A stretch of 64,000 bases of DNA, from contig JAFZUV010000007.1 of NCBI GenBank assembly GCA_017618135.1, positions 1 to 64,000 on the forward strand. Reading direction: 5' to 3'. The first letter of the stretch is position 1; every line of letters starts with the position of its first letter. Under the pieces are notes generated by a model. The model was given only the letters and a program-made list of their open reading frames with translations, searched no databases and was not told where the DNA came from. Positions 1 to 64,000 of the stretch are shown here, piece after piece. The stretch is from Clostridia bacterium. GTDB lineage: Bacteria; Bacillota; Clostridia; Oscillospirales; Acutalibacteraceae. The position numbers and the translations under genes were made by a program.

Positions 1-1
1 C

Positions 2-88
2 GCCGCTGTGGCGGAATTGGCAGACGCAAGGGACTTAAAATCCCTCGGTAGCAATACCGTACCGGTTCAAGTCCGGTCAGCGGCACCA
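2..88 (+). tRNA. tRNA-Leu (anticodon UAA)
   Basis: The 7-bp acceptor stem GCCGCTG (2-8) pairs with CAGCGGC (78-84), followed by discriminator A85 and an encoded CCA (86-88). The anticodon stem AGGGA/TCCCT closes a 7-nt loop with TAA at 36-38, which reads UUA leucine codons. A long variable arm (about 46-60), typical of class II tRNAs, and a T arm with loop TTCAAGT follow. A strong terminator begins two bases later, so this is the last or only gene of its transcript in the window. Confidence 0.97.
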
Positions 89-89
89 C

Positions 90-128
90 AAAAAACGCAT
101 CTTTTGTCTACCAAAAGATGCGTTTTTT
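90..128 (+). terminator. Rho-independent terminator after tRNA-Leu
   Basis: The 10-bp stem CGCATCTTTT (96-105) pairs with AAAAGATGCG (113-122) around a 7-nt loop and is flanked by A-run and T-run tracts, so it can work on either strand. It immediately follows the CCA end of the tRNA. Confidence 0.9.
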
Positions 129-309
129 GAATGATGTTTGCCCTATCGGGCAAATGATGTCGCTTGTGCTAACGATGTTACCTTCGGTAATGATGTGTGC
201 CTTCGGCACATTAAGAGGCGGGCAAACATCGCATCATTGATTGTGAAACAATCTACATCATTTCGGCGTAGCCTAAACATCATTAGGCGCATAGCGCTGA
301 CATCATTGA
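129..309. repeat. Mini-hairpin array 1 (ATGATGT spacer words, inverted halves)
   Basis: The left half repeats the word ATGATGT (131, 154, 172 as ACGATGT, 190), each followed by a short hairpin: TTGCCC-tatc-GGGCAA, an imperfect CGCTTGTGC unit, TACC-ttc-GGTA, GTGCC-ttc-GGCAC. A hinge ATTAAGAGG lies at 210-218. The right half carries the reverse complement ACATCAT (255, 277, 300, plus a variant at 226-237) separated by further hairpins such as GATTGT-gaa-ACAATC. The outer ends TGAATGATGT and ACATCATTGA are near-inverted copies. Open frames through it are low-complexity products of the repeat and are not credible genes. I do not recognise a named family. Confidence 0.8.
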
Positions 310-334
310 TTTTTCTTATTATCTGCTCTACGCT

Positions 335-365
335 TAATCTGGCGAGTTCGATTCTCGCCAGATTA
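335..365 (+). other. Hairpin resembling a tRNA acceptor-T-arm minihelix
   Basis: A perfect 12-bp stem is closed by the 7-base loop TTCGATT, which fits the T-loop pattern TTCRANY. The stem divides as 7 bp (TAATCTG/CAGATTA) plus 5 bp (GCGAG/CTCGC), exactly the stacked acceptor and T stems of a tRNA. There is no CCA and no D or anticodon arm, so it is not a functional tRNA. It could be a tRNA remnant, an attachment-site scar or a chance hairpin. It lies just beyond the stop codon of the leftward GtrA-like gene but has no T-run on that strand. Confidence 0.5.
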
Positions 366-368
366 AAC

Positions 369-806
369 TCACTTTTGTGAGCCTGCTTTTTGTTTGCCTT
401 TTGCCGTATCAATGCTCCTTCCGAAAACCGCAAATCTTTGAAAAAGGTATTCGGTTACAAAGTTTATAATCATTGTACCTGCAAGGACAACATATTCATT
501 GATACCGATTTTATCTGAGGTCAGATATGCTGTCCAAATTGTTGATAGGGGAGTGAAAACAGCATAATAGCCTGCCACTTTAAGCATTGCTATCGGTATA
601 TTGTTTGCCGAATGAAAGGTTATTTTTCGATTAAGTGTAAAATTCCAAAGTACCGAAAGTATCAAGGCTATTAAATATGCGGTCCAATAATTAAGATGAA
701 AAACCTCATCAAAAAGTGTAAAGCTTACTGCCTCTATTACGCCGGCACTTATTGAAAATAGAGTGAATTTAACCGTTCGCATCAATTCTTTTTTATCAAA
801 ACTCAT
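369..806 (-). CDS. GtrA-like small membrane protein
   Basis: This 145-residue protein matches the GtrA family in length and pattern: four hydrophobic segments (about residues 12-32, 40-60, 74-94 and 104-122), the motif NFTLNRKITF after segment 2 and FQRFAVF near the end. Family members are integral membrane proteins linked to moving lipid-linked sugars across the membrane for surface glycan assembly; the substrate cannot be read from sequence. The tail is Lys-rich and cytoplasmic. An SD (GAGGT) precedes the ATG. It starts 18 bp after the stop of the lysR-type gene on the same strand, so the two are probably co-transcribed. Confidence 0.85.
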   Translation of the reverse strand: MSFDKKELMRTVKFTLFSISAGVIEAVSFTLFDEVFHLNYWTAYLIALILSVLWNFTLNRKITFHSANNIPIAMLKVAGYYAVFTPLSTIWTAYLTSDKIGINEYVVLAGTMIINFVTEYLFQRFAVFGRSIDTAKGKQKAGSQK

Positions 807-824
807 AAAGTTACCTCAATATTT

Positions 825-1736
825 TCAGGTTTTATCATTACTTTCCTTTGCTTGCTTAGAATACCTTAACTCAAGCTCGTCCATTAAAAGCCTTGCGGCA
901 GGGCTGAAGGTCTGGTTTTTACGCCAGATTATATTTAAACCGGCTTTGGAGGCGTCGCTTATAGGAACAAAGCAAAATTCGCTGTCTTTTCCGGTATTTA
1001 TCAAGCCGTCGAGCATTATGGCATATCCTATGTGCTGTTTTACTAAAACCGATGCATTGTAAGCAAGATTGTAGGTTGCAACAAGGTTAAGCTTATTTGT
1101 GTTATCCTTAAACCAATGGGACATACTCTCGTCTTTCCATTGTTTTGAGCATATAAGCGGAAGACCTATGAGGTTGTTCAGCTTAAGCGAGCTTTTTGTT
1201 GCCAAAGGGTCGTCTTTCCTCATAAGGACACCCCAAGTATCAAACTTTTTTTCATTTGACATCCAGTAGTAATTATACTTTTTAGGGTCAAAATAATTTA
1301 ATATCAGACCGAAATCATCAATTCCCTTATCAAGCCTTTCGCAAATACCTGCGCTATCCCCGCTGAAGATATTAATATGTATTTTAGGATACTTATCCAT
1401 AACCGATTTTACGGCTTGTGCAAAATATTGCATAAGCTGTGACTCTGCGGCACCTATGTAAATATCACCGCTTATATCGTCAAGTGACTTAAACTCCGAG
1501 CCCGTTTTGTTAACAAGTCCAATTATATCCTCTGCACGCTCTTTAAGCAAAACGCCTGGTTGAGTAAGCTTAATTGCATAATTTGTTCTCGTGAAAAGCC
1601 TGACGCCAAGCTCCTCTTCAAGCTCTTTGATCTGCTTTGAAATTGTAGGCTGTGACACATGCAGATGCTCTGCCGCGCGTGTTATATTCCCTTCTTTTGC
1701 CACCTCTAAAAAGTACTTTAAAACTCGTATTTCCAT
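825..1736 (-). CDS. LysR-family transcriptional regulator
   Basis: The 303 residues are the usual LTTR length. The N-terminal winged helix-turn-helix (residues about 1-60) contains NITRAAEHLHVSQPTISKQI and a following ELEEELGVRLF linker. Residues 90-300 form the type 2 periplasmic-binding-like effector domain. The effector is unknown. It is divergent from the large secreted beta-helix gene with 130 bp between them, the classic LTTR arrangement, so that gene is the first candidate target. A 9-bp palindrome overlaps its own -10 box, which suggests autorepression. The GtrA-like gene lies downstream. Confidence 0.93.
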   Translation of the reverse strand: MEIRVLKYFLEVAKEGNITRAAEHLHVSQPTISKQIKELEEELGVRLFTRTNYAIKLTQPGVLLKERAEDIIGLVNKTGSEFKSLDDISGDIYIGAAESQLMQYFAQAVKSVMDKYPKIHINIFSGDSAGICERLDKGIDDFGLILNYFDPKKYNYYWMSNEKKFDTWGVLMRKDDPLATKSSLKLNNLIGLPLICSKQWKDESMSHWFKDNTNKLNLVATYNLAYNASVLVKQHIGYAIMLDGLINTGKDSEFCFVPISDASKAGLNIIWRKNQTFSPAARLLMDELELRYSKQAKESNDKT

Positions 1737-1754
1737 TTTTCATAACTCCTTTGC

Positions 1755-1787
1755 AGATATTCTAACACAGAATATCTAAAAATGCAA
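1755..1787 (-). promoter_or_regulatory. lysR promoter with overlapping palindromic operator
   Basis: On the minus strand TTGCAT (1782-1787), a 17-bp spacer and TAGAAT (1759-1764) form a sigma-A promoter. A perfect 9-bp inverted repeat AGATATTCT-AACAC-AGAATATCT occupies 1755-1777, covering the -10 box. It contains a T-N11-A core as expected for a LysR site, and a further AGATAT half site lies at 1791-1796 toward the divergent gene. Confidence 0.6.
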
Positions 1788-1796
1788 TATAGATAT

Positions 1797-1825
1797 TTGA
1801 TATTTCTGAAAATTTGTGATAATAT
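1797..1825 (+). promoter_or_regulatory. Candidate promoter of the large secreted protein gene
   Basis: TTGATA (1797-1802), a 17-bp spacer and TAATAT (1820-1825) resemble sigma-A boxes. The TSS would fall near 1832, leaving a short leader to the SD AGGAGGA at 1854-1860. It lies next to the LysR palindrome, so a bound regulator could touch polymerase here. Confidence 0.4.
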
Positions 1826-1866
1826 ATTAATGTAAACTTGACTTAATAAAAACAGGAGGACTCGAT

Positions 1867-4800
1867 ATGCGGTTTGGTAAAATTATTTCTATTCTTTTAT
1901 CATTGCTTATTTTCGCTTCGGTTTTTTCGTCAATTCCCTTATCCGCTATATCGGTCGAGGTGGGCGCAGATACCGAAAAAGCTGTATTTATCGGCAAAGC
2001 GGGGAGTGACAGCACATATAAAAGAAATGCTGATGTTATGCTGCCTATGGACTTCAGAAGCGTTGGTAGTACAACTTTCAGCGGTGAAACCTATTTTAAG
2101 CTTACATTCAAATGCAAAATGCTTTCGGGAAGTAGGCCGGTTATAGGTATTTTATATACGGGTACGGGCGGCACAGACCTTACATATTCAAGACCCGATT
2201 ATGTAAAGAGCGTCAGCCTTTCAGGCGGTATTTGCACGGCTGTATTTAAAGGCAATATAACGGATAACTATAAAACTAACCGTTCATACACAGTATCAAG
2301 TGCGGCAGGCAGTACTTATAATTTTACAAGGACAAGCGGTCAGCGGTGGGGATATCTTACTATAGGTAACGCACAATTCAGCAATACAACCTCAACCGCC
2401 GATTATGATAATTCTTTTATATTAAGCGACCCTGTTATACAGTATTGTAATTCTTCGGGCACGGTGCTTAACAGCACTAATCTTTGCCCCTCGTTTGATG
2501 ACGAAAATGTCGATTTTAAGGGCACATATTATTTCAGAAAAGACGCCTGTGAGGAATGGGACTGTCCTGCCTATGCAACAGGTAGTAAATGGCATGTTTT
2601 AGGCGGCAGTAATCTTGTTCGCCATATAACCGTGCCTAAGAATTTTAATACCTCAAACGATTATAATAAATCAAATTTCCTCCGTACCGATGCCACAGCC
2701 ACCACAAGGGAGTATTATACCAACCCGAATTATGCCGGAATATATTTTGAAATGCTCAAAAACAGCGATAATTCGGGATATTCGATTATATCCGATATAG
2801 CCAAAAAAGCCGTAATAGTTGAGGCTAATCATCAAGGGGAGGCAGAGTCCTCTTCACCGTCACTTAACAGGGCAGGCAACCTGTTTATCCCGTTTTCGGT
2901 AGACCAATTCTTTATAAGCGGCGGCGGATATTGCGTTGAAGACAGCGTTTTTGTAAAGGTTACCTGTAATGCTAAAAGACTTGAGGGAACAGGCGCACCG
3001 GTTATAGGTAGAATTCACGGCTACGGTATGTCCGGCAACTGGAAGGGACTAAACTCGCAAGGGCATCCGGCTTCTGCAATTAATGTTCAAACCCACGGAT
3101 ATGCCACAACTAACGATATCGGGCTTCCTGCATCTACCTATAATGCCGAAACCGGCGAATATGTCGGTTGGATACGCATGAGGAAAAATGATAGCGAGTA
3201 CAGGACCCAATACGGCATAACCGAAGTATTGACACTTGGCAACGCAGAGCATGTTGCCGAGAAAAACAGGGTAGATTCAAGCAGTTTTAATTCCTCGTTT
3301 GCTTTCAGCGATATTAAGGTTGATATCTATGAGTGTAAGGAAATAACCACAACAGGGCCGAGGAACTGGACTGTCGGCGAGCTTTACTATGAAGATGTTG
3401 CTCCGGGCTTTTATGATGAAACATTAGACACAACCACCACCTATGCCTACAGATGCGGGCTTGGGTATACCTCTAATATGTCTATGCATGCAAAAGATGT
3501 AATAACAGGCGACCAAAATAAATGGCAGGTCGAAGGTCAAACGGCTTTGATACATAGCATTAATCTTACAGAGTGTTTAGCCGGCAATCATAATCTTACT
3601 CATTATGATTCGACAGATACAACTCGCAATTATTACAGTTGTCCTTCGTGCAATAAATATTTTTCCGATGCCTATGGGGAGAACGAAATAACCGATATTA
3701 CCGCTAAACGGCAAATGATTTATATCTCAAGCACAGGCAACCAAAAGAGTGCTTGTGCGGTAATTCCGTTGGCTCTTAAGGGCTTTAGTGGCACTAAGTG
3801 GTTTAAGTTTACCTGCAAAATGGCGGTTTTTGGGGATGAGATACCCACGGTTTCAAATTTCCGGGCTCGTTATTGGGGCGGTACCGGTGCGCATGTATCC
3901 GTGCCTGAGGAAGATGATATGTGCGTTACCGAATACAGTTATGACCCCGAAAACGGGGTTATGACGGCGCTTATAAAGATGTGGGCGCCCTCGCTTGACG
4001 AGATGAGCCGAATGCCTTATCACTATACCGATGCAATTTCGGGCGCTAACTTTGCGCTGATTGTCGGCAACGGAATATACAGAGGCGCCGGGTTTGTGCC
4101 GTCGAGCAGTAATGCTTCGTTTGCCTTTTGTGAGCCGGAGCTATATGAATACAACGAGCAGTCAGGCAGCACATCAGGTGAAAACCTTATCACCGATATA
4201 AGCGATAAAACGGTAGATTTAAGTACCAAAGTTACACTTGAAAACTTTTCAAGCTCCTCTTCGGATTTTGTTAGCGATAAGACGCCTATGTCTGCACCGC
4301 TTAATTGCTGGTATGCAATGGGCACAGGGAGCGATTGTGTTGGAATACGCAATATTGATACTAATTATTTCGAGGTGCACACATGGCAATATCATCCGCT
4401 GGTTGTGCCAACGACTGAGAGTATCGGTTACAGGGCATATTATACCTGTGATTGCCAGCTTCATTCGGGTCGCTATTTTGCAGACAAGGGTGTAACCGAA
4501 TTAAGCTCTCAAGAAATTGAAATAACCGGTATGGGCAGTAAAAAAATGGTGGTATTAAGCTCTACCGGAAAGACCGCCAATGTATTTATGCCTATTGTTT
4601 TTAAATCTACCGGCGGAGTGAGCCTTATAGGCGATAAACTCTATAAGCTTACCTTTAAAGCAAAGCTTTTTGGTGATAATTTGCCAATTGTAAGCCTTGT
4701 AAGGCTTACCGAAAACGGTGCTGTATCCGAGCCTTTGTATGTTTATAACGGCGGTGCCGGCAACGGGGAAACACCGGGTGGAGGCGCAGCTTTCGGAAAT

Positions 4801-7800
4801 AATTTAGGCGTTTCTTATGATGCCGGCAGTATGACATATTCCGTATTTATACGAATGAATATACCGGCAGATGCCGCCGGCGCTCACCATGCGATTTTAA
4901 TCGGAAATTGTGAGCATAGCGGCAATAGTGAGGCTGAATATAATTACCAGTCGTCATTTGCGATAGCTGATGTGAGGCTCTACGCATTTAATACCTCATC
5001 CGCCGATATTTACGGGAAAAACCTTATAAATGATTTTGCCGAATATAGTATTACGGATAATACATATACCCATCCGGATGATAACTATTCGTCCGAAGAC
5101 GGCATCGTATCCGCTCCCGCTTCACTTTGGAGCTTCGAGGGGGAGAAGTCTGCCTTTGCGGTTTGCGATATTCCCGAAAACTATTTTTCGGATCAGAGCA
5201 GTTCTTTGGGAACGCCTAAAATGCTTCGTATAAGCGGCTATCTTTCCGGCTCTGCGGTAGGTGCGATTTCGGCAAACGCTTGCCTTGCTCCCGGAGAAAC
5301 ATATCAGGTTGATGTAGATTATCGTGCTTTCGGGGGAGGCGACGCCCGAATTTACGGGGCATATTATACGGCGTCGTCAAGGGTTTCGGTAACTCAGTCC
5401 TATACCTCGGCGGATGCCGCAGGTTCTCACCGCTCTTTCAGATTTAAAATGCCCTCGGGTGCAAGAGTAAAAGGATATAACAGCAATTTTGCTTTATATC
5501 TCGGTATGCCCTCAGGCTCTAAAAACAGTCAGAGTGTATATTTTTCTAATATAACCGTACGAAAAGTCAGCGGTTCGTCGCTTGGCAGTAATGTGCTGCC
5601 AAACGGTGATTTTGCGCTCTCACATACCGGTAAATTTACCTCCGGCAACACCTCGGATATTTTATGTTTTGATAATGCCGACGGTTTGCTTACATATTCT
5701 TCTGCAGATTTACTTGACTTACCGGATAATGACTTTTTCTCGGGTAACGATGTTCCGGATGCCGGGGAATATGCTATTAAAGTGGCAGGCGGCGTAGGTT
5801 TTTATGTTACGCAACTTCAGTTCAAGGTTGAGCTTGAGCCTTCCGCTACCTACAGGCTAACTTATGATTACAGGTGTGTCGGGGATATCGTTTCGGTAAT
5901 AACAAGCGGCAAAGGTAGTGCGACCGTAAATAAAATAAGCGATTATTCTAACGGCAGGAATACCGCAACTTATGAAATAATAACCGGCTCGGATAAAACC
6001 TCATACAGCGATACCGAGCCAAACACACGGATTTATTTTGATTTTGATGCAAACAGCAGTGATAAAGAATTTTATATCACCAATGTTAAGTTATTTAAGT
6101 TATCCGGGTCGTCGCCTGTAGGTAATAATCTAATAGGTGACCTTAACCCGATTTATAATAGCGCTTTGTATGATGAAGCTTTGCCTGAAACATTACCCGC
6201 AGGCAATAGCAGTGTAGGCGTTATACTCGACCAGTCGGGCGACACCTCGATGAGCAGCCTCTATGCTCACGGTTGGTATATGTATAACAACACAAACACA
6301 TACAATAGCGTTAATGCCTCTCTTGTTCGGGTCCCGGATAACTTCTTCCAGTATTTAAGCTTTTCACAGCGTTTGGCTCTTTTGGGTGATACAATCATAG
6401 GTAAAACGGCATCTGACGGTATTTCTCCGTATTTTAACCCGAATAACGATACAGTATGGGCGGATGTTAAAGATTTGGTACATACTAAAATCGAAGCAAC
6501 CTTTGTTGCCGGTAATGCTGACGGTGGTGCCAGTAGCATAGCTAAAAAGCGTATTAAAGAGATAATGTCTGCCGAAGATATCGAAACAACCGGAACGGTT
6601 TATTATGTTTCAAGCACGCTTGGAAGCGATAATAATGACGGAAAAACAGAAAATGCTCCGTTCAAAACTCCCGAAAAGGCGATGAATGTTTCAAAAAGCG
6701 GGGATACAATTCTGTTCAGGCGCTCTGATATATGGCGCAACACCTCAGATAGCACAGATAATGTTGTAAACTTTGTATCGAACAGAGTATACGGCGCTTA
6801 CGGTGAGGGCGAAAAACCGTTGTTTGCAGGTTCTAAGCAGAACTACGGCGGCACACTAAATGCCGGGCTTTGGGAGAATACGGGCGGTAGTGTCTGGCGG
6901 ATAAAATATTCGAGCAGTCCTACAGACGGTGCAACCGCAGGTATGGTATATGCATTTGATAATATCACCGGCGAAGAAATACCGTGCAAAAACATAGCAA
7001 AACCAAACACAAGCAATAACAACTATTCTTACAGCCTTTCGGATGTTGACTCCGACCTTGAATTTTACGCACCCGATTACAGCGACTCTGACGGTGGCTA
7101 TTTGTATCTTTATTCGAGCACTAATCCCGCCAATCGTTTCGGGCATATAGAAATTGCTTTAAAGCGCGAAGTAATATCCTTTGAAAATGATGTAAAAATC
7201 GATAATATTGCCGTCAAATACGGTGGCGGTCACGGTATGAACGGCAACAGCAAAAACAGGGTTTATATAACAAACTGTGAAGTGGGCTTTATCGGCGGCG
7301 CCCGTCATAGCGGAAACCGTTACGGTAACGGCATACAGTTAGGTCAATTGGGTGACGGTTTTGAAGTTATAAATTCTTATATCCACGATTGTTTTGACGC
7401 CGGTGTTACATATCAGTCATGGAGCGGCAACGGCGAATTTAAAAACATTAAATTCAATGATAATGTTATTGAACGGTGCCATTACAACATAGAGATTTTT
7501 GCCACCTATACCACAAGCGTTATGAGCAACATTGAAATAAATAACAATATTCTGCGTAATGCCGGTTATGGTTGGGGCTCTGCGAGAAGATGCGATGAAT
7601 ACTACCGTTGCGCTGATATTTGTTTTTCAAAGAACAAGTATTACAGCAATATCACCAATATGTCAATAAAGGACAATATCCTTGATTGCACAAAGTCATC
7701 GCTTGTTATGTGGACCTGGAGTTCTTCACCCCAGATGGCAGAAGGCATTACGATGTCCGGAAATGTGTATATACAGCGCAGAGGCGCTGTTCAGGACAGA

Positions 7801-7926
7801 GTTATGGCTTACGGTCCGATAGGCGGTAGTTACAAATATGCCTCGAGCCTCAAAGGGCTAAAAGAGGCCGTGGCAACCTTTGATACCAACCCGTCAAGTG
7901 TTATTTGGCTTGACTCTATAAGCTGA
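1867..7926 (+). CDS. Giant secreted modular protein with C-terminal right-handed beta-helix
   Basis: The 2019 residues begin with a signal peptide (about 1-28, hydrophobic core then PLSA). Six related beta-rich modules follow, marked by lines such as FKLTFKCK, FVKVTCNAK, WFKFTCK, LYKLTFKAK, YQVDVDYRA and YRLTYDYRC at about residues 75, 360, 643, 924, 1144 and 1326. The first four repeat about every 282 residues and often end in SSFAFSD-type strands; they look like carbohydrate-binding jelly rolls, but this is inference. Some carry a CxxC/YF-D-G motif (YYSCPSCNKYF). From about residue 1576 (YYVSSTLGSDNNDG) to the end is a parallel beta-helix like those of polysaccharide lyases. There is no dockerin, sortase signal or TM anchor, so it is probably released. 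A strong SD (AGGAGGA) fixes the start. Confidence 0.8.
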   Translation: MRFGKIISILLSLLIFASVFSSIPLSAISVEVGADTEKAVFIGKAGSDSTYKRNADVMLPMDFRSVGSTTFSGETYFKLTFKCKMLSGSRPVIGILYTGTGGTDLTYSRPDYVKSVSLSGGICTAVFKGNITDNYKTNRSYTVSSAAGSTYNFTRTSGQRWGYLTIGNAQFSNTTSTADYDNSFILSDPVIQYCNSSGTVLNSTNLCPSFDDENVDFKGTYYFRKDACEEWDCPAYATGSKWHVLGGSNLVRHITVPKNFNTSNDYNKSNFLRTDATATTREYYTNPNYAGIYFEMLKNSDNSGYSIISDIAKKAVIVEANHQGEAESSSPSLNRAGNLFIPFSVDQFFISGGGYCVEDSVFVKVTCNAKRLEGTGAPVIGRIHGYGMSGNWKGLNSQGHPASAINVQTHGYATTNDIGLPASTYNAETGEYVGWIRMRKNDSEYRTQYGITEVLTLGNAEHVAEKNRVDSSSFNSSFAFSDIKVDIYECKEITTTGPRNWTVGELYYEDVAPGFYDETLDTTTTYAYRCGLGYTSNMSMHAKDVITGDQNKWQVEGQTALIHSINLTECLAGNHNLTHYDSTDTTRNYYSCPSCNKYFSDAYGENEITDITAKRQMIYISSTGNQKSACAVIPLALKGFSGTKWFKFTCKMAVFGDEIPTVSNFRARYWGGTGAHVSVPEEDDMCVTEYSYDPENGVMTALIKMWAPSLDEMSRMPYHYTDAISGANFALIVGNGIYRGAGFVPSSSNASFAFCEPELYEYNEQSGSTSGENLITDISDKTVDLSTKVTLENFSSSSSDFVSDKTPMSAPLNCWYAMGTGSDCVGIRNIDTNYFEVHTWQYHPLVVPTTESIGYRAYYTCDCQLHSGRYFADKGVTELSSQEIEITGMGSKKMVVLSSTGKTANVFMPIVFKSTGGVSLIGDKLYKLTFKAKLFGDNLPIVSLVRLTENGAVSEPLYVYNGGAGNGETPGGGAAFGNNLGVSYDAGSMTYSVFIRMNIPADAAGAHHAILIGNCEHSGNSEAEYNYQSSFAIADVRLYAFNTSSADIYGKNLINDFAEYSITDNTYTHPDDNYSSEDGIVSAPASLWSFEGEKSAFAVCDIPENYFSDQSSSLGTPKMLRISGYLSGSAVGAISANACLAPGETYQVDVDYRAFGGGDARIYGAYYTASSRVSVTQSYTSADAAGSHRSFRFKMPSGARVKGYNSNFALYLGMPSGSKNSQSVYFSNITVRKVSGSSLGSNVLPNGDFALSHTGKFTSGNTSDILCFDNADGLLTYSSADLLDLPDNDFFSGNDVPDAGEYAIKVAGGVGFYVTQLQFKVELEPSATYRLTYDYRCVGDIVSVITSGKGSATVNKISDYSNGRNTATYEIITGSDKTSYSDTEPNTRIYFDFDANSSDKEFYITNVKLFKLSGSSPVGNNLIGDLNPIYNSALYDEALPETLPAGNSSVGVILDQSGDTSMSSLYAHGWYMYNNTNTYNSVNASLVRVPDNFFQYLSFSQRLALLGDTIIGKTASDGISPYFNPNNDTVWADVKDLVHTKIEATFVAGNADGGASSIAKKRIKEIMSAEDIETTGTVYYVSSTLGSDNNDGKTENAPFKTPEKAMNVSKSGDTILFRRSDIWRNTSDSTDNVVNFVSNRVYGAYGEGEKPLFAGSKQNYGGTLNAGLWENTGGSVWRIKYSSSPTDGATAGMVYAFDNITGEEIPCKNIAKPNTSNNNYSYSLSDVDSDLEFYAPDYSDSDGGYLYLYSSTNPANRFGHIEIALKREVISFENDVKIDNIAVKYGGGHGMNGNSKNRVYITNCEVGFIGGARHSGNRYGNGIQLGQLGDGFEVINSYIHDCFDAGVTYQSWSGNGEFKNIKFNDNVIERCHYNIEIFATYTTSVMSNIEINNNILRNAGYGWGSARRCDEYYRCADICFSKNKYYSNITNMSIKDNILDCTKSSLVMWTWSSSPQMAEGITMSGNVYIQRRGAVQDRVMAYGPIGGSYKYASSLKGLKEAVATFDTNPSSVIWLDSIS

Positions 7927-7934
7927 TAAATAGA

Positions 7935-7981
7935 TTTAAAAGACCGGCAACTTGCCTCAGGCGAGTTGCCGGTCTTTTAAA
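7935..7981 (+). terminator. Terminator of the large secreted protein gene
   Basis: The long perfect stem AAAAGACCGGCAACT pairs with AGTTGCCGGTCTTTT around a TGCCTCAGGCG loop that is itself partly paired. It ends in a T-run and begins 8 bp after the stop codon. Confidence 0.9.
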
Positions 7982-8060
7982 TGATTGAAATAGGTTGTCA
8001 AAATCAACAAAATATGGGGCAAATTTGTTATGATACAATTGATGGGTGACAAATAAAAAT

Positions 8061-8132
8061 TGAAAAACAACTCAAAAGTGGTAAGATGAAAGATGCAAAA
8101 CAAACATCGAGCCACAAAGGAGTTGTTTTTCA
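8061..8132 (+). promoter_or_regulatory. Inverted repeat covering the SD of the recombinase fragment
   Basis: TGAAAAACAACTC (8061-8073) is perfectly complementary to GAGTTGTTTTTCA (8120-8132), with partial pairing continuing inward. The 3' arm contains part of the SD AAAGGAG (8116-8122) and ends immediately before the ATG at 8133. In RNA this could hide the ribosome-binding site. It may also be the end of a lost mobile element. Confidence 0.5.
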
Positions 8133-8537
8133 ATGAATACAGGGGCCGAAAAAGCATTTGACGTGTTTTCCATTGAACAATGCATATCCCAAAAACAAAG
8201 CGATGCAACTGAACTTGTAAAACTCAACATGAAATCCGGTGGCAACTCAGAAAAATACGAAACGGAAATTGCTCGTATCTATTCGGAAATAATGGTACTT
8301 CGACAACAGCTAAAACGAGCACAGCAAAACATGCAAGATGATATTAGGGCTAACGAAGATGTGTGCCGTGCTATCAAATGGCTGGATGAACATGACATTG
8401 TTTTCACTGAATATGATGATAAAGTTGTGCGACGTTTGGTTGATACTATCAAAGTCAATAGTGACGACACAATAACCGTTTACCTTAAAGGCGGAATCGA
8501 AATAACGGAGCCAATCTACAACAAAGAAAAGTCATAA
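8133..8537 (+). pseudogene. C-terminal remnant of a large serine recombinase
   Basis: These 134 residues lack the resolvase catalytic domain, the recombinase domain and the zinc ribbon. From about residue 40 they match the tail of large serine recombinases: a coiled coil (NSEKYETEIARIYSEIMVLRQQLKR), then a motif of the type FTEYDDKVVRRLVDTIKV and a beta-rich YLKGGIEITEP end. The first 35 residues (MNTGAEKAFDVF...) are not recognisably recombinase and may come from a junction. Without the catalytic serine it cannot recombine DNA. It opens the accessory island. Confidence 0.7.
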
Positions 8538-8550
8538 TCTCCTCTCATGG

Positions 8551-8590
8551 AAAAGCAGAACGCTAAAGACAATATAGCGTTCTGCTTTCT
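8551..8590 (+). terminator. Terminator after the recombinase remnant
   Basis: AAAGCAGAACGCTA pairs with TAGCGTTCTGCTTT as a 14-bp stem 14 bp after the stop at 8537, followed by a short pyrimidine tract. Confidence 0.8.
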
Positions 8591-8609
8591 TACATACAAA
8601 GAAAATGTT

Positions 8610-8763
8610 CTTGGGCTATTTTGTTGGTGTAAAAACCATAATTCTCGCTCATATTGAAATGGTGCCAGAAATATCAAATTTACCCCATTTTCGCCCTTGG
8701 GCTATTTTGTCTTGAACAGACAAGATTGACAAACCCATTCCAGACATAAAATGGAGTGGGTTT
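8610..8763. other. Non-coding island segment with 15-bp direct repeat and a hairpin
   Basis: No gene is visible between 8538 and 8925. CTTGGGCTATTTTGT occurs twice (8610-8624 and 8696-8710), and a 12-bp hairpin AAACCCATTCCA/TGGAGTGGGTTT with one wobble lies at 8731-8763. The stretch looks like debris between two mobile-element remnants. Confidence 0.5.
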
Positions 8764-8843
8764 GTTGCTGTTTTAGGGCGATTTTTGAGCAAAATCATGC
8801 GTTTTGACCTTAAATCAGGTTCGAAAATACATATCAGCCGGTT

Positions 8844-8878
8844 GCAAACCTAAAAAACTGCAGGTTTGCCTCTTTTTT
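8844..8878 (+). terminator. Terminator-like hairpin upstream of recombinase-domain ORF
   Basis: GCAAACCT (8844-8851) pairs with AGGTTTGC (8862-8869), followed by CTCTTTTTT. It insulates the following small ORF from upstream reading. Confidence 0.65.
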
Positions 8879-8925
8879 GAAATATAAACATAAAAATAAG
8901 TGGAATTAGGAAGGATGGTTTTACA

Positions 8926-9216
8926 ATGAAAATTATTTATGGTTATCAAGTTGTCGGTGACAGAATTTGCATTAAAGAAGATGAGGCAGAGGCAATTAAA
9001 CTGATTTATGATATGTATCTTGATGGTTGCAGTTTGAGAAAAATCTCCGACGAGCTTTTTAACATAGACATCAAGTCTCCATCCGGCAAAGATCGTTGGT
9101 CGGCACAGTACATTGATAATGTGTTATCCAGTAAAAAATATATAGACATCGTTTCTTTTGAGAAGTTCTATGAGACGTGTATTATCAAGGACGGCCGTTC
9201 TAAAAAGGCGTGTTAA
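8926..9216 (+). pseudogene. Stand-alone recombinase-domain fragment of a serine recombinase
   Basis: The 96 residues correspond to the middle 'recombinase' domain of large serine integrases: YGYQVVGDRICIKEDEAEAI at the start, LIYDMYLDGCSLRKISDELF, then a SPSGKDRWSAQYIDNVL stretch before a K-Y-I end. The N-terminal catalytic domain and the C-terminal zinc ribbon are absent. It has its own good SD (AGGAAGG, ten bases before ATG), so it could be translated. It lies downstream of a recombinase C-terminal fragment, the reverse of the order within one gene, so two different elements are implied. A functional DNA-binding role is possible but unproven. Confidence 0.65.
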
Positions 9217-9280
9217 CAAATACCCTCTACCATTTTGTCGAAAATATGATATAATTTAAAGTGGTAGGGAGGGACAAATC

Positions 9281-9868
9281 ATGGATTTTGATTTTTACGG
9301 CAACGCCGTTCACGAATATTTGATTGAATTTGAAGAGAATACTCACAAGATTTTAAAGAGAATTAAAATACCGCAAGCAGAAATAGAGTTGCAGATTCAA
9401 GAGGAAAAAGAAAGAATTGAAAAACTTATAGAAACAAACAAAGAGTATGCCAAGCTTTTGATGGATTTGCGGGTATATAGAAAAGATAGCGAGCGCAATA
9501 TGGTTTCACTTACCCAGTTCGCAAAGAGAAAGAACGAAACGAACCCCGGGTATGTGATTCAATCATGGTTACGGGATCGGAATACGCTTGAGTTTTTACG
9601 TCTTTGGGAAAAGGAGCATAACCCTCATTATTTCAACGATGAGGCGGCAAAAAGCCTGATTGAGAAAACGCATGAGCCGTCCTTTACGTTGACCGCAAAG
9701 GTTTGGACAACCGAAACAAACGCTCGGGGTATTGAATCGAAGCAAGGCTCTGGTGGCGGTACCCTTGCCGTCGAACCAATCGCTGTGGATTTTATTACAT
9801 GGTTATTTCCGGAACGGCGGTATGAATTGATAAAGCTTATTTCAAAGAGGGCGCTGTTAGGCGTTTGA
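9281..9868 (+). CDS. KilA-N domain protein of phage type
   Basis: The protein has 195 residues. Residues about 30-62 form a charged coiled coil (IELQIQEEKERIEKLIETNKE in two short runs). Residues 73-190 carry the KilA-N pattern: SLTQFAKRKN, PGYVIQSWLRDRNTLEFLRLWE, then GGGTLAVEPIAVDFITWLFPERRY. KilA-N is a DNA-binding fold found in phage and large DNA-virus proteins; host-level function is usually unknown. The SD AGGGAGGG is close to ideal. Upstream a CTACCA...TGGTAG inverted repeat spans a TATAAT box and may be an operator. A bidirectional terminator follows. It is probably a phage leftover carried as cargo. Confidence 0.8.
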   Translation: MDFDFYGNAVHEYLIEFEENTHKILKRIKIPQAEIELQIQEEKERIEKLIETNKEYAKLLMDLRVYRKDSERNMVSLTQFAKRKNETNPGYVIQSWLRDRNTLEFLRLWEKEHNPHYFNDEAAKSLIEKTHEPSFTLTAKVWTTETNARGIESKQGSGGGTLAVEPIAVDFITWLFPERRYELIKLISKRALLGV

Positions 9869-9901
9869 GGTTATCCTAATTTTTTAGTATTATATGCACA
9901 G

Positions 9902-9935
9902 AAAATGCCCGACGGGAAATCCCACCGGGCATTTT
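9902..9935. terminator. Bidirectional terminator between KilA-N gene and immunity-like gene
   Basis: AAAATGCCCG (9902-9911) pairs with CGGGCATTTT (9926-9935), with an inner GGGA/TCCC extension. A- and T-runs on both sides serve the convergent genes ending at 9868 and 9965. Confidence 0.9.
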
Positions 9936-9964
9936 CATAATCGTAAGGGTACTATTGCTATTTA

Positions 9965-10324
9965 TTAAGCCAAATACTCTTCATTTGCATTTAATGCTGA
10001 TAGCATGTTACTTAGCTCATCTGTGGTTACGACTACGTCTTCTTCATCCATCGTTTCAAGAACTTCAAGGACACTTACAATGCTATCCGCTTCATCGTCA
10101 GGAAACACGAACAAATCTGTAAACCAAACTACATTTACCCATTCAACCACATCTAACATAGCTTTTGAGCCATCCAGAATTGCCCGAATGGCGTTTGCTA
10201 CATCGGCTCGTCCTATCTTTTGGGGCTTACTGCAATCTGCGTTGTGCAAATCATTTCCGAAAAACGTCTGCAAATCTGCTTTACTGATCTCCATTTTTCG
10301 GAACTGGTCAAGCAATTTTTCCAT
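9965..10324 (-). CDS. Putative immunity protein of a toxin-immunity pair
   Basis: About 119 acidic residues, with no signal peptide or TM segment. Features are a helical N-terminal part, the run VVEWVNVVWFTDLF in the centre and an acidic C-terminal third (DEEDVVVTTDELSNML). I do not recognise a Pfam family with certainty. It is assigned as immunity-like from position and character: small, acidic, and 2 bp downstream of a basic, toxin-like gene on the same strand. The second ATG (10324) is preferred because it lies 8 bases after the SD AAAGGAG, whereas the first ATG (10330) lies only 2 bases after it. Alternatives include an unrelated small phage protein. Confidence 0.5.
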   Translation of the reverse strand: MEKLLDQFRKMEISKADLQTFFGNDLHNADCSKPQKIGRADVANAIRAILDGSKAMLDVVEWVNVVWFTDLFVFPDDEADSIVSVLEVLETMDEEDVVVTTDELSNMLSALNANEEYLA

Positions 10325-10326
10325 CG

Positions 10327-10668
10327 TCATTTCTCCTTTACATGAACTAGTTTGCCGCTGGGATCATAAGTTTCTTTATAGACACGAACTGTATGTCCCT
10401 CTGGATCAACAATTTTATAATAAACAGCTTTTGAGCCGGGCACTCTCCCCGGATTTTCCATCTTGATCTGATAGTTTCCATCGTTCAGTTTATCCACTGA
10501 AAACTTATCATAATGATTCGATCCACCCTTGAAAAAAGACTTTGCACTTCCTTGTATTTGTTTCGGAAGAGATGAAACTGAACCAAGAGCAGATGATTTT
10601 GATGACCCCGTGTAAATAGACGTGCCGCCTTTTGTTCCGCCAAACCCGCCGTGAAATCCAGCGCCCAT
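10327..10668 (-). CDS. Putative small toxin with Gly/Ser-rich leader
   Basis: 113 basic residues. Residues 1-35 are Gly/Ser-rich (MGAGFHGGFGGTKGG...), unlike a signal peptide. Residues about 50-113 form a compact domain with PGRVPGSKAVYYKIVD, a Y-K-E-T-YDPSGK turn and the end VHVKEK, the style of C-terminal tips of polymorphic toxins; catalytic chemistry cannot be assigned. Its ATG shares one base with the TAA of the DUF4417 gene, and the SD GGTGAG sits in a hairpin, so translation is probably coupled. The acidic gene behind it would be its antidote. The toxin call is inference from sequence style and arrangement. Confidence 0.5.
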   Translation of the reverse strand: MGAGFHGGFGGTKGGTSIYTGSSKSSALGSVSSLPKQIQGSAKSFFKGGSNHYDKFSVDKLNDGNYQIKMENPGRVPGSKAVYYKIVDPEGHTVRVYKETYDPSGKLVHVKEK

Positions 10669-11336
10669 TACTCGCTCACCGCCCTTCGGTGAGTAACCAT
10701 AAAGTCGCTGTCAAACTGCAAAATCCTGATCCCGGCAGCCTTATACTTGCCAAAAATGGCGTCAGGCGCAGTTCCGTAAACGATAATGGCTTTCGGGTTC
10801 AGCGTGTTGACCACATACTCTAGTCCGCGAATAAAGAACCCGCGCTCCTGCAAAAGTTTGATGCAGCCGTGAGAGCCGATTGCAATGGTAGCGCCTTTTG
10901 GTACACCGAGACAGCATGGCTCGTATGTACGCTCGTCACCCCATCGCACGTTAGCGATGACAGGGACGCCTTCGCTTTGCAGCCATACGGCGACCGCATG
11001 ACTGCGGTAGATGTTCCAGTGCTGCATGACAAGCGGCATATCGCGGTATAAGCTGAAATCCGGCGCGATAACACCTTTATACCGTTTGAGGATCGGCAGA
11101 TATTTGAATGGCTGATTCCAAAGCCGTTCAAATGACGCGTCGTCCTCATAAAAGTGTACCCATGCGTCGAAATCCGTTCTGCTGATCGCCTTTGAGAAAG
11201 ATATCAGTTTGGTAGGAATCGCCGTTTCAGGCGAAATGCAGGGAATTTCGAATTCGCCCTCATAGGTCGCATTCTGCACCATGAAGGCATGAAAAACGTC
11301 TTTGCACCCCTTTCGGGTGCAATTTACCTGAGACAT
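10668..11336 (-). CDS. DUF4417 family protein
   Basis: 222 residues of the DUF4417 type, recognised by the central sequence (PILKRYKGVIAPDFSLYRDM, MQHWNIYRSHAVAVWLQ, VIANVRWGDERTYEPC) and the later GSHGCIK and VYGTAPDAIFG motifs. The function is unknown; members occur mainly on phages and mobile elements. The start is set at 11336 (MSQVNCTRKGC) because AAAGGAGA lies 8 bases upstream; a longer frame would put the SD inside the gene. DNA here is visibly GC-richer than the neighbours, which suggests recent transfer. It heads a leftward three-gene cassette with the toxin-like and immunity-like genes. Confidence 0.8.
   Translation of the reverse strand: MSQVNCTRKGCKDVFHAFMVQNATYEGEFEIPCISPETAIPTKLISFSKAISRTDFDAWVHFYEDDASFERLWNQPFKYLPILKRYKGVIAPDFSLYRDMPLVMQHWNIYRSHAVAVWLQSEGVPVIANVRWGDERTYEPCCLGVPKGATIAIGSHGCIKLLQERGFFIRGLEYVVNTLNPKAIIVYGTAPDAIFGKYKAAGIRILQFDSDFMVTHRRAVSE
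10675..10693 (-). promoter_or_regulatory. Hairpin masking the SD of the toxin-like gene
   Basis: In the leftward mRNA CTCACCG and CGGTGAG form a 7-bp stem with loop AAGGG. The 3' arm contains GGTGAG, the only SD-like sequence six bases before the toxin-like ATG. Ribosomes finishing the DUF4417 frame would melt it, giving translational coupling. Confidence 0.5.
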
Positions 11337-11409
11337 AATAATTGTCTCCTTTCGGCACATTACCGCAGGGCATAAAGCTGTGCCTTAAAGAAAGATTTAC
11401 CCTGTGGCC

Positions 11410-11470
11410 GTGCCTTCCGGGCGTCTCAGATGTAATTTACCAGATTACGGGAAGAGATACCCGGAGGCAC
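11410..11470. repeat. Copy 1 of duplicated 30-bp motif inside an inverted repeat
   Basis: TACCAGATTACGGG continues to CGGAGG at 11438-11467 and is nearly identical to 11556-11585 (two mismatches in 30). The copy is enclosed by GTGCCTTCCGGGCGTCTC (11410-11427) and GAGATACCCGGAGGCAC (11454-11470), an imperfect hairpin. It lies in the 5' region of the DUF4417 gene. Unlike copy 2 it has no recognisable promoter. Confidence 0.7.
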
Positions 11471-11521
11471 AGATAGAATGATTTGTCAAGAGAGTTTTTT
11501 TGCGGAATTCACGAGAAAATC

Positions 11522-11550
11522 TTGACATCGGCTCCGAGTATCGCTATAAT
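11522..11550 (+). promoter_or_regulatory. Perfect consensus sigma-A promoter
   Basis: TTGACA (11522-11527), exactly 17 bp, TATAAT (11545-11550). It points rightward into a stretch with no gene on that strand. CTCCGAGTATC (11532-11542), inside the spacer, pairs with GATACTCGGAG (11574-11584), so a regulator or DNA hairpin could act here. Confidence 0.8.
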
Positions 11551-11556
11551 GAAAGT

Positions 11557-11634
11557 ACCAGATTACGGGTAGAGATACTCGGAGGTAAGCATTGTATTGA
11601 TTGCGCCAACAATCAATGCAGTGCTTTTCTTTTT
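11557..11634 (+). ncRNA. Predicted small RNA with copy 2 of the 30-bp motif
   Basis: A transcript from the consensus promoter would start near 11557 and end at a terminator made of AAGCATTGTATTGATTG (11587-11603) and CAATCAATGCAGTGC (11610-11624) with G-U pairs, followed by TTTTCTTTTT. That gives an RNA of about 78 nt holding the repeated ACCAGATTACGGGTAGAGAT motif and no plausible reading frame. It is antisense to the noncoding space between the ImmA and DUF4417 genes, so it could regulate the latter. The role is unknown; no known RNA family is recognised. Confidence 0.5.
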
Positions 11635-11663
11635 GCAGCGACAAGCAATTGCACCAACTCCTT

Positions 11664-12182
11664 TCAGTTTCTGTGATTAAGCTGATAGTCAGCCGCATCA
11701 TATGAGACGGCACATACTGATGCAATTTCCGCAGCGGTCATATTTCCCGTGAGATGAAAAGGCACAAGAAATTCACCGGCAAAACACTTTGCCTGCCATT
11801 CGGGATCATTAAAGTTTTTGACCTCTTGTTTGGCAAAATTGCGCTGCAGCCTGAATCCGCAAAAACAGAGCGTGAAAAAGTGCCCTATCTCATGCGCTAT
11901 TGTCATACGGTCACGCCCTTCGCCGTTGCAGGCTCTTTCATATACGCTTTCCTTGATTGTAATGTGACCCGTTCTTATATCGGTTTCGGCGTGCGTTCCC
12001 GGTGACATAGCAAGGTCGGGGACGATTTCATAGCTAAAGCCTTCAAGGATTTCCGCTAATACGTCTAACAATTCCACGATGGGAACCCAAAGTTGGTTTT
12101 CCAGTCCAAGATGCTTTCGGAGGATAAAGGCAAGGTTTCGCAAGTCTTTTCGGGAATTGCCCTCCACGATGTATTCGCTCAA
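11664..12182 (-). CDS. ImmA/IrrE-type metallopeptidase
   Basis: 172 residues with the zinc-binding HEIGHF motif at about residue 98 and a downstream AKCFAGEFLVP motif giving the third (Glu) ligand, as in ImmA/IrrE peptidases. Such enzymes cleave or antagonise a partner XRE repressor, typically on integrative elements and prophages, to switch on element genes after stress. The partner here is the XRE gene whose stop lies 3 bp upstream on the same strand. The target and trigger are not shown. There is no signal peptide, so it is cytoplasmic. Confidence 0.88.
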   Translation of the reverse strand: MSEYIVEGNSRKDLRNLAFILRKHLGLENQLWVPIVELLDVLAEILEGFSYEIVPDLAMSPGTHAETDIRTGHITIKESVYERACNGEGRDRMTIAHEIGHFFTLCFCGFRLQRNFAKQEVKNFNDPEWQAKCFAGEFLVPFHLTGNMTAAEIASVCAVSYDAADYQLNHRN

Positions 12183-12185
12183 GTG

Positions 12186-12548
12186 TTAATCCTCCTTATG
12201 GCTTTTCAGAATGTCAAACAGTTTTTTTGCGGTTTCTTCGTCAAGCGTATCAAACTTACGGGCGAATGAAACAGCAAGCTGGCGGTTTGCGGCAGACGCA
12301 TTGCGGACGTTGAGTTCAACCGTATCGCTGGATTCCGCGATAGCGTTCTTTAACTCGTCCATTTGTTGTAAAGTCAACGAATAGGCAGTTTTTAATTTAG
12401 GTAGCCATGTGTCTGGCACCTTCTTTTTTCCGTTTTCCACAGCGGAAAGGAAAGCAGAAGATACGTCGAGTTTTTTCGCCATGTCACGAAGAATCTCTCC
12501 GCTGTCTATTCGCAGCTTCCTTAAAAACTTTCCTACGCTTGTAATCAT
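12186..12548 (-). CDS. XRE-family repressor paired with ImmA-like peptidase
   Basis: 120 residues from the ATG at 12548, chosen because AAGGAGG lies 8 bases upstream; an in-frame ATG six bases earlier would be too close to that SD. Residues 5-60 are a Cro/CI helix-turn-helix (FLRKLRIDSGEILRDMAKKL, then SSAFLSAVENGKKKVP). The helical C-terminal half probably mediates dimerisation or contact with ImmA. A consensus promoter with an ATGATG/CATCAT palindrome over its -10 box lies upstream, so it likely represses itself. It forms a two-gene unit with the ImmA-like gene. Confidence 0.88.
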   Translation of the reverse strand: MITSVGKFLRKLRIDSGEILRDMAKKLDVSSAFLSAVENGKKKVPDTWLPKLKTAYSLTLQQMDELKNAIAESSDTVELNVRNASAANRQLAVSFARKFDTLDEETAKKLFDILKSHKED

Positions 12549-12576
12549 GTTCATTTCCTCCTTAACCTTATAGGTC

Positions 12577-12611
12577 ATGATGAGTATAACACATCATATA
12601 GTGTTTGTCAA
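12577..12611 (-). promoter_or_regulatory. Promoter and operator of the XRE-immA pair
   Basis: On the minus strand TTGACA (12606-12611), 17 bp, TATACT (12583-12588). ATGATG (12577-12582) and CATCAT (12592-12597) form an inverted repeat centred on the -10 box, the expected layout for repressor autoregulation. Confidence 0.75.
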
Positions 12612-12697
12612 CCTTTTAGGGTTAATTTTTTTCATAAATAAGGTTTACAATGATAAAGCTTTTGATTTTTCGCGAAAAAGAAATCGCGCGGGATGGT

Positions 12698-12739
12698 TCT
12701 ATGCGCTATGCCAATAGCAATATGGGTATAGCGCATAGA
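12698..12739. other. Long hairpin in a gene-free stretch
   Basis: CTATGCGCTAT (12699-12709) and ATAGCGCATAG (12728-12738) are perfectly complementary 11-mers. No gene is visible from 12612 to 13256; besides this hairpin the stretch holds a terminator-like hairpin and the second mini-hairpin array. No T-run follows, so it is not a terminator. Confidence 0.5.
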
Positions 12740-12870
12740 GCGAAGCAAGATGTTTCACTTTTGTGATTTCGAGCGTTTAAGGTGGCCATATCTATACTAC
12801 ATACAAGTGCCTTCAAAATATGCTTTTTTACCTGTTTTACCCATTTTGCATATTCGAGCGATAATCCCAG

Positions 12871-12900
12871 AAAAATCCTCGTCTTCGGACGAGGATTTTT
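12871..12900. terminator. Bidirectional terminator-like UUCG hairpin
   Basis: AAAAATCCTCGTC and GACGAGGATTTTT form a 13-bp stem with a TTCG tetraloop, flanked by A and T runs. It sits immediately left of hairpin array 2, as the tRNA terminator does for array 1. Confidence 0.7.
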
Positions 12901-12905
12901 CAACT

Positions 12906-13030
12906 AAATCCGTCCTGCGGACGGGTGAAATCCACCTTCGGTGGGTAAAATCGCTTCGCGGTGAAATCCGACTTTGTCGGGTTAAGAGGACGGATTTAAT
13001 TTCACCGAATACTTCAGTGTTCGATTTCAC
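12906..13030. repeat. Mini-hairpin array 2 (GTGAAAT spacer words, inverted halves)
   Basis: The left half alternates GTGAAAT-type words (12925, 12945 as GTAAAAT, 12961) with hairpins CCACC-ttc-GGTGG, CGC-ttc-GCG and CCGAC-ttt-GTCGG. The hinge GTTAAGAGG is at 12981-12989. The right half has ATTTCAC (12999, 13024) around CGAATAC-ttca-GTGTTCG. AAATCCGTCC (12906-12915) and GGACGGATTT (12988-12997) are a 10-bp inverted repeat. The architecture and hinge match array 1, with a different spacer word. Frames through it are repeat artefacts. Confidence 0.8.
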
Positions 13031-13256
13031 TTTTGAATCGTTTCTTGCTTTATTCATTGCAAATCGTTTGGGATTTTTGGAAAGTAAAAGGTAAGAAGTA
13101 ATATGTAATAGAATTGATGTGGTCTCGGCTTGTATTTTATGTGCTTTTAAACCCTCCTGCCGATTTTCACGGCGGATACTTCCCAAAAGCCAAAATGTAT
13201 GATATGATTATTTCGTCTTTCACCTAATGTAAGTGCGATATGTTCCGACTCAAATG

Positions 13257-13285
13257 TTGATTATTCAACGGAAATGTGTTAATAT
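13257..13285 (+). promoter_or_regulatory. Candidate promoter of the epimerase-nagA pair
   Basis: TTGATT (13257-13262), 17 bp, TAATAT (13280-13285), about 45 bp before the TTG start codon. The boxes are reasonable but not consensus. Confidence 0.45.
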
Positions 13286-13330
13286 GCATATGTCGTTATT
13301 ATTTTGCAGATATAGGTTGTGTAAAAGAAA

Positions 13331-14179
13331 TTGATAACATTATCTTACAATGATACAAAAGCTGAGATTTCAAATATTGGTGCTCAGCTCAGAAGTTTAA
13401 AACTTAAAAATATCGAATATATATGGCAGCCCGATAAGAATATTTGGAATGAATCAGCGCCGGTTTTGTTTCCGATTTGCAGCGGTCTTAAAGATGATGA
13501 GTACATTTACAACGGCAGGACATATCATATGCAGAAGCATGGGTTTGCGAGTTCTGAAGTATTTACCGTTGAGAACAAGACCGATAATTCTGTGACGCTT
13601 TTGCATATGTCAAATGAATCAATTAAGGCACAGTATCCGTTTGATTATGAGCTAAGGGTTATTTTTACTTTAAGCGAAGCAAAGCTTGATGTGAAATATG
13701 AGGTTAAAAACCTATCGGCAGAAACCATGTATTTTTCTATCGGCGCGCATGAGGGTTACCGGTTGCCTTACGGTCTTGAAAACTACGAGATAAAGTTTTC
13801 TCAGAGGGAAACGCTTTATGCATACAAGGTATGCGGCGGTGTTTTATCCGGAGAGAAAAAGCTTATACTTAAAGATAATAATATTTTACCTCTTAAATAC
13901 GATTATTTTACGGATGATGCATTGATTTTCAAAGATTTAAAGTCAAAAAGCGCGGTTCTTAAAACAAATATGAGCCGGCGAAGTATAAAAGTAATGTTTG
14001 AGGGCTTTGACTATTTCCTTGTTTGGACAGTGCCGAAAGCGGATTTTGTCTGTATTGAACCCTGGTGCGGAATAACCGATAATGCTGACCATGACAAGGA
14101 TATAACTAAAAAAGAAGGTATAAATGCGCTATCTCCGCAGAAAACATTTTTTCGCTCTCATTCAATAGAGATTATCTGA
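13331..14179 (+). CDS. Aldose 1-epimerase family protein (LacX/YphB-like)
   Basis: 282 residues of the galactose-mutarotase fold. The N-terminus (SNIGAQLRSLKLKNIEYIW), the APVLFPICSGL loop, the QKHGFASSEVF motif with a likely catalytic His, and the end of the fold (VWTVPKADFVCIEPWCG) fit the LacX-like branch, which interconverts alpha and beta anomers of a hexose or hexose phosphate; the substrate is unknown. The start codon is TTG with a weak SD; an alignment-length N-terminus supports it, and no in-frame ATG is near. nagA follows 54 bp downstream on the same strand, which suggests a shared amino-sugar context. Confidence 0.85.
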   Translation: MITLSYNDTKAEISNIGAQLRSLKLKNIEYIWQPDKNIWNESAPVLFPICSGLKDDEYIYNGRTYHMQKHGFASSEVFTVENKTDNSVTLLHMSNESIKAQYPFDYELRVIFTLSEAKLDVKYEVKNLSAETMYFSIGAHEGYRLPYGLENYEIKFSQRETLYAYKVCGGVLSGEKKLILKDNNILPLKYDYFTDDALIFKDLKSKSAVLKTNMSRRSIKVMFEGFDYFLVWTVPKADFVCIEPWCGITDNADHDKDITKKEGINALSPQKTFFRSHSIEII

Positions 14180-14233
14180 TTGATTCAACAATCAACGATA
14201 GTTATAATATAATTTGCAATGCGAGGTGATTAT

Positions 14234-15289
14234 ATGACATACAAAAATGCCTTGATCGGCGGTAAAATCACCGATATTACTGTAGAATGCGGCAAGATAA
14301 CATCACTTTCAAGGACTAATGAAAAAGGATTTGATCTTAAGGGTAATAGTGTATTTGCAGGCCTTATTGATGTTCATGCACACGGCTGTATGGGCATTGA
14401 AGTAAATAGCGGCAGAATTTCCGAGCTGTCTCATTTCGAGGCTCAAAACGGCACAACCTCTTGGTTGCCGACAACTTCTACCGTTGATATAAGTGTGATA
14501 AAATCTGCCGTTGATCGGGATATCAAATCAATAACCGGGGCTCAGATTATTGGCTTCCATATTGAAGGGCCTTATATATCGGCAAGCCGAAAAGGCGCTC
14601 AGGATGAAAAGTACATACGCAAGCCTGATATTGGTGAATATCGAGAATTTAAAAATGTAAAAATGGTAACGATAGCCCCTGAGGTCGACGGTGCATTAGA
14701 ATTTATAGAAAATTGTGATGCTTTGTGTTCAATAGGTCACACAGATTGTGACTATGAAACCGCTGTAAATGCGATAGAAAAAGGCGCTAAGTGTCTTACT
14801 CATACATTTAATGCAATGCCCGCTATGATGCACAGGGCACCCGGACCGATAGGGGCGGCTGTTGAAAAGGGAATATATGCTCAACTTATATGTGATGGTC
14901 TTCATGTCGCAAAGGGAGCAGTATGGTCGTTGTATAAAGCTTTAGGACCCGATAGGATTTGCCTTATAAGTGACTCAATAGCACCTACGGGACTACCTTA
15001 CGGTGAGTACACTTCAGGCGGTCTGGAAGTTACTCTTTCGGAAAACGGCTGTAGGTTAAAAGACGGTACGCTTGCGGGCAGCACGGTTTTTTTGCTTGAC
15101 TGTGTTAAAAAAGCGATAGAATTCGGGATACCTGCGGAGGATGCTTTTATTATGGCAAGCAGAACTCCGGCGAGATTACTCGGTGTAAACAAAGGTGAGA
15201 TATCTGTCGGATATGATGCGGACTTTATAGTTTTAGACAGTAAATACAACCTCTTGCAAACAATAATCGGCGGTACAATTTACAAGTAA
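14234..15289 (+). CDS. nagA: N-acetylglucosamine-6-phosphate deacetylase
   Basis: 351 residues of the amidohydrolase family. Metal-site and substrate motifs are in order: HAHGCMG (about residue 48), HIEGPYIS (about 108), a GHT step (about 170), HTFNAM (about 190) and ISDSI with the catalytic Asp (about 245). It removes acetate from GlcNAc-6-P to give GlcN-6-P for glycolysis or wall synthesis. The start is set at 14234 because GAGGTGAT lies just upstream; five extra residues of a longer frame would overlap the SD. No nagB is visible nearby. Confidence 0.93.
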   Translation: MTYKNALIGGKITDITVECGKITSLSRTNEKGFDLKGNSVFAGLIDVHAHGCMGIEVNSGRISELSHFEAQNGTTSWLPTTSTVDISVIKSAVDRDIKSITGAQIIGFHIEGPYISASRKGAQDEKYIRKPDIGEYREFKNVKMVTIAPEVDGALEFIENCDALCSIGHTDCDYETAVNAIEKGAKCLTHTFNAMPAMMHRAPGPIGAAVEKGIYAQLICDGLHVAKGAVWSLYKALGPDRICLISDSIAPTGLPYGEYTSGGLEVTLSENGCRLKDGTLAGSTVFLLDCVKKAIEFGIPAEDAFIMASRTPARLLGVNKGEISVGYDADFIVLDSKYNLLQTIIGGTIYK

Positions 15290-15384
15290 ATGGAGTAAGA
15301 TATTAAGACTGCGGATAGTTTTGTGTATTTAGGTTGCAATAATTAAAATGACAGTTGGTGTAAAAGCCAAGTGTGCTTTTATAC

Positions 15385-15413
15385 TTGCAGAAAAGATAGA
15401 ACTATGCTATACT
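15385..15413 (+). promoter_or_regulatory. radC promoter
   Basis: TTGCAG (15385-15390), 17 bp, TATACT (15408-15413), followed by an SD GGGAGAGGG before the radC ATG. Confidence 0.6.
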
Positions 15414-15450
15414 CAATTCAGCTTTATGAGTTTTCGGGAGAGGGTTTTTT

Positions 15451-16152
15451 ATGGCACAATCAATCCATGACGGACATCGCGAGCGAATGCGTAAGGAAAT
15501 AATGAAAAACGGATTGGATGAAAACACCCCGCCTCATAAAGTGCTTGAATTTTTGCTTTTTTATTGCATAAGTCGTAAAGATACAAATCCGATAGCTCAC
15601 GCTTTGATAAATCATTTCGGTTCCCTTGCCGGTGTGCTCGACGCTCCTATTGAAGAAATTGCCAAGGTAGAAGGATTAAGCGAACGGTCCGCGTTGCTGA
15701 TAAAATCCATACTGCCAATAGCAAGGATATACTATAATCAAAAGTCAAACGAAGCTCCTGCTTTTACGAGCCTTGACGATATAGGTGAATTTGCCGTAAA
15801 GCAATACATAGGCATTACAAAAGAGAGGGCAGGTCTGATTACGCTTGACGGTAAAGGAAAGCTTTTAGGTTTTGATTTCCTGTCAGACGGGGATATTTCA
15901 TCTGTGGGATTATCTTTTCGCGATATAATAAGCCATATTTTAAGGCGTAATGCGGTTGCGGCTGTGTTGACTCACAATCATCCGAGCGGCATAGCAATAC
16001 CGAGTCAAAGGGACGGTACGATTACAGAGGATCTTGCCGCTACTCTTAAGAGTATGGATATATTTCTTGTTGACCATATTATAGTCGGCGCAGACGATTA
16101 TGTTTCTATGGCTCAGAGTAGGGAGTATTCACATATTTTTTCAGTTGATTAG
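15451..16152 (+). CDS. radC: RadC-family JAB/MPN domain protein
   Basis: 233 residues. The N-terminal helix-hairpin-helix-like region (residues 10-95, with EFLLFYCISRKDTNPIA and VEGLSERSALLI) is followed by the JAB/MPN domain holding the zinc motif THNHPSG and PSQRD near residue 175. It was long called a DNA repair protein, but its true role is not settled. It appears to be a single-gene unit between its own promoter and the dockerin gene promoter. The HNH-P-S-G and downstream Asp needed for metal binding are intact. Confidence 0.92.
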   Translation: MAQSIHDGHRERMRKEIMKNGLDENTPPHKVLEFLLFYCISRKDTNPIAHALINHFGSLAGVLDAPIEEIAKVEGLSERSALLIKSILPIARIYYNQKSNEAPAFTSLDDIGEFAVKQYIGITKERAGLITLDGKGKLLGFDFLSDGDISSVGLSFRDIISHILRRNAVAAVLTHNHPSGIAIPSQRDGTITEDLAATLKSMDIFLVDHIIVGADDYVSMAQSREYSHIFSVD

Positions 16153-16281
16153 TCCGACATAGCCGGTACATATTGTGCTCCTCTGTGTTTATCTTTATAA
16201 TATATCGTGTGAGCTTTATAGGGCTTAAAAAAACAAATTTATTAATGCCCAAATATTGACATTTTAAATAACAAAAAAATG

Positions 16282-16310
16282 TTGCGGCGGCCACAAATTT
16301 ATGATAAAAT
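16282..16310 (+). promoter_or_regulatory. Promoter of the small dockerin protein gene
   Basis: TTGCGG (16282-16287), 17 bp, TAAAAT (16305-16310), then SD GGAGGAAA before ATG 16343. Confidence 0.55.
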
Positions 16311-16342
16311 CAAGGTGAACAAAGAATACTGGAGGAAATGCC

Positions 16343-16999
16343 ATGAAAGATTCGTTAGTTAAAGCATTGGCGTTTTTTTTATCGGTTATGCTTGTTTTAG
16401 CGTTATTACCCTCGGCTTTTGCCGCGTTTGCCGAGCAGCCGGGTGATTACACCGGCGGAAGTATTGATCCCGCTACCGGCGAGCCTATTGATCCGCAACC
16501 TCATACTCATACCGGCGGTACTGCTACCTGTCATACCAAAGCGGTTTGCGAAGTGTGCGGTGAGGATTACGGAGATTATGATTCTGCGAATCATGACGGT
16601 ATTGAGCAAGCATGGAGCAGTGATAAAGATGGTCACTGGCACTTGTGTACCGGATGTCAACTGAAGGTTGGCGAGCAAGCACATACATTGGGTTGGTGCA
16701 TTAAGACTCCCGCAACCGAGGATACAGATGGACTTAAAGCGGAATACTGCACAGTATGCGGATATGAAACAGGCAAAACAGAGGTTATACCCGCTACAGG
16801 TCCTGTTACTATCGGCGATGTTAACGGAGATAAGCTTATTAACAATCAGGATTTAACAATGCTTTTTCAAAGTGTTTCGGGAATGAATGTTACCGCCAAT
16901 GAAAAGGCATCGGATGTAAACGGTGATAAAACAGTTAATAATCAGGACATAGCGAGATTGTTCCGGTATCTGACCGGTTGGGTTAATTCGCTTAATTAA
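16343..16999 (+). CDS. Secreted small protein with Cys-rich module and C-terminal dockerin
   Basis: 218 residues. A signal peptide (1-27, ending AFA) is followed by a Cys/His module: GGTATCHTKAVCEVCGEDYG, a tryptophan-rich HWHLCTGC unit and an AEYCTVCGYE unit, which look like small zinc-ribbon-type repeats. Residues about 155-213 are a type I dockerin with two calcium loops (DVNGDKLINNQD and DVNGDKTVNNQD). No catalytic domain is present, so it may be an adaptor or ligand protein on the cell surface. The same Cys module and dockerin style recur in the transglutaminase protein at 61892-63955. Confidence 0.85.
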   Translation: MKDSLVKALAFFLSVMLVLALLPSAFAAFAEQPGDYTGGSIDPATGEPIDPQPHTHTGGTATCHTKAVCEVCGEDYGDYDSANHDGIEQAWSSDKDGHWHLCTGCQLKVGEQAHTLGWCIKTPATEDTDGLKAEYCTVCGYETGKTEVIPATGPVTIGDVNGDKLINNQDLTMLFQSVSGMNVTANEKASDVNGDKTVNNQDIARLFRYLTGWVNSLN

Positions 17000-17020
17000 A
17001 TCTGATAATAGTTTTACATA

Positions 17021-17058
17021 AAAACAGGACTTGAGGATTTTATCTCAGGTCCTGTTTA
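17021..17058. terminator. Bidirectional terminator between dockerin genes
   Basis: AAACAGGACTTGAG pairs with CTCAGGTCCTGTTT (one G-U) between the convergent genes ending at 16999 and 17078, with A/T runs on both flanks. Confidence 0.8.
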
Positions 17059-17077
17059 ATGTTGTTAGAGCTGATTT

Positions 17078-17962
17078 TCAAAGAATGTTTACATTCCATC
17101 CGGAAAGAAACTGAAAAAGAAGTACAGCATCAGCATTATTAACAAGTGTATCGCCGTTTACATCTGACAAATATTTATCGATACTCACATCCCAATCCGA
17201 AATATACCTTAGCAGCAGATAGATATCCCGGTTATTAACTTTGGCATCTTCGTTTATGTCTCCTGGAAGTATTCCTTCATCCGAGTTGTTATAATGCCAT
17301 CGCTTGCGGCTCATATTGTCGTTATAGTACACGGATAACAGTGCTCTGCTTGATTTATCTAAAGGATAATAAATATCCTTCAGGTTATCGCACTCACAAA
17401 ATGCAAAGGCGCCGATTTTCTGAAGATTTTCAGGCAAGTATATAGTTTCAAGAGCTGAACATCTATTAAAAGCAAAGCTACCTATTGATATTACATTTTT
17501 CCCTATTTTTACATTCTTAAGCGATGTACAATCACTGAAAGCAAAACCGCCTATTGTCACAACGCTGTCAGGAAATGTAATATTTTTAATTTTTGTACAT
17601 CCGCAAAAAGCGTCCCAACCGATATGAGTCAAACCGTCATGCATAACAACGGCAAGTAGTCCGGTGCAGTTTGCAAAAGCACCGTCTCCTATGTGCGATA
17701 CGGTATTCGGAATAATAACCGAGTTGATTAGTTTATTGTTTTCAAAGGCCCAATCGTCTATACCGTTAACAATCAGTCCCCCAAGAGTATCGGGAATAAT
17801 TACTTCACCGCCGACGGAGGCGTCAATGCTTGATATAACCGCGCCGCCGTTTTCAATTCTGTATGTGTATAATCCGTCATTTTCAGCCAATGTATAAGTC
17901 TTACAAATAGAGAAAGAGATTAGCAATACAACAAATAACAAAAGGCAAAAAAACCGTTTCAA
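17078..17962 (-). CDS. Secreted BspA-type leucine-rich repeat protein with dockerin
   Basis: 294 residues. A signal peptide (1-26) precedes an N-terminal beta strand region and five LRR_5/BspA-like repeats (about 68-190), seen as phrases such as IPNTVSHIGDGAFANCTGL and FPDSVVTIGGFAFSDCTSL. A linker with KRWHYNN leads to a dockerin (about 232-294) with loops DINEDAKVNNRD and DVNGDTLVNNAD. Such LRRs bind partner proteins. The start codon is TTG with SD GGAAGG. The gene starts 12 bp after the cysK stop on the same strand, so it may be read from the pot-cysK transcript. Confidence 0.85.
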   Translation of the reverse strand: MKRFFCLLLFVVLLISFSICKTYTLAENDGLYTYRIENGGAVISSIDASVGGEVIIPDTLGGLIVNGIDDWAFENNKLINSVIIPNTVSHIGDGAFANCTGLLAVVMHDGLTHIGWDAFCGCTKIKNITFPDSVVTIGGFAFSDCTSLKNVKIGKNVISIGSFAFNRCSALETIYLPENLQKIGAFAFCECDNLKDIYYPLDKSSRALLSVYYNDNMSRKRWHYNNSDEGILPGDINEDAKVNNRDIYLLLRYISDWDVSIDKYLSDVNGDTLVNNADAVLLFQFLSGWNVNIL

Positions 17963-17974
17963 AATAATCCTTCC

Positions 17975-18907
17975 TTAGACAGAAAACAACTCTGTTGAGA
18001 GGTAACGATCACCTGTGTCAGCTAATAAAACTACTATTGTTTTATCTGTGTTTTCTTCTTTTTTTGCAAGTTTTATTGCCGCATGAAGTGCTGCGCCCGA
18101 GGATATTCCCACAAGCAGACCTTCTTTTCTTGCTATAAGTCTGCCTGCGTTAAATGCATCTTCGTTTGAAACGGTTATTATTTCGTCAATAACCTGCGCA
18201 TCAAGAACATCGGGAATAAAACCGGCACCGATTCCCTGTAATTTGTGTGCTCCGGGATTACCGCCGGAGAGCACGGGTGAACCATCGGGCTCTACAGCCA
18301 CTATTTTTATGTCACTTTTTTCAGATTTCAAGTATTTACCTACTCCGGTAATTGTACCACCGGTTCCGACTCCGGCGACAAATATATCGACCGACCCGTT
18401 TGTATCACTGAATATTTCCGGTCCGGTAGTATCAAAATGAGCTTTCGGGTTTGCGGGATTTACAAATTGACCGGCAATAAGCGAATCGGGGATTTCGCGT
18501 GCGAGAGCTTCCGCTTTTTTGATGGCGCCTTTCATACCCTTTGACCCCTCGGTAAGTACAAGCTCGGCGCCGTATGCTTTCATCAAAGCCTGTCGTTCTA
18601 CCGACATACTGTCCGGCATAACTATTATCGCTTTGTAACCTCGTGCCGCCGCTACCATACAAAGACCGATACCGGTGTTTCCCGATGTGGGTTCGATTAT
18701 GGTGGAACCGTTTTTAAGTTTTCCGCTTCTCTCTGCATCGTCTATCATAGCTAAGGCAACCCGGTCTTTGACAGAACCCGCAGGATTAAAGTATTCGATT
18801 TTTGCGAGAATTCTGGCTTTTGCGCAGAATTCTTTTTCAAGATTCACAAGCTCAACAAGAGGAGTTTTACCGATAAGCTCGTCAACAGACTTATAAATAT
18901 TAGTCAT
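17975..18907 (-). CDS. cysK: Cysteine synthase (O-acetylserine sulfhydrylase)
   Basis: 310 residues of the fold-type II PLP family. Lys47 in NPAGSVKDR binds PLP, EPTSGNTG forms the substrate loop, and GTGGTITGVG binds the cofactor phosphate. It converts O-acetylserine and sulfide to cysteine. SD AAGGAGG precedes ATG. The gene follows potD by 31 bp and precedes the LRR-dockerin gene by 12 bp, all leftward, an odd mix of functions. No cysE is in the window. Confidence 0.95.
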   Translation of the reverse strand: MTNIYKSVDELIGKTPLVELVNLEKEFCAKARILAKIEYFNPAGSVKDRVALAMIDDAERSGKLKNGSTIIEPTSGNTGIGLCMVAAARGYKAIIVMPDSMSVERQALMKAYGAELVLTEGSKGMKGAIKKAEALAREIPDSLIAGQFVNPANPKAHFDTTGPEIFSDTNGSVDIFVAGVGTGGTITGVGKYLKSEKSDIKIVAVEPDGSPVLSGGNPGAHKLQGIGAGFIPDVLDAQVIDEIITVSNEDAFNAGRLIARKEGLLVGISSGAALHAAIKLAKKEENTDKTIVVLLADTGDRYLSTELFSV

Positions 18908-18938
18908 AGCTAACCTCCTTGTAAACAGAAAGTGAAAG

Positions 18939-20042
18939 CTAATAAAGCTTTAAGTCTATCCATAAATTTTCATAATATGCTCTGATTTCGGGGTCAATAT
19001 CGTGATAATACTGTACGGGCGGCATATCTTCGGGGTCGGGATAGAGTATTTCATTCTTGTAATAGGTATATTCCGGATTTTCAACAACCGCTCTGTGCGG
19101 GGATGCATAACAAATATATTCTGCATTATGAAGCGCTACTTCAGGTTCAAGCAGAAAATCAATATAAAGCATAGCTTCGCTTTTGTGTTTGACTGATTTC
19201 GGAACACAAACCGCGTCAACAAATATGTTTGTCCCTTCTTCCGGATAGAAAAATTCTAAGTCCTCATTGTTTTCAAGCATTGTAAGATAATCCCCTGCGT
19301 AATAAGGACCGATTGCCGCCTCGCCGGTTTCCATTTTTCCGTAAATTTCGTCCATAACATAGGATTGTAAAACATCTTTTCCTTTTTTAAGAAGATTTGC
19401 GGCGGCGTCCCAGTCGGCTTTGTTTGTTGTGTTAAGGTCTTGCCCTAAAATCATTTGGGCGGTCATAAAGCCGTCCCTCGGGTTACTGAAATTAAGGGAC
19501 ATGCCGCGATATTTTTCATCCCAAAGCGATTTCCACGAATGTTTGGGCTCATCTATCATAGTAGGGTTATATATTATTCCGACCATACCCACATTGTAAG
19601 GCACGCTGTACTCGTTATTCTTATCATAGAAAAGATTTTTGTAATTATCATAAATGTATCCGTAATTATGAAGCTTGGAAACATCAATTTTTTCGAGCAT
19701 ATCTTCATTGATAAGGCGTTCAATCATATAGTCTGACGGTATTATTATATCATAAGAAACGCCGCCGCTTTTAAGCTGTGAATACATAGTTTCGTTGCTT
19801 TCAAATGTAGTGTAGTTGACATGAATGCCGGTAACGCGTTCGAATTCACGGTTAACATCCATCATATCATAGGAACCGTCCGAAATATATTCACCCCAGT
19901 TATACACATTTAATTGACTGCCGGCAAAATCTTTAGTATATTCGCCCTCAAGCTTAAGGTCCCGGCTTTTATAACCGCAACCTGAGAAAAGCGCACAAAT
20001 CAAAGCCATACAAAGAATTAAGGAGCAAAATCTTTTAAGCAT
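18939..20042 (-). CDS. potD: Spermidine/putrescine ABC transporter substrate-binding lipoprotein
   Basis: 367 residues. A lipoprotein signal ends with L-F-S-G-C22, so it is lipid-anchored outside the membrane. The mature part is a PotD/PotF-like solute-binding protein: LNVYNWGEYISDG, then YDIIIPSDYMIERL, a GPYYAGDYL loop and an IDFLLEPEVA helix near the end. It delivers polyamine to PotBC. The ATG overlaps the potC stop by a few bases. It is last of potABCD, and cysK follows. Confidence 0.93.
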   Translation of the reverse strand: MLKRFCSLILCMALICALFSGCGYKSRDLKLEGEYTKDFAGSQLNVYNWGEYISDGSYDMMDVNREFERVTGIHVNYTTFESNETMYSQLKSGGVSYDIIIPSDYMIERLINEDMLEKIDVSKLHNYGYIYDNYKNLFYDKNNEYSVPYNVGMVGIIYNPTMIDEPKHSWKSLWDEKYRGMSLNFSNPRDGFMTAQMILGQDLNTTNKADWDAAANLLKKGKDVLQSYVMDEIYGKMETGEAAIGPYYAGDYLTMLENNEDLEFFYPEEGTNIFVDAVCVPKSVKHKSEAMLYIDFLLEPEVALHNAEYICYASPHRAVVENPEYTYYKNEILYPDPEDMPPVQYYHDIDPEIRAYYENLWIDLKLY

Positions 20043-20838
20043 TCAATGTCCTCCTTTGTTCGCTTTTTGTCTGTACGGTGTTATATAGAATAAGAAGCAC
20101 AAAAATCACCACAAAAACAAGGGTGGAAAGGGCGTAAACATCCGGCTTTACTGTTTTCTTGGTCATATTGTAGATAACTACGGGAAGGGTCTGATAATGC
20201 CCGCAGGTAAAGTAGCTTATAACAAAATCATCAAGCGAGAGTGTAAAAGACATAATAAATCCGGTAAATATGCCTGTCTTTATCGAGGGTATAACAACCT
20301 TGAAAAATGCCTGCACGGGAGTACATCCGAGGTCAAGTGCCGCTTCGTGAAGGTTTTTGTCGGTTTGATTGAGCTTCGGAATTACCGAAAGAATTACATA
20401 AGGTAAATTAAATGTAATATGCGCAATAAGAACGGTTATAAATCCAAGCGACTCAGAAAGACCTATCATTCTTCCGAAAAATACAAACAACAGCATAAGC
20501 GATACGCCCGTCACAATGTCTGCGTTCATCATAGGTATATTTGTAACGGTTGTCGCAAAGCTGCGGAAAATTTTACGGCGAAGCGCCAGAATTCCCACCG
20601 CCGCCGCTGTGCCGAGTACGGTAGCCGCACTTGCGGAAAGAATTGCGATTATAATCGTGTGCTTAAGCCCTTCCATCATAGCCGTATCAAAAAGTATGCC
20701 CTTATACCAATCGAAAGAGAAGCTTTCAAATATCCAAACGCTGCCTCCCGAGTTGAATGAGAAAAATACCATGACCGCTACCGGTGCGTAAAGAAAGAGA
20801 ATTATCAGTGCAACATAAATCTTTGAAAATGTTTTCAT
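20035..20838 (-). CDS. potC: Spermidine/putrescine ABC transporter permease
   Basis: 267 residues with six TM segments (first at about 9-28) and the cytoplasmic EAA loop (EAALDLGCTPVQAFFKVVIP) that contacts the ATPase. The C-terminal family wording FTLSLDDFVISYF is typical of PotC. It pairs with PotB to form the channel. It overlaps potB by 4 bp and potD by 8 bp, so translation of the operon is coupled. Confidence 0.93.
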   Translation of the reverse strand: MKTFSKIYVALIILFLYAPVAVMVFFSFNSGGSVWIFESFSFDWYKGILFDTAMMEGLKHTIIIAILSASAATVLGTAAAVGILALRRKIFRSFATTVTNIPMMNADIVTGVSLMLLFVFFGRMIGLSESLGFITVLIAHITFNLPYVILSVIPKLNQTDKNLHEAALDLGCTPVQAFFKVVIPSIKTGIFTGFIMSFTLSLDDFVISYFTCGHYQTLPVVIYNMTKKTVKPDVYALSTLVFVVIFVLLILYNTVQTKSEQRRTLNA

Positions 20839-21662
20839 ACGATAACTCCTCCTTCCTCGTCACCTGAGAATCGGCTCATAACAGCAAGACACAGGAGTAT
20901 AAGGATCATTAAAATAAGAGAGATTGCCGAAGCAACATTATAATACTCCGGTCCCGCGCCGAAAAGATACTCAATGGCGTCACCTATAAGCCAGTTTTTG
21001 TTTCCGCCGAGCTTTTGAGAAATGTAAAATGTGCTTACTGAAGGCACAAATACCATAGTAATACCTGAAATAACTCCCGGCATTGAGAGTGGAATAATTA
21101 CCCGGCGAAGTCGGGAAAACGCGTTTGAGCCGAGGTCGGCCGCCGCTTCTAAAAGGGAGTTGTCAATTTTTGACATTACTGAGTAAATAGGCAATATCAT
21201 ATACGGTATAAAATCATATACCATACCAAGTATTACCGCGCCGGGCGTGTTGATAAGGTGTAACGGCTTAAGACCTATTGATTTAAGAAAAGTGTTTATA
21301 ATGCCCGTGTTTGCGAGAATTGATATCCACGAGTAAGTTCGGATAAGAAAATTCATCCACATAGGAAGCATTACGATTATCATAACCATTCTTTGCGAGC
21401 TTACCTTCATTTTGGTCATAAAATATGCCATAGGATAGGAAATAAGAAGAGTTATTGCTGTCGCCGCTACCGCATAAAGTATAGATACCAAAAACGCCTT
21501 TTTGTATTTACCTATCTGAGTTATGTTGCTGAGTGTAAAGACACCCGAACTATCGGTAAACGCAAAATATGCCATCATAACAAGCGGGACGATAACGAAT
21601 ATAGAAGCCCAGACAAGATATGGTGCCGCAACTAAACGGCTTCCGAAGCTTTTTTTGTTCAA
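20835..21662 (-). CDS. potB: Spermidine/putrescine ABC transporter permease
   Basis: 275 residues, six TM segments, beginning with APYLVWASIFVIVPLVMM. The EAA loop is LEAAADLGSNAFSRLRRVIIP, then MVFVPSVSTFYIS. It is the second channel half of the polyamine importer. It starts 4 bp after potA and overlaps potC by the ATGA arrangement. Confidence 0.93.
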   Translation of the reverse strand: MNKKSFGSRLVAAPYLVWASIFVIVPLVMMAYFAFTDSSGVFTLSNITQIGKYKKAFLVSILYAVAATAITLLISYPMAYFMTKMKVSSQRMVMIIVMLPMWMNFLIRTYSWISILANTGIINTFLKSIGLKPLHLINTPGAVILGMVYDFIPYMILPIYSVMSKIDNSLLEAAADLGSNAFSRLRRVIIPLSMPGVISGITMVFVPSVSTFYISQKLGGNKNWLIGDAIEYLFGAGPEYYNVASAISLILMILILLCLAVMSRFSGDEEGGVIV

Positions 21663-21666
21663 GGTC

Positions 21667-22788
21667 TTATTCCTCCTCTTGCGTGTTATCCGAGAGGTGA
21701 TCCATTTCCTCGCTGTATGAGCTGTAATCGCCGTAAAGACCTGAATATTCGGACTTCTTCATTATGTGTATGGCGTCCGGTTCAATGTAAAGCCCTACCG
21801 TGTCTCCTACAAAGCATTCGTCCGTGGTCTGTATCATCCATTTGAATCCGCCAATGTCTACTATTATTTCATAGTGAACTCCGAGAAAAGCAACCGAAGT
21901 TACCGTTCCTGTAAGCATACCCTTTTCGACAGGGACAATATCAACATCCTCAGGCCGAACAACAACATCTACAGCTTCATCACTGCCGAAGCCTTCATCA
22001 AGGCACTTGAAGATATGCCCTGAAAAATCCACTACAAAGTCTTTCTTCATAACGCCGTCAATAATATTTGACTCACCAATGAAGTCGGCTACAAAGGCGT
22101 TTTTTGGTTCATTATAAATGTCTTTAGGAGTACCGACTTGCTGTATTTTACCCTTATCCATAACTACAACGCGATCAGACATGGTAAGAGCCTCCTCTTG
22201 GTCGTGAGTTACAAATATAAAGGTTATTCCAAGTGTGCATTGTATATTGCGAAGCTCTTTTTGCATATCCTTGCGGAGTTTAAGGTCAAGTGCCGCTAAC
22301 GGTTCGTCAAGAAGTAAAACTTTAGGTTTATTGGCGATGGCGCGAGCAATGGCTACACGCTGCTGCTGACCGCCGGAAAGCGTCGCAATTCTCCGTTTCT
22401 CAAATCCCTGGAGGTTTACAAGCGAAAGCATATCGGAAACAGTCTTTTTTATTTCCGACTCGGGCATTTTTTTAACTCTGAGCCCAAAAGCTACATTTTC
22501 AAATACATTAAGATGTTCAAACAATGCATAACGCTGAAAAATGGTGTTAACCTGCCGCTTATAAGCCGGAACACCATTAAATCTTTTTCCCTCAAAGATA
22601 ACATCACCGCTGTCAGGGTCAAGAAAACCGGCAATAAGTCTCAGCGTAGTGGTTTTTCCACATCCGGAAGCTCCGAGAAAGGTTATAAACTCTTTGTCTT
22701 TAATTTTAAGACTCAACCCGTCTAAAACCCTTTCTCCGTCAAACGATACGCATATGTCTTTGAGTTCAACAATATTTTCTTTTGCCAT
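21667..22788 (-). CDS. potA: Spermidine/putrescine ABC transporter ATP-binding protein
   Basis: 373 residues. The Walker A motif GASGCGKTT is at about 39-47, the Q-loop at FQRYALF, the signature LSGGQQQRV, Walker [12 protein letters not shown] and the switch His in FVTHDQEEA. The C-terminal TOBE domain (about 285-350) fits PotA/CysA-type importers. It powers uptake of polyamines by PotBCD. First gene of the operon; the SD AAGGGGG lies in a leader that can pair with an upstream segment. Confidence 0.95.
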
Positions 22789-22798
22789 TCAAGCATCC

Positions 22799-22880
22799 CC
22801 CTTTGTCATATTTCTTGGCGCCGCTTGTTTGTATGCCCTGACAAAGGGTTTTTCACAGTTTAACTTAAAACTGCGGCATA
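22799..22880 (-). promoter_or_regulatory. Structured potA leader, possible cis-regulatory pseudoknot
   Basis: In the leftward mRNA TATGCC (22880-22875) pairs with GGCATA (22837-22832), enclosing the hairpin CAGTTT/AAACTG and a free CCCTTTGTC (22848-22840). That 9-mer is perfectly complementary to GACAAAGGG (22807-22799), which begins the SD. If both helices form, this is an H-type pseudoknot that masks the SD, the arrangement seen in several small translational riboswitches. No known motif is recognised and the ligand is unknown. Confidence 0.45.
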
Positions 22881-22941
22881 CATTAGTATCGTCCGCCATT
22901 TTGCATAGATGCATTAAATACATTATTATTTGACAAATTTG

Positions 22942-22970
22942 AATATACGGCAAAAAGCCTGAAAAGTCAA
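22942..22970 (-). promoter_or_regulatory. potABCD promoter
   Basis: On the minus strand TTGACT (22965-22970), 17 bp, TATATT (22942-22947). It leaves an untranslated leader of about 145 nt before potA, long for a simple promoter. Confidence 0.65.
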
Positions 22971-23027
22971 GAAATTTATATCAAAATCAAACGCGTGAGC
23001 TTTACCTGTTTTAATATTATCGGGTTG

Positions 23028-23056
23028 TTGATTTTTATTACCGTATGTAGTATAAT
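23028..23056 (+). promoter_or_regulatory. Promoter of XRE membrane regulator
   Basis: TTGATT (23028-23033), 17 bp, TATAAT (23051-23056), then SD GGAGG (23072-23076) before ATG 23083. Confidence 0.65.
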
Positions 23057-23082
23057 CAACTTAGCAAATGCGGAGGTTTGTT

Positions 23083-23703
23083 ATGACTGACATAAAACAA
23101 ACAATAGCCAAAAATATCACCGAGCTGCGCCTTCTTAATGATATGACTCAAGCGCAACTCGGCGATAAGCTTAATTATTCTCATAAAACGGTTTCAAAAT
23201 GGGAACGCGGCGAATCTACGCCGGATATTGATGTTTTGGTTAAAATCTCTGATCTTTTTGGCGTGACGCTTGATTCGCTCACCCGTGAGGACGGTATAGC
23301 CGATAAAACCGATATAACCGAAAAAAGGCAAAAGAATTACAATCACCGGGCAATTATGTTTATAGTTGAAGGGTCAATTATGCTGGCGGCGCTTTTTGCC
23401 TTTATCATTACTTCACTGATATTAGGAAGAAAAGGATTTCAAATATTCTACTTTGTATATGCTTTACCGGTTATGTTGATTGTCAGACTTATACTGAACT
23501 CAATCTGGTTCAATCCCAAAAATAATTATTATATAATTTCCGCGCTTATGTGGTCTGTCCTTGCCGCTATACATATTTCGTTTTTGTACTTCAAAATGAA
23601 TGTAGTTATGATATATCTCCTTGGTATTGTCGGTCAAATAATAATAGTCGTATGCGCGTTTGTAGTGAGACCTTTCAATTATCTTAAAACCCACCGAGAA
23701 TAA
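23083..23703 (+). CDS. XRE-type regulator with four transmembrane segments
   Basis: 206 residues from the ATG that follows the SD CGGAGG by six bases. Residues 5-60 are an XRE helix-turn-helix (MTQAQLGDKLNYSHKTVSKW, ERGESTPDIDVLVKI). Residues about 93-200 hold four hydrophobic segments, so the protein is membrane-bound with its DNA-binding domain in the cytoplasm. Such anchored XRE proteins are common in Clostridia; the signal is unknown. It converges on the small gene behind spoIIP, overlapping it by 25 bp at the 3' ends. Confidence 0.82.
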   Translation: MTDIKQTIAKNITELRLLNDMTQAQLGDKLNYSHKTVSKWERGESTPDIDVLVKISDLFGVTLDSLTREDGIADKTDITEKRQKNYNHRAIMFIVEGSIMLAALFAFIITSLILGRKGFQIFYFVYALPVMLIVRLILNSIWFNPKNNYYIISALMWSVLAAIHISFLYFKMNVVMIYLLGIVGQIIIVVCAFVVRPFNYLKTHRE

Positions 23704-23891
23704 TTGCCGAGTATTTTATATTCAAAGTCCAGTATTCTTATTCCGTCACGCTCTATTTCTATAGCGCTTTTGGTTTCGCCATATGCTGTTTTAACAATGT
23801 TTTGGTATGCAGTACATATGGCGGTAAAGCCGACCAGAATACAAGCTGTTATAATAAATGATATTGAAAAGTAATAAAAATTTTTGCGCAT
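23679..23891 (-). CDS. Small membrane protein co-transcribed with spoIIP
   Basis: 70 residues: a short basic N-terminus (MRKNFYY), one TM helix (about 8-28) and an extracytoplasmic or forespore-membrane tail with ETKSAIEIERDG and ILDFEYKIL. I do not recognise a named family. It starts 3 bp after the spoIIP stop on the same strand, which together with its clear TM-plus-domain layout argues it is real. It is likely expressed with spoIIP and could act at the engulfing membrane; that is inference only. Confidence 0.65.
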   Translation of the reverse strand: MRKNFYYFSISFIITACILVGFTAICTAYQNIVKTAYGETKSAIEIERDGIRILDFEYKILGNYSRWVLR

Positions 23892-23893
23892 TT

Positions 23894-24925
23894 TTATAAA
23901 TCCTCAAGTGTTTTAATAATTGCGTCGGAGAGTAATTCGGCAGAATATTTTACTTCATCAAAAGAGTTTGCGTCAGTGCCAATTTCTATAAGCATTGAGC
24001 CTGTCGTGAGATTTTCATTGTAACATCTTGATACAAGGCTTAAAGGGCGGGCAAGGTTCGGGTACATACTCTCTATATTTTTTTGAAGCCTGAGCGCCAA
24101 TTTTAAATTTTCCTGCCAGTCGGGAAAATTTTTAATATTGCCGCTGTTTGAACCCATAACAAGCATAACCTGCGCGGCGGGCTTTCCTCCTATTTCGGTT
24201 GTGAGCTTGGTTTTGGTGTTATCCGTTTGTATAGCGTCGCGGTGAATATCAATTACGGTTTTTATGCCGGTATTGTTTTCAAGATATTTTTTTATGGTAC
24301 TTGCTGCTCTTGAATAGCTGCCGTTGTATGATGGATAATCGTGCTGAGTTCTGTCGTGTAAGGTGGCTATACTTGCGGCGTTGAGCTTCTGCGCGATTAT
24401 GCTGCCAAGCTCTGTTACATTAAAGGAATTGTCGGTTGTACGACTGGAGTCCTCATCTGTATAGTAATCGCGGTCTTCTTTTAAAAAGCTTTCGGTAGCG
24501 TGGGTATGAACTATCAGTACTTGAGCTTTTGTGCTTTTTTTGATTTTAAATGTCGGCTCGGATGACAAAAGAGAATTCACGTCGATACTTAAATCGGTGC
24601 TGTTTTTGATGTGCACGCCGCCTGAGGAAACATTAAGACCGTCACTCTTGATGGTTTTGTTTTTTATCCTGCCGAGAACATCCCCTGCCGCAGTAGGAAC
24701 TGCGGCGCTTTTTATTTCTTCTGTTTTGTTAAAAAGCGTGTTCTCATCGGATTGCCTGTTGCTCTCATTGTTTTCAAAGGAAAAATGAACAAAGGGGTCG
24801 GAATACTTTATTGTACTCCGATTTACTTCAATTTTGAAAAAAGCACGGTAAATTCCGTACGAAAAAAGCGATATAACGCATACAAAAAGTAATGCTATTC
24901 TTAAAACAGACGGGGTATTACTCAT
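23894..24925 (-). CDS. spoIIP: Stage II sporulation protein P (peptidoglycan hydrolase)
   Basis: 343 residues. One N-terminal TM helix (about 7-27) is followed by a low-complexity stalk and the SpoIIP catalytic domain from about 140: VLIVHTHATESF and VIDIHRDAI contain His ligands and LIEIGTDANSFDEV the Glu. SpoIIP, with SpoIID and SpoIIM, thins septal peptidoglycan and drives engulfment. A sigma-E-like promoter lies upstream in the end of gpr. Downstream is a small membrane protein gene. Presence of spoIIP and gpr shows an endospore-former. Confidence 0.92.
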   Translation of the reverse strand: MSNTPSVLRIALLFVCVISLFSYGIYRAFFKIEVNRSTIKYSDPFVHFSFENNESNRQSDENTLFNKTEEIKSAAVPTAAGDVLGRIKNKTIKSDGLNVSSGGVHIKNSTDLSIDVNSLLSSEPTFKIKKSTKAQVLIVHTHATESFLKEDRDYYTDEDSSRTTDNSFNVTELGSIIAQKLNAASIATLHDRTQHDYPSYNGSYSRAASTIKKYLENNTGIKTVIDIHRDAIQTDNTKTKLTTEIGGKPAAQVMLVMGSNSGNIKNFPDWQENLKLALRLQKNIESMYPNLARPLSLVSRCYNENLTTGSMLIEIGTDANSFDEVKYSAELLSDAIIKTLEDL

Positions 24926-24950
24926 TTTAAAGCCTCCACAAATCTAAATA

Positions 24951-24979
24951 ATTATATGGAGTTCTCTTTTATTTTATGA
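24951..24979 (-). promoter_or_regulatory. Candidate sigma-E promoter of spoIIP
   Basis: On the minus strand TCATAAA (24973-24979), 14 bp, CATATAAT (24951-24958), compared with the sigma-E pattern of a KMATATT-like -35 and CATACAAT-like -10. The -35 match is partial, and the site overlaps the end of gpr. SD GTGGAGG follows. Confidence 0.35.
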
Positions 24980-25798
24980 GAGGCTTTCAATGGTTTTTTC
25001 ATCAAGGTACGGCTGAAAATACATATTAAGGGCGCGAGAGATTATCGCAGAGGCGCGGGAAACAAGCAGGTCGATTTCCTTTGGCGTAACCATCATGTTT
25101 TTTGCGCATTCAAGTTCGCTCATAGTAAAATTTGCGTCTATAACGGTGGGAATACCCATAGCAACCACCGGAATACCCAGGGTGTCACGGTTTAATGCCG
25201 TTCGTTCATTTTTAACACCCGAGCCGGGAGCTATACCGCTGTCGGTCATTTGAATTGTTCGGCATAGATTTTGTGGTGTTCGGGCCGCCAAAGCGTCAAT
25301 CGCTACTACGATATCGGGTTTTACTCGGTCTGCGGTTGCTTTTATTATATCTATAGATTCAATTCCGGTTTTCCCCAAAACCCCCGGACATATACAGGAT
25401 ACAGTGTGTAAATTCTGAAGCTCTAATGTCTCTTTAAGTTCCTTTGATATGTGTCTTGTCGCAATAACAGAATTTACGCATAGGGGACCTAGGGCATCAG
25501 GCGTTATATCGGTATTGCCGAGACCAACTATCATAGCATTGTCGGTTTTACCGCCTGTAAGAGTTTTAAGTGCTTTGATAATGGCTTTTTTGAGCGGTGC
25601 AGTGTCGGCTATGCTATCAAGCCGGTCAAATCTTATTGTGCAGTATTTACCCTTTTGTTTGTTTATTCGTTTTGCCGCATTCTCAGTTTTTATGTGTGCT
25701 GTTTCAATCTTTATTCCGTCAATTATTTCCTCGCGTGATTTTATATCTTCGTTTTTCGTAATATTTTCTTCGCTTATAAGGTCGGTCCTGATATTCAT
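24974..25798 (-). CDS. gpr: Germination protease
   Basis: 274 residues from ATG 25798, preferred over a longer frame because the family begins at IRTDL and GGTGAT precedes it. The signature MIVGLGNTDITPDALGP (about residue 100) and VVAIDALAAR (about 170) contain the paired Asp residues of this aspartic-type protease. It is made as a zymogen in the forespore and degrades acid-soluble spore proteins at germination. Upstream of spoIIP on the same strand; in related bacteria gpr is under sigma-G control, which I could not confirm here. Confidence 0.92.
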   Translation of the reverse strand: MNIRTDLISEENITKNEDIKSREEIIDGIKIETAHIKTENAAKRINKQKGKYCTIRFDRLDSIADTAPLKKAIIKALKTLTGGKTDNAMIVGLGNTDITPDALGPLCVNSVIATRHISKELKETLELQNLHTVSCICPGVLGKTGIESIDIIKATADRVKPDIVVAIDALAARTPQNLCRTIQMTDSGIAPGSGVKNERTALNRDTLGIPVVAMGIPTVIDANFTMSELECAKNMMVTPKEIDLLVSRASAIISRALNMYFQPYLDEKTIESLS

Positions 25799-25839
25799 AT
25801 TATCACCGTTTTTATCATTTCCATAAAACCTGCATATAT

Positions 25840-25872
25840 TAAAAAACACGGCGAAAACAATCTTTCGCCGTG
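25840..25872 (-). terminator. Terminator of the PRPP synthase gene
   Basis: In the leftward direction CACGGCGAAA pairs with TTTCGCCGTG, followed by TTTTTTAAT. It separates the PRPP synthase gene from gpr. Confidence 0.85.
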
Positions 25873-25905
25873 CAACCGTTTAATTAACAATCGTGTATCG
25901 TTTGA

Positions 25906-27039
25906 TTAAACTTCTTCACCGTTGTATTTTGCAACTACTCTCTTTATTCTGTCAACCGGGTCAAGCAGTTTGCTTATTGAGTTGTCATTATTAAGCGTGT
26001 CCATAAGCAGGGCGATATATTTTGCCATATTTACGTTGCAATACCACTCGCGGGATAAAAGCTCCGGCGTCTGATATATAAGATTAGTGGTGAATACTTT
26101 TGTTATGATACCGCGGTTGCAGTAATCATCAAATTTTTCAAGTCCTTCAACGAATAGGCCGAAGGTTGCGAAGATAAATATTCTTCCAGCGCCCATTTCT
26201 TTAAGCTTTGAGGCGATATCCAGCATTGAATCGCCGGAGGAAATCATATCATCTACCAGAATAAGATCTTTGCCGGTTATGTCGTTACCCAAAAATTCAT
26301 GAGCTTCTATGGGGTTTCTGCCGTTTACAACTATCGAGTAATTTCTGCGTTTGTAAAACATTCCAAGCTCAAGACCTAAAACGGAGGAGTAATAAATGCA
26401 GCGACCCATACCGCCTTCGTCGGGAGAAACTATCATAGTATGCTCTTTATCGAGCTTCATATCTGGAACGATTTTAAGCAGTGCTTTTATCATTTGATAG
26501 GCGGCTTGTACATTATCAAATCCGTCAAGCGGAATAGCGTTGTTAACGCGAGGGTCGTGCGCGTCAAATGTGATTATATTTTTAACACCCATTGATACAA
26601 GCTCTTGAAGTGCCATTGCGCAGTCCATTGACTCTCTGGCGGTTCTTCTATGTTGCCTGCCCTCATAAAGCATAGGCATAATAACCGTAATTCTTCTTGC
26701 TTTTCCGCCGAATGCCGCGATAACGCGCTTTAAGTCCTGAAAATGATCGTCCGGACTCATCGGAACGGTTTGACCGTACATTTTATACTTAACATTGTAA
26801 TTAAAACAATCACAAATTATAAATGCGTCAAGTCCTCTTGCAGTGTGATTAAGTACCGCCTTGGCTTCGCCTGTGCCGAAACGCGGACAGTTAGGCTCTA
26901 TAACAAAGGTTTCATCTTCGGGAATATCGCGCCATTGCTTAAGGTAATAATCAACCTTAGATGCCATATCCTCGCAGCCTCTCATACTTACGATGGCAAG
27001 ATCCCCGTAAGGTGTGTGTTTAAAATCGACATTTGACAT
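25906..27039 (-). CDS. prs: Ribose-phosphate pyrophosphokinase, long form
   Basis: 377 residues, about 60 longer than standard Prs. Recognised by MPMLYEGRQHRRTARESMDC, NIITFDAHDPRVNNAIPL (catalytic His region) and the PRPP-binding loop LILVDDMISSGDSM near residue 265. It makes PRPP from ribose-5-P and ATP for purine, pyrimidine and histidine synthesis, including the his operon in this window. The longer N-terminus and altered substrate loops mark it as the divergent Clostridial form, and a second conventional prs elsewhere is possible. Divergent from thyX. Confidence 0.85.
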   Translation of the reverse strand: MSNVDFKHTPYGDLAIVSMRGCEDMASKVDYYLKQWRDIPEDETFVIEPNCPRFGTGEAKAVLNHTARGLDAFIICDCFNYNVKYKMYGQTVPMSPDDHFQDLKRVIAAFGGKARRITVIMPMLYEGRQHRRTARESMDCAMALQELVSMGVKNIITFDAHDPRVNNAIPLDGFDNVQAAYQMIKALLKIVPDMKLDKEHTMIVSPDEGGMGRCIYYSSVLGLELGMFYKRRNYSIVVNGRNPIEAHEFLGNDITGKDLILVDDMISSGDSMLDIASKLKEMGAGRIFIFATFGLFVEGLEKFDDYCNRGIITKVFTTNLIYQTPELLSREWYCNVNMAKYIALLMDTLNNDNSISKLLDPVDRIKRVVAKYNGEEV

Positions 27040-27153
27040 AATTTACCGCCCCCGGAAAATATTTAGTTTTTGATATTGTACCACATTTTTTTCGCCAAAA
27101 AAAGACTTTTTTATAAAAAAATTGATATTTATTAAGATTATATATAAAATGGT

Positions 27154-27182
27154 TTGATATCGGTAAAGTTTTCTGCTATAAT
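27154..27182 (+). promoter_or_regulatory. thyX operon promoter
   Basis: TTGATA (27154-27159), 17 bp, TATAAT (27177-27182), then SD AGGAGGG before ATG 27217. Confidence 0.75.
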
Positions 27183-27216
27183 GATGTGTGTGAAAAGATA
27201 TTAGGAGGGAAACACA

Positions 27217-27990
27217 ATGCCAAAAGTTACATTATTGGCCTATACACCGGATCCTGAAAGAACGATTGCCTGTGCGGCAAAACTATGTTACAGTCCATCA
27301 ACTATTTCCGATTTAAAGGACGGACTTACAGATGATAAGGTTGAATCATTTGTGAATATGTTATCCGGACTCGGTCATGAAAGCCCGATTGAGCACGCTT
27401 CATTCACTTTTGGAATAGAGGGTGTTTCCCGTTCACTTCTGGCTCAGATAACCAGGCATCGTATCGCTTCATTTTCGGTCAAAAGTCAGCGCTATGTAAA
27501 AGAGGGTGCGTTTGAATTTGTAACTCCTCCCGAGATTGAAGCCGAAGAGGATGTTCTTAAAATATATAACGAATCTATGCGCGCCGCGCAGGAAGCGTAT
27601 GACAAAATAGCCGAAGTTCTGACAGATAAACATAAAAAGGCTTTTTTATGCGAGGGTAAGGATGAAAAAACCGCCGCGCGTTTAGCTTCTAAGAAGGCGA
27701 TAGAGGATGCGCGTTTTGTTCTTCCGAATGCCTGTGAAACAAAAATGGTTGTAACCATGAACGCACGCTCACTAATGAATTTTTTTCACCACCGTTGCTG
27801 CAATCGCGCTCAGTGGGAAATAAGGGAAGTGGCAAATCAGATGCTTAAGCTTGTTTGCGGCATCGCGCCTAATCTGTTTAAAAAAGCGGGGCCTTCATGC
27901 GTTTCCGGCTTTTGTCCCGAGGGCAAGATGAGCTGCGGAAAGATGAATGAAATGAAAAAGTTTTATGAGGATATGAAGCTCAATGGGTAA
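27217..27990 (+). CDS. thyX: Flavin-dependent thymidylate synthase
   Basis: 257 residues. The ThyX signature [14 protein letters not shown] is at about residues 80-93, and [11 protein letters not shown] near 187 is the second conserved block that binds FAD and dUMP. It methylates dUMP with methylene-tetrahydrofolate and NADPH, yielding tetrahydrofolate. The C-terminus has a Cys-rich [16 protein letters not shown] tail that may be redox-active or bind metal. It overlaps tmk by 8 bp, so dTMP and dTDP enzymes are coupled. Confidence 0.95.
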
Positions 27991-28648
27991 GCTTATAGTG
28001 ATAGAGGGACTTGACGGAAGCGGAAAATCCACTCAGCTGGAGTTGCTTAAAAAGCGTCTGACCAAAAAGAATATTCCTGTAAAGGCAATATCGTTCCCTG
28101 ATTATGAAAGTGAGTCAAGCGCTCTTGTAAAGATGTATTTATCCGGCAGGTTCGGCGAAAACCCATCGGATGTTAATCCGTTTGCGGCGTCGCTGTTTTA
28201 CTGTGTTGACAGATATGCTTCGTTTAAAGAAAAATGGGGTAGGGATTATGCGGACGGTAAGGTTATAATTGCCGGAAGATATACAACATCCAACGCTATA
28301 CATCAGACCTCTAAACTGGATGAGGCGGAGTGGAAACCGTTCCTTGATTGGCTTTACGATATAGAATATAAAAAGGTCGGTATTCCAAAACCGGACCTTG
28401 TGATATTTCTGGATATGCCGGTTGAGGTCTCGCAAAAGCTTTTATCGGGCAGATATGAAGGCGATGAGAGCGGTAAAGATATACACGAGCGCGATGTTAA
28501 TTATTTAAACCGTTGTCGTAAAGCGGCTAATTTTGTCGCGGATTATTACGGATTTAAAACCATATCCTGTGCCGACGGTGATTTACCGCGTTCACTCAAT
28601 AATATATCGGATGATATTTTGGAGCTCGTACTTGATGCATTGAGGTGA
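27983..28648 (+). CDS. tmk: Thymidylate kinase
   Basis: 221 residues. P-loop GLDGSGKST (about 9-17), a DR-Y motif (YCVDRYAS), the [13 protein letters not shown] lid region and an FLDMPVEVS strand. It phosphorylates dTMP to dTDP. It directly follows thyX with an 8-bp overlap, so the substrate source is the neighbouring gene. The DJ-1-like gene starts 4 bp after its stop. Confidence 0.94.
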
Positions 28649-28652
28649 TAAA

Positions 28653-29198
28653 ATGGTTTATGTGTTTTTAGCTGAAGGATTTGAAGAAATAGAGGCGCTT
28701 TCACCTGTGGATATTCTGCGCAGGGGCGGAATCGATGTAAAAACGGTGGGAGTAGGCTCTGATGTAATTATCGGTGCGCATGGTATAAAGGTTGTTTGCG
28801 ATGTAAGCGAAAGGGATGTTGAACTCAGTGACATTGAGGCGATTATATTGCCGGGAGGTATGCCGGGCACTGTTAATCTTCAAAAAAGCAAGACCGTAAC
28901 AGATGCAATCAACTTTGCCTGTAATAACGGAAAAATTATCGGAGCCATATGCGCGGCTCCGTCAATAATTGGTAATATGGGACTTTTAAATGGGAAAAAT
29001 GCCGTTTGTTTCGACGGATTTGAAAAATATCTGATCGGCGCATATGTTTCCGACAAGCCGGTCGTGCGTGACGGTCAGATTATAACTGCCCGCGGGGCCG
29101 GAGTTGCAAGCGAATTCGGGTTTAGTCTGCTTAGTGCTTTAAAGTGCAAAGAGGTCGCTGATAAGCTACGCGGCGATATGAAATATATAACTGTTTAA
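28653..29198 (+). CDS. DJ-1/PfpI family protein
   Basis: 181 residues of the DJ-1 branch. The nucleophile Cys lies in GAICAAPSII (about residue 100), with an upstream Glu (AEGFEEIE) that polarises it and a PGGMPG turn. Members deglycate or protect against reactive carbonyls, or act as chaperones; the activity here is not set by sequence. It sits between tmk and mltG in a run of tightly packed genes (spacing of 4 and 13 bp). Confidence 0.9.
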   Translation: MVYVFLAEGFEEIEALSPVDILRRGGIDVKTVGVGSDVIIGAHGIKVVCDVSERDVELSDIEAIILPGGMPGTVNLQKSKTVTDAINFACNNGKIIGAICAAPSIIGNMGLLNGKNAVCFDGFEKYLIGAYVSDKPVVRDGQIITARGAGVASEFGFSLLSALKCKEVADKLRGDMKYITV

Positions 29199-29211
29199 TT
29201 TGGAGATTTTT

Positions 29212-30378
29212 ATGGAAAAAAAAGATATTAAAAACACCGAAAACGGTACTTCTTTCGATGACAGCTTTGTAATAGGTGAGGGCTTCAGTATTGATGAAAG
29301 CGCGTCCGAGAATTACAAAATCAAAAAGCTTAAAAAGCGTTCAAGGCCGCATTCGGGAATTAAAACCGTTATTTGGGTAATATCAATAATTGTCGTGTCC
29401 GTAGTGCTGGCATTCGGAGCTATATTTGTCACTGCGGACTATTTAGGTATAGGCTTCGGCAGGGGCAAGGATTGTGTTATAGAAATAGATAAGGGAACTC
29501 CGGTAATTAAGATTGCCGATAAGCTTCAAGAGAGCGGAGCTGTAAAGATACCTGTGCTTTTCAGGCTATATTCAAAGATTAAGCATTATGAGAGCAGGTA
29601 TAAATACGGAGTATATGAGTTTAATAATGAGCTTGGATATTCGGGAATTGCCGAAATGCTTATGAGTGAAGGGGCTAAAGCCGATAGTGTAAAAGTAACT
29701 GTTCCCGAAATGGCGAGTGTTGATGACATAGCAAAGATTTTGGAAGACTCCGGCGTATGCAAGAAGGCAGACTTTTTAAGTGAGGTCCGTCACGGCGATT
29801 TTGATTTTGATTTTGTAAAGGAAATACCTGAAGAATCTGTTTATTACAGGCTTGAAGGTTATCTTTTCCCGGAAACCTATGATTTTTACTCTTATGATTC
29901 CAAAGAGTGCGCGCATCTTGCTGTTTTAAAGATGCTTTCAACTCTTGATGAGCGTATTAAGCCGTACCGGGATGAAATAAAGAAATCGGGGTACAGTTTT
30001 CACGAAATTATGAGTATGGCGTCACTTGTTGAACTTGAGGCGGGAGGAAGTCCTTCGGAAATGTCAAATGTAGCGGCTGTGTTCTTTAACAGGCTTAAGA
30101 GCAAAAAGTTTGATACGCTGGGTTCATCGCCGACAAGGAAATATCCTTACGGCAACGATAGATATAACACTTATGTTTGTAAGGGATTGCCTGTAGGACC
30201 TTTGTGTTCTCCAAGTCTTAACTCTATAAAAGCAACGCTTTATCCAACAAGTAATTTTGAATACTATTACTTTGTTACGGATGCTTCAATGAAGTTCTAT
30301 TACAATAAAACAATTAAAGAGCATAATGCTACTATTGCAAAGCTAAAAGCGGAGAAAAACTGGATATATGAAGATTGA
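29212..30378 (+). CDS. mltG: Endolytic murein transglycosylase
   Basis: 388 residues. A cytoplasmic N-terminus (about 45 residues) and one TM helix (about 48-70) precede the YceG/MltG domain. The catalytic Glu is in MASLVELEAGG (about residue 270), followed by VAAVFFNRL and YNTYVCKGLPVGPLCSPSL, the expected family order. It cleaves new glycan strands and sets their length. The start at 29212 is chosen because TGGAGAT lies just upstream; the upstream TTG would put it inside the SD. It overlaps the U32 gene by 11 bp. Confidence 0.93.
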   Translation: MEKKDIKNTENGTSFDDSFVIGEGFSIDESASENYKIKKLKKRSRPHSGIKTVIWVISIIVVSVVLAFGAIFVTADYLGIGFGRGKDCVIEIDKGTPVIKIADKLQESGAVKIPVLFRLYSKIKHYESRYKYGVYEFNNELGYSGIAEMLMSEGAKADSVKVTVPEMASVDDIAKILEDSGVCKKADFLSEVRHGDFDFDFVKEIPEESVYYRLEGYLFPETYDFYSYDSKECAHLAVLKMLSTLDERIKPYRDEIKKSGYSFHEIMSMASLVELEAGGSPSEMSNVAAVFFNRLKSKKFDTLGSSPTRKYPYGNDRYNTYVCKGLPVGPLCSPSLNSIKATLYPTSNFEYYYFVTDASMKFYYNKTIKEHNATIAKLKAEKNWIYED

Positions 30379-31588
30379 TATTCCTGAATTATTATGTCCC
30401 GCAGGCGATTTGTCAAGGCTTAAAGTGGCGGTGGATTTCGGTGCGGACGCTGTTTATATCGCGGGGGAGGAGTTCGGTATGCGTACCGCCGCCGCAAAAT
30501 TCAGCAAAGAGGATTTTAAAACCGGTATAGAGTATGCTCATTTAATGGGCGTTCGTGTTTATGTTACCTGTAATACTGTGCCCCATGATGAAGAAATGAG
30601 TCGAATGCCCGAATTTTTGGCGTTCCTAAACGATGCCGGAGCAGATGCGATTATTGCGTCGGATATAGGTACTATTGCGCTCATTAAAAAATATGCCCCG
30701 AATTGCGGTATACATATATCTGTGCAGTCGGGTATTGTTAACAGTGTTACCGCTAAGGAGTTTTACCGCATGGGGGCAAAAAGGGTAGTGCTTGCACGGG
30801 AACTGTCGCTTGAAGAGATAGAGTATATAAGAAAAAACACACCTGAAGATTTGGAAATAGAGGCTTTCGCTCATGGCGCTATGTGTGTGTCATTTTCGGC
30901 GAGGTGCTTGCTTTCCAGTTATATGACCGGAAGAGACGCGAACCGCGGCGACTGCGCGCAACCATGTCGTTGGAGCTATTCGCTTATGGAGGAGACGCGC
31001 CCGGGTCAGTATTTTGATATAACCGAAACAGAAAAGGGAACATATATACTTAACGCTAACGATATGTGTATGGCGGCGTATCTTGATAAAATGGCGCAAG
31101 CGGGTATTGGCAGCATTAAGATAGAAGGCAGGGCAAAGTCGGACTATTATGTGGCGGTAACAACAAACGCCTACCGTGGCGCATTGGACAGCTTGAAAAA
31201 CAGCAAGTCTGATTGGAGGGTTCCGGATTGGGTATTGGAAGAACTTAACAAAATAAGTCATCGTACCTATTCAACCGGTTTTTATTTAGGCAAGCCGGAA
31301 AACTCACAAACATATGAAAGCGCCGGATATATAAGGGACTACTGTATAGCCGCTGTCGTAACGGGTTATGAAAACGGATGCGTTACAGCAATACTTAAAA
31401 ACAAGTTTTCGCGCGGGGCAGAGCTTGATTGTCTTGAGGTCGGTTCAAAGCCTTTTTGCTTTACGGCGGATACTATTTACGATGAAAACGAAAACGAAAT
31501 AGAAAGTGCGCCGAGTCCTATGATGATAATTAAAATTCCCTTTAAACGCGAAATAAAGGCGGGCTCAATGCTTCGTATAAAGGTATAG
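30368..31588 (+). CDS. U32 family peptidase-like protein (TrhP type)
   Basis: 406 residues. The fold starts with LLCPAGDLSRLKVAVDFGAD and includes AFAHGAMCVSFSARCLLSSYM then NRGDCAQPCRWSY, holding four Cys suited to an Fe-S cluster, and ending in an OB-like C-terminal region. The close relatives hydroxylate U34 of tRNA with prephenate (TrhP), though they are still often labelled peptidase or collagenase. The exact activity is inferred. It ends the thyX transcript with a terminator 6 bp later. Confidence 0.88.
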   Translation: MKIDIPELLCPAGDLSRLKVAVDFGADAVYIAGEEFGMRTAAAKFSKEDFKTGIEYAHLMGVRVYVTCNTVPHDEEMSRMPEFLAFLNDAGADAIIASDIGTIALIKKYAPNCGIHISVQSGIVNSVTAKEFYRMGAKRVVLARELSLEEIEYIRKNTPEDLEIEAFAHGAMCVSFSARCLLSSYMTGRDANRGDCAQPCRWSYSLMEETRPGQYFDITETEKGTYILNANDMCMAAYLDKMAQAGIGSIKIEGRAKSDYYVAVTTNAYRGALDSLKNSKSDWRVPDWVLEELNKISHRTYSTGFYLGKPENSQTYESAGYIRDYCIAAVVTGYENGCVTAILKNKFSRGAELDCLEVGSKPFCFTADTIYDENENEIESAPSPMMIIKIPFKREIKAGSMLRIKV

Positions 31589-31594
31589 TTTTAT

Positions 31595-31620
31595 AAGGCA
31601 GAGCAAAACTCTGCCTTTTT
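31595..31620 (+). terminator. Terminator of the thyX-U32 gene cluster
   Basis: AAGGCAGAG (31595-31603) pairs with CTCTGCCTT after the loop CAAAA, followed by a T-run. Confidence 0.9.
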
Positions 31621-31625
31621 ATGTA

Positions 31626-31655
31626 CTGAAAATCGTACACTTGCTATTCTATAAT
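31626..31655 (+). promoter_or_regulatory. Candidate addBA promoter
   Basis: CTGAAA (31626-31631), 18 bp, TATAAT (31650-31655), then SD GGAGGTG before ATG 31680. The -35 match is weak. Confidence 0.45.
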
Positions 31656-31679
31656 AAGATTTAAAACGGAGGTGTAAGA

Positions 31680-34600
31680 ATGCTGCAATTTGTTTTAGGC
31701 CGTGCTCTCAGCGGCAAATCCTATGAAATTTGCAGACGCATAGCCGAGTGTGTAAAAACTGGCGGCGAGCCTGTACTCATAATACCGGAACAGTTTTCTT
31801 TTGAAAGTGAAAAGCGCATTCTGTCACTTCTTGGTGACGGAAATGCGCAAAAGGTAAAAGTGCTCAGCTTCAGCCGCCTTTGTGATGAGGTTGAGGATTT
31901 TTCCGGCGGCGGTTCATATGGGGAACTTAACGATTGCGATAAAATAATACTTATAAGCATTGCCTTGCGTCGTGTTCGCGCAGAGCTGAAGTATTTTAGC
32001 AGATACTCCGCGTCCTCCGGATTTGCAAAAATGATGCTGAACACGATTTCTGATTTCTCCCAAAATGCCATAGGGGTTTCAGATGTCTTGGAAGCTTGCG
32101 AAAAGGCAGGAGACAGCGTATTAGGTAAAAAGCTTTATGATACTGCCCGGGTTTATGCCGAGTACAATGATTTAATGGCGGAAAAATTTGAAGGATTTTG
32201 TGATAGACTTGAAAGACTGTGCGAGTCGCTTAAGACATATAATTATTTTTCCGGTAAACAGGTATTTGTTGATTCCTTCAGCGGGTTCACAGGTCAACAG
32301 TACAGAATAATAGAGCAAATAATAAAAACTGCGGATAACACTACAATATCCTTTTGTGATAATCCTTATGAAACCGGTTCGCTTGGTATATTTGCAAATA
32401 TCAGAAAGGTGAAAAACCGGATATCAAGCATTGCTGAAAATTACAACATTAAAAAGGCACCTGATTTCATACTTGAAAGCGGCAGGTTCACACCCGAGGG
32501 AATAAATGCCGTTGAAGAATATATCTGCTTAGGAAAAACAGAACGGGAAATAACCGAAGGAGCACTCAATATATGTCGCGCCCGGACCGCTTATGATGAG
32601 GCTCAATTTGTGGCGCGAAGCATAAGAAAAACAGTCAGAGAAAAGGGCGCAAGATACAGTGATTTTATTGTTATAGCCAGAGACACCGCCGATTATGAAC
32701 AGGTGCTTACTGTCGCTTGTAAAAAGAACGGAATAAGCTTGTTTACAGATAAGCGTTTGCCGCTTTACTCAATGCCGCCCGCCGCCGCCGCAAAAGCAAT
32801 GATGGAATTAGCAGGTGGTATAACTACTGAAAAGATTTTAAGATTTCACAAATGCGGTGTAGGCTTCCTAAACAGTGATGAATTAGCTGAGCTTGAAAAC
32901 TATGTATACATATGGAATATAGATGGTGCTTCCTGGCAAAATGACTGGAGTATGGATCCTCGCGGTCTTGACAAGAACAGCGCAACTGATGTTGAAGCAC
33001 AAGGAGAATTGGCCCGGATAAACGAGCTGCGAAAAAGAGCTATAGAGCCGATTGATAGTTTTAAGGGAGCCTTTAAAGGTTCTGTACGCAATATGGCCGG
33101 CGCCGTAGTGCGACTGCTTGAGAGTGCCAAGAATGAGTTTTTAAGTATTTCCCGAGATTATGCGAATAATGAAAACCTTGCGCTTAGCGAAGGAATAGTT
33201 ACCGCATATTCAAAAGTTATGAGCATACTTGACAGTATAGTAAACTGTCTGCCGGACAGCGCCTCCCCTCGTGAATTCAGCGAGGCGTTTAAGAATTGCG
33301 CAGACACAGAGAGCGTAGGGGTAATTCCCCAGATGTTGGATGAGGTGACCTTCGGCTCGGCGGAGCGTATCCAGCCTTCGCGTCCGTCATATGTGTTCAT
33401 AATGGGGGCAAATCAAGGCGTATTTCCGCGCTCGCCCGAGTCAAGCGGAGTCTTTTCCGTTCCGGAAACAGGTAAAATAATCAGTCTTGGGATAGAAATA
33501 CCTGATTGCTCGGTTTATTCTGCAATTGATGAAGATTTACTTGTGTATAATTGCGTTTGTTGTGCTGATAAGGGTATTTTTATCAGTTACAATTTAAGTT
33601 CGGGAAAGGAGCCCGCATATTTTCTGAGAAAACTATCAAGTCGCTTTTCACCACGCGTAAGTATAGAACCCGATATACTCACATTGGATAATTTGCCCGA
33701 AACTGCGGAGGATGCTTTCTCACGGCTCTGCAGAAGCGAACATGGTAAGACAGATTACAGCACTATAAAATCTGTACTGTGTGATATTGAAGAATATAAA
33801 TCAAGAGTGAATGCAATTTGCAGTAATTTTGTGCGTCCTAAATTTGACATACCAAGCGATTTAGCGCAAAAACTTGTTGGCGGAAATATTAGGCTTTCAC
33901 CCTCAAAATTCGATACTTACAGCAAATGTGCCTTTATGTATTTTTGCAAATATGTGCTTAAAGTAAAAAGTCTTGAGTCTGTAGATTTCAATGCTTTGCA
34001 GTCGGGCACTCTTGTCCATTTTGTGCTTGAAAGGTTTGTCCAGTGGTCAAAAGATAAGATTTCGGTTCTCAAAAGAGACGAGATACATGCGGCGATAGAA
34101 CGATTTGTAAATGAGTATCTTGACGGAATAAACGGTTATTGGGAAGTTGAAACAGCGCACCTTAAGCTGATGATTTCCAATATGACTAAAACTCTTAAAT
34201 ATTTAGGCGAGCGTCTTATTAGCGAGTTTGCCCAGTCTGACTTCAAACCTCAAAAATGTGAGCTTGTAATAGGAGGGGGCGGTGATATACCGCCGCTTGA
34301 GCTTAGCGCGGATGAGAATATATCGGTAACTGTTTCGGGTGCTGTTGACCGGCTTGACAGATACGGAGAATATGTAAGAATAATAGATTATAAAACCGGC
34401 AAGAGAGAATTTAAGATACCGGATATTCTGGTAGGACAGAATATGCAGATGCTCATATATCTTTATGCGGTTTGCAAAAATGAGACTATCGGCGGAAAAC
34501 CGGCGGGAATATTCTATATGCGCGCAGCTTTGCCGGAGGACGGTACGGTAAAAAGCCGTAGCATGAACGGGTTTATGCCGGAAACTCCTGAGCTTATAAG

Positions 34601-34916
34601 GGCGATGGATAAAAGCGGAACCGGCGAGTATATCAATCAAAGTAATCCTAAAGCGCGACTTCAGGGCGTGACAGATGAAGATTTTTCCGATATTTTCGAT
34701 TTTTTAGAGTATAAGCTTAAACAAACGGGGCTTTATATCGCAAACGGAAGGTTTAGTGCCAATCCTGTTGACGGGCGTGATAAAAAGGCTTGTGAATACT
34801 GTGAGTTTGCATCAATTTGCAGAATAGAAAAAGAAAAGCCGCCAAGAGCGGCAGATTATAAAAAGGACGAGGCAATCGCGGAAATTAAAAGGCAGGTGAG
34901 AGAGAATGGCGTTTAA
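31680..34916 (+). CDS. addB: ATP-dependent helicase/nuclease subunit B
   Basis: 1078 residues. An N-terminal P-loop-like GRALSGKS (residues 7-14) is kept. The C-terminal nuclease domain has GAVDRLDRYG and IIDYKTGK (about residue 902), and Cys residues at about 749 (SKCAFMYFC) and 1037-1048 (CEYCEFASIC) are placed to hold the iron-sulfur cluster. AddB with AddA processes double-strand breaks and halts at a Chi sequence. Length and order fit the family. It overlaps addA by 11 bp. Confidence 0.95.
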   Translation: MLQFVLGRALSGKSYEICRRIAECVKTGGEPVLIIPEQFSFESEKRILSLLGDGNAQKVKVLSFSRLCDEVEDFSGGGSYGELNDCDKIILISIALRRVRAELKYFSRYSASSGFAKMMLNTISDFSQNAIGVSDVLEACEKAGDSVLGKKLYDTARVYAEYNDLMAEKFEGFCDRLERLCESLKTYNYFSGKQVFVDSFSGFTGQQYRIIEQIIKTADNTTISFCDNPYETGSLGIFANIRKVKNRISSIAENYNIKKAPDFILESGRFTPEGINAVEEYICLGKTEREITEGALNICRARTAYDEAQFVARSIRKTVREKGARYSDFIVIARDTADYEQVLTVACKKNGISLFTDKRLPLYSMPPAAAAKAMMELAGGITTEKILRFHKCGVGFLNSDELAELENYVYIWNIDGASWQNDWSMDPRGLDKNSATDVEAQGELARINELRKRAIEPIDSFKGAFKGSVRNMAGAVVRLLESAKNEFLSISRDYANNENLALSEGIVTAYSKVMSILDSIVNCLPDSASPREFSEAFKNCADTESVGVIPQMLDEVTFGSAERIQPSRPSYVFIMGANQGVFPRSPESSGVFSVPETGKIISLGIEIPDCSVYSAIDEDLLVYNCVCCADKGIFISYNLSSGKEPAYFLRKLSSRFSPRVSIEPDILTLDNLPETAEDAFSRLCRSEHGKTDYSTIKSVLCDIEEYKSRVNAICSNFVRPKFDIPSDLAQKLVGGNIRLSPSKFDTYSKCAFMYFCKYVLKVKSLESVDFNALQSGTLVHFVLERFVQWSKDKISVLKRDEIHAAIERFVNEYLDGINGYWEVETAHLKLMISNMTKTLKYLGERLISEFAQSDFKPQKCELVIGGGGDIPPLELSADENISVTVSGAVDRLDRYGEYVRIIDYKTGKREFKIPDILVGQNMQMLIYLYAVCKNETIGGKPAGIFYMRAALPEDGTVKSRSMNGFMPETPELIRAMDKSGTGEYINQSNPKARLQGVTDEDFSDIFDFLEYKLKQTGLYIANGRFSANPVDGRDKKACEYCEFASICRIEKEKPPRAADYKKDEAIAEIKRQVRENGV

Positions 34917-37900
34917 AGCGACAAAAGCGCAGGCGGAGGCAATAAACGCGCAGGGCTGCGTATTGGTATCTGCCGCGGCAGGCTCAGGTAAAACGGCGGT
35001 TTTAGTTGAGAGAGTCGTAAAAATGCTTACAAATCATAACGACCCTGTTTTTGCTGACCGTATGCTTATAGTGACCTTTACAAATGCCGCGGCGGCTGAA
35101 ATGCTGTCAAGAATAGAGACGCGGCTCTATCAGGAACTTGAAAAGGATACTAATGACGAGCTGATAAAGCGCCAATGCTATCTTATCAAGTCCGCGGATA
35201 TATGTACTATTGACTCCTTCTGCATAAGACTTGTAAGAGAAAATTTTGCCCTATGTGGAATAGAGCCGGATTTTAAGGTTACCGACGACAGTTCTCTTTC
35301 GGCTGTAAGAAAACAGGTACTTATCGATATTATTGGTGAACAAATAGATGCCGGAAGTAAGGAAATTGACGATCTTTTTGAACTCACATCCTGCAAATTC
35401 GGGGAGGGACCGCTTGCCGAGCTGATAGATAAAATATATATTTCCGCAAAAAAGACGCCGTCGGTAAAGGAATTCATTGATTCTTTAAGGCAACCCTACA
35501 ATGCATGCTTTGATAAAGAGCATATATGGTACAAATACGCTTTTTCTCTTGCCGGGGAAAAGATTGCTCAAATTAAGAAAAAAGTTGAGCGTTTCGCAGA
35601 GGCGGCATTGTTTTGTGAAAACACCGATAAGGCTGTTTCATACAGTGAATCGGTTTCAAGTATAGTCTATACTGTTGCTCAGGCGGCAGATACATATGAT
35701 TGGGATGTTGTTTTTGAAACGGTGCGTTCTGCAAAAATCGGAAATCTCCCGAATAAATCAACCGATGAAATGAAGTCGCTTAAGGAACAAATAAAGGGGG
35801 ATATTGATAGTATTTCCGCTTTATTTTCCGAACCGCTTAGTGAGTTGCGGGCTAACCATAATCGTATATCACCGAGTGTTAATCTTCTTTGCGATATGGC
35901 GTCGGCATATTATGAGCGTATGTTTGAAAGACTAAAAGAGGAAAACACATTTTCCTTTGATGATGTTGAACAGTTGGCGTTTGGACTGCTTTGTAATAAT
36001 GATGAAAACGGTCAACTTGTCAAAAGCGAATATGCCAATACTCTTATAGCGCGGTATGACCGCGTATTGGTAGATGAGTTTCAGGATGTCAATGATTTAC
36101 AGGATATGCTTTTTGATATTCTATCGGACAATGGCAAAAATCTTTTTGTAGTGGGTGATGTAAAACAGAGTATATATGCATTCCGTGGTTCCAATCCCGA
36201 TATATTTTTAAGCAGAAAAAACACTTATACAGATTATTCTGAAGCAAACCGGGATGAAAAGAAAAAAATTCTGCTTTCGGATAATTTCAGAAGCAGAGAG
36301 GGCATTTGCTCATCTGTCAATTTCTTTTTTAAAAGCCTTATGAGCGAGCAGGTCGGCAAGCTTGTTTACGGTGAGGATGAAAAGCTTAATTACGGCGCAA
36401 AGGATTATATTGAAAACGGTCAGACCGATACTGATTTGATTGTGATTGATAAGGTGGACGATAAAAGCGGTGACAGTTTGATTAAAAGCGAGGCCATCGC
36501 AATTGCCGATTACATAAGCCGAACCCTTGAAAAAGATAAGATATTAAAAGGGAAAGACGGTGTTCTTCGTGAGGCCGATTACGGTGATTTTTGTATTCTG
36601 CTTGCCGCGCTTAAGGATAAATCGGGAGTTATAGCGGAAGAGCTGAACAGCAGAGGTATTCCCGCAAAGGTGAGCGATGGAGAGTTTTTCACTTCAACCG
36701 AGATTGTAACTTTACTGGCGCTCATGCATATAATAGACAATCCTAAAAACGATGTATATCTGCTCAGAGTGCTTATGTCGCCGCTATTTGGCTTTACTGC
36801 CGAAGATATGGCGAACATAAGAATAGGAAGACAGGAGATGAGTTTGTTTTCTGCTGTTAATGCTTATGCGGAAAACAGTGAAAAGGCAGGAAAGTTTTGC
36901 GCGCAAATATCCGATTTAAGGCGCGCAAGCTGTATGCTCACGCTCGATAGATTCATATCCTATGTTATAGACAAAACAGATATGATAAATCTGTTTTATT
37001 CCTTGCCGGACGGTGAAATAAGGGCACAAAACATAATGTATTTTATGAAACTTGCAAGCGATTATGATTCGGGAAGCTCGGGCAGTATCTACGGTTTTTT
37101 GAAGCATATGGAGTCGTTGCCGGAGGACGCGGTAAAGCCTTCGGTTACAGCGGACGATAATTGTGTAAAAATAATGTCGGTTCATCGCTCAAAGGGACTT
37201 CAGTTCCCCATATGTATCGTTGCGGGTTTGAGCAGTAAAATAAATACAAGCGACGCTTTATCGGCGTGTATTTACTCTAAAGAATACGGTATAGGTTTTA
37301 AGTATTTCAGCAGAGATATTCTTGATAAATACGAAAATATCGGTCATAAAGTCTTAAATGCCGAAAGCAGAAAAAATATTGCCCGTGAGCGATTAAGACT
37401 TCTTTATGTTGCAATGACGCGCGCCGAAGAAAAGCTGTGCCTTGTTTGCAGTCTTAAAAATGCCCGGCGAGGTTTGTTTCGGGCAGCGCAGGCTTCAAAT
37501 TTCGGCAGTGACGCTATAAGCGGAGAATATATACTCTCCGCTTCGGCTTCCTCCGATTATATCCTTGCGGCGGCTATTATTCACCCCGACGCAGATGTTT
37601 TAAGGCGTATATCTGAGTGTAAGGTCAGTACGGCAGATGCAAACGGAAATATAAATGTCAGTTTTGTCGATGCTTCAAAAACAGCTGAAACGGAGTGCCG
37701 TAATTCTGATACGGCTGACCCGGATTTTGCCCTTGCGGAAAGGCTTAACGATAATATAGGTTATATTTACCCTCTTTCGGAGCTTTCCGGCATACCTTCT
37801 AAAATATCGGTCTCAACACTTGCAAACAAGACTGAAAACGAACATTTCGCTATGACTGACAGACCGTCGTTTATGGAAAAGGGCGGACTCGGCGCCGCCG

Positions 37901-38388
37901 GCAGAGGTACGGCTATTCATAAAATAATGCAGTATATTGAATTTGGTGAGTTGCCGAATGTTGACAGGGAAATCAAAAGATTAGTAAGGGATAAGCGTAT
38001 TACATCAGTGGAGGCCGCAGCGGCTGACCGTGAAAAAATAAAAGAATTTTTCAACAGCGACCTGTATAGTCGTATATGTAATTCAGATACTGTAAAACGC
38101 GAAATGCGCTTTTTAACCGAAACGCCGGTTTCGTTTTTAAGCAAAAACCCGATTGGAAAAGACGATACCTTTATAATTCAGGGGGCCGTTGACCTGTGCT
38201 TTGTTGAAAATGATGAAGTTGTTGTCGTAGATTTTAAAACCGATTATGTTAAAAACGGTACTGAATTGTCGGACAGATATTCAGATCAGCTTTCAATATA
38301 TGCTATGGCTTGCAAAAAGATATTCGGTAAGCCTGTAAAGGAAAAAATAATTTATTCTTTTCACCTCTCAGAGCAAATAAACATATAA
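34906..38388 (+). CDS. addA: ATP-dependent helicase/nuclease subunit A
   Basis: 1160 residues. UvrD-type helicase with P-loop AAAGSGKTAVLVERV (about 23-37), DEFQDVNDLQ and VGDVKQSIYAFRGS, the helicase motif VHRSKGLQFP, and TRAEEKLCLV. The C-terminal RecB-like nuclease has GAVDLCF and VVDFKTDY (about residue 1108). It is the motor subunit of AddAB for recombinational repair. It ends 6 bp before the remnant IS30, so the 3' end of the operon has been disturbed but the gene itself is full length. Confidence 0.95.
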   Translation: MAFKATKAQAEAINAQGCVLVSAAAGSGKTAVLVERVVKMLTNHNDPVFADRMLIVTFTNAAAAEMLSRIETRLYQELEKDTNDELIKRQCYLIKSADICTIDSFCIRLVRENFALCGIEPDFKVTDDSSLSAVRKQVLIDIIGEQIDAGSKEIDDLFELTSCKFGEGPLAELIDKIYISAKKTPSVKEFIDSLRQPYNACFDKEHIWYKYAFSLAGEKIAQIKKKVERFAEAALFCENTDKAVSYSESVSSIVYTVAQAADTYDWDVVFETVRSAKIGNLPNKSTDEMKSLKEQIKGDIDSISALFSEPLSELRANHNRISPSVNLLCDMASAYYERMFERLKEENTFSFDDVEQLAFGLLCNNDENGQLVKSEYANTLIARYDRVLVDEFQDVNDLQDMLFDILSDNGKNLFVVGDVKQSIYAFRGSNPDIFLSRKNTYTDYSEANRDEKKKILLSDNFRSREGICSSVNFFFKSLMSEQVGKLVYGEDEKLNYGAKDYIENGQTDTDLIVIDKVDDKSGDSLIKSEAIAIADYISRTLEKDKILKGKDGVLREADYGDFCILLAALKDKSGVIAEELNSRGIPAKVSDGEFFTSTEIVTLLALMHIIDNPKNDVYLLRVLMSPLFGFTAEDMANIRIGRQEMSLFSAVNAYAENSEKAGKFCAQISDLRRASCMLTLDRFISYVIDKTDMINLFYSLPDGEIRAQNIMYFMKLASDYDSGSSGSIYGFLKHMESLPEDAVKPSVTADDNCVKIMSVHRSKGLQFPICIVAGLSSKINTSDALSACIYSKEYGIGFKYFSRDILDKYENIGHKVLNAESRKNIARERLRLLYVAMTRAEEKLCLVCSLKNARRGLFRAAQASNFGSDAISGEYILSASASSDYILAAAIIHPDADVLRRISECKVSTADANGNINVSFVDASKTAETECRNSDTADPDFALAERLNDNIGYIYPLSELSGIPSKISVSTLANKTENEHFAMTDRPSFMEKGGLGAAGRGTAIHKIMQYIEFGELPNVDREIKRLVRDKRITSVEAAAADREKIKEFFNSDLYSRICNSDTVKREMRFLTETPVSFLSKNPIGKDDTFIIQGAVDLCFVENDEVVVVDFKTDYVKNGTELSDRYSDQLSIYAMACKKIFGKPVKEKIIYSFHLSEQINI

Positions 38389-38393
38389 AAATG

Positions 38394-38775
38394 AATTGTA
38401 AACCTAAGTGCAACACTTAGAGAGCGATAATTTAAATAAATCAACTGGTTTTTTGAAACCTAAAACCTTTTTGTGCCTGGCGTTAATTAACGCCAGGTTC
38501 TTTTGTAGTGTTGCAGGACTAACTCTTGAAAGGTTTCTACCCTTAGGGTAGAATTTGCGGAGCAAACCATTAAGATTTTCATTTGTTCCTTTTTGCCAAG
38601 CACAATACGGATCGGAGAAATACATATTGCAATTTAACTGTTCTTCAATAGTTTGCCAATTGGCAAACTCAGTGCCACGATCACAAGTAATGATTTTAAC
38701 CGCCTCATCCGGAAACTCAGACAATGCCTCAACAATTGCTTTTGCCATTGTGTCGGCGTTTCGGTTTGGCATTTT
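38394..38775 (-). mobile_element. Truncated IS30-family element
   Basis: The right end carries a TIR-like TGTAAACCTAAGTGCAACACTT sequence split here as TGTAAACCTAAGTG plus CAACACTT (about 38398-38419). The other end is missing: transposase sequence begins abruptly near 38772, 10 bp downstream of the carB stop. The element sits between convergent addA and carB and has no recognisable left TIR. Confidence 0.7.
38404..38772 (-). pseudogene. C-terminal fragment of an IS30 transposase
   Basis: 122 residues matching the DDE half of IS30 transposases: ADTMAKAIVEAL, the second catalytic Asp in IITCDRGTEFANW, the YFSDPYCAWQKGTNENLNG region with the catalytic Glu, and the end LRKFYPKGRNLS. The N-terminal helix-turn-helix and the first Asp are absent. 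The ATG at 38772 is an internal Met of the parent, so the fragment is not functional. Confidence 0.88.
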
Positions 38776-38783
38776 AATTGCTA

Positions 38784-41700
38784 TCAGTCGTTAATATCAA
38801 TAAGCCTTGTCTTTTCCTGACTGTAATCAGCTGCTATTACATCGGCGAGTGCTAAAGCGGTGTCAATGCTCGTCATACAGGGTATTTTAAGGTTCATTGC
38901 CTTGCGGTGAAGCAACCTGAAATCACCCACGGAGGAGTCCATAATGGCGCCGGTGTATACGATATAATTTACCGTGCCGTTTTCAAGCAGATTATAAATA
39001 TCGTCATTTTCCCAGACATTTCTTGCAGTTGTAACATCCATACCGCGTGCCCGGATAGCTTTCGCTGTATCGGGTGTTGCAAAAATATTTATTCCTAAAT
39101 CAGTAAACTTTTCCGCGAGAGCTATAGCGTCGGAATAATCGTAATCCTCAACCGAAATAAGTATACCGCGGTTTTTCTTTTGCTTTATTTCATACACATC
39201 AATTCCACTTGCCGTGAGTCCTTTGTATAAGGCCTCGGTCTTGGTTCTTCCCATTCCGAGCACTTCGCCGGTGGACTTCATTTCGGGACCCATAATGGTA
39301 TTGGCGTCCAAAAGCTTATCAAAGCTGAAAACCGGCACCTTAACGGCATAGTACTTTGCCGTTTTGGCAAGTCCGCTTTTATAACCCATATCTGAAAGCT
39401 TTTCGCCGAGCATAGCGCGGCTTGCAAGGTCGACCATAGGTATTCCCGTAACCTTACTGACATAGGGTACCGTCCGGCTTGCCCGCGGATTAACTTCTAT
39501 TACATATAATTCGCCTTCCTGCGCCAAGTACTGTATGTTTACAATGCCCTTTGTGCCGAGCCTTCTTGCTATTTCAATAGATGTCCTGGTTATTTTTTCG
39601 GTGAGGCTTTCGCTTAGGTTATACGGCGGATATACAGCTATCGAGTCGCCCGAATGTATACCGGCGCGCTCGATATGTTCCATAATTCCCGGTATTAAAA
39701 CATCGTTACCGTCACAAATACAGTCCACTTCAAGCTCAGTTCCCGGCATATATTTATCTATAAGCACTGAATTGCTTATTTTGCCGGAAAGTATGATTTT
39801 CATAAAATTGCGAACTTCGCTTTCGCTTCTTGCTACGCTCATACCCTGACCGCCTATGACATACGAGGGTCTCAGCAGTACCGGATAGCCGAGTGTTTTT
39901 GCTGCGATAAGCGCCTCTTCGGAGGTGTTTACCGATACGGCTTTCGGCCTTTTAATACCTATATCCTCAAGAAAAGCGTCAAACTTTTCGCGGTCCTCGG
40001 CGGTATCAATACCTTGTGCCGAGGTTCCGAGTATTTTAACATTGTTATCAACCAAAAACTGCGTAAGCTTTATAGCGGTCTGCCCACCGAAGGCCACAAC
40101 AACGCCTAACGGTTTTTCCACCTCTATAATGCTCATAATGTCTTCTTCGGTAAGCGGCTCAAAATAAAGACGGTTTGCGGTATCATAATCGGTTGAAACG
40201 GTTTCGGGGTTGTTGTTAACTATGACCACATCATAGCCCGTTTTTTTCAGAGTCCATACGCAGTGAACCGAGCTGTAATCAAACTCGATTCCCTGACCTA
40301 TACGAATAGGACCTGAGCCTAATACCATAATTACCGGCTTTCCGCTTCGTGTAAGTGCTCTTGCCTCGCAGTTTTCGTCCGCGCAGGAGTAAAAATAAGG
40401 GGTTTCGGCGGCAAATTCCGCCGCGCAGGTATCAACCATCTTGTAACTGTAGGTGAATTCAGGCAATTTGTTTTCTTTTGTAAGTCGCTTTATGTATGAA
40501 TCGGGGAAACCCGATTTTTTTGCTTTTAAGTAAAGCTCTTTTGTGAGGGGATTGTCTGTAAGCTCTTTTTCAAGATTTACAGCGCCTTTAAGGCAGGCAA
40601 TGAAATAGCGGTCTATTTTGGTTATATCGTGAATAGTCTCTTCCGGTACGCCTGATTTAAGCGCCTCAAACACTGTGAAAAGTCTGACATCGTTCTGCTC
40701 GGACAGCCTTGTAAAAATATCCTCTTCATTTATCGGAGCGCAGTTTAATGAGTCAAGTTTTATTTCCACTCCGCGTACCGCCTTCATCAGCGCTTCGATA
40801 AAGGACTGACCTATCGCCATAACCTCTCCGGTGGCTTTCATCTGGGTACCGAGCGTTCTGCTTGAACCTATAAATTTATCAAAGGGCCATTTGGGAAATT
40901 TTACAACAACATAGTCAAGCGCCGGCTCAAAACAGGCGCAGGTTTTTCCGGTAATCTCGTTCTTTATTTCGTCTAAGTTATAGCCTATGGCTATCATAGT
41001 GGAAATCTTTGCTATCGGATAACCCGTTGCCTTGCTTGCAAGTGCCGAAGAACGCGAAACACGGGGGTTTACTTCAATAACAGCGTATTCAAAGCTATCA
41101 GGGTTAAGGGCAAATTGACAATTACATCCGCCTACAATGCCGAGCGCCGAGATAATGTTCAAAGAGGCGGAACGAAGCATCTGAAATTCCTTGTCCGACA
41201 AGGTAAGCGTGGGCGCTACTACTATGGAGTCGCCCGTATGAATGCCGACAGGGTCAAAATTCTCCATAGAGCATACTGCCACAGTATTCCCGGCGCTGTC
41301 ACGCATAGTTTCAAACTCAATCTCTTTCCAACCGGAAATGCATTTTTCTATCAAAACCTGAGTAATCGGAGATAATTCGAGCCCGTTAGCGGCGATTTTT
41401 CTAAGCGACTTTTCGTTTTCCGCAATACCGCCGCCAGAACCGCCTAGGGTATATGCAGGACGAACGATAACAGGGTATCCTATCTTTCCGGCCGCTGCTA
41501 CCGCCGCTTCGGTATCAAGCGCAATTTCACTCGGAACACAGGGTTGACCGATTTTAAGCATTGTTTCTCTGAAAAGCTCTCGGTCCTCAGCCTTCTTTAT
41601 AGCTTCAATATCACTGCCTAAAAATTTAACGCCGAATTTATCGAGCGTTCCGTTTTCACACAGTTGCATAGCTATAGTAAGCCCTGTTTGTCCGCCGAGA

Positions 41701-41966
41701 CCTGCAAGCAGACCGTCAGGTCTTTCTTTTTCAATTATACGCGCGACCGTTTCGGTGGTAAGCGGTTCGAGGTATATTTCGTCGGCTAACGCGCTGTCGG
41801 TCATAATTGTAGCAGGATTGGAGTTTACAAGAACAACATTTATGCCTTCGCTTTTAAGAACGCGACAGGCTTGGGCGCCGGCATAGTCAAATTCCGCCGC
41901 TTGACCTATTACTATAGGACCCGATCCTATTACAAGCACCTTTTTTATATCTTTGTTTTTAGGCAT
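38784..41966 (-). CDS. carB: Carbamoyl-phosphate synthase large subunit
   Basis: 1060 residues with two duplicated ATP-grasp halves (about 1-400 and 550-930), seen as paired IVIGQAAEFDYAGAQACRVL and IRIGQGIEFDYSSVHCVWTL openings, and a C-terminal MGS-like allosteric domain (about 935-1060). It makes carbamoyl phosphate from bicarbonate, two ATP and ammonia from CarA. Overlaps carA by 8 bp. As the last gene of the arg operon it lets arginine demand set carbamoyl phosphate supply. Confidence 0.97.
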   Translation of the reverse strand: MPKNKDIKKVLVIGSGPIVIGQAAEFDYAGAQACRVLKSEGINVVLVNSNPATIMTDSALADEIYLEPLTTETVARIIEKERPDGLLAGLGGQTGLTIAMQLCENGTLDKFGVKFLGSDIEAIKKAEDRELFRETMLKIGQPCVPSEIALDTEAAVAAAGKIGYPVIVRPAYTLGGSGGGIAENEKSLRKIAANGLELSPITQVLIEKCISGWKEIEFETMRDSAGNTVAVCSMENFDPVGIHTGDSIVVAPTLTLSDKEFQMLRSASLNIISALGIVGGCNCQFALNPDSFEYAVIEVNPRVSRSSALASKATGYPIAKISTMIAIGYNLDEIKNEITGKTCACFEPALDYVVVKFPKWPFDKFIGSSRTLGTQMKATGEVMAIGQSFIEALMKAVRGVEIKLDSLNCAPINEEDIFTRLSEQNDVRLFTVFEALKSGVPEETIHDITKIDRYFIACLKGAVNLEKELTDNPLTKELYLKAKKSGFPDSYIKRLTKENKLPEFTYSYKMVDTCAAEFAAETPYFYSCADENCEARALTRSGKPVIMVLGSGPIRIGQGIEFDYSSVHCVWTLKKTGYDVVIVNNNPETVSTDYDTANRLYFEPLTEEDIMSIIEVEKPLGVVVAFGGQTAIKLTQFLVDNNVKILGTSAQGIDTAEDREKFDAFLEDIGIKRPKAVSVNTSEEALIAAKTLGYPVLLRPSYVIGGQGMSVARSESEVRNFMKIILSGKISNSVLIDKYMPGTELEVDCICDGNDVLIPGIMEHIERAGIHSGDSIAVYPPYNLSESLTEKITRTSIEIARRLGTKGIVNIQYLAQEGELYVIEVNPRASRTVPYVSKVTGIPMVDLASRAMLGEKLSDMGYKSGLAKTAKYYAVKVPVFSFDKLLDANTIMGPEMKSTGEVLGMGRTKTEALYKGLTASGIDVYEIKQKKNRGILISVEDYDYSDAIALAEKFTDLGINIFATPDTAKAIRARGMDVTTARNVWENDDIYNLLENGTVNYIVYTGAIMDSSVGDFRLLHRKAMNLKIPCMTSIDTALALADVIAADYSQEKTRLIDIND

Positions 41967-43029
41967 TCCTATTTTCCTCCATCATTTCTACAAAACGGTC
42001 AAACAAGAATTCAGTATCGTGCGGACCGCCGTTTGCTTCGGGGTGAAACTGTACTGTAAACGCATTTAAATCTTTGTAGCTCATACCTTCGCAGCTACCG
42101 TCGTTGGCATTTATGAATATTTCTCTGCCTATATTTTTAAGCGTATCTGAAACAACAGCGTAACCGTGATTTTGACTTGTTATATATGTTCTCTTTAAAA
42201 AGGTATCGTTTACCGGCTGGTTTGCGCCGTGGTGACCGTATTTAAGCTTTACGGTTTTCCCGCCGAGCGCGAGTGCGGTAAGCTGATGACCAAGACAAAT
42301 GCCGAACATAGGCTTTTTACCTATAAGCTTTTTAATCTGCTTTATTTCATACAAATTTTCAGCGGGATCGCCCGGTCCGTTTGAAAGCATTATTCCGTCC
42401 GGCTCGGCTTTTAATACTTCCTCGCTTGGCGTGTTGTGTGGAAAGACAAGAACTTCACAAGCTCTGCTTTGAAGGCATTTTATGATACTGCCCTTGAAGC
42501 CGTAATCAATCAGTGCGACACGGTATTTTTTGCAATTATCAGCAGGAAACACACTTAAACTATCAGACGATACCTTCTCTACAACCGATTGAACCTTATA
42601 ATTTTTTACGGCTTCCATATCCGGTTCTTTACTGTCGCTTATAATTCCGTTCATAACGCCCTCTTCGCGGAGTATTCTTGTAAGAAGCCTTGTGTCTATG
42701 CCGCATATACCGCAAATACCATGGGATTTTAAAAACTCATCAAGATTATATTCACTTCTGAAATTTGAGGGATAATTACAAAGCTCCCTTACGATGTAAC
42801 CCTTTACAGCACATTTCCCCTCAAAATCATCGGGTATAACGCCGTAATTGCCTATAAGAGGAAATGTTTGAACAACTATCTGACCGGCATAAGAGGGGTC
42901 AGTCAGAGTTTCAAGATAGCCTACCATTCCTGTTGTGAAAACAACTTCGCCTATACTCTCGCAGTCAGCACCTATTTTACAGCCCTCAAACACAGTACCG
43001 TTACTCAATATCAAATATGCTTTTTTCAT
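41959..43029 (-). CDS. carA: Carbamoyl-phosphate synthase small subunit
   Basis: 356 residues. The N-terminal CPSase domain is followed by a class I glutamine amidotransferase: MFGICLGHQLTAL with the catalytic Cys, GHHGANQPV, then QFHPEANGG with the His and Glu of the triad. It releases ammonia from glutamine for CarB. It starts 4 bp after the argF stop. Confidence 0.96.
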   Translation of the reverse strand: MKKAYLILSNGTVFEGCKIGADCESIGEVVFTTGMVGYLETLTDPSYAGQIVVQTFPLIGNYGVIPDDFEGKCAVKGYIVRELCNYPSNFRSEYNLDEFLKSHGICGICGIDTRLLTRILREEGVMNGIISDSKEPDMEAVKNYKVQSVVEKVSSDSLSVFPADNCKKYRVALIDYGFKGSIIKCLQSRACEVLVFPHNTPSEEVLKAEPDGIMLSNGPGDPAENLYEIKQIKKLIGKKPMFGICLGHQLTALALGGKTVKLKYGHHGANQPVNDTFLKRTYITSQNHGYAVVSDTLKNIGREIFINANDGSCEGMSYKDLNAFTVQFHPEANGGPHDTEFLFDRFVEMMEENRNA

Positions 43030-43033
43030 ATCA

Positions 43034-44023
43034 TTAAACCTTTGCCAGTGCGGCCGCCATAACGGCCTTTATTGTGTGCATTCTGTTTTCCGCTTCGTCA
43101 AAAACCAATGAGGCGGCACCGGAAAAAACACTGTCGGTAACTTCCATACAGTTAATGCCGAATTTATCGTAAATCTGCTTGCCTATCGTGGTGTTAAGGT
43201 CGTGAAAGGAAGGCAGGCAGTGCATAAACACGGCATTTTCACCGGCGTTATTCATAATTACATCTGTCACGCGGTACGGCTTTAAATCGGCTATCCGCTT
43301 TTCCCAAACGATGTCCGGCTCACCCATTGAAACCCAGACATCGGTATAAATTATATCGGCTCTCTTTGTTGCGGTTATCGGGTTATCATCAAAGCACAGT
43401 TTACTGCCGGACTCCTTGGCTATTTCCAAGCATTTATTTATAAGCTTTTTGTCGGGGAAATACTCTTTAGGTGAACAGGCCGTAAAGTCCATGCCCATCT
43501 TAGCACAACCTACCATAAGAGAGTTTGCCATATTGTAGCGTGCGTCACCCATAAACACAAGCTTCTTGCCGTTAAGTGTTCCGAAATGCTCTTTAATCGT
43601 CAGAAAATCAGCTAAAATCTGCGTGGGGTGAAACTCATTTGTAAGACCGTTAAATACCGGCACTCCTGCATTTTCGGCTAGAATCTCTACTGTTTCCTGA
43701 CCGTAACCACGGTATTCTATACCGTCATACATTCTGCCTAATACCTTTGCGGTATCCGAAATACTTTCTTTTTTGCCGATTTGTGAAGCCGAGGGGTCAA
43801 GGTATGTGACATTCATACCGAGGTCATATCCCGCCACTTCAAACGCGCAACGGGTTCTCGTACTCGTCTTTTCAAATATCAAAGCAATGTTTTTACCCTC
43901 GCAAATTCTGTGCGGTATGCCTTGTTTCTTTTCTCTTTTCAACTTCGCCGCGAGATTTAAAAGATATTCAATTTCTTCCTTATTAAAATCTAAAAGTTTT
44001 AAAAAACTTCTGCCTTTAAGCAT
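43034..44023 (-). CDS. argF: Ornithine carbamoyltransferase
   Basis: 329 residues. The carbamoyl-phosphate motif STRTR (about 54-58) and the ornithine loop HCLPSFHD (about 270) are intact. It makes citrulline. The start is placed at 44023 ([13 protein letters not shown]) since SD AAAGGAG lies 10 bases before it, whereas the earlier ATG at 44032 abuts the SD; the alternative adds three residues. argD ends just upstream and carA follows. Confidence 0.96.
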
Positions 44024-44028
44024 AAATG

Positions 44029-45195
44029 TCATTCTCCTTTACAGGCTTCGATAATTATATTTGCCGCCTTAATGAGCAAATCGTCGGGTGTGTTAAGCGG
44101 GGGAAGCAACCTTATCTTGTCTTTTGCGGTAAGGCATAAAACTCCGCTTTCAATACACTTGTTTACGACCTCCACGGCGCTTTTTACAGGCTTTATCCCT
44201 ATCATAAGACCTTTGCCGGTCACGGACTCAATAGCAGGCGAAGCCGTAAATAAGCTTTTAAGCAATTCACCTTTTCTTATGACTTCGTATAAAAAAACAT
44301 CGTCAAGACGGCTTAATATGTTATAAGCGCCGGCACAGCTTGCGGGATTTCCACCGAAGGTTGAGCCGTGGTCGCCGTAAGAAAAGATATTCTCCACCTT
44401 TTCACCGAGTAGCGCCGCGCCTATCGGCAGACCTCCTCCAAGCCCTTTTGCGGAGGTTATAATGTCCGGTTCAATACCGTAATTCATGTACGAGAAAAGC
44501 TTTCCGGTTCTGCCAAAGCCGGTCTGAACCTCGTCTATTATCAGGATTATATCGTTTTGCTCGGTAAACTCGCGCAAAAAGGTCAAATATTCGTCTGTCA
44601 GAGTTATAACGCCGCCCTCGCCCTGTATGCACTCGCACATCACTGCGGCAACTTTTCGTGTTTTACAAACATCTTTCAGTTGTTCGCCGTTTTCGGCATC
44701 TACTGAAACAAATCCCGGGGTAAGTGGGTTATAAAGGGAATGAAAGCAGTCCTGTCCGGTGGCGGCAAGTGTTGTCAGCGTCCTGCCGTGAAAGCTGTTT
44801 TTAAGGGTTACTACCGTATAGCAGTCCGCACCCTTTTTCTCCGCGGCATATTTTCTTGCCGCTTTTATTGCACATTCGTTAGCCTCGGCACCTGAATTTG
44901 CAAAAAACACTTTTTTCATTCCGGTTTTGTTGCACAGAGCTTTCGCAAGTTTTGCACACGGCTTGCAGTAATATAGATTTGATGTATGCTGAACCTTATT
45001 TAACTGTTCGTTTACAGCGGAGACCCAACTCTCGTCCGCCGCACCAAATATGTTTACTCCGATTCCGCTTCCCATGTCAATATATTGCTTTCCGTTAACA
45101 TCGGTAAAAACGGAGCCTTTACCCGAAACTATTTCAACGGGAAATCGTTTATATGTATGCGCTATATAAGCCTCATCAAGTTTTTTTGTATTCAT
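44029..45195 (-). CDS. argD: Acetylornithine aminotransferase
   Basis: 388 residues from ATG 45195, which has AGAGGG upstream; a longer frame runs back into argB and is not used. PLP fold type I, with the Schiff-base Lys in [13 protein letters not shown] (about 240), [12 protein letters not shown] and an [14 protein letters not shown] helix. It swaps the amino group between N-acetylornithine and 2-oxoglutarate. Starts 1 bp after the argB stop. Confidence 0.95.
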
Positions 45196-45196
45196 A

Positions 45197-46054
45197 TTAT
45201 CCCTCTTTGAACAGAGTGCCGGCGCCTTCGTCAGTAAGCAGTTCCATAAGAACCGAGTGGGGAACTCTGCCATCTAATATAACAACATTCTTAACTCCTT
45301 TATGCACCGCTTCAACGCAGCACTCGACCTTTGGTATCATACCGCCTGAAATAACGCCGTCTTCATACAGGCGCTCGGTGTCTTTTATGGTTACTTCGTG
45401 TATTAAGGTGGTAGGGTCGTTCTTATCAGCTAAGATACCGTCAATATCGGTCATCATAATCAGCTTTTCCGCGCCGATTGCACCTGCTATATGAGCCGCG
45501 GCTGTATCACCGTTTATATTGTAGGAATTACCCGATTTGTCACATCCGACTGTTGATATTACGGGGATATAGTCTTTTTCCAAAAGGTCAGTTATAGGGT
45601 GAGGATTGATCTTTTTAATCTCTCCTACGAAACCCAGTTTTTTGCTCTTAATCTCGGATTGTATAAGTCTGCCGTCCATACCCGAAAGACCTATTGCGTT
45701 ACCGCCTTTCATCTCAAGCAAATTTACAAGCGTTTTGTTAACCTTTCCGGCTAAAACCATCTGAACAATGTCCATAGTTTCCTTATCGGTAATGCGAAGA
45801 CCGTCTATAAATTCCGATTTCTTGCCGACCTTGTTCATAAGCTCGTTTATTTCGGGCCCTCCGCCGTGAACTAAAACTATCTTAACGCCTATAAGCCACA
45901 GTAAAACGATATCCTCCATGACCTGCTGTTTTAATTCATCGTTTACCATAGCGTTGCCGCCGTATTTAATTACAACGGTCTTTCCGGTGTATTTTTTTAT
46001 ATGGGGAAGGGCTTGCGTTAAAACCTCAGCCCGCTGTGCGTTTGAAAAATCCAT
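45197..46054 (-). CDS. argB: Acetylglutamate kinase
   Basis: 285 residues, amino-acid kinase fold. VVIKYGGNAM near residue 30 and VLVHGGGPEIN near 60 bind ATP and acetylglutamate; NINGDTAAAHIA is near 200. It phosphorylates N-acetylglutamate. A basic N-terminal helix (QRAEVLTQALPHIKKY) resembles arginine-inhibited forms, so feedback by arginine is likely. SD CGGAGGG. Confidence 0.96.
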   Translation of the reverse strand: MDFSNAQRAEVLTQALPHIKKYTGKTVVIKYGGNAMVNDELKQQVMEDIVLLWLIGVKIVLVHGGGPEINELMNKVGKKSEFIDGLRITDKETMDIVQMVLAGKVNKTLVNLLEMKGGNAIGLSGMDGRLIQSEIKSKKLGFVGEIKKINPHPITDLLEKDYIPVISTVGCDKSGNSYNINGDTAAAHIAGAIGAEKLIMMTDIDGILADKNDPTTLIHEVTIKDTERLYEDGVISGGMIPKVECCVEAVHKGVKNVVILDGRVPHSVLMELLTDEGAGTLFKEG

Positions 46055-46068
46055 TGTTATTCCCTCCG

Positions 46069-47283
46069 TTATGTGCGGTAATCACCGTTGATTTTTACAT
46101 AATCATATGTGAGATCGCAACCCCACGCCGTTGAAACGAATTCGCCATCGTTTAAATCGACAATAATGTTAATCTCATTTTCGCTGAGTACGGTTTTTGC
46201 TTTTTCTTCGCTGAATTCTATACCCTCACCGTTTCGGCACACATCTATCCTTCCGGCACTGCTTTCGAAAGAAACGGCAATACTATTTACATTAATATCA
46301 GCACCGCTGTATCCTATGGCGCATAAGATTCGTCCCCAGTTTGCGTCTGCTCCGAACATAGCCGCCTTTGTAAGACTTGAGCATATAACGCTTTTTGCAA
46401 CAGTTTTTGCGATTTTCTCGGTTTTGCCGCCCGAAACGTTACATTCAAGCAGTTTTGTGGCGCCTTCGCCGTCCGCCGCAATCATACGGCACAAATAAGT
46501 GTTTAATGTATTAAGCGCCTTCATAAAAACCTTGAAATTCTCATTATCTTCAGTAATTTCTTTGTTATCCGCCATACCGTTGCAAAGCACGGTAACCATA
46601 TCATTGGTTGAAGTATCACCGTCAATACTTATCATATTAAATGTGCTTTTTATATCGGTTGACAGGGCTTTTTGCAGCATGCCCGGAGAAATAGCCACAT
46701 CGCTGGTTATAAATACGAGCATAGTAGCCATATCAGGATGTATCATACCGCTGCCTTTGGCAATACCGCCTATACGGCAAGCTTTATCACCAATCATAAA
46801 CTCAATCGCAATTTCTTTTTTTACAGTGTCGGTTGTCATGATAGCCTCGGCGGCGTCAGTACTTCCGTTTTCGTTTAAACCCGATATAAGCTCGTTTAAT
46901 CCTTTTTCAATAGGAATCGGATCAAGAGGCTGACCTATAACGCCGGTTGAGGCTATTACAATATCATCAGCGTTAATATTCAGCGCCTCGGCGGTGCTTT
47001 GACATATTCTTTCGGCGGTCTCTATGCCTCCCGTACAGCAGGTATTTGCAATTCCGCTGTTGCAGATAACGGCTTTGGCTTTGCCGTCTTCTATATTTTT
47101 TCGAGTTACCGTAATCGGCGCCCCATAAACTTTATTTGTTGTATAAACCGCGGCACAAGATGCGGTATTATCACTTGTTATCAGTGCTAAATCTTTTTTT
47201 AGCTTGTTTTTTCTTATACCGCAGTGTATTCCGTTTGCTTTAAATCCCTTTGCGGCACAAATGCCGCCTTCAATTATTTTCAT
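46069..47283 (-). CDS. argJ: Bifunctional ornithine acetyltransferase/N-acetylglutamate synthase
   Basis: 404 residues. The auto-cleavage site is in GSGMIHPDMATMLVF, where Thr becomes the N-terminal nucleophile, and the DGDTSTNDMV motif follows. It recycles the acetyl group from acetylornithine to glutamate, so no separate ArgA/ArgE is needed. Monofunctional versus bifunctional cannot be settled by eye. It overlaps the argC stop (ATGA). Confidence 0.94.
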   Translation of the reverse strand: MKIIEGGICAAKGFKANGIHCGIRKNKLKKDLALITSDNTASCAAVYTTNKVYGAPITVTRKNIEDGKAKAVICNSGIANTCCTGGIETAERICQSTAEALNINADDIVIASTGVIGQPLDPIPIEKGLNELISGLNENGSTDAAEAIMTTDTVKKEIAIEFMIGDKACRIGGIAKGSGMIHPDMATMLVFITSDVAISPGMLQKALSTDIKSTFNMISIDGDTSTNDMVTVLCNGMADNKEITEDNENFKVFMKALNTLNTYLCRMIAADGEGATKLLECNVSGGKTEKIAKTVAKSVICSSLTKAAMFGADANWGRILCAIGYSGADINVNSIAVSFESSAGRIDVCRNGEGIEFSEEKAKTVLSENEINIIVDLNDGEFVSTAWGCDLTYDYVKINGDYRT

Positions 47284-48212
47284 AAAGTTCTCTCCTTGAA
47301 TATCAGACCCTTATATTCTTCGATTCCTAAACAAATATTAAGATTTTGTATTGCCGCGCCCGAGGCGCCTTTTCCTAAGTTATCAAATCTTGAAATCAGT
47401 AATATTCTGTCCTCATTTCCCTCTACGGTGATTTGCATATCGTCAAATCCCGAAAAGCATCCGGCATACAGTGTATTGTCTTCGGATTTGCTGAATTTGA
47501 TAAGACTGCTTGCGTAATATGAAATGTATAACTCCTTAATATCAGATAAGGAATAGTTAATATCACTTTTAAACAATGGGACGGTAACCTGCATCCCCGA
47601 GTAATAAGGAGCCACAACAGGACAAAAAACAGGAATTTCTTTTAATTTGCAGTGCTTTACCATTTCCGGTAAATGCTTGTGGCTCTGTGTTAATCCGTAT
47701 AATCCCGGCGAGTCAAGATTTGTTTGTCGGTTTTCCGATTCGTATTGAGCAATCATTTTTTTGCCGCCGCCCGAATAACCGGTAATGGAAAAACAGGTTA
47801 GCCTTGCGTCAGGAAACAGCATACCGTTTTCAATAAGCGGAGCTATAAGCGTTGTAAATCCTGTTGCGTGGCAACCGGGATTAGCAATTCTTGTTGCCGT
47901 TTTTATTTTATTACGATAATCAAAAATTTCCGGAAAGCCGTATGCAAAATCATCGTCAGTACGGTGTGCTGTTGAGGTGTCAATAATAACGGTATCCGGA
48001 TTTTCCACCAACGAGACCGCTTGCTTTGCCGCGTCATCGGGCAAACAAAGTATGGAAACATCCGATGTGTTTAAACATTCCTTACGGTATTCAATATCTT
48101 TGCGCTTATCATCCGGCAAAGTTATTATTTCTAAATCATCACGGGCTGAAAGACGGTTTTTTATTCGAAGTCCTGTGGTACCGGCGCCGCCGTCAATGAA
48201 TACTTTTTTCAT
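47280..48212 (-). CDS. argC: N-acetyl-gamma-glutamyl-phosphate reductase, type 2
   Basis: 310 residues. Rossmann start FIDGGAGTTGLRI, catalytic Cys in ANPGCHATG (about residue 112) and KHLPEMVKH later. The FIDG start and shorter length mark it as the type 2 family, less common in Bacillota than type 1. It reduces acetylglutamyl phosphate to the semialdehyde. First gene of the arg operon; an ARG-box-like palindrome lies at its promoter. Confidence 0.93.
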   Translation of the reverse strand: MKKVFIDGGAGTTGLRIKNRLSARDDLEIITLPDDKRKDIEYRKECLNTSDVSILCLPDDAAKQAVSLVENPDTVIIDTSTAHRTDDDFAYGFPEIFDYRNKIKTATRIANPGCHATGFTTLIAPLIENGMLFPDARLTCFSITGYSGGGKKMIAQYESENRQTNLDSPGLYGLTQSHKHLPEMVKHCKLKEIPVFCPVVAPYYSGMQVTVPLFKSDINYSLSDIKELYISYYASSLIKFSKSEDNTLYAGCFSGFDDMQITVEGNEDRILLISRFDNLGKGASGAAIQNLNICLGIEEYKGLIFKERTL

Positions 48213-48226
48213 AATTTCTCACCAGC

Positions 48227-48272
48227 CTGAATAAATATGCATTATTTTAGCATATAAATTCAGATTTGTCAA
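48227..48272 (-). promoter_or_regulatory. arg operon promoter with ARG-box-like operator
   Basis: On the minus strand TTGACA (48267-48272), 17 bp, TAAAAT (48244-48249). CTGAATAAATATGC (48227-48240) and GCATATAAATTCAG (48250-48263) form a 14-bp inverted repeat, two mismatches, that brackets the -10 box and resembles ArgR/AhrC ARG boxes (TGAAT half sites). A further GTGCATAAAAATATTTACAC-like site at 48301-48320 may be an auxiliary box. No argR gene is in the window. Confidence 0.65.
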
Positions 48273-48458
48273 TATTTTCTCACCTGATTTTATATACAAA
48301 GTGCATAAAAATATTTACACATTTAACAAAATACTGAGCAGATTTTTTATGCAGTGTTTATGCATAGAGCATTTTGTAATTATTGTACAAAATTCACCGA
48401 TATAAACCCTTAAATGATTGCAACTGATACAAACTGTTGTTTGCACCGTAAATTTGTG

Positions 48459-48521
48459 TTGACAAAGAAAAAACATTATGCTATTATACTATCACAGTAT
48501 CGCTTTAGCGAGATAAAGCGA
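48459..48521 (+). promoter_or_regulatory. his operon promoter and palindromic operator
   Basis: TTGACA (48459-48464), 17 bp, TATTAT (48482-48487). The inverted repeat TCGCTTTA (48500-48507) and TAAAGCGA (48514-48521) lies just downstream of the start of transcription, where a bound repressor would block polymerase. The first gene encodes a TrpR-type protein, so autoregulation is likely. The RNA could also form this hairpin. Confidence 0.65.
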
Positions 48522-48537
48522 AAAAGTGGTGATTTTA

Positions 48538-48834
48538 ATGAAAACCTGGCATAACGAAAGTACCGATAAACTGTGTGAGGCATTACTCACACTTAAAAAC
48601 AGGGCGGAATGTTACGAGTTTCTTGAGGATGTATGTACAATAAAGGAAATACTCGATATTTCTCAGCGCCTTTCGGTTGCTACATTACTTTCAAAGAAAA
48701 TAAGCTATTCCGAGATAAGTGCTAAAACAGGCGCGAGCGCTGCAACGATCAGTCGGGTTAGTAAGTGTTATGAATACGGCAGCGGCGGATATAAAAAGGT
48801 TATAAAGCGTATGAGTGGTGAAAAGAATGATTGA
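48538..48834 (+). CDS. TrpR-family regulator (YerC/YecD type) of the his operon
   Basis: 98 residues from the ATG that follows GGTGAT by five bases. The all-helical TrpR/YerC fold has ISQRLSVATLL and the helix-turn-helix SYSEISAKTGASAATISRV. Relatives at the head of Bacillota his operons are proposed histidine-responsive repressors. The corepressor is not proven here. It overlaps hisZ by 8 bp, and a palindrome at its promoter is the natural operator. Confidence 0.85.
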   Translation: MKTWHNESTDKLCEALLTLKNRAECYEFLEDVCTIKEILDISQRLSVATLLSKKISYSEISAKTGASAATISRVSKCYEYGSGGYKKVIKRMSGEKND

Positions 48835-49915
48835 CCAGAAACTTATGAGATTTGAGGAAAAAGCTGTATTTACGCTTCGTTCTCTTTATAGGAAATACGG
48901 ATATCTTCCTTACAAGATGAGCAAGTTTGAAGAGTATGAGCTTTACATTCGCAACAAGGACTTTCTTGTGAGTGACAGAGTAATATCTTTTAATGATACA
49001 AACGGAAAATTGATGGCGTTAAAGCCTGATGTAACCCTTTCAATAATAAAGGGCGGGGAAGACAGAGCGGGCGAAAAGCAAAGGGTATTTTACAATGAGA
49101 ACGTTTATAGAGTGTCTGAAAGCACGCACCGTTTTAAGGAAATTATGCAAACAGGTCTGGAATGTATCGGTGATATTGACATTTATGATATATATGAGGT
49201 GATATCGCTTGCCGCACAAAGTCTAGCAACAATTTGTGATGACTTTTATATAGAAATCAGCAATATGGATGTAGTGTGTTCTGTTCTGTCAGGAGTTTGC
49301 GGCAATAAAGAATTTGTAAATGCGGCTATCAAGTGTATATCACAAAAAAACAAACACGATTTAAAAACTGTTTGTAATGAATTTTCGGTCGATGAAAACG
49401 GATACAGGAAAATATCAAATCTTATTTCACTTTACGGTGAAAGAAGCGCGGTTATTGAAAGTATAAAAGAAATCTGTGAACCTACGCTTGTTGATATTAT
49501 GATAAAGCTTTCTAATTTACTCCGCAAGTCTGAATTTGGTGATAGAATTAAATTTGATTTTTCTGCGGTAAACGATATGAATTATTATAACGGCTTTGTC
49601 TTTAAGGGTTTTGTAAGCGGTATTTTTTGCGATGTGTTATCCGGCGGTCAGTATGACAATATGATGAAAAGAATGAAGAGGAAATCATCCGCCGTGGGGT
49701 TTGCGCTTTATTTGGACAGGATGGATGATTTGAATTGCAAAGAAGTCAGTTATGATGTGGATTATGTGCTTATTTATGATGAGTTGACGGATTTTATGAA
49801 ACTTTCATCGAAGGTTAAAGAGTTTATAGATTCCGGGTTCAGTGTCAGCACTCAAAAGACTGTACCGGCAAATCTAAGGTATAAAAATATTCTGTATTTA
49901 AACAAGGAGGGATAA
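48827..49915 (+). CDS. hisZ: ATP phosphoribosyltransferase regulatory subunit
   Basis: 362 residues of a class II aminoacyl-tRNA-synthetase-like fold related to HisRS, without the tRNA-binding parts: KPDVTLSI, YNENVYRVSE and the late YNGFVFKGFVSG block. HisZ forms a complex with short HisG and confers histidine feedback inhibition. ATG 48827 is preferred to the GTG four codons earlier, whose codons overlap the SD. It ends 3 bp before hisG. Confidence 0.9.
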   Translation: MIDQKLMRFEEKAVFTLRSLYRKYGYLPYKMSKFEEYELYIRNKDFLVSDRVISFNDTNGKLMALKPDVTLSIIKGGEDRAGEKQRVFYNENVYRVSESTHRFKEIMQTGLECIGDIDIYDIYEVISLAAQSLATICDDFYIEISNMDVVCSVLSGVCGNKEFVNAAIKCISQKNKHDLKTVCNEFSVDENGYRKISNLISLYGERSAVIESIKEICEPTLVDIMIKLSNLLRKSEFGDRIKFDFSAVNDMNYYNGFVFKGFVSGIFCDVLSGGQYDNMMKRMKRKSSAVGFALYLDRMDDLNCKEVSYDVDYVLIYDELTDFMKLSSKVKEFIDSGFSVSTQKTVPANLRYKNILYLNKEG

Positions 49916-49918
49916 TCT

Positions 49919-50548
49919 ATGCTTAATGTCGCTCTTCCAAAGGGCAGGCTTGGTGAAAAAGTCTACGATATGTTTGAAAAATCAGGCTACGATTGTCCTT
50001 TAATAAGAGAAGAAAATAGAAAGCTGATTTTTGAAAACAGTAAAACGGGAGTAAGATTTTTTTGGGTAAAGCCTTCGGATGTATCAATTTATGTTGAACG
50101 GGGCGCTGCCGACATAGGAGTAGCGGGCAAAGATATTTTGCTTGAATACAAACCGGATGTTTATGAACTTCTTGATTTGAATGTGGGTAAATGTAAAATG
50201 GTTGTCGCGGCAAAAAAAGAATTTCGTGACGACGGGATAAAAATACTTAAGGTTGCAACAAAATTTACAAACATTGCCGCAGATTATTATGCCGGACTCG
50301 GCAGGGATATAGATATAATAAAGCTTAACGGTTCAATCGAATTGGCGCCTATTCTAGGACTTTCTGACATTATTGTCGATATAGTCGAAACAGGCAAAAC
50401 TTTAAAGGAAAACAACTTAGAAGTTAAAGAAACAATATTGCCGATAAGCGCAAGGCTTATTGCTAATAAAGCTTCATTTAATTTTAAAAGAGAAACGATA
50501 GAAAAAATTGTATTTGCAATTAAAGGGCAGGTAGAAAAAAGTGATTAA
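49919..50548 (+). CDS. hisG: ATP phosphoribosyltransferase, short form
   Basis: 209 residues, lacking the C-terminal regulatory domain of long HisG, consistent with the HisZ gene beside it. Motifs: LPKGRLGEKVYDM at the start and DIVETGKTL near 155 for PRPP binding. It starts histidine synthesis by joining ATP and PRPP. hisD starts by GTG inside its last codons. Confidence 0.95.
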   Translation: MLNVALPKGRLGEKVYDMFEKSGYDCPLIREENRKLIFENSKTGVRFFWVKPSDVSIYVERGAADIGVAGKDILLEYKPDVYELLDLNVGKCKMVVAAKKEFRDDGIKILKVATKFTNIAADYYAGLGRDIDIIKLNGSIELAPILGLSDIIVDIVETGKTLKENNLEVKETILPISARLIANKASFNFKRETIEKIVFAIKGQVEKSD

Positions 50549-51821
50549 GATTTATAATTACGGCGAAGTTCCCAACAGTGAGGTCTTTTCAAGAAATGAT
50601 GTAGCTACCGATGTAGAGGATATTGTTGCCGATATAATTAAAAATGTAAGGCAAAACGGCGATAAAGCGTTATCTGAGTATTCGCTTAAATTTGACGGTG
50701 CGGATATAAAATGCTTCAGAGTTTCAGAGGAAGAGGTAAGCGAAGCCGTAAATAGTATGCCGGAAGAGTTTATTTCTATTTTAAAGGAAGCGGCGGAAAA
50801 TATACGCGCTTTTCATAAAAATCAGGTCCGCACGAGCTTTGTTATAAATGATAAGGACGGCGTTGTTATCGGTCAAAAGGTTATGCCGATAGAACGGATA
50901 GGGCTTTATGTTCCCGGCGGCACTGCGGCGTATCCTTCAAGCGTGCTTATGAACGCCATCCCGGCTAAAATTGCCGGTTGCGGCGAGGTAATAATGGTAT
51001 CACCGCCTTCATCAAACGGAAATATAAATCCGGCGGTTCTTACTGCGGCAAAAATCGCCGGTGTTGATAAAATTTACAAGGTGGGCGGCGCTCAGGCGGT
51101 TGCCGCACTTGCGTACGGCACAGAGAGTATACCACGCGTTGATAAAATAGTAGGTCCGGGCAACGCTTTTGTCGCCGAGGCGAAAAAGCAGGTTTTCGGT
51201 AAAGTATCTATAGATATGATAGCCGGTCCCAGCGAAATTTTGATTGTAGCTGACAGTACCAACAGTCCTAAAATCATAGCCGCAGATTTGTTATCGCAAG
51301 CCGAGCACGATAAAAATGCGAGCGCCGTGCTCGTAACCGACAGCTCAGAGTTTGCAAATCTCGTATCAGGCGAGCTTGAAAGGCAGATACCGCTTCTTGA
51401 GCGCGCCGAGATTGCAAGAGCTTCAATAGATAATAACGGTAAAATTATTGTGTCGGAAAACGATATTTTAAAGGCCATTGATATTGCAAATGAAATAGCG
51501 CCCGAGCACTTAGAGCTTTGCGTTGATAATCCGTTTGACTACCTTGATAAAGTAAAGCACGCAGGTTCGGTGTTTATGGGTAAGAACTGTCCGGAAAGTC
51601 TTGGCGATTATTTTGCAGGTCCTAATCATACATTGCCTACTGGCGGCACGGCGAGGTTTTCATCACCGTTGTCTGTTGACGATTTTGTCAAGAAAACGCA
51701 GTACACATATTACTCGGAGGACGCATTGAAAAATGTTGCCGGTAAAATAAAGTATTTCGCCGATAAGGAGGGACTGAATGCGCACGGCATAAGCGCTGTC
51801 GTTCGGTTTGAAGACAAATGA
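50541..51821 (+). CDS. hisD: Histidinol dehydrogenase
   Basis: 426 residues with the start codon GTG overlapping hisG. Substrate and zinc motifs: AGPSEILIVAD, the zinc-ligand motif SQAEHDKNA (about 253), and EIAPEHLEL. It oxidises histidinol to histidine in two NAD steps. hisC overlaps by ATGA. Confidence 0.96.
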   Translation: MIKIYNYGEVPNSEVFSRNDVATDVEDIVADIIKNVRQNGDKALSEYSLKFDGADIKCFRVSEEEVSEAVNSMPEEFISILKEAAENIRAFHKNQVRTSFVINDKDGVVIGQKVMPIERIGLYVPGGTAAYPSSVLMNAIPAKIAGCGEVIMVSPPSSNGNINPAVLTAAKIAGVDKIYKVGGAQAVAALAYGTESIPRVDKIVGPGNAFVAEAKKQVFGKVSIDMIAGPSEILIVADSTNSPKIIAADLLSQAEHDKNASAVLVTDSSEFANLVSGELERQIPLLERAEIARASIDNNGKIIVSENDILKAIDIANEIAPEHLELCVDNPFDYLDKVKHAGSVFMGKNCPESLGDYFAGPNHTLPTGGTARFSSPLSVDDFVKKTQYTYYSEDALKNVAGKIKYFADKEGLNAHGISAVVRFEDK

Positions 51822-52894
51822 GCAGATTTTTCGCAGATCAATATAAAGACTTAACGCCTTATGTTCCCGGAGAACAACCGCAGGACAAAAAATATATAAA
51901 GCTAAATACCAATGAATCACCGTTTGAGCCACCTGAAAGCGTAAAAAATGCTGTAAGCGGACAGGCAGATACCGCGCGTCTTTATTCCGATCCTGATTTG
52001 ACGGCACTGCGGGCGCAAATGGCGCAAAACTACGGTATACCGGCGGATAATATAGTTATGTCAAACGGTTCAGATGAAATTTTGAATTTAGCTTTTATGG
52101 CGTTTGCCGATGAAAAAAAGCCGTTGGCGTTTGCCGATATAACATACGGATTTTATAAGGTTATAGCCGAGCTTAACAGTATACCGTATACGGTAATACC
52201 TTTGAAAGAGGATTTTTCAATCAGAGCGGATGATTATGTGGGGTTAGGTAAAACGATAGTTATAGCAAATCCCAACGCCCCCACAGGGCTGTATTTAGAA
52301 CTGTCGAAGATTGAAAGAATATTAAAATCCAATCCGGAAAATGTAGTCATTGTTGATGAGGCATACATAGATTTCGGCGGTGAAAGCGCGGTTTGTCTTG
52401 TAAAAAAATATGATAACCTTATTGTGACGGGCACATTTTCAAAGTCACGCAGCTTGGCGGGCGCCAGACTTGGTTTTGCGTTTGCCAATCAAAAACTTAT
52501 TGCCGATATAAACGCATTAAGATATTCGATGAATCCCTATAATGTAAACTGTTTCACCTCTGCGGCGGGAATTGCCGCACTGAAAGAAAAATCATATTTT
52601 GATAATAATTGTAAGGTGATCATAGAAAATCGCGATTTTTTGGAGGCTGAACTTAAAAGTCTTGGATTTATCGTTATACCGTCAAGCGCAAATTTTGTGT
52701 TTGCAAAAACAAGCTTAATAGGTGGTAAAGAGCTTTATTTGCGTCTTAAGGAAAAGGGTATTCTCATAAGGCATTTTGATAATGACCGAATAAAGGATTA
52801 TAATCGTATTACGGTGGGAACGGCTAAGCAAATGAAAACTCTTATCGAAAAAATCAAAGAAGTTTTGGAGGAAATAGAGAATGAGAAGTGCTGA
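51818..52894 (+). CDS. hisC: Histidinol-phosphate aminotransferase
   Basis: 358 residues, PLP fold type I. The PLP Lys lies in TFSKSRSLAGARLGF (about 215), with NPNAPTG and VDEAYIDF typical of HisC. It transfers amino to imidazole acetol phosphate. Overlaps both hisD (4 bp) and hisB (14 bp). Confidence 0.96.
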   Translation: MSRFFADQYKDLTPYVPGEQPQDKKYIKLNTNESPFEPPESVKNAVSGQADTARLYSDPDLTALRAQMAQNYGIPADNIVMSNGSDEILNLAFMAFADEKKPLAFADITYGFYKVIAELNSIPYTVIPLKEDFSIRADDYVGLGKTIVIANPNAPTGLYLELSKIERILKSNPENVVIVDEAYIDFGGESAVCLVKKYDNLIVTGTFSKSRSLAGARLGFAFANQKLIADINALRYSMNPYNVNCFTSAAGIAALKEKSYFDNNCKVIIENRDFLEAELKSLGFIVIPSSANFVFAKTSLIGGKELYLRLKEKGILIRHFDNDRIKDYNRITVGTAKQMKTLIEKIKEVLEEIENEKC

Positions 52895-53468
52895 GATACT
52901 AAGGAAAACCGGTGAGACCGATATCAAGCTTTCGATAGATTTAGACGGCACCGGAAAGTCGGAAATAAACAGCGGTTGCGGATTTCTTGACCATATGTTA
53001 ACTCTTTTTTCAAAGCATTCAAGATTTGATTTAAAGGTATTTTGCAAGGGAGACAGCGAGGTCGATTTTCATCACACAACCGAGGATATAGCAATTTGTT
53101 TGGGAAGGGCGTTTAAAGAGGCTCTTGGTGATAAATGCGGTATAGAAAGGTTTGGCAATGCCTTTTTGCCTATGGACGAGGCGTTAGTTGTATCCGCCGT
53201 GGATATTTCCGGCAGGAGCTATTTGAATTTTTCTGTCAATATTTCGGCTGAAAAGGTAGGCGACTTTGATACTGAATTATGCGAGGAATTCTGGCAGGGA
53301 TTTGTAAGAGAATCAGGGATAACTTTGCATGTTAAGCAACTTTACGGTAAGAATTCTCATCATATAATAGAATCGGTTTTTAAGTCGGTAGCGCGTACGC
53401 TTAAAAAGGCTGTTATGGTAAATGAAAGATTTATCGGTGAAATTCCGTCTACAAAGGGAGTTTTGTAA
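52881..53468 (+). CDS. hisB: Imidazoleglycerol-phosphate dehydratase
   Basis: 195 residues, the single-function length without the phosphatase domain of enterobacterial HisB. The metal-binding blocks GCGFLDHMLTLFSKH (about 32-46) and DFHHTTEDIAICLG (about 62-75) and the late KNSHHIIES are intact. The missing phosphatase step is supplied by the hisK-type gene at the end of the operon. Confidence 0.96.
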   Translation: MRSAEILRKTGETDIKLSIDLDGTGKSEINSGCGFLDHMLTLFSKHSRFDLKVFCKGDSEVDFHHTTEDIAICLGRAFKEALGDKCGIERFGNAFLPMDEALVVSAVDISGRSYLNFSVNISAEKVGDFDTELCEEFWQGFVRESGITLHVKQLYGKNSHHIIESVFKSVARTLKKAVMVNERFIGEIPSTKGVL

Positions 53469-54079
53469 TGATTGCAATAGTTGATTACGGCGTCGGCAAT
53501 CTGTTTTCACTTCGCAGTTCGTTTAAAATGATAGGCGAAAATGCGGTAGTTACGGGTGATAAGTCGGTTATTTCTTCCGCGGATAAAATAATCCTGCCCG
53601 GCGTCGGCGCTTTCGGGGACGCCGTATATAAGCTTAAACAAACCGGGCTTGATGAGGTTTTAAGAGATCAAGCAAGTGCCGGGAAAGATATAATGGGAAT
53701 TTGCCTCGGTATGCAGCTTTTGTTTCAAAAAGGTTATGAATACGGTGAGTATGAGGGATTGGGGCTTTTAAACGGCGATATAGTTCCTATGCTCGGCAGC
53801 TTGCCTGCCGGTCTTAAAATTCCGCATATAGGCTGGAATGCTTTACACTTTAAAAAGAGCAGTTATCTCTTGAAATATGTAAACGAAAATGATTGTGTTT
53901 ATTTTGTACATTCCTTCTATGCGGATAATTGTGACGACTCAATTATCGCGACTGCCGAATATGGCAAAGAGATTACGGCAATGGTGCAAAAGGATAATAT
54001 TGCCGGTTGTCAGTTTCATCCCGAAAAAAGCGGGAGCGTGGGGCTGTCAATACTAAAAGCGTTTTGTGAGGGCAGATAA
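53468..54079 (+). CDS. hisH: Imidazole glycerol phosphate synthase, glutaminase subunit
   Basis: 203 residues. Class I glutaminase with Cys in GICLGMQLLF (about 80), and the His/Glu pair in CQFHPEKSG (about 180). It feeds ammonia to HisF. One-base overlaps with hisB and hisA at both ends show translational coupling. Confidence 0.96.
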   Translation: MIAIVDYGVGNLFSLRSSFKMIGENAVVTGDKSVISSADKIILPGVGAFGDAVYKLKQTGLDEVLRDQASAGKDIMGICLGMQLLFQKGYEYGEYEGLGLLNGDIVPMLGSLPAGLKIPHIGWNALHFKKSSYLLKYVNENDCVYFVHSFYADNCDDSIIATAEYGKEITAMVQKDNIAGCQFHPEKSGSVGLSILKAFCEGR

Positions 54080-54798
54080 TGAAGATTTTTCCGGCAATAG
54101 ATATATTCAATAAAAAAGCGGTAAGGCTATATAATGGCGATTACAGCCAAATGACCGTTTATAACGAAAATCCTACAGAGGTTGCAAAAGATTTTTCAAA
54201 ATCAGGAGCAGAGTATGTACATATTGTAGACCTTGAAGGTGCAAAATACGGTAATACGCCCAACATTGACATTGTATCCGAAATCGTTAAAAATACGAAC
54301 CTGTTTTGTGAAATAGGCGGGGGTATTCGTAATATCAATGTGGTTGATAAGTACATAAACACAGGCATATCGAGGGTTATAATAGGTACTGCGGCGGTAG
54401 AAAACCGCGATTTCCTCATTGAGGCTATCGCTAAGTACGGCAATAAAATAGCGGTTGGAGCCGATGTTAAGGACGGATTTATCGCCATTAAAGGCTGGAC
54501 AGAGAAATCAAAAGTCACGCTGGAAGACTTTTTAACGGATATGCAGAGTCTTGGAGTTGACACCGTAATCTGTACGGACATATCAAAAGACGGAGCGATG
54601 AACGGCACTAATCTTGAATTATATTCATCTCTTTCAAAAAAGTTTTCTCTTAATATAACGGCTTCAGGCGGAGTATCCGGCATTGAGGATATTAAAAAGC
54701 TTTGCAGGATGGGCATTTACGGTGCTATAATAGGCAAAGCGTATTACACGGGTGCTGTAGACCTTAAAGAGGTTTTAGAGGTGGCAAATGATTACTAA
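54079..54798 (+). CDS. hisA: ProFAR isomerase
   Basis: 239 residues, a (beta/alpha)8 barrel with the half-repeat common to HisA and HisF. AIDIFNKKAVRLYNGD has the general-base Asp early, GGGIRN and GVSGIEDIKKL mark phosphate sites, and TDISKDGAMNG the second catalytic Asp. It opens the Amadori step. hisF overlaps by 11 bp. Confidence 0.95.
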   Translation: MKIFPAIDIFNKKAVRLYNGDYSQMTVYNENPTEVAKDFSKSGAEYVHIVDLEGAKYGNTPNIDIVSEIVKNTNLFCEIGGGIRNINVVDKYINTGISRVIIGTAAVENRDFLIEAIAKYGNKIAVGADVKDGFIAIKGWTEKSKVTLEDFLTDMQSLGVDTVICTDISKDGAMNGTNLELYSSLSKKFSLNITASGGVSGIEDIKKLCRMGIYGAIIGKAYYTGAVDLKEVLEVANDY

Positions 54799-55549
54799 AA
54801 GAATTATACCCTGCCTTGATGTAAGAAACGGCAGGGTTGTAAAAGGTGTAAATTTCGAAGGGGTAAGCGATGTATCTTCGCCGGTCAAGCTGGCGGAATA
54901 TTACTCAAAAAGCGGAGCGGATGAGCTTGTGTTTTACGATATTACCGCTTCTTTTGAGGAAAGAGAACTTTTCACAGACATACTTACTGAGGTAGCCTCT
55001 AAAATATTTATTCCGCTAACCGTAGGCGGAGGCATAAATACTATAGAGGATTTTGACAGAGTGCTTAAATGCGGGGCGGATAAAGTCAGCGTAAATTCCG
55101 GTGCAATTAAGAATCCTTCCCTTATAGGTGAAGCGGCAAAGAAATACGGCGATCAGTGCGTTGTGATATCGGTTGATGTAAAGAGGGTTGACGGCGTTTT
55201 TCGCGTTTTTTCGAGGGGCGGCAGAGAAAATACCGGTATGGAGGCTATAGACTGGATAAAGAAGTGCGTTAATGCGGGTGCCGGAGAGGTGGTCGTAAAT
55301 TCCATTGATACGGACGGTGTAAAACGCGGCTTTGATATAGAAATGCTGTCTGAGGTGTTAAGTGCGGTAGATGTTCCGGTAATAGCGTCGGGCGGCGCCG
55401 GAGGTATAAAGGATTTTATATATTTGTTCAAAGAATTGCCTACGGTAGACGCGGGGCTTGCCGCTTCAATTTTTCATTTTGGAGAGGTCACTATACCACA
55501 GCTTAAATGTGAGCTTAATAATAACGGAATAAATGTGAGGTTGAATTGA
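54788..55549 (+). CDS. hisF: Imidazole glycerol phosphate synthase, cyclase subunit
   Basis: 253 residues. Barrel with IPCLDVRNGRVVKG (catalytic Asp about 11), TVGGGINTIEDF and NSIDTDGVKRGFD (second Asp about 130). It closes the imidazole ring with ammonia from HisH and releases AICAR. hisIE starts directly after its stop. Confidence 0.96.
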   Translation: MITKRIIPCLDVRNGRVVKGVNFEGVSDVSSPVKLAEYYSKSGADELVFYDITASFEERELFTDILTEVASKIFIPLTVGGGINTIEDFDRVLKCGADKVSVNSGAIKNPSLIGEAAKKYGDQCVVISVDVKRVDGVFRVFSRGGRENTGMEAIDWIKKCVNAGAGEVVVNSIDTDGVKRGFDIEMLSEVLSAVDVPVIASGGAGGIKDFIYLFKELPTVDAGLAASIFHFGEVTIPQLKCELNNNGINVRLN

Positions 55550-56200
55550 ATGATTAATATTGACGAGCTAAAATTTGATGATAAAGGACTAATTCCCGCT
55601 ATAGTTGTCGACGCTTTTTCAAAAAAGGTTCTTACACTGGCCTATATGAATAAGCAGTCGCTTGAAATCTCGATAGAAAAGGGGTTGACCTGTTTTTTCA
55701 GCCGTTCAAGAAATGAGCTTTGGCTGAAAGGCGAGACAAGCGGAAATTATCAGCATATAGTTAGTATTACCGCCGATTGTGATAAAGACGCTTTGCTTGT
55801 ATCGGTCCAAAAGGACGGTCCCGCTTGCCATACGGGTACAGACAGTTGTTTTACCGGTAAGATATATCAAAGCGAAACCTTAAGCGAGTTCAGCCTGCCA
55901 AGTCTGTATGAGCTTTTAAAAGAAAGAAAACAAAATAAGCCTGAGGGTTCTTACACTACCTACCTGTTTGAAAAAGGTATAGACAAAATACTTAAAAAGG
56001 TCGGCGAGGAGTCTACAGAAGTGATAATCGCCGCTAAGGCGGACGACAAGGCCGAAACGGTTTACGAGTTGGCGGACCTTGCTTATCACGCTATGGTGCT
56101 TATGGTCGAAATGGGCATCAGCGTTGAGGATGTTCAAAAAGAACTTGCCTCAAGGCATATTATCGACCACAAGGTTAAGCAGGAGAAGATGACCAAATGA
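55550..56200 (+). CDS. hisI: Phosphoribosyl-AMP cyclohydrolase/phosphoribosyl-ATP pyrophosphatase fusion
   Basis: 216 residues. Residues 1-110 are HisI with [27 protein letters not shown] and a Cys pair in [11 protein letters not shown] for zinc. Residues about 120-215 are HisE with [15 protein letters not shown] and [13 protein letters not shown]. The fusion performs steps 2 and 3. It overlaps the phosphatase by 4 bp. Confidence 0.95.
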
Positions 56201-56937
56201 TAAGGAATAATTATCATACGCATACAGTATACTGTGACGGCGCGGATACACCCGAAGAATTGGTATTATACGCCATATCGGAAAATTGTTCGGAGATAGG
56301 ATTTTCGGGTCACAGTTATACAAATATTGAGGAAGACAGTCCTTTTTGCATGACTCTAAGGAATACTGAGGTATATAAATCTGAAATAAGCCGCTTAAAA
56401 GAGAAATACAAGGATAAAATTAAAATATATTTAGGTGTTGAGCAGGACTATTACTCATCGGAAAAAACGGACGATTATGATTATGTAATAGGAGCCGTTC
56501 ATTATGTGTTTAAAAACGGTTGTTACATATCGGTTGACCATACAAGAGAAACTCAGATAGAAGCTGTTATGGCTTATTATAACAATGATTTTTACGCTTT
56601 TGCGGAGGACTATTACGAGCTTGTAGGAGATTTGTATAATAAAACACGCTGTGATATTATTGCCCACTTTGATTTAATAACAAAATTCAATGAGGGAAAC
56701 TGCCTTTTCGATACAAATCATCCGAGATATATTAAGGCGGCAGACGCGGCGTTAGACAAACTGTTTGCAGCGAATGTTAAATTTGAAATCAATTACGGAG
56801 CTGTTGCAAGAGGGTATCGCACTACGCCTTACCCTGATGAGCGAATTATTAAACGAATAACGGACTCCGGCAAGCCAATAATATATTCTTCGGATTGTCA
56901 CAAAAAAGAATATTTGCTTTTCGGAATACCGGAATAG
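56197..56937 (+). CDS. hisK: Histidinol-phosphatase, PHP type
   Basis: 246 residues. PHP metal motifs: [13 protein letters not shown] at the start, [28 protein letters not shown] and [11 protein letters not shown] at the end. It removes phosphate from histidinol phosphate, the step that HAD-type HisB provides in enterobacteria. Last gene of the operon, ending at a bidirectional terminator. Confidence 0.93.
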
Positions 56938-56945
56938 AAATAAAA

Positions 56946-56976
56946 GCGCCGCAGACTGTTTGTCTGCGGCGCAGTA
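56946..56976. terminator. Bidirectional terminator between his operon and comM
   Basis: GCGCCGCAGAC (56946-56956) and GTCTGCGGCGC (56962-56972) form an 11-bp stem. On the leftward strand it is followed by TTTTATTT, on the rightward strand by a weaker AT tract. Confidence 0.8.
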
Positions 56977-56977
56977 T

Positions 56978-58504
56978 TTATTCGTTCCAGTATTTTCTGT
57001 CAAGACTCCTGAATCTTATTGAAGCAAATATATGCTGTTTTTCGATTTTTTCACTTCCTTCAAGATCGGCTATTGTTCTTGATACTTTAAGTATTTTGTC
57101 ATATGCCCTGGCGGAAAGTCCTAATTCATCAAAGCTGCGGCTTAAGTAGGTCGCGGCTTCATCGGTCATAATACAGAATTTTCTCAGCATAGCGGGGGTG
57201 AGTCTTGCGTTACAGGTAACTTTGGTTCCTTCGTATCTGCGGTTTTGTATAGCCCTCGCTTTGTTTACTCTTGCTCTTATTTCGGCTGAAGATTCGCTTT
57301 TAGCCTTGTTGGCAAGCGACTTATAATCGACCGGCGGCACCTCAACATGCAAGTCAAGTCTGTCAAGCATGGGACCCGATATTCGGTTCAGGTATTTTCT
57401 AACCATATTAAGCGAACAACTGCAGGCTTTTGTAGGATGACCGTAATAACCGCAAGGGCAGGGGTTCATTGCCGCTACTAATGTTATCGAACTCGGGTAG
57501 GTAACCGTGCCGGATACCCTTGATACCGTCACAACACCGTCTTCAAGCGGAGAACGGAGAGCTTCCATAGCGTCCCGGCGGAACTCAGGCAATTCGTCTA
57601 AGAATAAAACGCCGTTGTGTGCTAATGATATTTCGCCGGGTTTCGGTATACTTCCGCCGCCTGTAAGACCGGGTGCTGATATTGTGTGGTGAGGCGCACG
57701 GAACGGTCGGGATGTTACTATCGGGTTGTTTTTATCTATTATTCCCGCAACCGAATGTATTTTTGTGGTTTCAATAGATTCTTCAAAGGTCATTTCAGGG
57801 AGTATTGTAGGCAACCGTTTTGCCAACATGCTTTTTCCGGCTCCGGGAGGACCTATGAGCAGAATATTGTGTCCGCCTGCGGCTGCGACTTCAAGTGCTT
57901 TTTTAGCCGCAATCTGACCTTTAACATCACTGAAATCAACAGGGCTTGCCATGTTTGTCTTTTTTTTGGAAGTGTGTTTTACGGGGATAAGCTTTACGCT
58001 TTCGTTCAAGTGATTTAAAAGCTCTTTGATATGAGTGATGCCGTAAATGCTTATTCCCTCTATAACAGAACCTTCGGCTGCATTATCATCAGGCACAAAC
58101 AGATTTTCAATTCCGGCTTGTTTGGCGGTTATGCTCATTGCCAAAACTCCGTTTACAGACCTTACTTTACCGTCTAAAGAAAGCTCGCCTAAAAATGCGC
58201 AGTCCATAATATCGGCTTTTATCTGACCTGACGCAAGCAAAATAGACAGCATAATCGGTAAATCATAAATCGCGCCCTCTTTTTTTCGGTCTGCAGGCGC
58301 CAGATTAACGGTAATCCTGCCGGTGGGGAATTTAAAACCACTGTTTTTAATAGCGGCGCGAACTCTGTCGCGCGATTCTTTAACTGCGGTATCGGGGAGG
58401 CCCACAATATCGAAGCTCGGCAGTCCGCCCGAAACATCGGCTTCTATCTGTATCAAATATGTATCAATTCCGAATATTCCTATACTTTTAACAGATGAAA
58501 ACAT
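56978..58504 (-). CDS. YifB/ComM-family Mg-chelatase-like AAA+ ATPase
   Basis: 508 residues. An N-terminal Lon/ChlI-like domain (residues 1-165: DVSGGLPSFDIVGLPDTAVKESRDRV) is followed by the AAA+ domain with Walker A LIGPPGAGKSM (about 215), GGGSIPKPGEISLAHNGV, Walker B VLFLDELPEF and NPCPCGYYGHP, then a C-terminal helical domain. ComM relatives help branch migration in natural transformation; in Clostridia the role is unproven. It has a good promoter of its own. Confidence 0.9.
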   Translation of the reverse strand: MFSSVKSIGIFGIDTYLIQIEADVSGGLPSFDIVGLPDTAVKESRDRVRAAIKNSGFKFPTGRITVNLAPADRKKEGAIYDLPIMLSILLASGQIKADIMDCAFLGELSLDGKVRSVNGVLAMSITAKQAGIENLFVPDDNAAEGSVIEGISIYGITHIKELLNHLNESVKLIPVKHTSKKKTNMASPVDFSDVKGQIAAKKALEVAAAGGHNILLIGPPGAGKSMLAKRLPTILPEMTFEESIETTKIHSVAGIIDKNNPIVTSRPFRAPHHTISAPGLTGGGSIPKPGEISLAHNGVLFLDELPEFRRDAMEALRSPLEDGVVTVSRVSGTVTYPSSITLVAAMNPCPCGYYGHPTKACSCSLNMVRKYLNRISGPMLDRLDLHVEVPPVDYKSLANKAKSESSAEIRARVNKARAIQNRRYEGTKVTCNARLTPAMLRKFCIMTDEAATYLSRSFDELGLSARAYDKILKVSRTIADLEGSEKIEKQHIFASIRFRSLDRKYWNE

Positions 58505-58532
58505 AAACAGCTCCTTTATTTGCGATACTATG

Positions 58533-58561
58533 ATTATACATTATCCCGGCGGCACAGGCAA
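58533..58561 (-). promoter_or_regulatory. Promoter of the yifB/comM gene
   Basis: On the minus strand TTGCCT (58556-58561), 17 bp, TATAAT (58533-58538), then SD AAAGGAG. Confidence 0.65.
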
Positions 58562-58653
58562 TAAAAATATATAATTTTTTAATCGGTTGTTAACAATTTA
58601 TACTAAAACGGGGCATATAATAAACTTAAGAATTAAGTGAAAGAGGCAGGAAT

Positions 58654-59064
58654 ATGAACTTTCGTTACGGAATAATGCGGTTTATGAGCGGAAGATACGG
58701 TGCGGACGCATTGTTTTATGTTCTGTTTGTTATAAGTGCCATTTTGGCTTTTATAAACATCTTTTTGCGTTCGGTCATTTTACAGATAATCGTATACATC
58801 GTTATTTTTGTCGCTCTTTTGCGCGTTTTTTCGCGCAATTTTACGGCACGGCAAAAGGAAAATAGTGTTGTTTTAAGTGTAATAAACAAAATAAGGAGCG
58901 TTATAGGTCTACGCCGTCAACGCCGTGCGGATTATACGCATATTTATAAAAAATGTCCTTATTGTAAAGCAGTACTGAGGTTACCCCGAAAAAAAGGAAG
59001 GCACACCACAGTATGCCCGAGATGTAATAAGTCTTTTTCGGTCAGGGTTTTAAGAGAAAGATAA
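58654..59064 (+). CDS. Small membrane protein with C-terminal zinc ribbon
   Basis: 136 residues. Two adjacent TM helices (about 22-40 and 44-62) precede an Arg-rich stretch and a four-Cys ribbon: KKCPYCKAVLRLP and CPRCNKSF (about 106-128). The topology puts the ribbon on the cytoplasmic side, as expected for a basic segment. The family is recognised only generally, and the function is unknown. SD AGAGGCAGG precedes ATG. The DUF975 gene follows 62 bp later with its own consensus promoter. Confidence 0.75.
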   Translation: MNFRYGIMRFMSGRYGADALFYVLFVISAILAFINIFLRSVILQIIVYIVIFVALLRVFSRNFTARQKENSVVLSVINKIRSVIGLRRQRRADYTHIYKKCPYCKAVLRLPRKKGRHTTVCPRCNKSFSVRVLRER

Positions 59065-59068
59065 ATTC

Positions 59069-59097
59069 TTGACAGCTTATTGAAATAAATGTATAAT
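59069..59097 (+). promoter_or_regulatory. Perfect consensus promoter of the DUF975 gene
   Basis: TTGACA (59069-59074), exactly 17 bp, TATAAT (59092-59097), then SD AGGGGGTTG before ATG 59127. Confidence 0.8.
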
Positions 59098-59126
59098 TGA
59101 ACTAACAATTTTAGGGGGTTGTTATT

Positions 59127-59723
59127 ATGTATGACAGAAAGCAAATTAAGCTTCGAGCAAAAACAGCTCTTAGCGCAAGCTTCGGTTTGGTTTTCGGCAC
59201 CATCATCGTCGGAGGACTTATAATCAGCGCTGCTTCCGTTTTGGCTTTTATTATCGTAGGTCCTATAGCGGCGGGTTTGGCTTTTGTTCAGCTATCGGTA
59301 CTCCGCGGTGAAAAGATTCAATTCGGCGATATGTTTAGGGGCTTTAATAATTTCGGTACAAACTGCGGTGCCGGAGTGCTTGTGGGTATCTATACCATTC
59401 TTTGGTCTTTGCTCTTTTACATTCCCGGTATTGTGAAATCGTATTCTTATGCTATGACATTTTACATACTCGCAGATCATCCTGAAATGAAGGCTAATGA
59501 GGCTATAACCGCCAGCCGTAAGATGATGAACGGTCACAAATGGGATCTTTTCGTTTTGGATCTCAGCTTTATCTGGTGGATACTTCTCGGATTAATTACC
59601 TGTGGTCTTGCGTTTATTTATGTTGACCCTTATATGGAGCTCAGCCGTGCGGCATTTTACGAGTCTATTAAAGCTCAAAATAACGGAGAGGCTCAGGCAA
59701 CAGCAGAGGCTCCTCAGGAATAA
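59127..59723 (+). CDS. DUF975 family integral membrane protein
   Basis: 198 residues, with about five hydrophobic segments (near 18-46, 85-105, 140-165 and shorter stretches). The DUF975 sequence pattern is clear: RAKTAL at the start, YSYAMTFYILADHPEM, AITASRKMMNGHKWDLFVLDLSFI, and YVDPYMELSRAAFYESI. The family is common in Bacillota and has no established function. It has a perfect consensus promoter, so expression is probably high. Confidence 0.85.
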   Translation: MYDRKQIKLRAKTALSASFGLVFGTIIVGGLIISAASVLAFIIVGPIAAGLAFVQLSVLRGEKIQFGDMFRGFNNFGTNCGAGVLVGIYTILWSLLFYIPGIVKSYSYAMTFYILADHPEMKANEAITASRKMMNGHKWDLFVLDLSFIWWILLGLITCGLAFIYVDPYMELSRAAFYESIKAQNNGEAQATAEAPQE

Positions 59724-59738
59724 TTTTAAAAACATTAT

Positions 59739-59774
59739 AAAAAAAGCCGATTGCAAACGCAATCGGCTTTTTTT
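59739..59774. terminator. Bidirectional terminator between DUF975 gene and glnN
   Basis: AAAAAAGCCGATTGC pairs with GCAATCGGCTTTTTT around AAAC, between genes ending at 59723 and 59782. Confidence 0.9.
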
Positions 59775-59781
59775 GTGCATA

Positions 59782-61872
<2,091 letters not shown>

Positions 61873-61891
61873 TTTTCCCCTCCGAAACAAG

Positions 61892-63955
61892 TTATTTGCT
61901 TTCAAATATAACGATTATATAATTGCCTTCAGAAGCATATCCGACTATACTCATAGTTTCTCTTATCTTAGACCCCAGGAGTTTTAACGCGGCCTTCATA
62001 CCTGTATATGAACCGTATTTATCGGTATAAGCTGCATCAGGGTCAAACTCAAATTCAACCGCTATATGCCCGTTATTCCATTCTTTTATTGCAAACTGCG
62101 CGGCTTCTGTTGCGTCGTTCGCATATATGTAGGCACCGACTTTTGTGTAGTAGTAATACTCGGTTTTATCTTCGTAAGTTTGGAAGAAATTAAAATCCGA
62201 ACCGGGATTTGAATAATCAGCGCTGTCACTATATATATCATCAAGACTATGGTCTGCTGAGAGTTTTTCTGCCGAGAGATTAAAATATGTGTGTAACCCC
62301 GGCAAATCTATTCCGCTTCCTTCTAACCTATCGTCAAATGTAACATCAATGTAATAGAGCTCGTCTTGAATGTTTATTATATTCCACATATGCGGTCCAC
62401 CCTGAGCTAAGCCGGATATCAGATTACACGGAATACCGAGACGGTTCATAAGTAACTGCATTGCTCTTGAATAACCCTCGCATACACAAACGCCTTCTAT
62501 CAGAGCGCCGTATATTGTGAATGCCCACGGGTTGTGCCGGTAGTACAAATTGCCGTTGTCATCCACGCTCGCATACTGTACGGCGTTTTCCACAAAATCA
62601 TCACCGTCGGGAGGTATATAACCGTTTTGAGCAAGAGCTGTGGCGTAGTCATAAGTTATGTTATCGCAAAGATAATCGTGAATATAGCGTTCTTTTTGGA
62701 AATCGGTTTCAAATGTGTTTGCAACCGATAATATCTCGGATATTTTTTGCTCTAATTGAGCCTGCATAGCGTCTTTTTCGTCAGCGGTCACATTGTAGTA
62801 ACCTCTCTGAGCGTCCGCGGAGTCAAATGAAAAGCTTATTTCATATTTTCTGAGTCCGGTATATTGATTTATATCCGGTCTCATGGAATAGGTTTTAGGC
62901 ATCCAAAAGTACTCCGGATTATCATACGCCACAGCGTGTAAAGCAACCCGGACATCCGAGTTCATTTCGTCCTCGTCGGCAAAATTGGTGATGGGAACAT
63001 CAAACCACTCCGTATCAAGCCGGCTTACCGCGGCTTCAATCGCATTGTAAATGTTTTTCTGGTTTTCGCTCAGTTGATCGTATGCTTTTATATCGGCAAA
63101 TCCGCCGAATTCTTTTAAGCAATCCTTACATACGGATTTACTGTGGTATGTAGCTTCCAAAACAGTGTGCCCCGTTGCGGGAATAACCGTTCCGCTGTTT
63201 ATAAGATTATTGCAGACAGAGCAATATGCGTCACCGGTATATCCGTCCTCTTCACAGGTTGCGTCTTTTTCGTTTGTTATGTAAAGACTGCCGTGTGAGC
63301 CGGCGGCGGCAATAACTTCGCCGTCGGATATTTTTGTGTTGCAGCTGCCGCAATAAACATCTCCCGTATAACCGTTATCAAAACAGGTCGCGGCATGATC
63401 TCCTATAGTGTATGTTGTGCCGTCATGATTATCAGGATCAGTTTCACCGTAAGGTATGCCGCAAACATCACATATGGCTTTACTGTGGCAAGTGGCCGTA
63501 CCGCCGGTGTGGTCTGCTTTCGGAAGGACTGAGCCCTTTTGTATTCGCATATTGCAAATTTTACAATATGTATCGCCTGAGTATCCCTCAACCAGGCAAG
63601 TAGCGGCCTTTTCGTTTCGCAATTCCGTTTGTTCGTGATTACAGCCGTCAACCGATATGTGGACATCCAGGCCCGAAACATATTGAAACAGTAATACAAG
63701 ATCCTGATTGTTTACAAGTTGGTCTCCGTTTACATCGAGGGCTTCTTTGACTACAGGTACATCCCAACCTGAAAGATATTGAAACAGGCGTGCCGCGTCT
63801 TGATTGTTAACCAAAGTATCTCCGCTTATATCACCGGCGATAGTCGGCGCTCCGTAGGGAGTTCCGTCGTCCGCGCCGGCCAAAGCGGGAAGAGTGCCTG
63901 TAATCATTAACAGGCACAATAATACAGAAGTGACTTTACTTAATAAACGCTTCAT
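61892..63955 (-). CDS. Secreted dockerin-transglutaminase-like protein
   Basis: 687 residues. A signal peptide (1-27) is followed by an N-terminal dockerin (about 40-99, DISGDTLVNNQD and DVNGDQLVNNQD), three or four Cys-rich zinc-ribbon-like modules (about 104-285, with TATCHSKAICDVCGIPYG), then a transglutaminase-like domain (about 290-560) with Cys in VCVCEGYSRAMQLL (about 487), His in GGPHMWNIIN (about 522) and Asp in YIDVTFDD (about 537). The catalytic triad order is intact. It may crosslink or cleave surface proteins; the exact reaction is open. An N-terminal dockerin is unusual, as they are mostly C-terminal. SD GGGGGG. Confidence 0.85.
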   Translation of the reverse strand: MKRLLSKVTSVLLCLLMITGTLPALAGADDGTPYGAPTIAGDISGDTLVNNQDAARLFQYLSGWDVPVVKEALDVNGDQLVNNQDLVLLFQYVSGLDVHISVDGCNHEQTELRNEKAATCLVEGYSGDTYCKICNMRIQKGSVLPKADHTGGTATCHSKAICDVCGIPYGETDPDNHDGTTYTIGDHAATCFDNGYTGDVYCGSCNTKISDGEVIAAAGSHGSLYITNEKDATCEEDGYTGDAYCSVCNNLINSGTVIPATGHTVLEATYHSKSVCKDCLKEFGGFADIKAYDQLSENQKNIYNAIEAAVSRLDTEWFDVPITNFADEDEMNSDVRVALHAVAYDNPEYFWMPKTYSMRPDINQYTGLRKYEISFSFDSADAQRGYYNVTADEKDAMQAQLEQKISEILSVANTFETDFQKERYIHDYLCDNITYDYATALAQNGYIPPDGDDFVENAVQYASVDDNGNLYYRHNPWAFTIYGALIEGVCVCEGYSRAMQLLMNRLGIPCNLISGLAQGGPHMWNIINIQDELYYIDVTFDDRLEGSGIDLPGLHTYFNLSAEKLSADHSLDDIYSDSADYSNPGSDFNFFQTYEDKTEYYYYTKVGAYIYANDATEAAQFAIKEWNNGHIAVEFEFDPDAAYTDKYGSYTGMKAALKLLGSKIRETMSIVGYASEGNYIIVIFESK

Positions 63956-64000
63956 ATTTTCCCCCCGAGTCTGACCGTTATGGAATTACCAAACGATAAC

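Follow-up and report, generated by a model that had tools for sequence, protein, structure and literature searches.

Several described systems share features with the DNA analyzed here. The intervening sequences (IVS) of 23S rRNA have inverted-repeat ends and are associated with stable RNA genes; we know of no description of arrays of hairpins and words in these sequences. REP, BIME, and REPIN elements are short dispersed intergenic DNA palindromes, mostly without a gene of their own, and the STRR of cyanobacteria are tandem 7-mers located in intergenic regions. Heptamer tandem repeats (TAACTGA) are described for intergenic regions of cyanobacteria and Beggiatoaceae (PMC4679880). Gut-1 (Rfam RF01706) appears in its discovery paper of 2010 among likely noncoding RNAs, as reported only from environmental (human gut) sequences (PMC2864571). 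PF05635 is the four-helix bundle family of the 23S rRNA intervening-sequence protein (IVP); TIGR02436 designates the same family, 2rld is a solved relative, and a resemblance to Avd of diversity-generating retroelements is noted in PMC10053308.

The window analyzed here is a stretch of 64,000 nucleotides from a Clostridia bacterium (contig JAFZUV010000007.1). An earlier note, based on its sequence, had described an array (array 2) in which hairpins alternate with GTGAAAT words on the left and ATTTCAC words on the right. These words and hairpins are present at the positions given below, one of the left words being GTAAAAT. The array is real and larger than first described, extending from 12870 to 13030, and consists of a terminator-like hairpin, a leader, four hairpins with GTGAAAT-type words between them, a hinge, and a reverse-complement half.

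12866–12869, plus strand: CCCA directly 5′ of the element (sequence ATAATCCCA then GAAAAATCC)
12870–12901, plus strand: h0, terminator-like hairpin GAAAAATCCTCGTC/TTCG/GACGAGGATTTTTC, first part of the element (14-bp perfect inverted repeat)
12901–12972, plus strand: match to Rfam RF01706, Gut-1 (65 bits, gathering score 50)
12905–12915, plus strand: leader TAAATCCGTCC, complementary to the hinge (inverted repeat I3; family-wide test)
12910–12924, plus strand: hairpin h1, CCGTCC TGC GGACGG, which competes with the leader-hinge helix (sequence, DNA fold, Rfam match)
12925–12931, plus strand: left word 1, GTGAAAT (word search)
12932–12944, plus strand: hairpin h2, CCACC TTC GGTGG (sequence, Rfam match)
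12945–12951, plus strand: left word 2, GTAAAAT, with one mismatch (sequence)
12952–12960, plus strand: hairpin h3, CGC TTC GCG (sequence, Rfam match)
12961–12967, plus strand: left word 3, GTGAAAT (word search)
12968–12980, plus strand: hairpin h4, CCGAC TTT GTCGG (sequence)
12981–12998, plus strand: hinge GTTAAGAGGACGGATTTA, of which the part GGACGGATTTA is an inverted copy of the leader (sequence, inverted repeat, family test)
12982–12989, plus strand: TTAAGAGG within the hinge (sequence)
12999–13005, plus strand: right word ATTTCAC, reverse complement of the left word (word search)
13006–13023, plus strand: hairpin h5, CGAATACTTCAGTGTTCG, with an imperfect stem (sequence)
13024–13030, plus strand: last right word, ATTTCAC (sequence)

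Array 2 stands above chance, both by its Gut-1 score and by DNA fold z-scores of -2.7 (plus strand, 12900–13035) and -6.9 (minus strand, 12868–13032, a stretch that takes in the strong left hairpin). The latter hairpin, h0, carries an A run and a T run. It had been regarded as a strong terminator standing immediately to the left of the array; the hairpin is indeed there, but it is not separate, since several other copies of the array carry it too. As h0 is common to several dispersed copies in two other genomes (G183 and G088), it belongs to the element. The arm formed by the leader is thus able to pair either within h1 or with the hinge. The right half of array 2 is shortened, with one hairpin versus three in the sister copy L003; both arrays end in ATTTCACTTTTG, and the absence of two hairpin-word units from array 2 corresponds to a word-to-word loss. 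With h0, a leader complementary to the hinge, and inverted halves sharing a word, array 2 has the architecture of the family described below.

The left half of array 2 and those of many other copies exceed the gathering score of Gut-1. In contrast to the arrays, the Rfam model spans three hairpins of one half and omits h0, the hinge, the inverted half, and the linked gene. At gathering scores, only Gut-1 and one tRNA were detected by Rfam in the window; array 2 is not inserted in a 23S rRNA gene. The genome containing the window (1.63 Mb, 99.7% complete) harbored 11 Gut-1 matches at E ≤ 0.001, five of which were above the cut-off. Matches were found in 66 of the 150 genomes of the taxonomic family, 33 of the 41 genomes of the genus, and 126 of the 295 genomes of the order; among the 14 control genomes included in each search, one, E. 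coli, gave a match below the cut-off. A 19-base hinge signature retrieved 41 stretches in named genomes, 39 of which were titled Clostridia or groups within Clostridia, many from ruminant gut, the others being from one Gammaproteobacterium and one Bartonella metagenome-assembled genome. The array family is widespread in gut Clostridia.

Rfam types RF01706 as "Gene; sRNA", which raises the possibility that Gut-1 is a trans-acting small RNA whose hairpins and GUGAAAU words bind a protein or targets. The stems covary, as they would also do if the product were an RNA. This explanation is at odds with the position of the array behind a terminator-like hairpin, with its inverted second half, and with the distribution of the matches, up to 36 in one genome and none in 84 of the 150 genomes of the taxonomic family. 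It is also at odds with the loops, which were analyzed in 354 hairpins. On the anti-word strand, 170 of the 229 triloops were of the GNA type and 95 of the 125 tetraloops of the GNNA type. The third base of the latter was a purine in 47 cases (GNRA) and a pyrimidine in 48 (GNYA), indicating that these are not GNRA loops. On the word strand, UNCG was found once and GNRA was not found. In a separate count of triloops, 173 of the 179 loops of the GNA kind had a C-G closing pair. For stems of at least 6 bp, the patterns C(G..A)G or C(T..C)G were present in 71 of 113 array hairpins versus 54 of 295 hairpins located outside the arrays in the same loci. Loops of the cGNAg and cGNNAg types are exceptionally stable in DNA. 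Thus, most loops conform to what is expected of very stable DNA hairpins and not of RNA tetraloops, and the loop statistics speak against the treatment of Gut-1 as an RNA by Rfam. Energies alone do not decide the matter since the anti-word strand was more stable with DNA parameters (better in 112 and worse in 3 of the 354 hairpins) and RNA parameters (better in 101 and worse in 16) alike. We consider the small-RNA explanation unlikely.

The words of array 2 and of array 1, a second member of the family present in the window, had been considered as unrelated.

2–88, plus strand: tRNA-Leu(TAA), directly 5′ of array 1 (tRNA search)
89–307, plus strand: array 1, comprising h0, ATGATGT words with hairpins, the hinge ATTAAGAGGCGGGCAAACAT, the leader ATGTTTGCCC, and ACATCAT right words (sequence)

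This view does not stand: GTGAAAT and ATGATGT both fit the pattern RTGAWRT, and array 1 also matches Gut-1 weakly at 129–221 (31 bits, E 2.7e-4, under the cut-off and the weakest of the 11 matches of the genome). The anatomy of the relatives was established from 130 loci fetched around Gut-1 matches. They contained 441 distinct word-hairpin-word units, among which 331 hairpin sequences could be distinguished, and the stem filled the entire gap between the words in 406 of these units. The words, from a search restricted to RTGAWRT, were GTGAAAT (276), ATGAAAT (87), GTGATAT (41), and ATGATAT (23), and more rarely ATGATGT (5), GTGAAGT (5), ATGAAGT (3), and GTGATGT (1). In a word-free search, 71 of 180 loci contained chains with a repeated spacer (90 chains in total), compared with zero when each locus was shuffled once. 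An automatic list of elements, also confined to RTGAWRT words, retained 99 of 139 groups after removal of 40 groups without a callable orientation, and 77 of the 99 elements were included in a test of word agreement. The left and right words were identical in 62 of the 77 elements (permutation mean of 40; 62 was reached in none of 10,000 permutations), a result that leaves out array 1 and arrays with other words because of the RTGAWRT restriction of the list. The arrays differ from REP, BIME, and REPIN elements with RAYT in that a single word links many distinct hairpins, and this word varies between families. One array of the genome containing the window (L010, G000:C17:254495-254573) is a hybrid, with ATGATAT-type words on the left and GTGAAAT/ATTTCAC elsewhere, which suggests recombination between word families.

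The octamer TTAAGAGG had been proposed as the hinge shared by the two arrays and, by extension, by an element family with a fixed architecture and a variable word. The architecture, the presence of a hinge, and the variability of the word were all observed, but the octamer was rejected as the family hinge since it was present in only 5 of 79 hinges. Nor was it enriched in the window (3 occurrences versus 2.3 expected). What is conserved in the hinge is complementarity to the leader of the same element, of which it carries an inverted copy. Perfect complements of at least 8 bases were found in 69 of 75 elements versus 8 of 1500 shuffled hinges, and the longest complement of 19 distinct leaders had a mean length of 10.1 with their own hinge and 6.2 with other hinges. 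In array 1, the pairing involves ATGTTTGCCC and GGGCAAACAT.

The arrays are dispersed. The best local alignment of array 2 (L001) and L003 spans TTTTTCAAC to ATTTCAC, and both h0 and the flanks differ. Two loci, L157 and L158, are copies of one unit comprising an array and a PF05635 gene, aligned over 448 bases; L157 sits behind tRNA-Arg(CCT), and the array of L158 is entered by a frame encoding a recombinase zinc-ribbon domain (PF13408, 40.7 bits). These two copies are alike in the array and the initial part of the four-helix gene and then diverge sharply, as if the second part of the gene had been exchanged; their h0 hairpins differ by a paired two-base change affecting both arms. Dispersal of the array family is supported by these data, and the family is probably mobile. 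No precise empty site was seen for any hairpin array, which counts against the mobile-element reading. A clean empty site was found for a word-only unit, which splits cas1 and cas2 in two Nostocaceae plasmids, the two genes being adjacent in two other Nostoc plasmids. The orthologous site of array 2 was sought through the downstream epimerase gene in 61 genomes of the genus (48 matches, including that of the genome itself; 30 loci fetched, 29 of which were from relatives). An RTGAWRT word cluster was found in none of the 29 relatives, a weak result given identities of at most 67%. Beyond its own genome, the upstream flank of array 2 gave only two short matches among 40 genomes.

The arrays show a preference for the 3′ end of tRNA genes. 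In the 84 elements with enough upstream sequence, an intact tRNA gene on the same strand directly preceded 40, with 14 kinds of tRNA represented and a distance of 14 to 44 nt between the end of the tRNA and the leader. Among the other 44 elements, CCA was found just before the A-run of h0 in 23 (24 according to the script, which counted a match located inside the h0 loop of L114), leaving 21 of the 84 elements with neither an intact tRNA nor CCA before h0. At a tRNA-Lys locus compared between two species (G183 and G161), the upstream flank was 80% identical and the elements trailing the tRNA differed in h0 and word. For the locus of G183, the contigs of G169 and G157 break off at the tRNA 3′ end or no more than 2 nt from it, an observation that fits a repeat and proves nothing. 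Two four-helix loci located in a tRNA-Leu context displayed direct repeats of 45 and 48 bases. In L015 and L028, a second, partial tRNA 3′ end was present before h0, some distance from the intact tRNA, as if later integrative elements had pushed the array and the tRNA apart. No tRNA was recognizable upstream of array 2, where only CCCA/ATAATCCCA precedes h0; the CCCA is possibly a decayed tRNA 3′ end.

We regard it as fairly probable that array 2 belongs, as a shortened copy without a gene, to a dispersed family of DNA-hairpin elements often located directly behind tRNA genes. The direct observations behind this reading are the architecture, the multi-copy dispersal, the preference for tRNA 3′ ends, the loop rule, the agreement of the words, the leader-hinge complementarity, and the linkage to PF05635. 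A passive origin, in which slippage and template switching generate palindromes and words near terminators with no element or protein involved, and duplication of tRNA neighborhoods spreads them, would be compatible with the visible signs of slippage: array 2 is short of two units of L003, and Planktothrix plasmids vary in word copy number at one locus. It would also be compatible with the presence, on one contig, of two tRNA-Pro genes each with a similar array (L036). We nevertheless consider it quite unlikely since the arrays are common to copies whose flanks are not, the loop rule and the leader-hinge pairing are conserved, and the arrays are strongly tied to a single gene family.

This gene family answers the question, raised by the earlier note, of a gene co-occurring with the arrays: PF05635 tracks them. 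A four-helix reading frame was found directly downstream, in the same orientation, of 9 of the 99 oriented elements, and farther off on the other side of two additional ones. A near-copy of an array-linked frame matched PF05635 with 88.7 bits. Among the 150 genomes, 54 had both Gut-1 and PF05635 matches, 12 only Gut-1, 16 only PF05635, and 68 neither (Fisher p 5e-15, without correction for phylogeny). Thus, PF05635 was unmatched in 12 of the 66 Gut-1 genomes, including G088 with its 11 Gut-1 matches, which counts against the mobile-element reading. The surroundings of 51 PF05635 genes, located in 50 loci, were compared with those of 47 control frames of at least 150 codons from the window. The sample was not random: 10 loci were picked automatically, 20 by hand from a list, and 20 regions were selected (15 from Gut-1-negative genomes, 4 from the genome of the window, and 1 from a genome of the same genus). 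Chains of at least 3 hairpins were present upstream of 12 of the 51 genes versus none of the 47 controls, and inverted words flanked 18 of the 51 genes versus none of the controls. A 6-mer statistic at a threshold of ≥3/3 was reached by 27 of the 51 genes versus 3 of the 47 controls and 21 of 1020 shuffles. This threshold was used alone because ≥2/2 was too lax (47 of the 51 genes, 33 of the 47 controls, and 565 of the 1020 shuffles). The words of PF05635-linked arrays included AGCTAAAT (L172), GTTATGA (L177), TTTTATT (L167), and AACGATGT (L170), which differ markedly from those of arrays 1 and 2, as well as GTGAAGT (L171) and ATGATGT (L168).

Array 2 has no PF05635 gene in the window, all four matches of its genome being located outside, the nearest on the same contig at C17:133303-133599. 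Since these four genes lack the GTGAAAT word, array 2 has no matching partner gene in this genome.

Plasmid and phage records provided 28 PF05635 matches, 12 of which were fetched. Tandem words were inverted around the PF05635 gene in all 10 plasmid loci (inverted-repeat scores of 38 to 76), which originate from cyanobacteria, Bacteroidota, Treponema, and Clostridia, and a hairpin array preceded the gene in both phage contigs. Six of the 10 plasmid units (L216, L217, L218, L219, L221, and L223) lie inside or beside defence-type genes: between cas2 and cas1, between drmD and pglX or MmeI, between hsdS and hsdR, or by a helicase and a methyltransferase gene. In the Planktothrix plasmids (L218 and L219), the unit is located behind the same gene with different copy numbers of the 7-mer word. 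Like the heptamer repeats of cyanobacteria, the word arrays are tandem 7-mers located in intergenic regions; the terms "four helix", "S23", and "IVP" are absent from the main text of the heptamer-repeat report (PMC4679880), and no title or abstract start among the open-licence PMC papers listed by literature searches ties PF05635 to word arrays. The gene-bearing units share with the IVS of 23S rRNA the protein family (PF05635, TIGR02436), inverted-repeat ends, and an association with stable RNA genes but, unlike the IVS, the array copies examined are located downstream of tRNAs, on plasmids, or within or between protein-coding genes.

In the hairpin-type units, the array is directly upstream of the gene, as expected if it were a regulatory leader or an RNA antitoxin of the four-helix gene (autoregulation or a system resembling type III toxin-antitoxins), orphan arrays then being remnants. 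We hold this to be very unlikely since inverted words are present on both sides of the gene in the 18 cases and the 10 plasmid loci mentioned above and a gene is downstream of only 9 of the 99 oriented arrays.

Y1 enzymes use single-stranded DNA hairpins. The arrays might thus be hairpin substrates of an IS200/IS605 or RAYT (Y1) transposase, forming a REPIN-like element; Y1_Tnp genes were indeed present in 8 of 10 array-rich genomes, and a chain of at least 3 hairpins was found near 2 of 12 inspected Y1 genes (L324 and L325). Against this, the array-rich genomes G088 and G139 gave no Y1_Tnp match, none of the 12 inspected Y1 genes (8 genomes) had an RTGAWRT word cluster nearby, a difference from REP, BIME, and REPIN elements with RAYT, and the hairpin chains of L324 and L325 had no common word. 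On the latter two grounds Y1/RAYT was rejected as the driver, and we judge this explanation very improbable. Other palindromes, around GGGGACGGTTCT, flank the Y1 genes of L316, L318, and L319; they form a REP-like family with no relation to the word arrays. Reverse transcriptase was also rejected as the driver: RVT_1 was present in 3 of the 10 array-rich genomes and absent from 7, including that of the window, a difference from Avd and its diversity-generating retroelements.

The preferred reading is that of an element whose full unit is h0 - leader/h1 - (word + hairpin)n - hinge - (hairpin + word′)n, followed in some copies by a PF05635 gene. The hairpins would act as single-stranded DNA. Replication slippage would keep the words alike within one half, and intramolecular template switching on single-stranded hairpins would keep the arms and the halves complementary. 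In combination, the two processes would leave the word free to drift and preserve the architecture and the symmetry. The four-helix protein, a relative of Avd, may recognize hairpins or junctions and help insertion at tRNA 3′ ends; to our knowledge, no catalytic activity has been reported for PF05635. We tentatively propose, as a possibility held with less confidence than the reading of array 2 itself, a new class of mobile elements present in several phyla. Their sole gene would encode the four-helix protein, and their ends would be inverted arrays of a drifting word of ~7 bp, with or without hairpins. They would favor tRNA 3′ ends, and their halves would be kept complementary by self-templated copying rather than by a fixed sequence read by a transposase.

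If this proposal is correct, the new class would account for the Gut-1 "RNA" and for at least part of the cyanobacterial heptamer repeats. What Rfam lists as a noncoding-RNA family would turn out to be the DNA component of a mobile element, and the protein family of the 23S rRNA IVP, an orphan family and kin of Avd, would gain a testable role. A terminal word that changes as symmetry is kept would set these elements apart from sequence-specific transposons and would render the old question of the heptamer repeats testable.

Directly to the left of array 2, the minus strand of the window carries, at 10668–12578, a DUF4417 gene, an IrrE/M78 peptidase-like gene, and a weakly matching HTH regulator, which may be the end of an integrated element. 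A direct repeat of 30 nt (93% identical, 118 apart) is present at 11438–11467 and 11556–11585.
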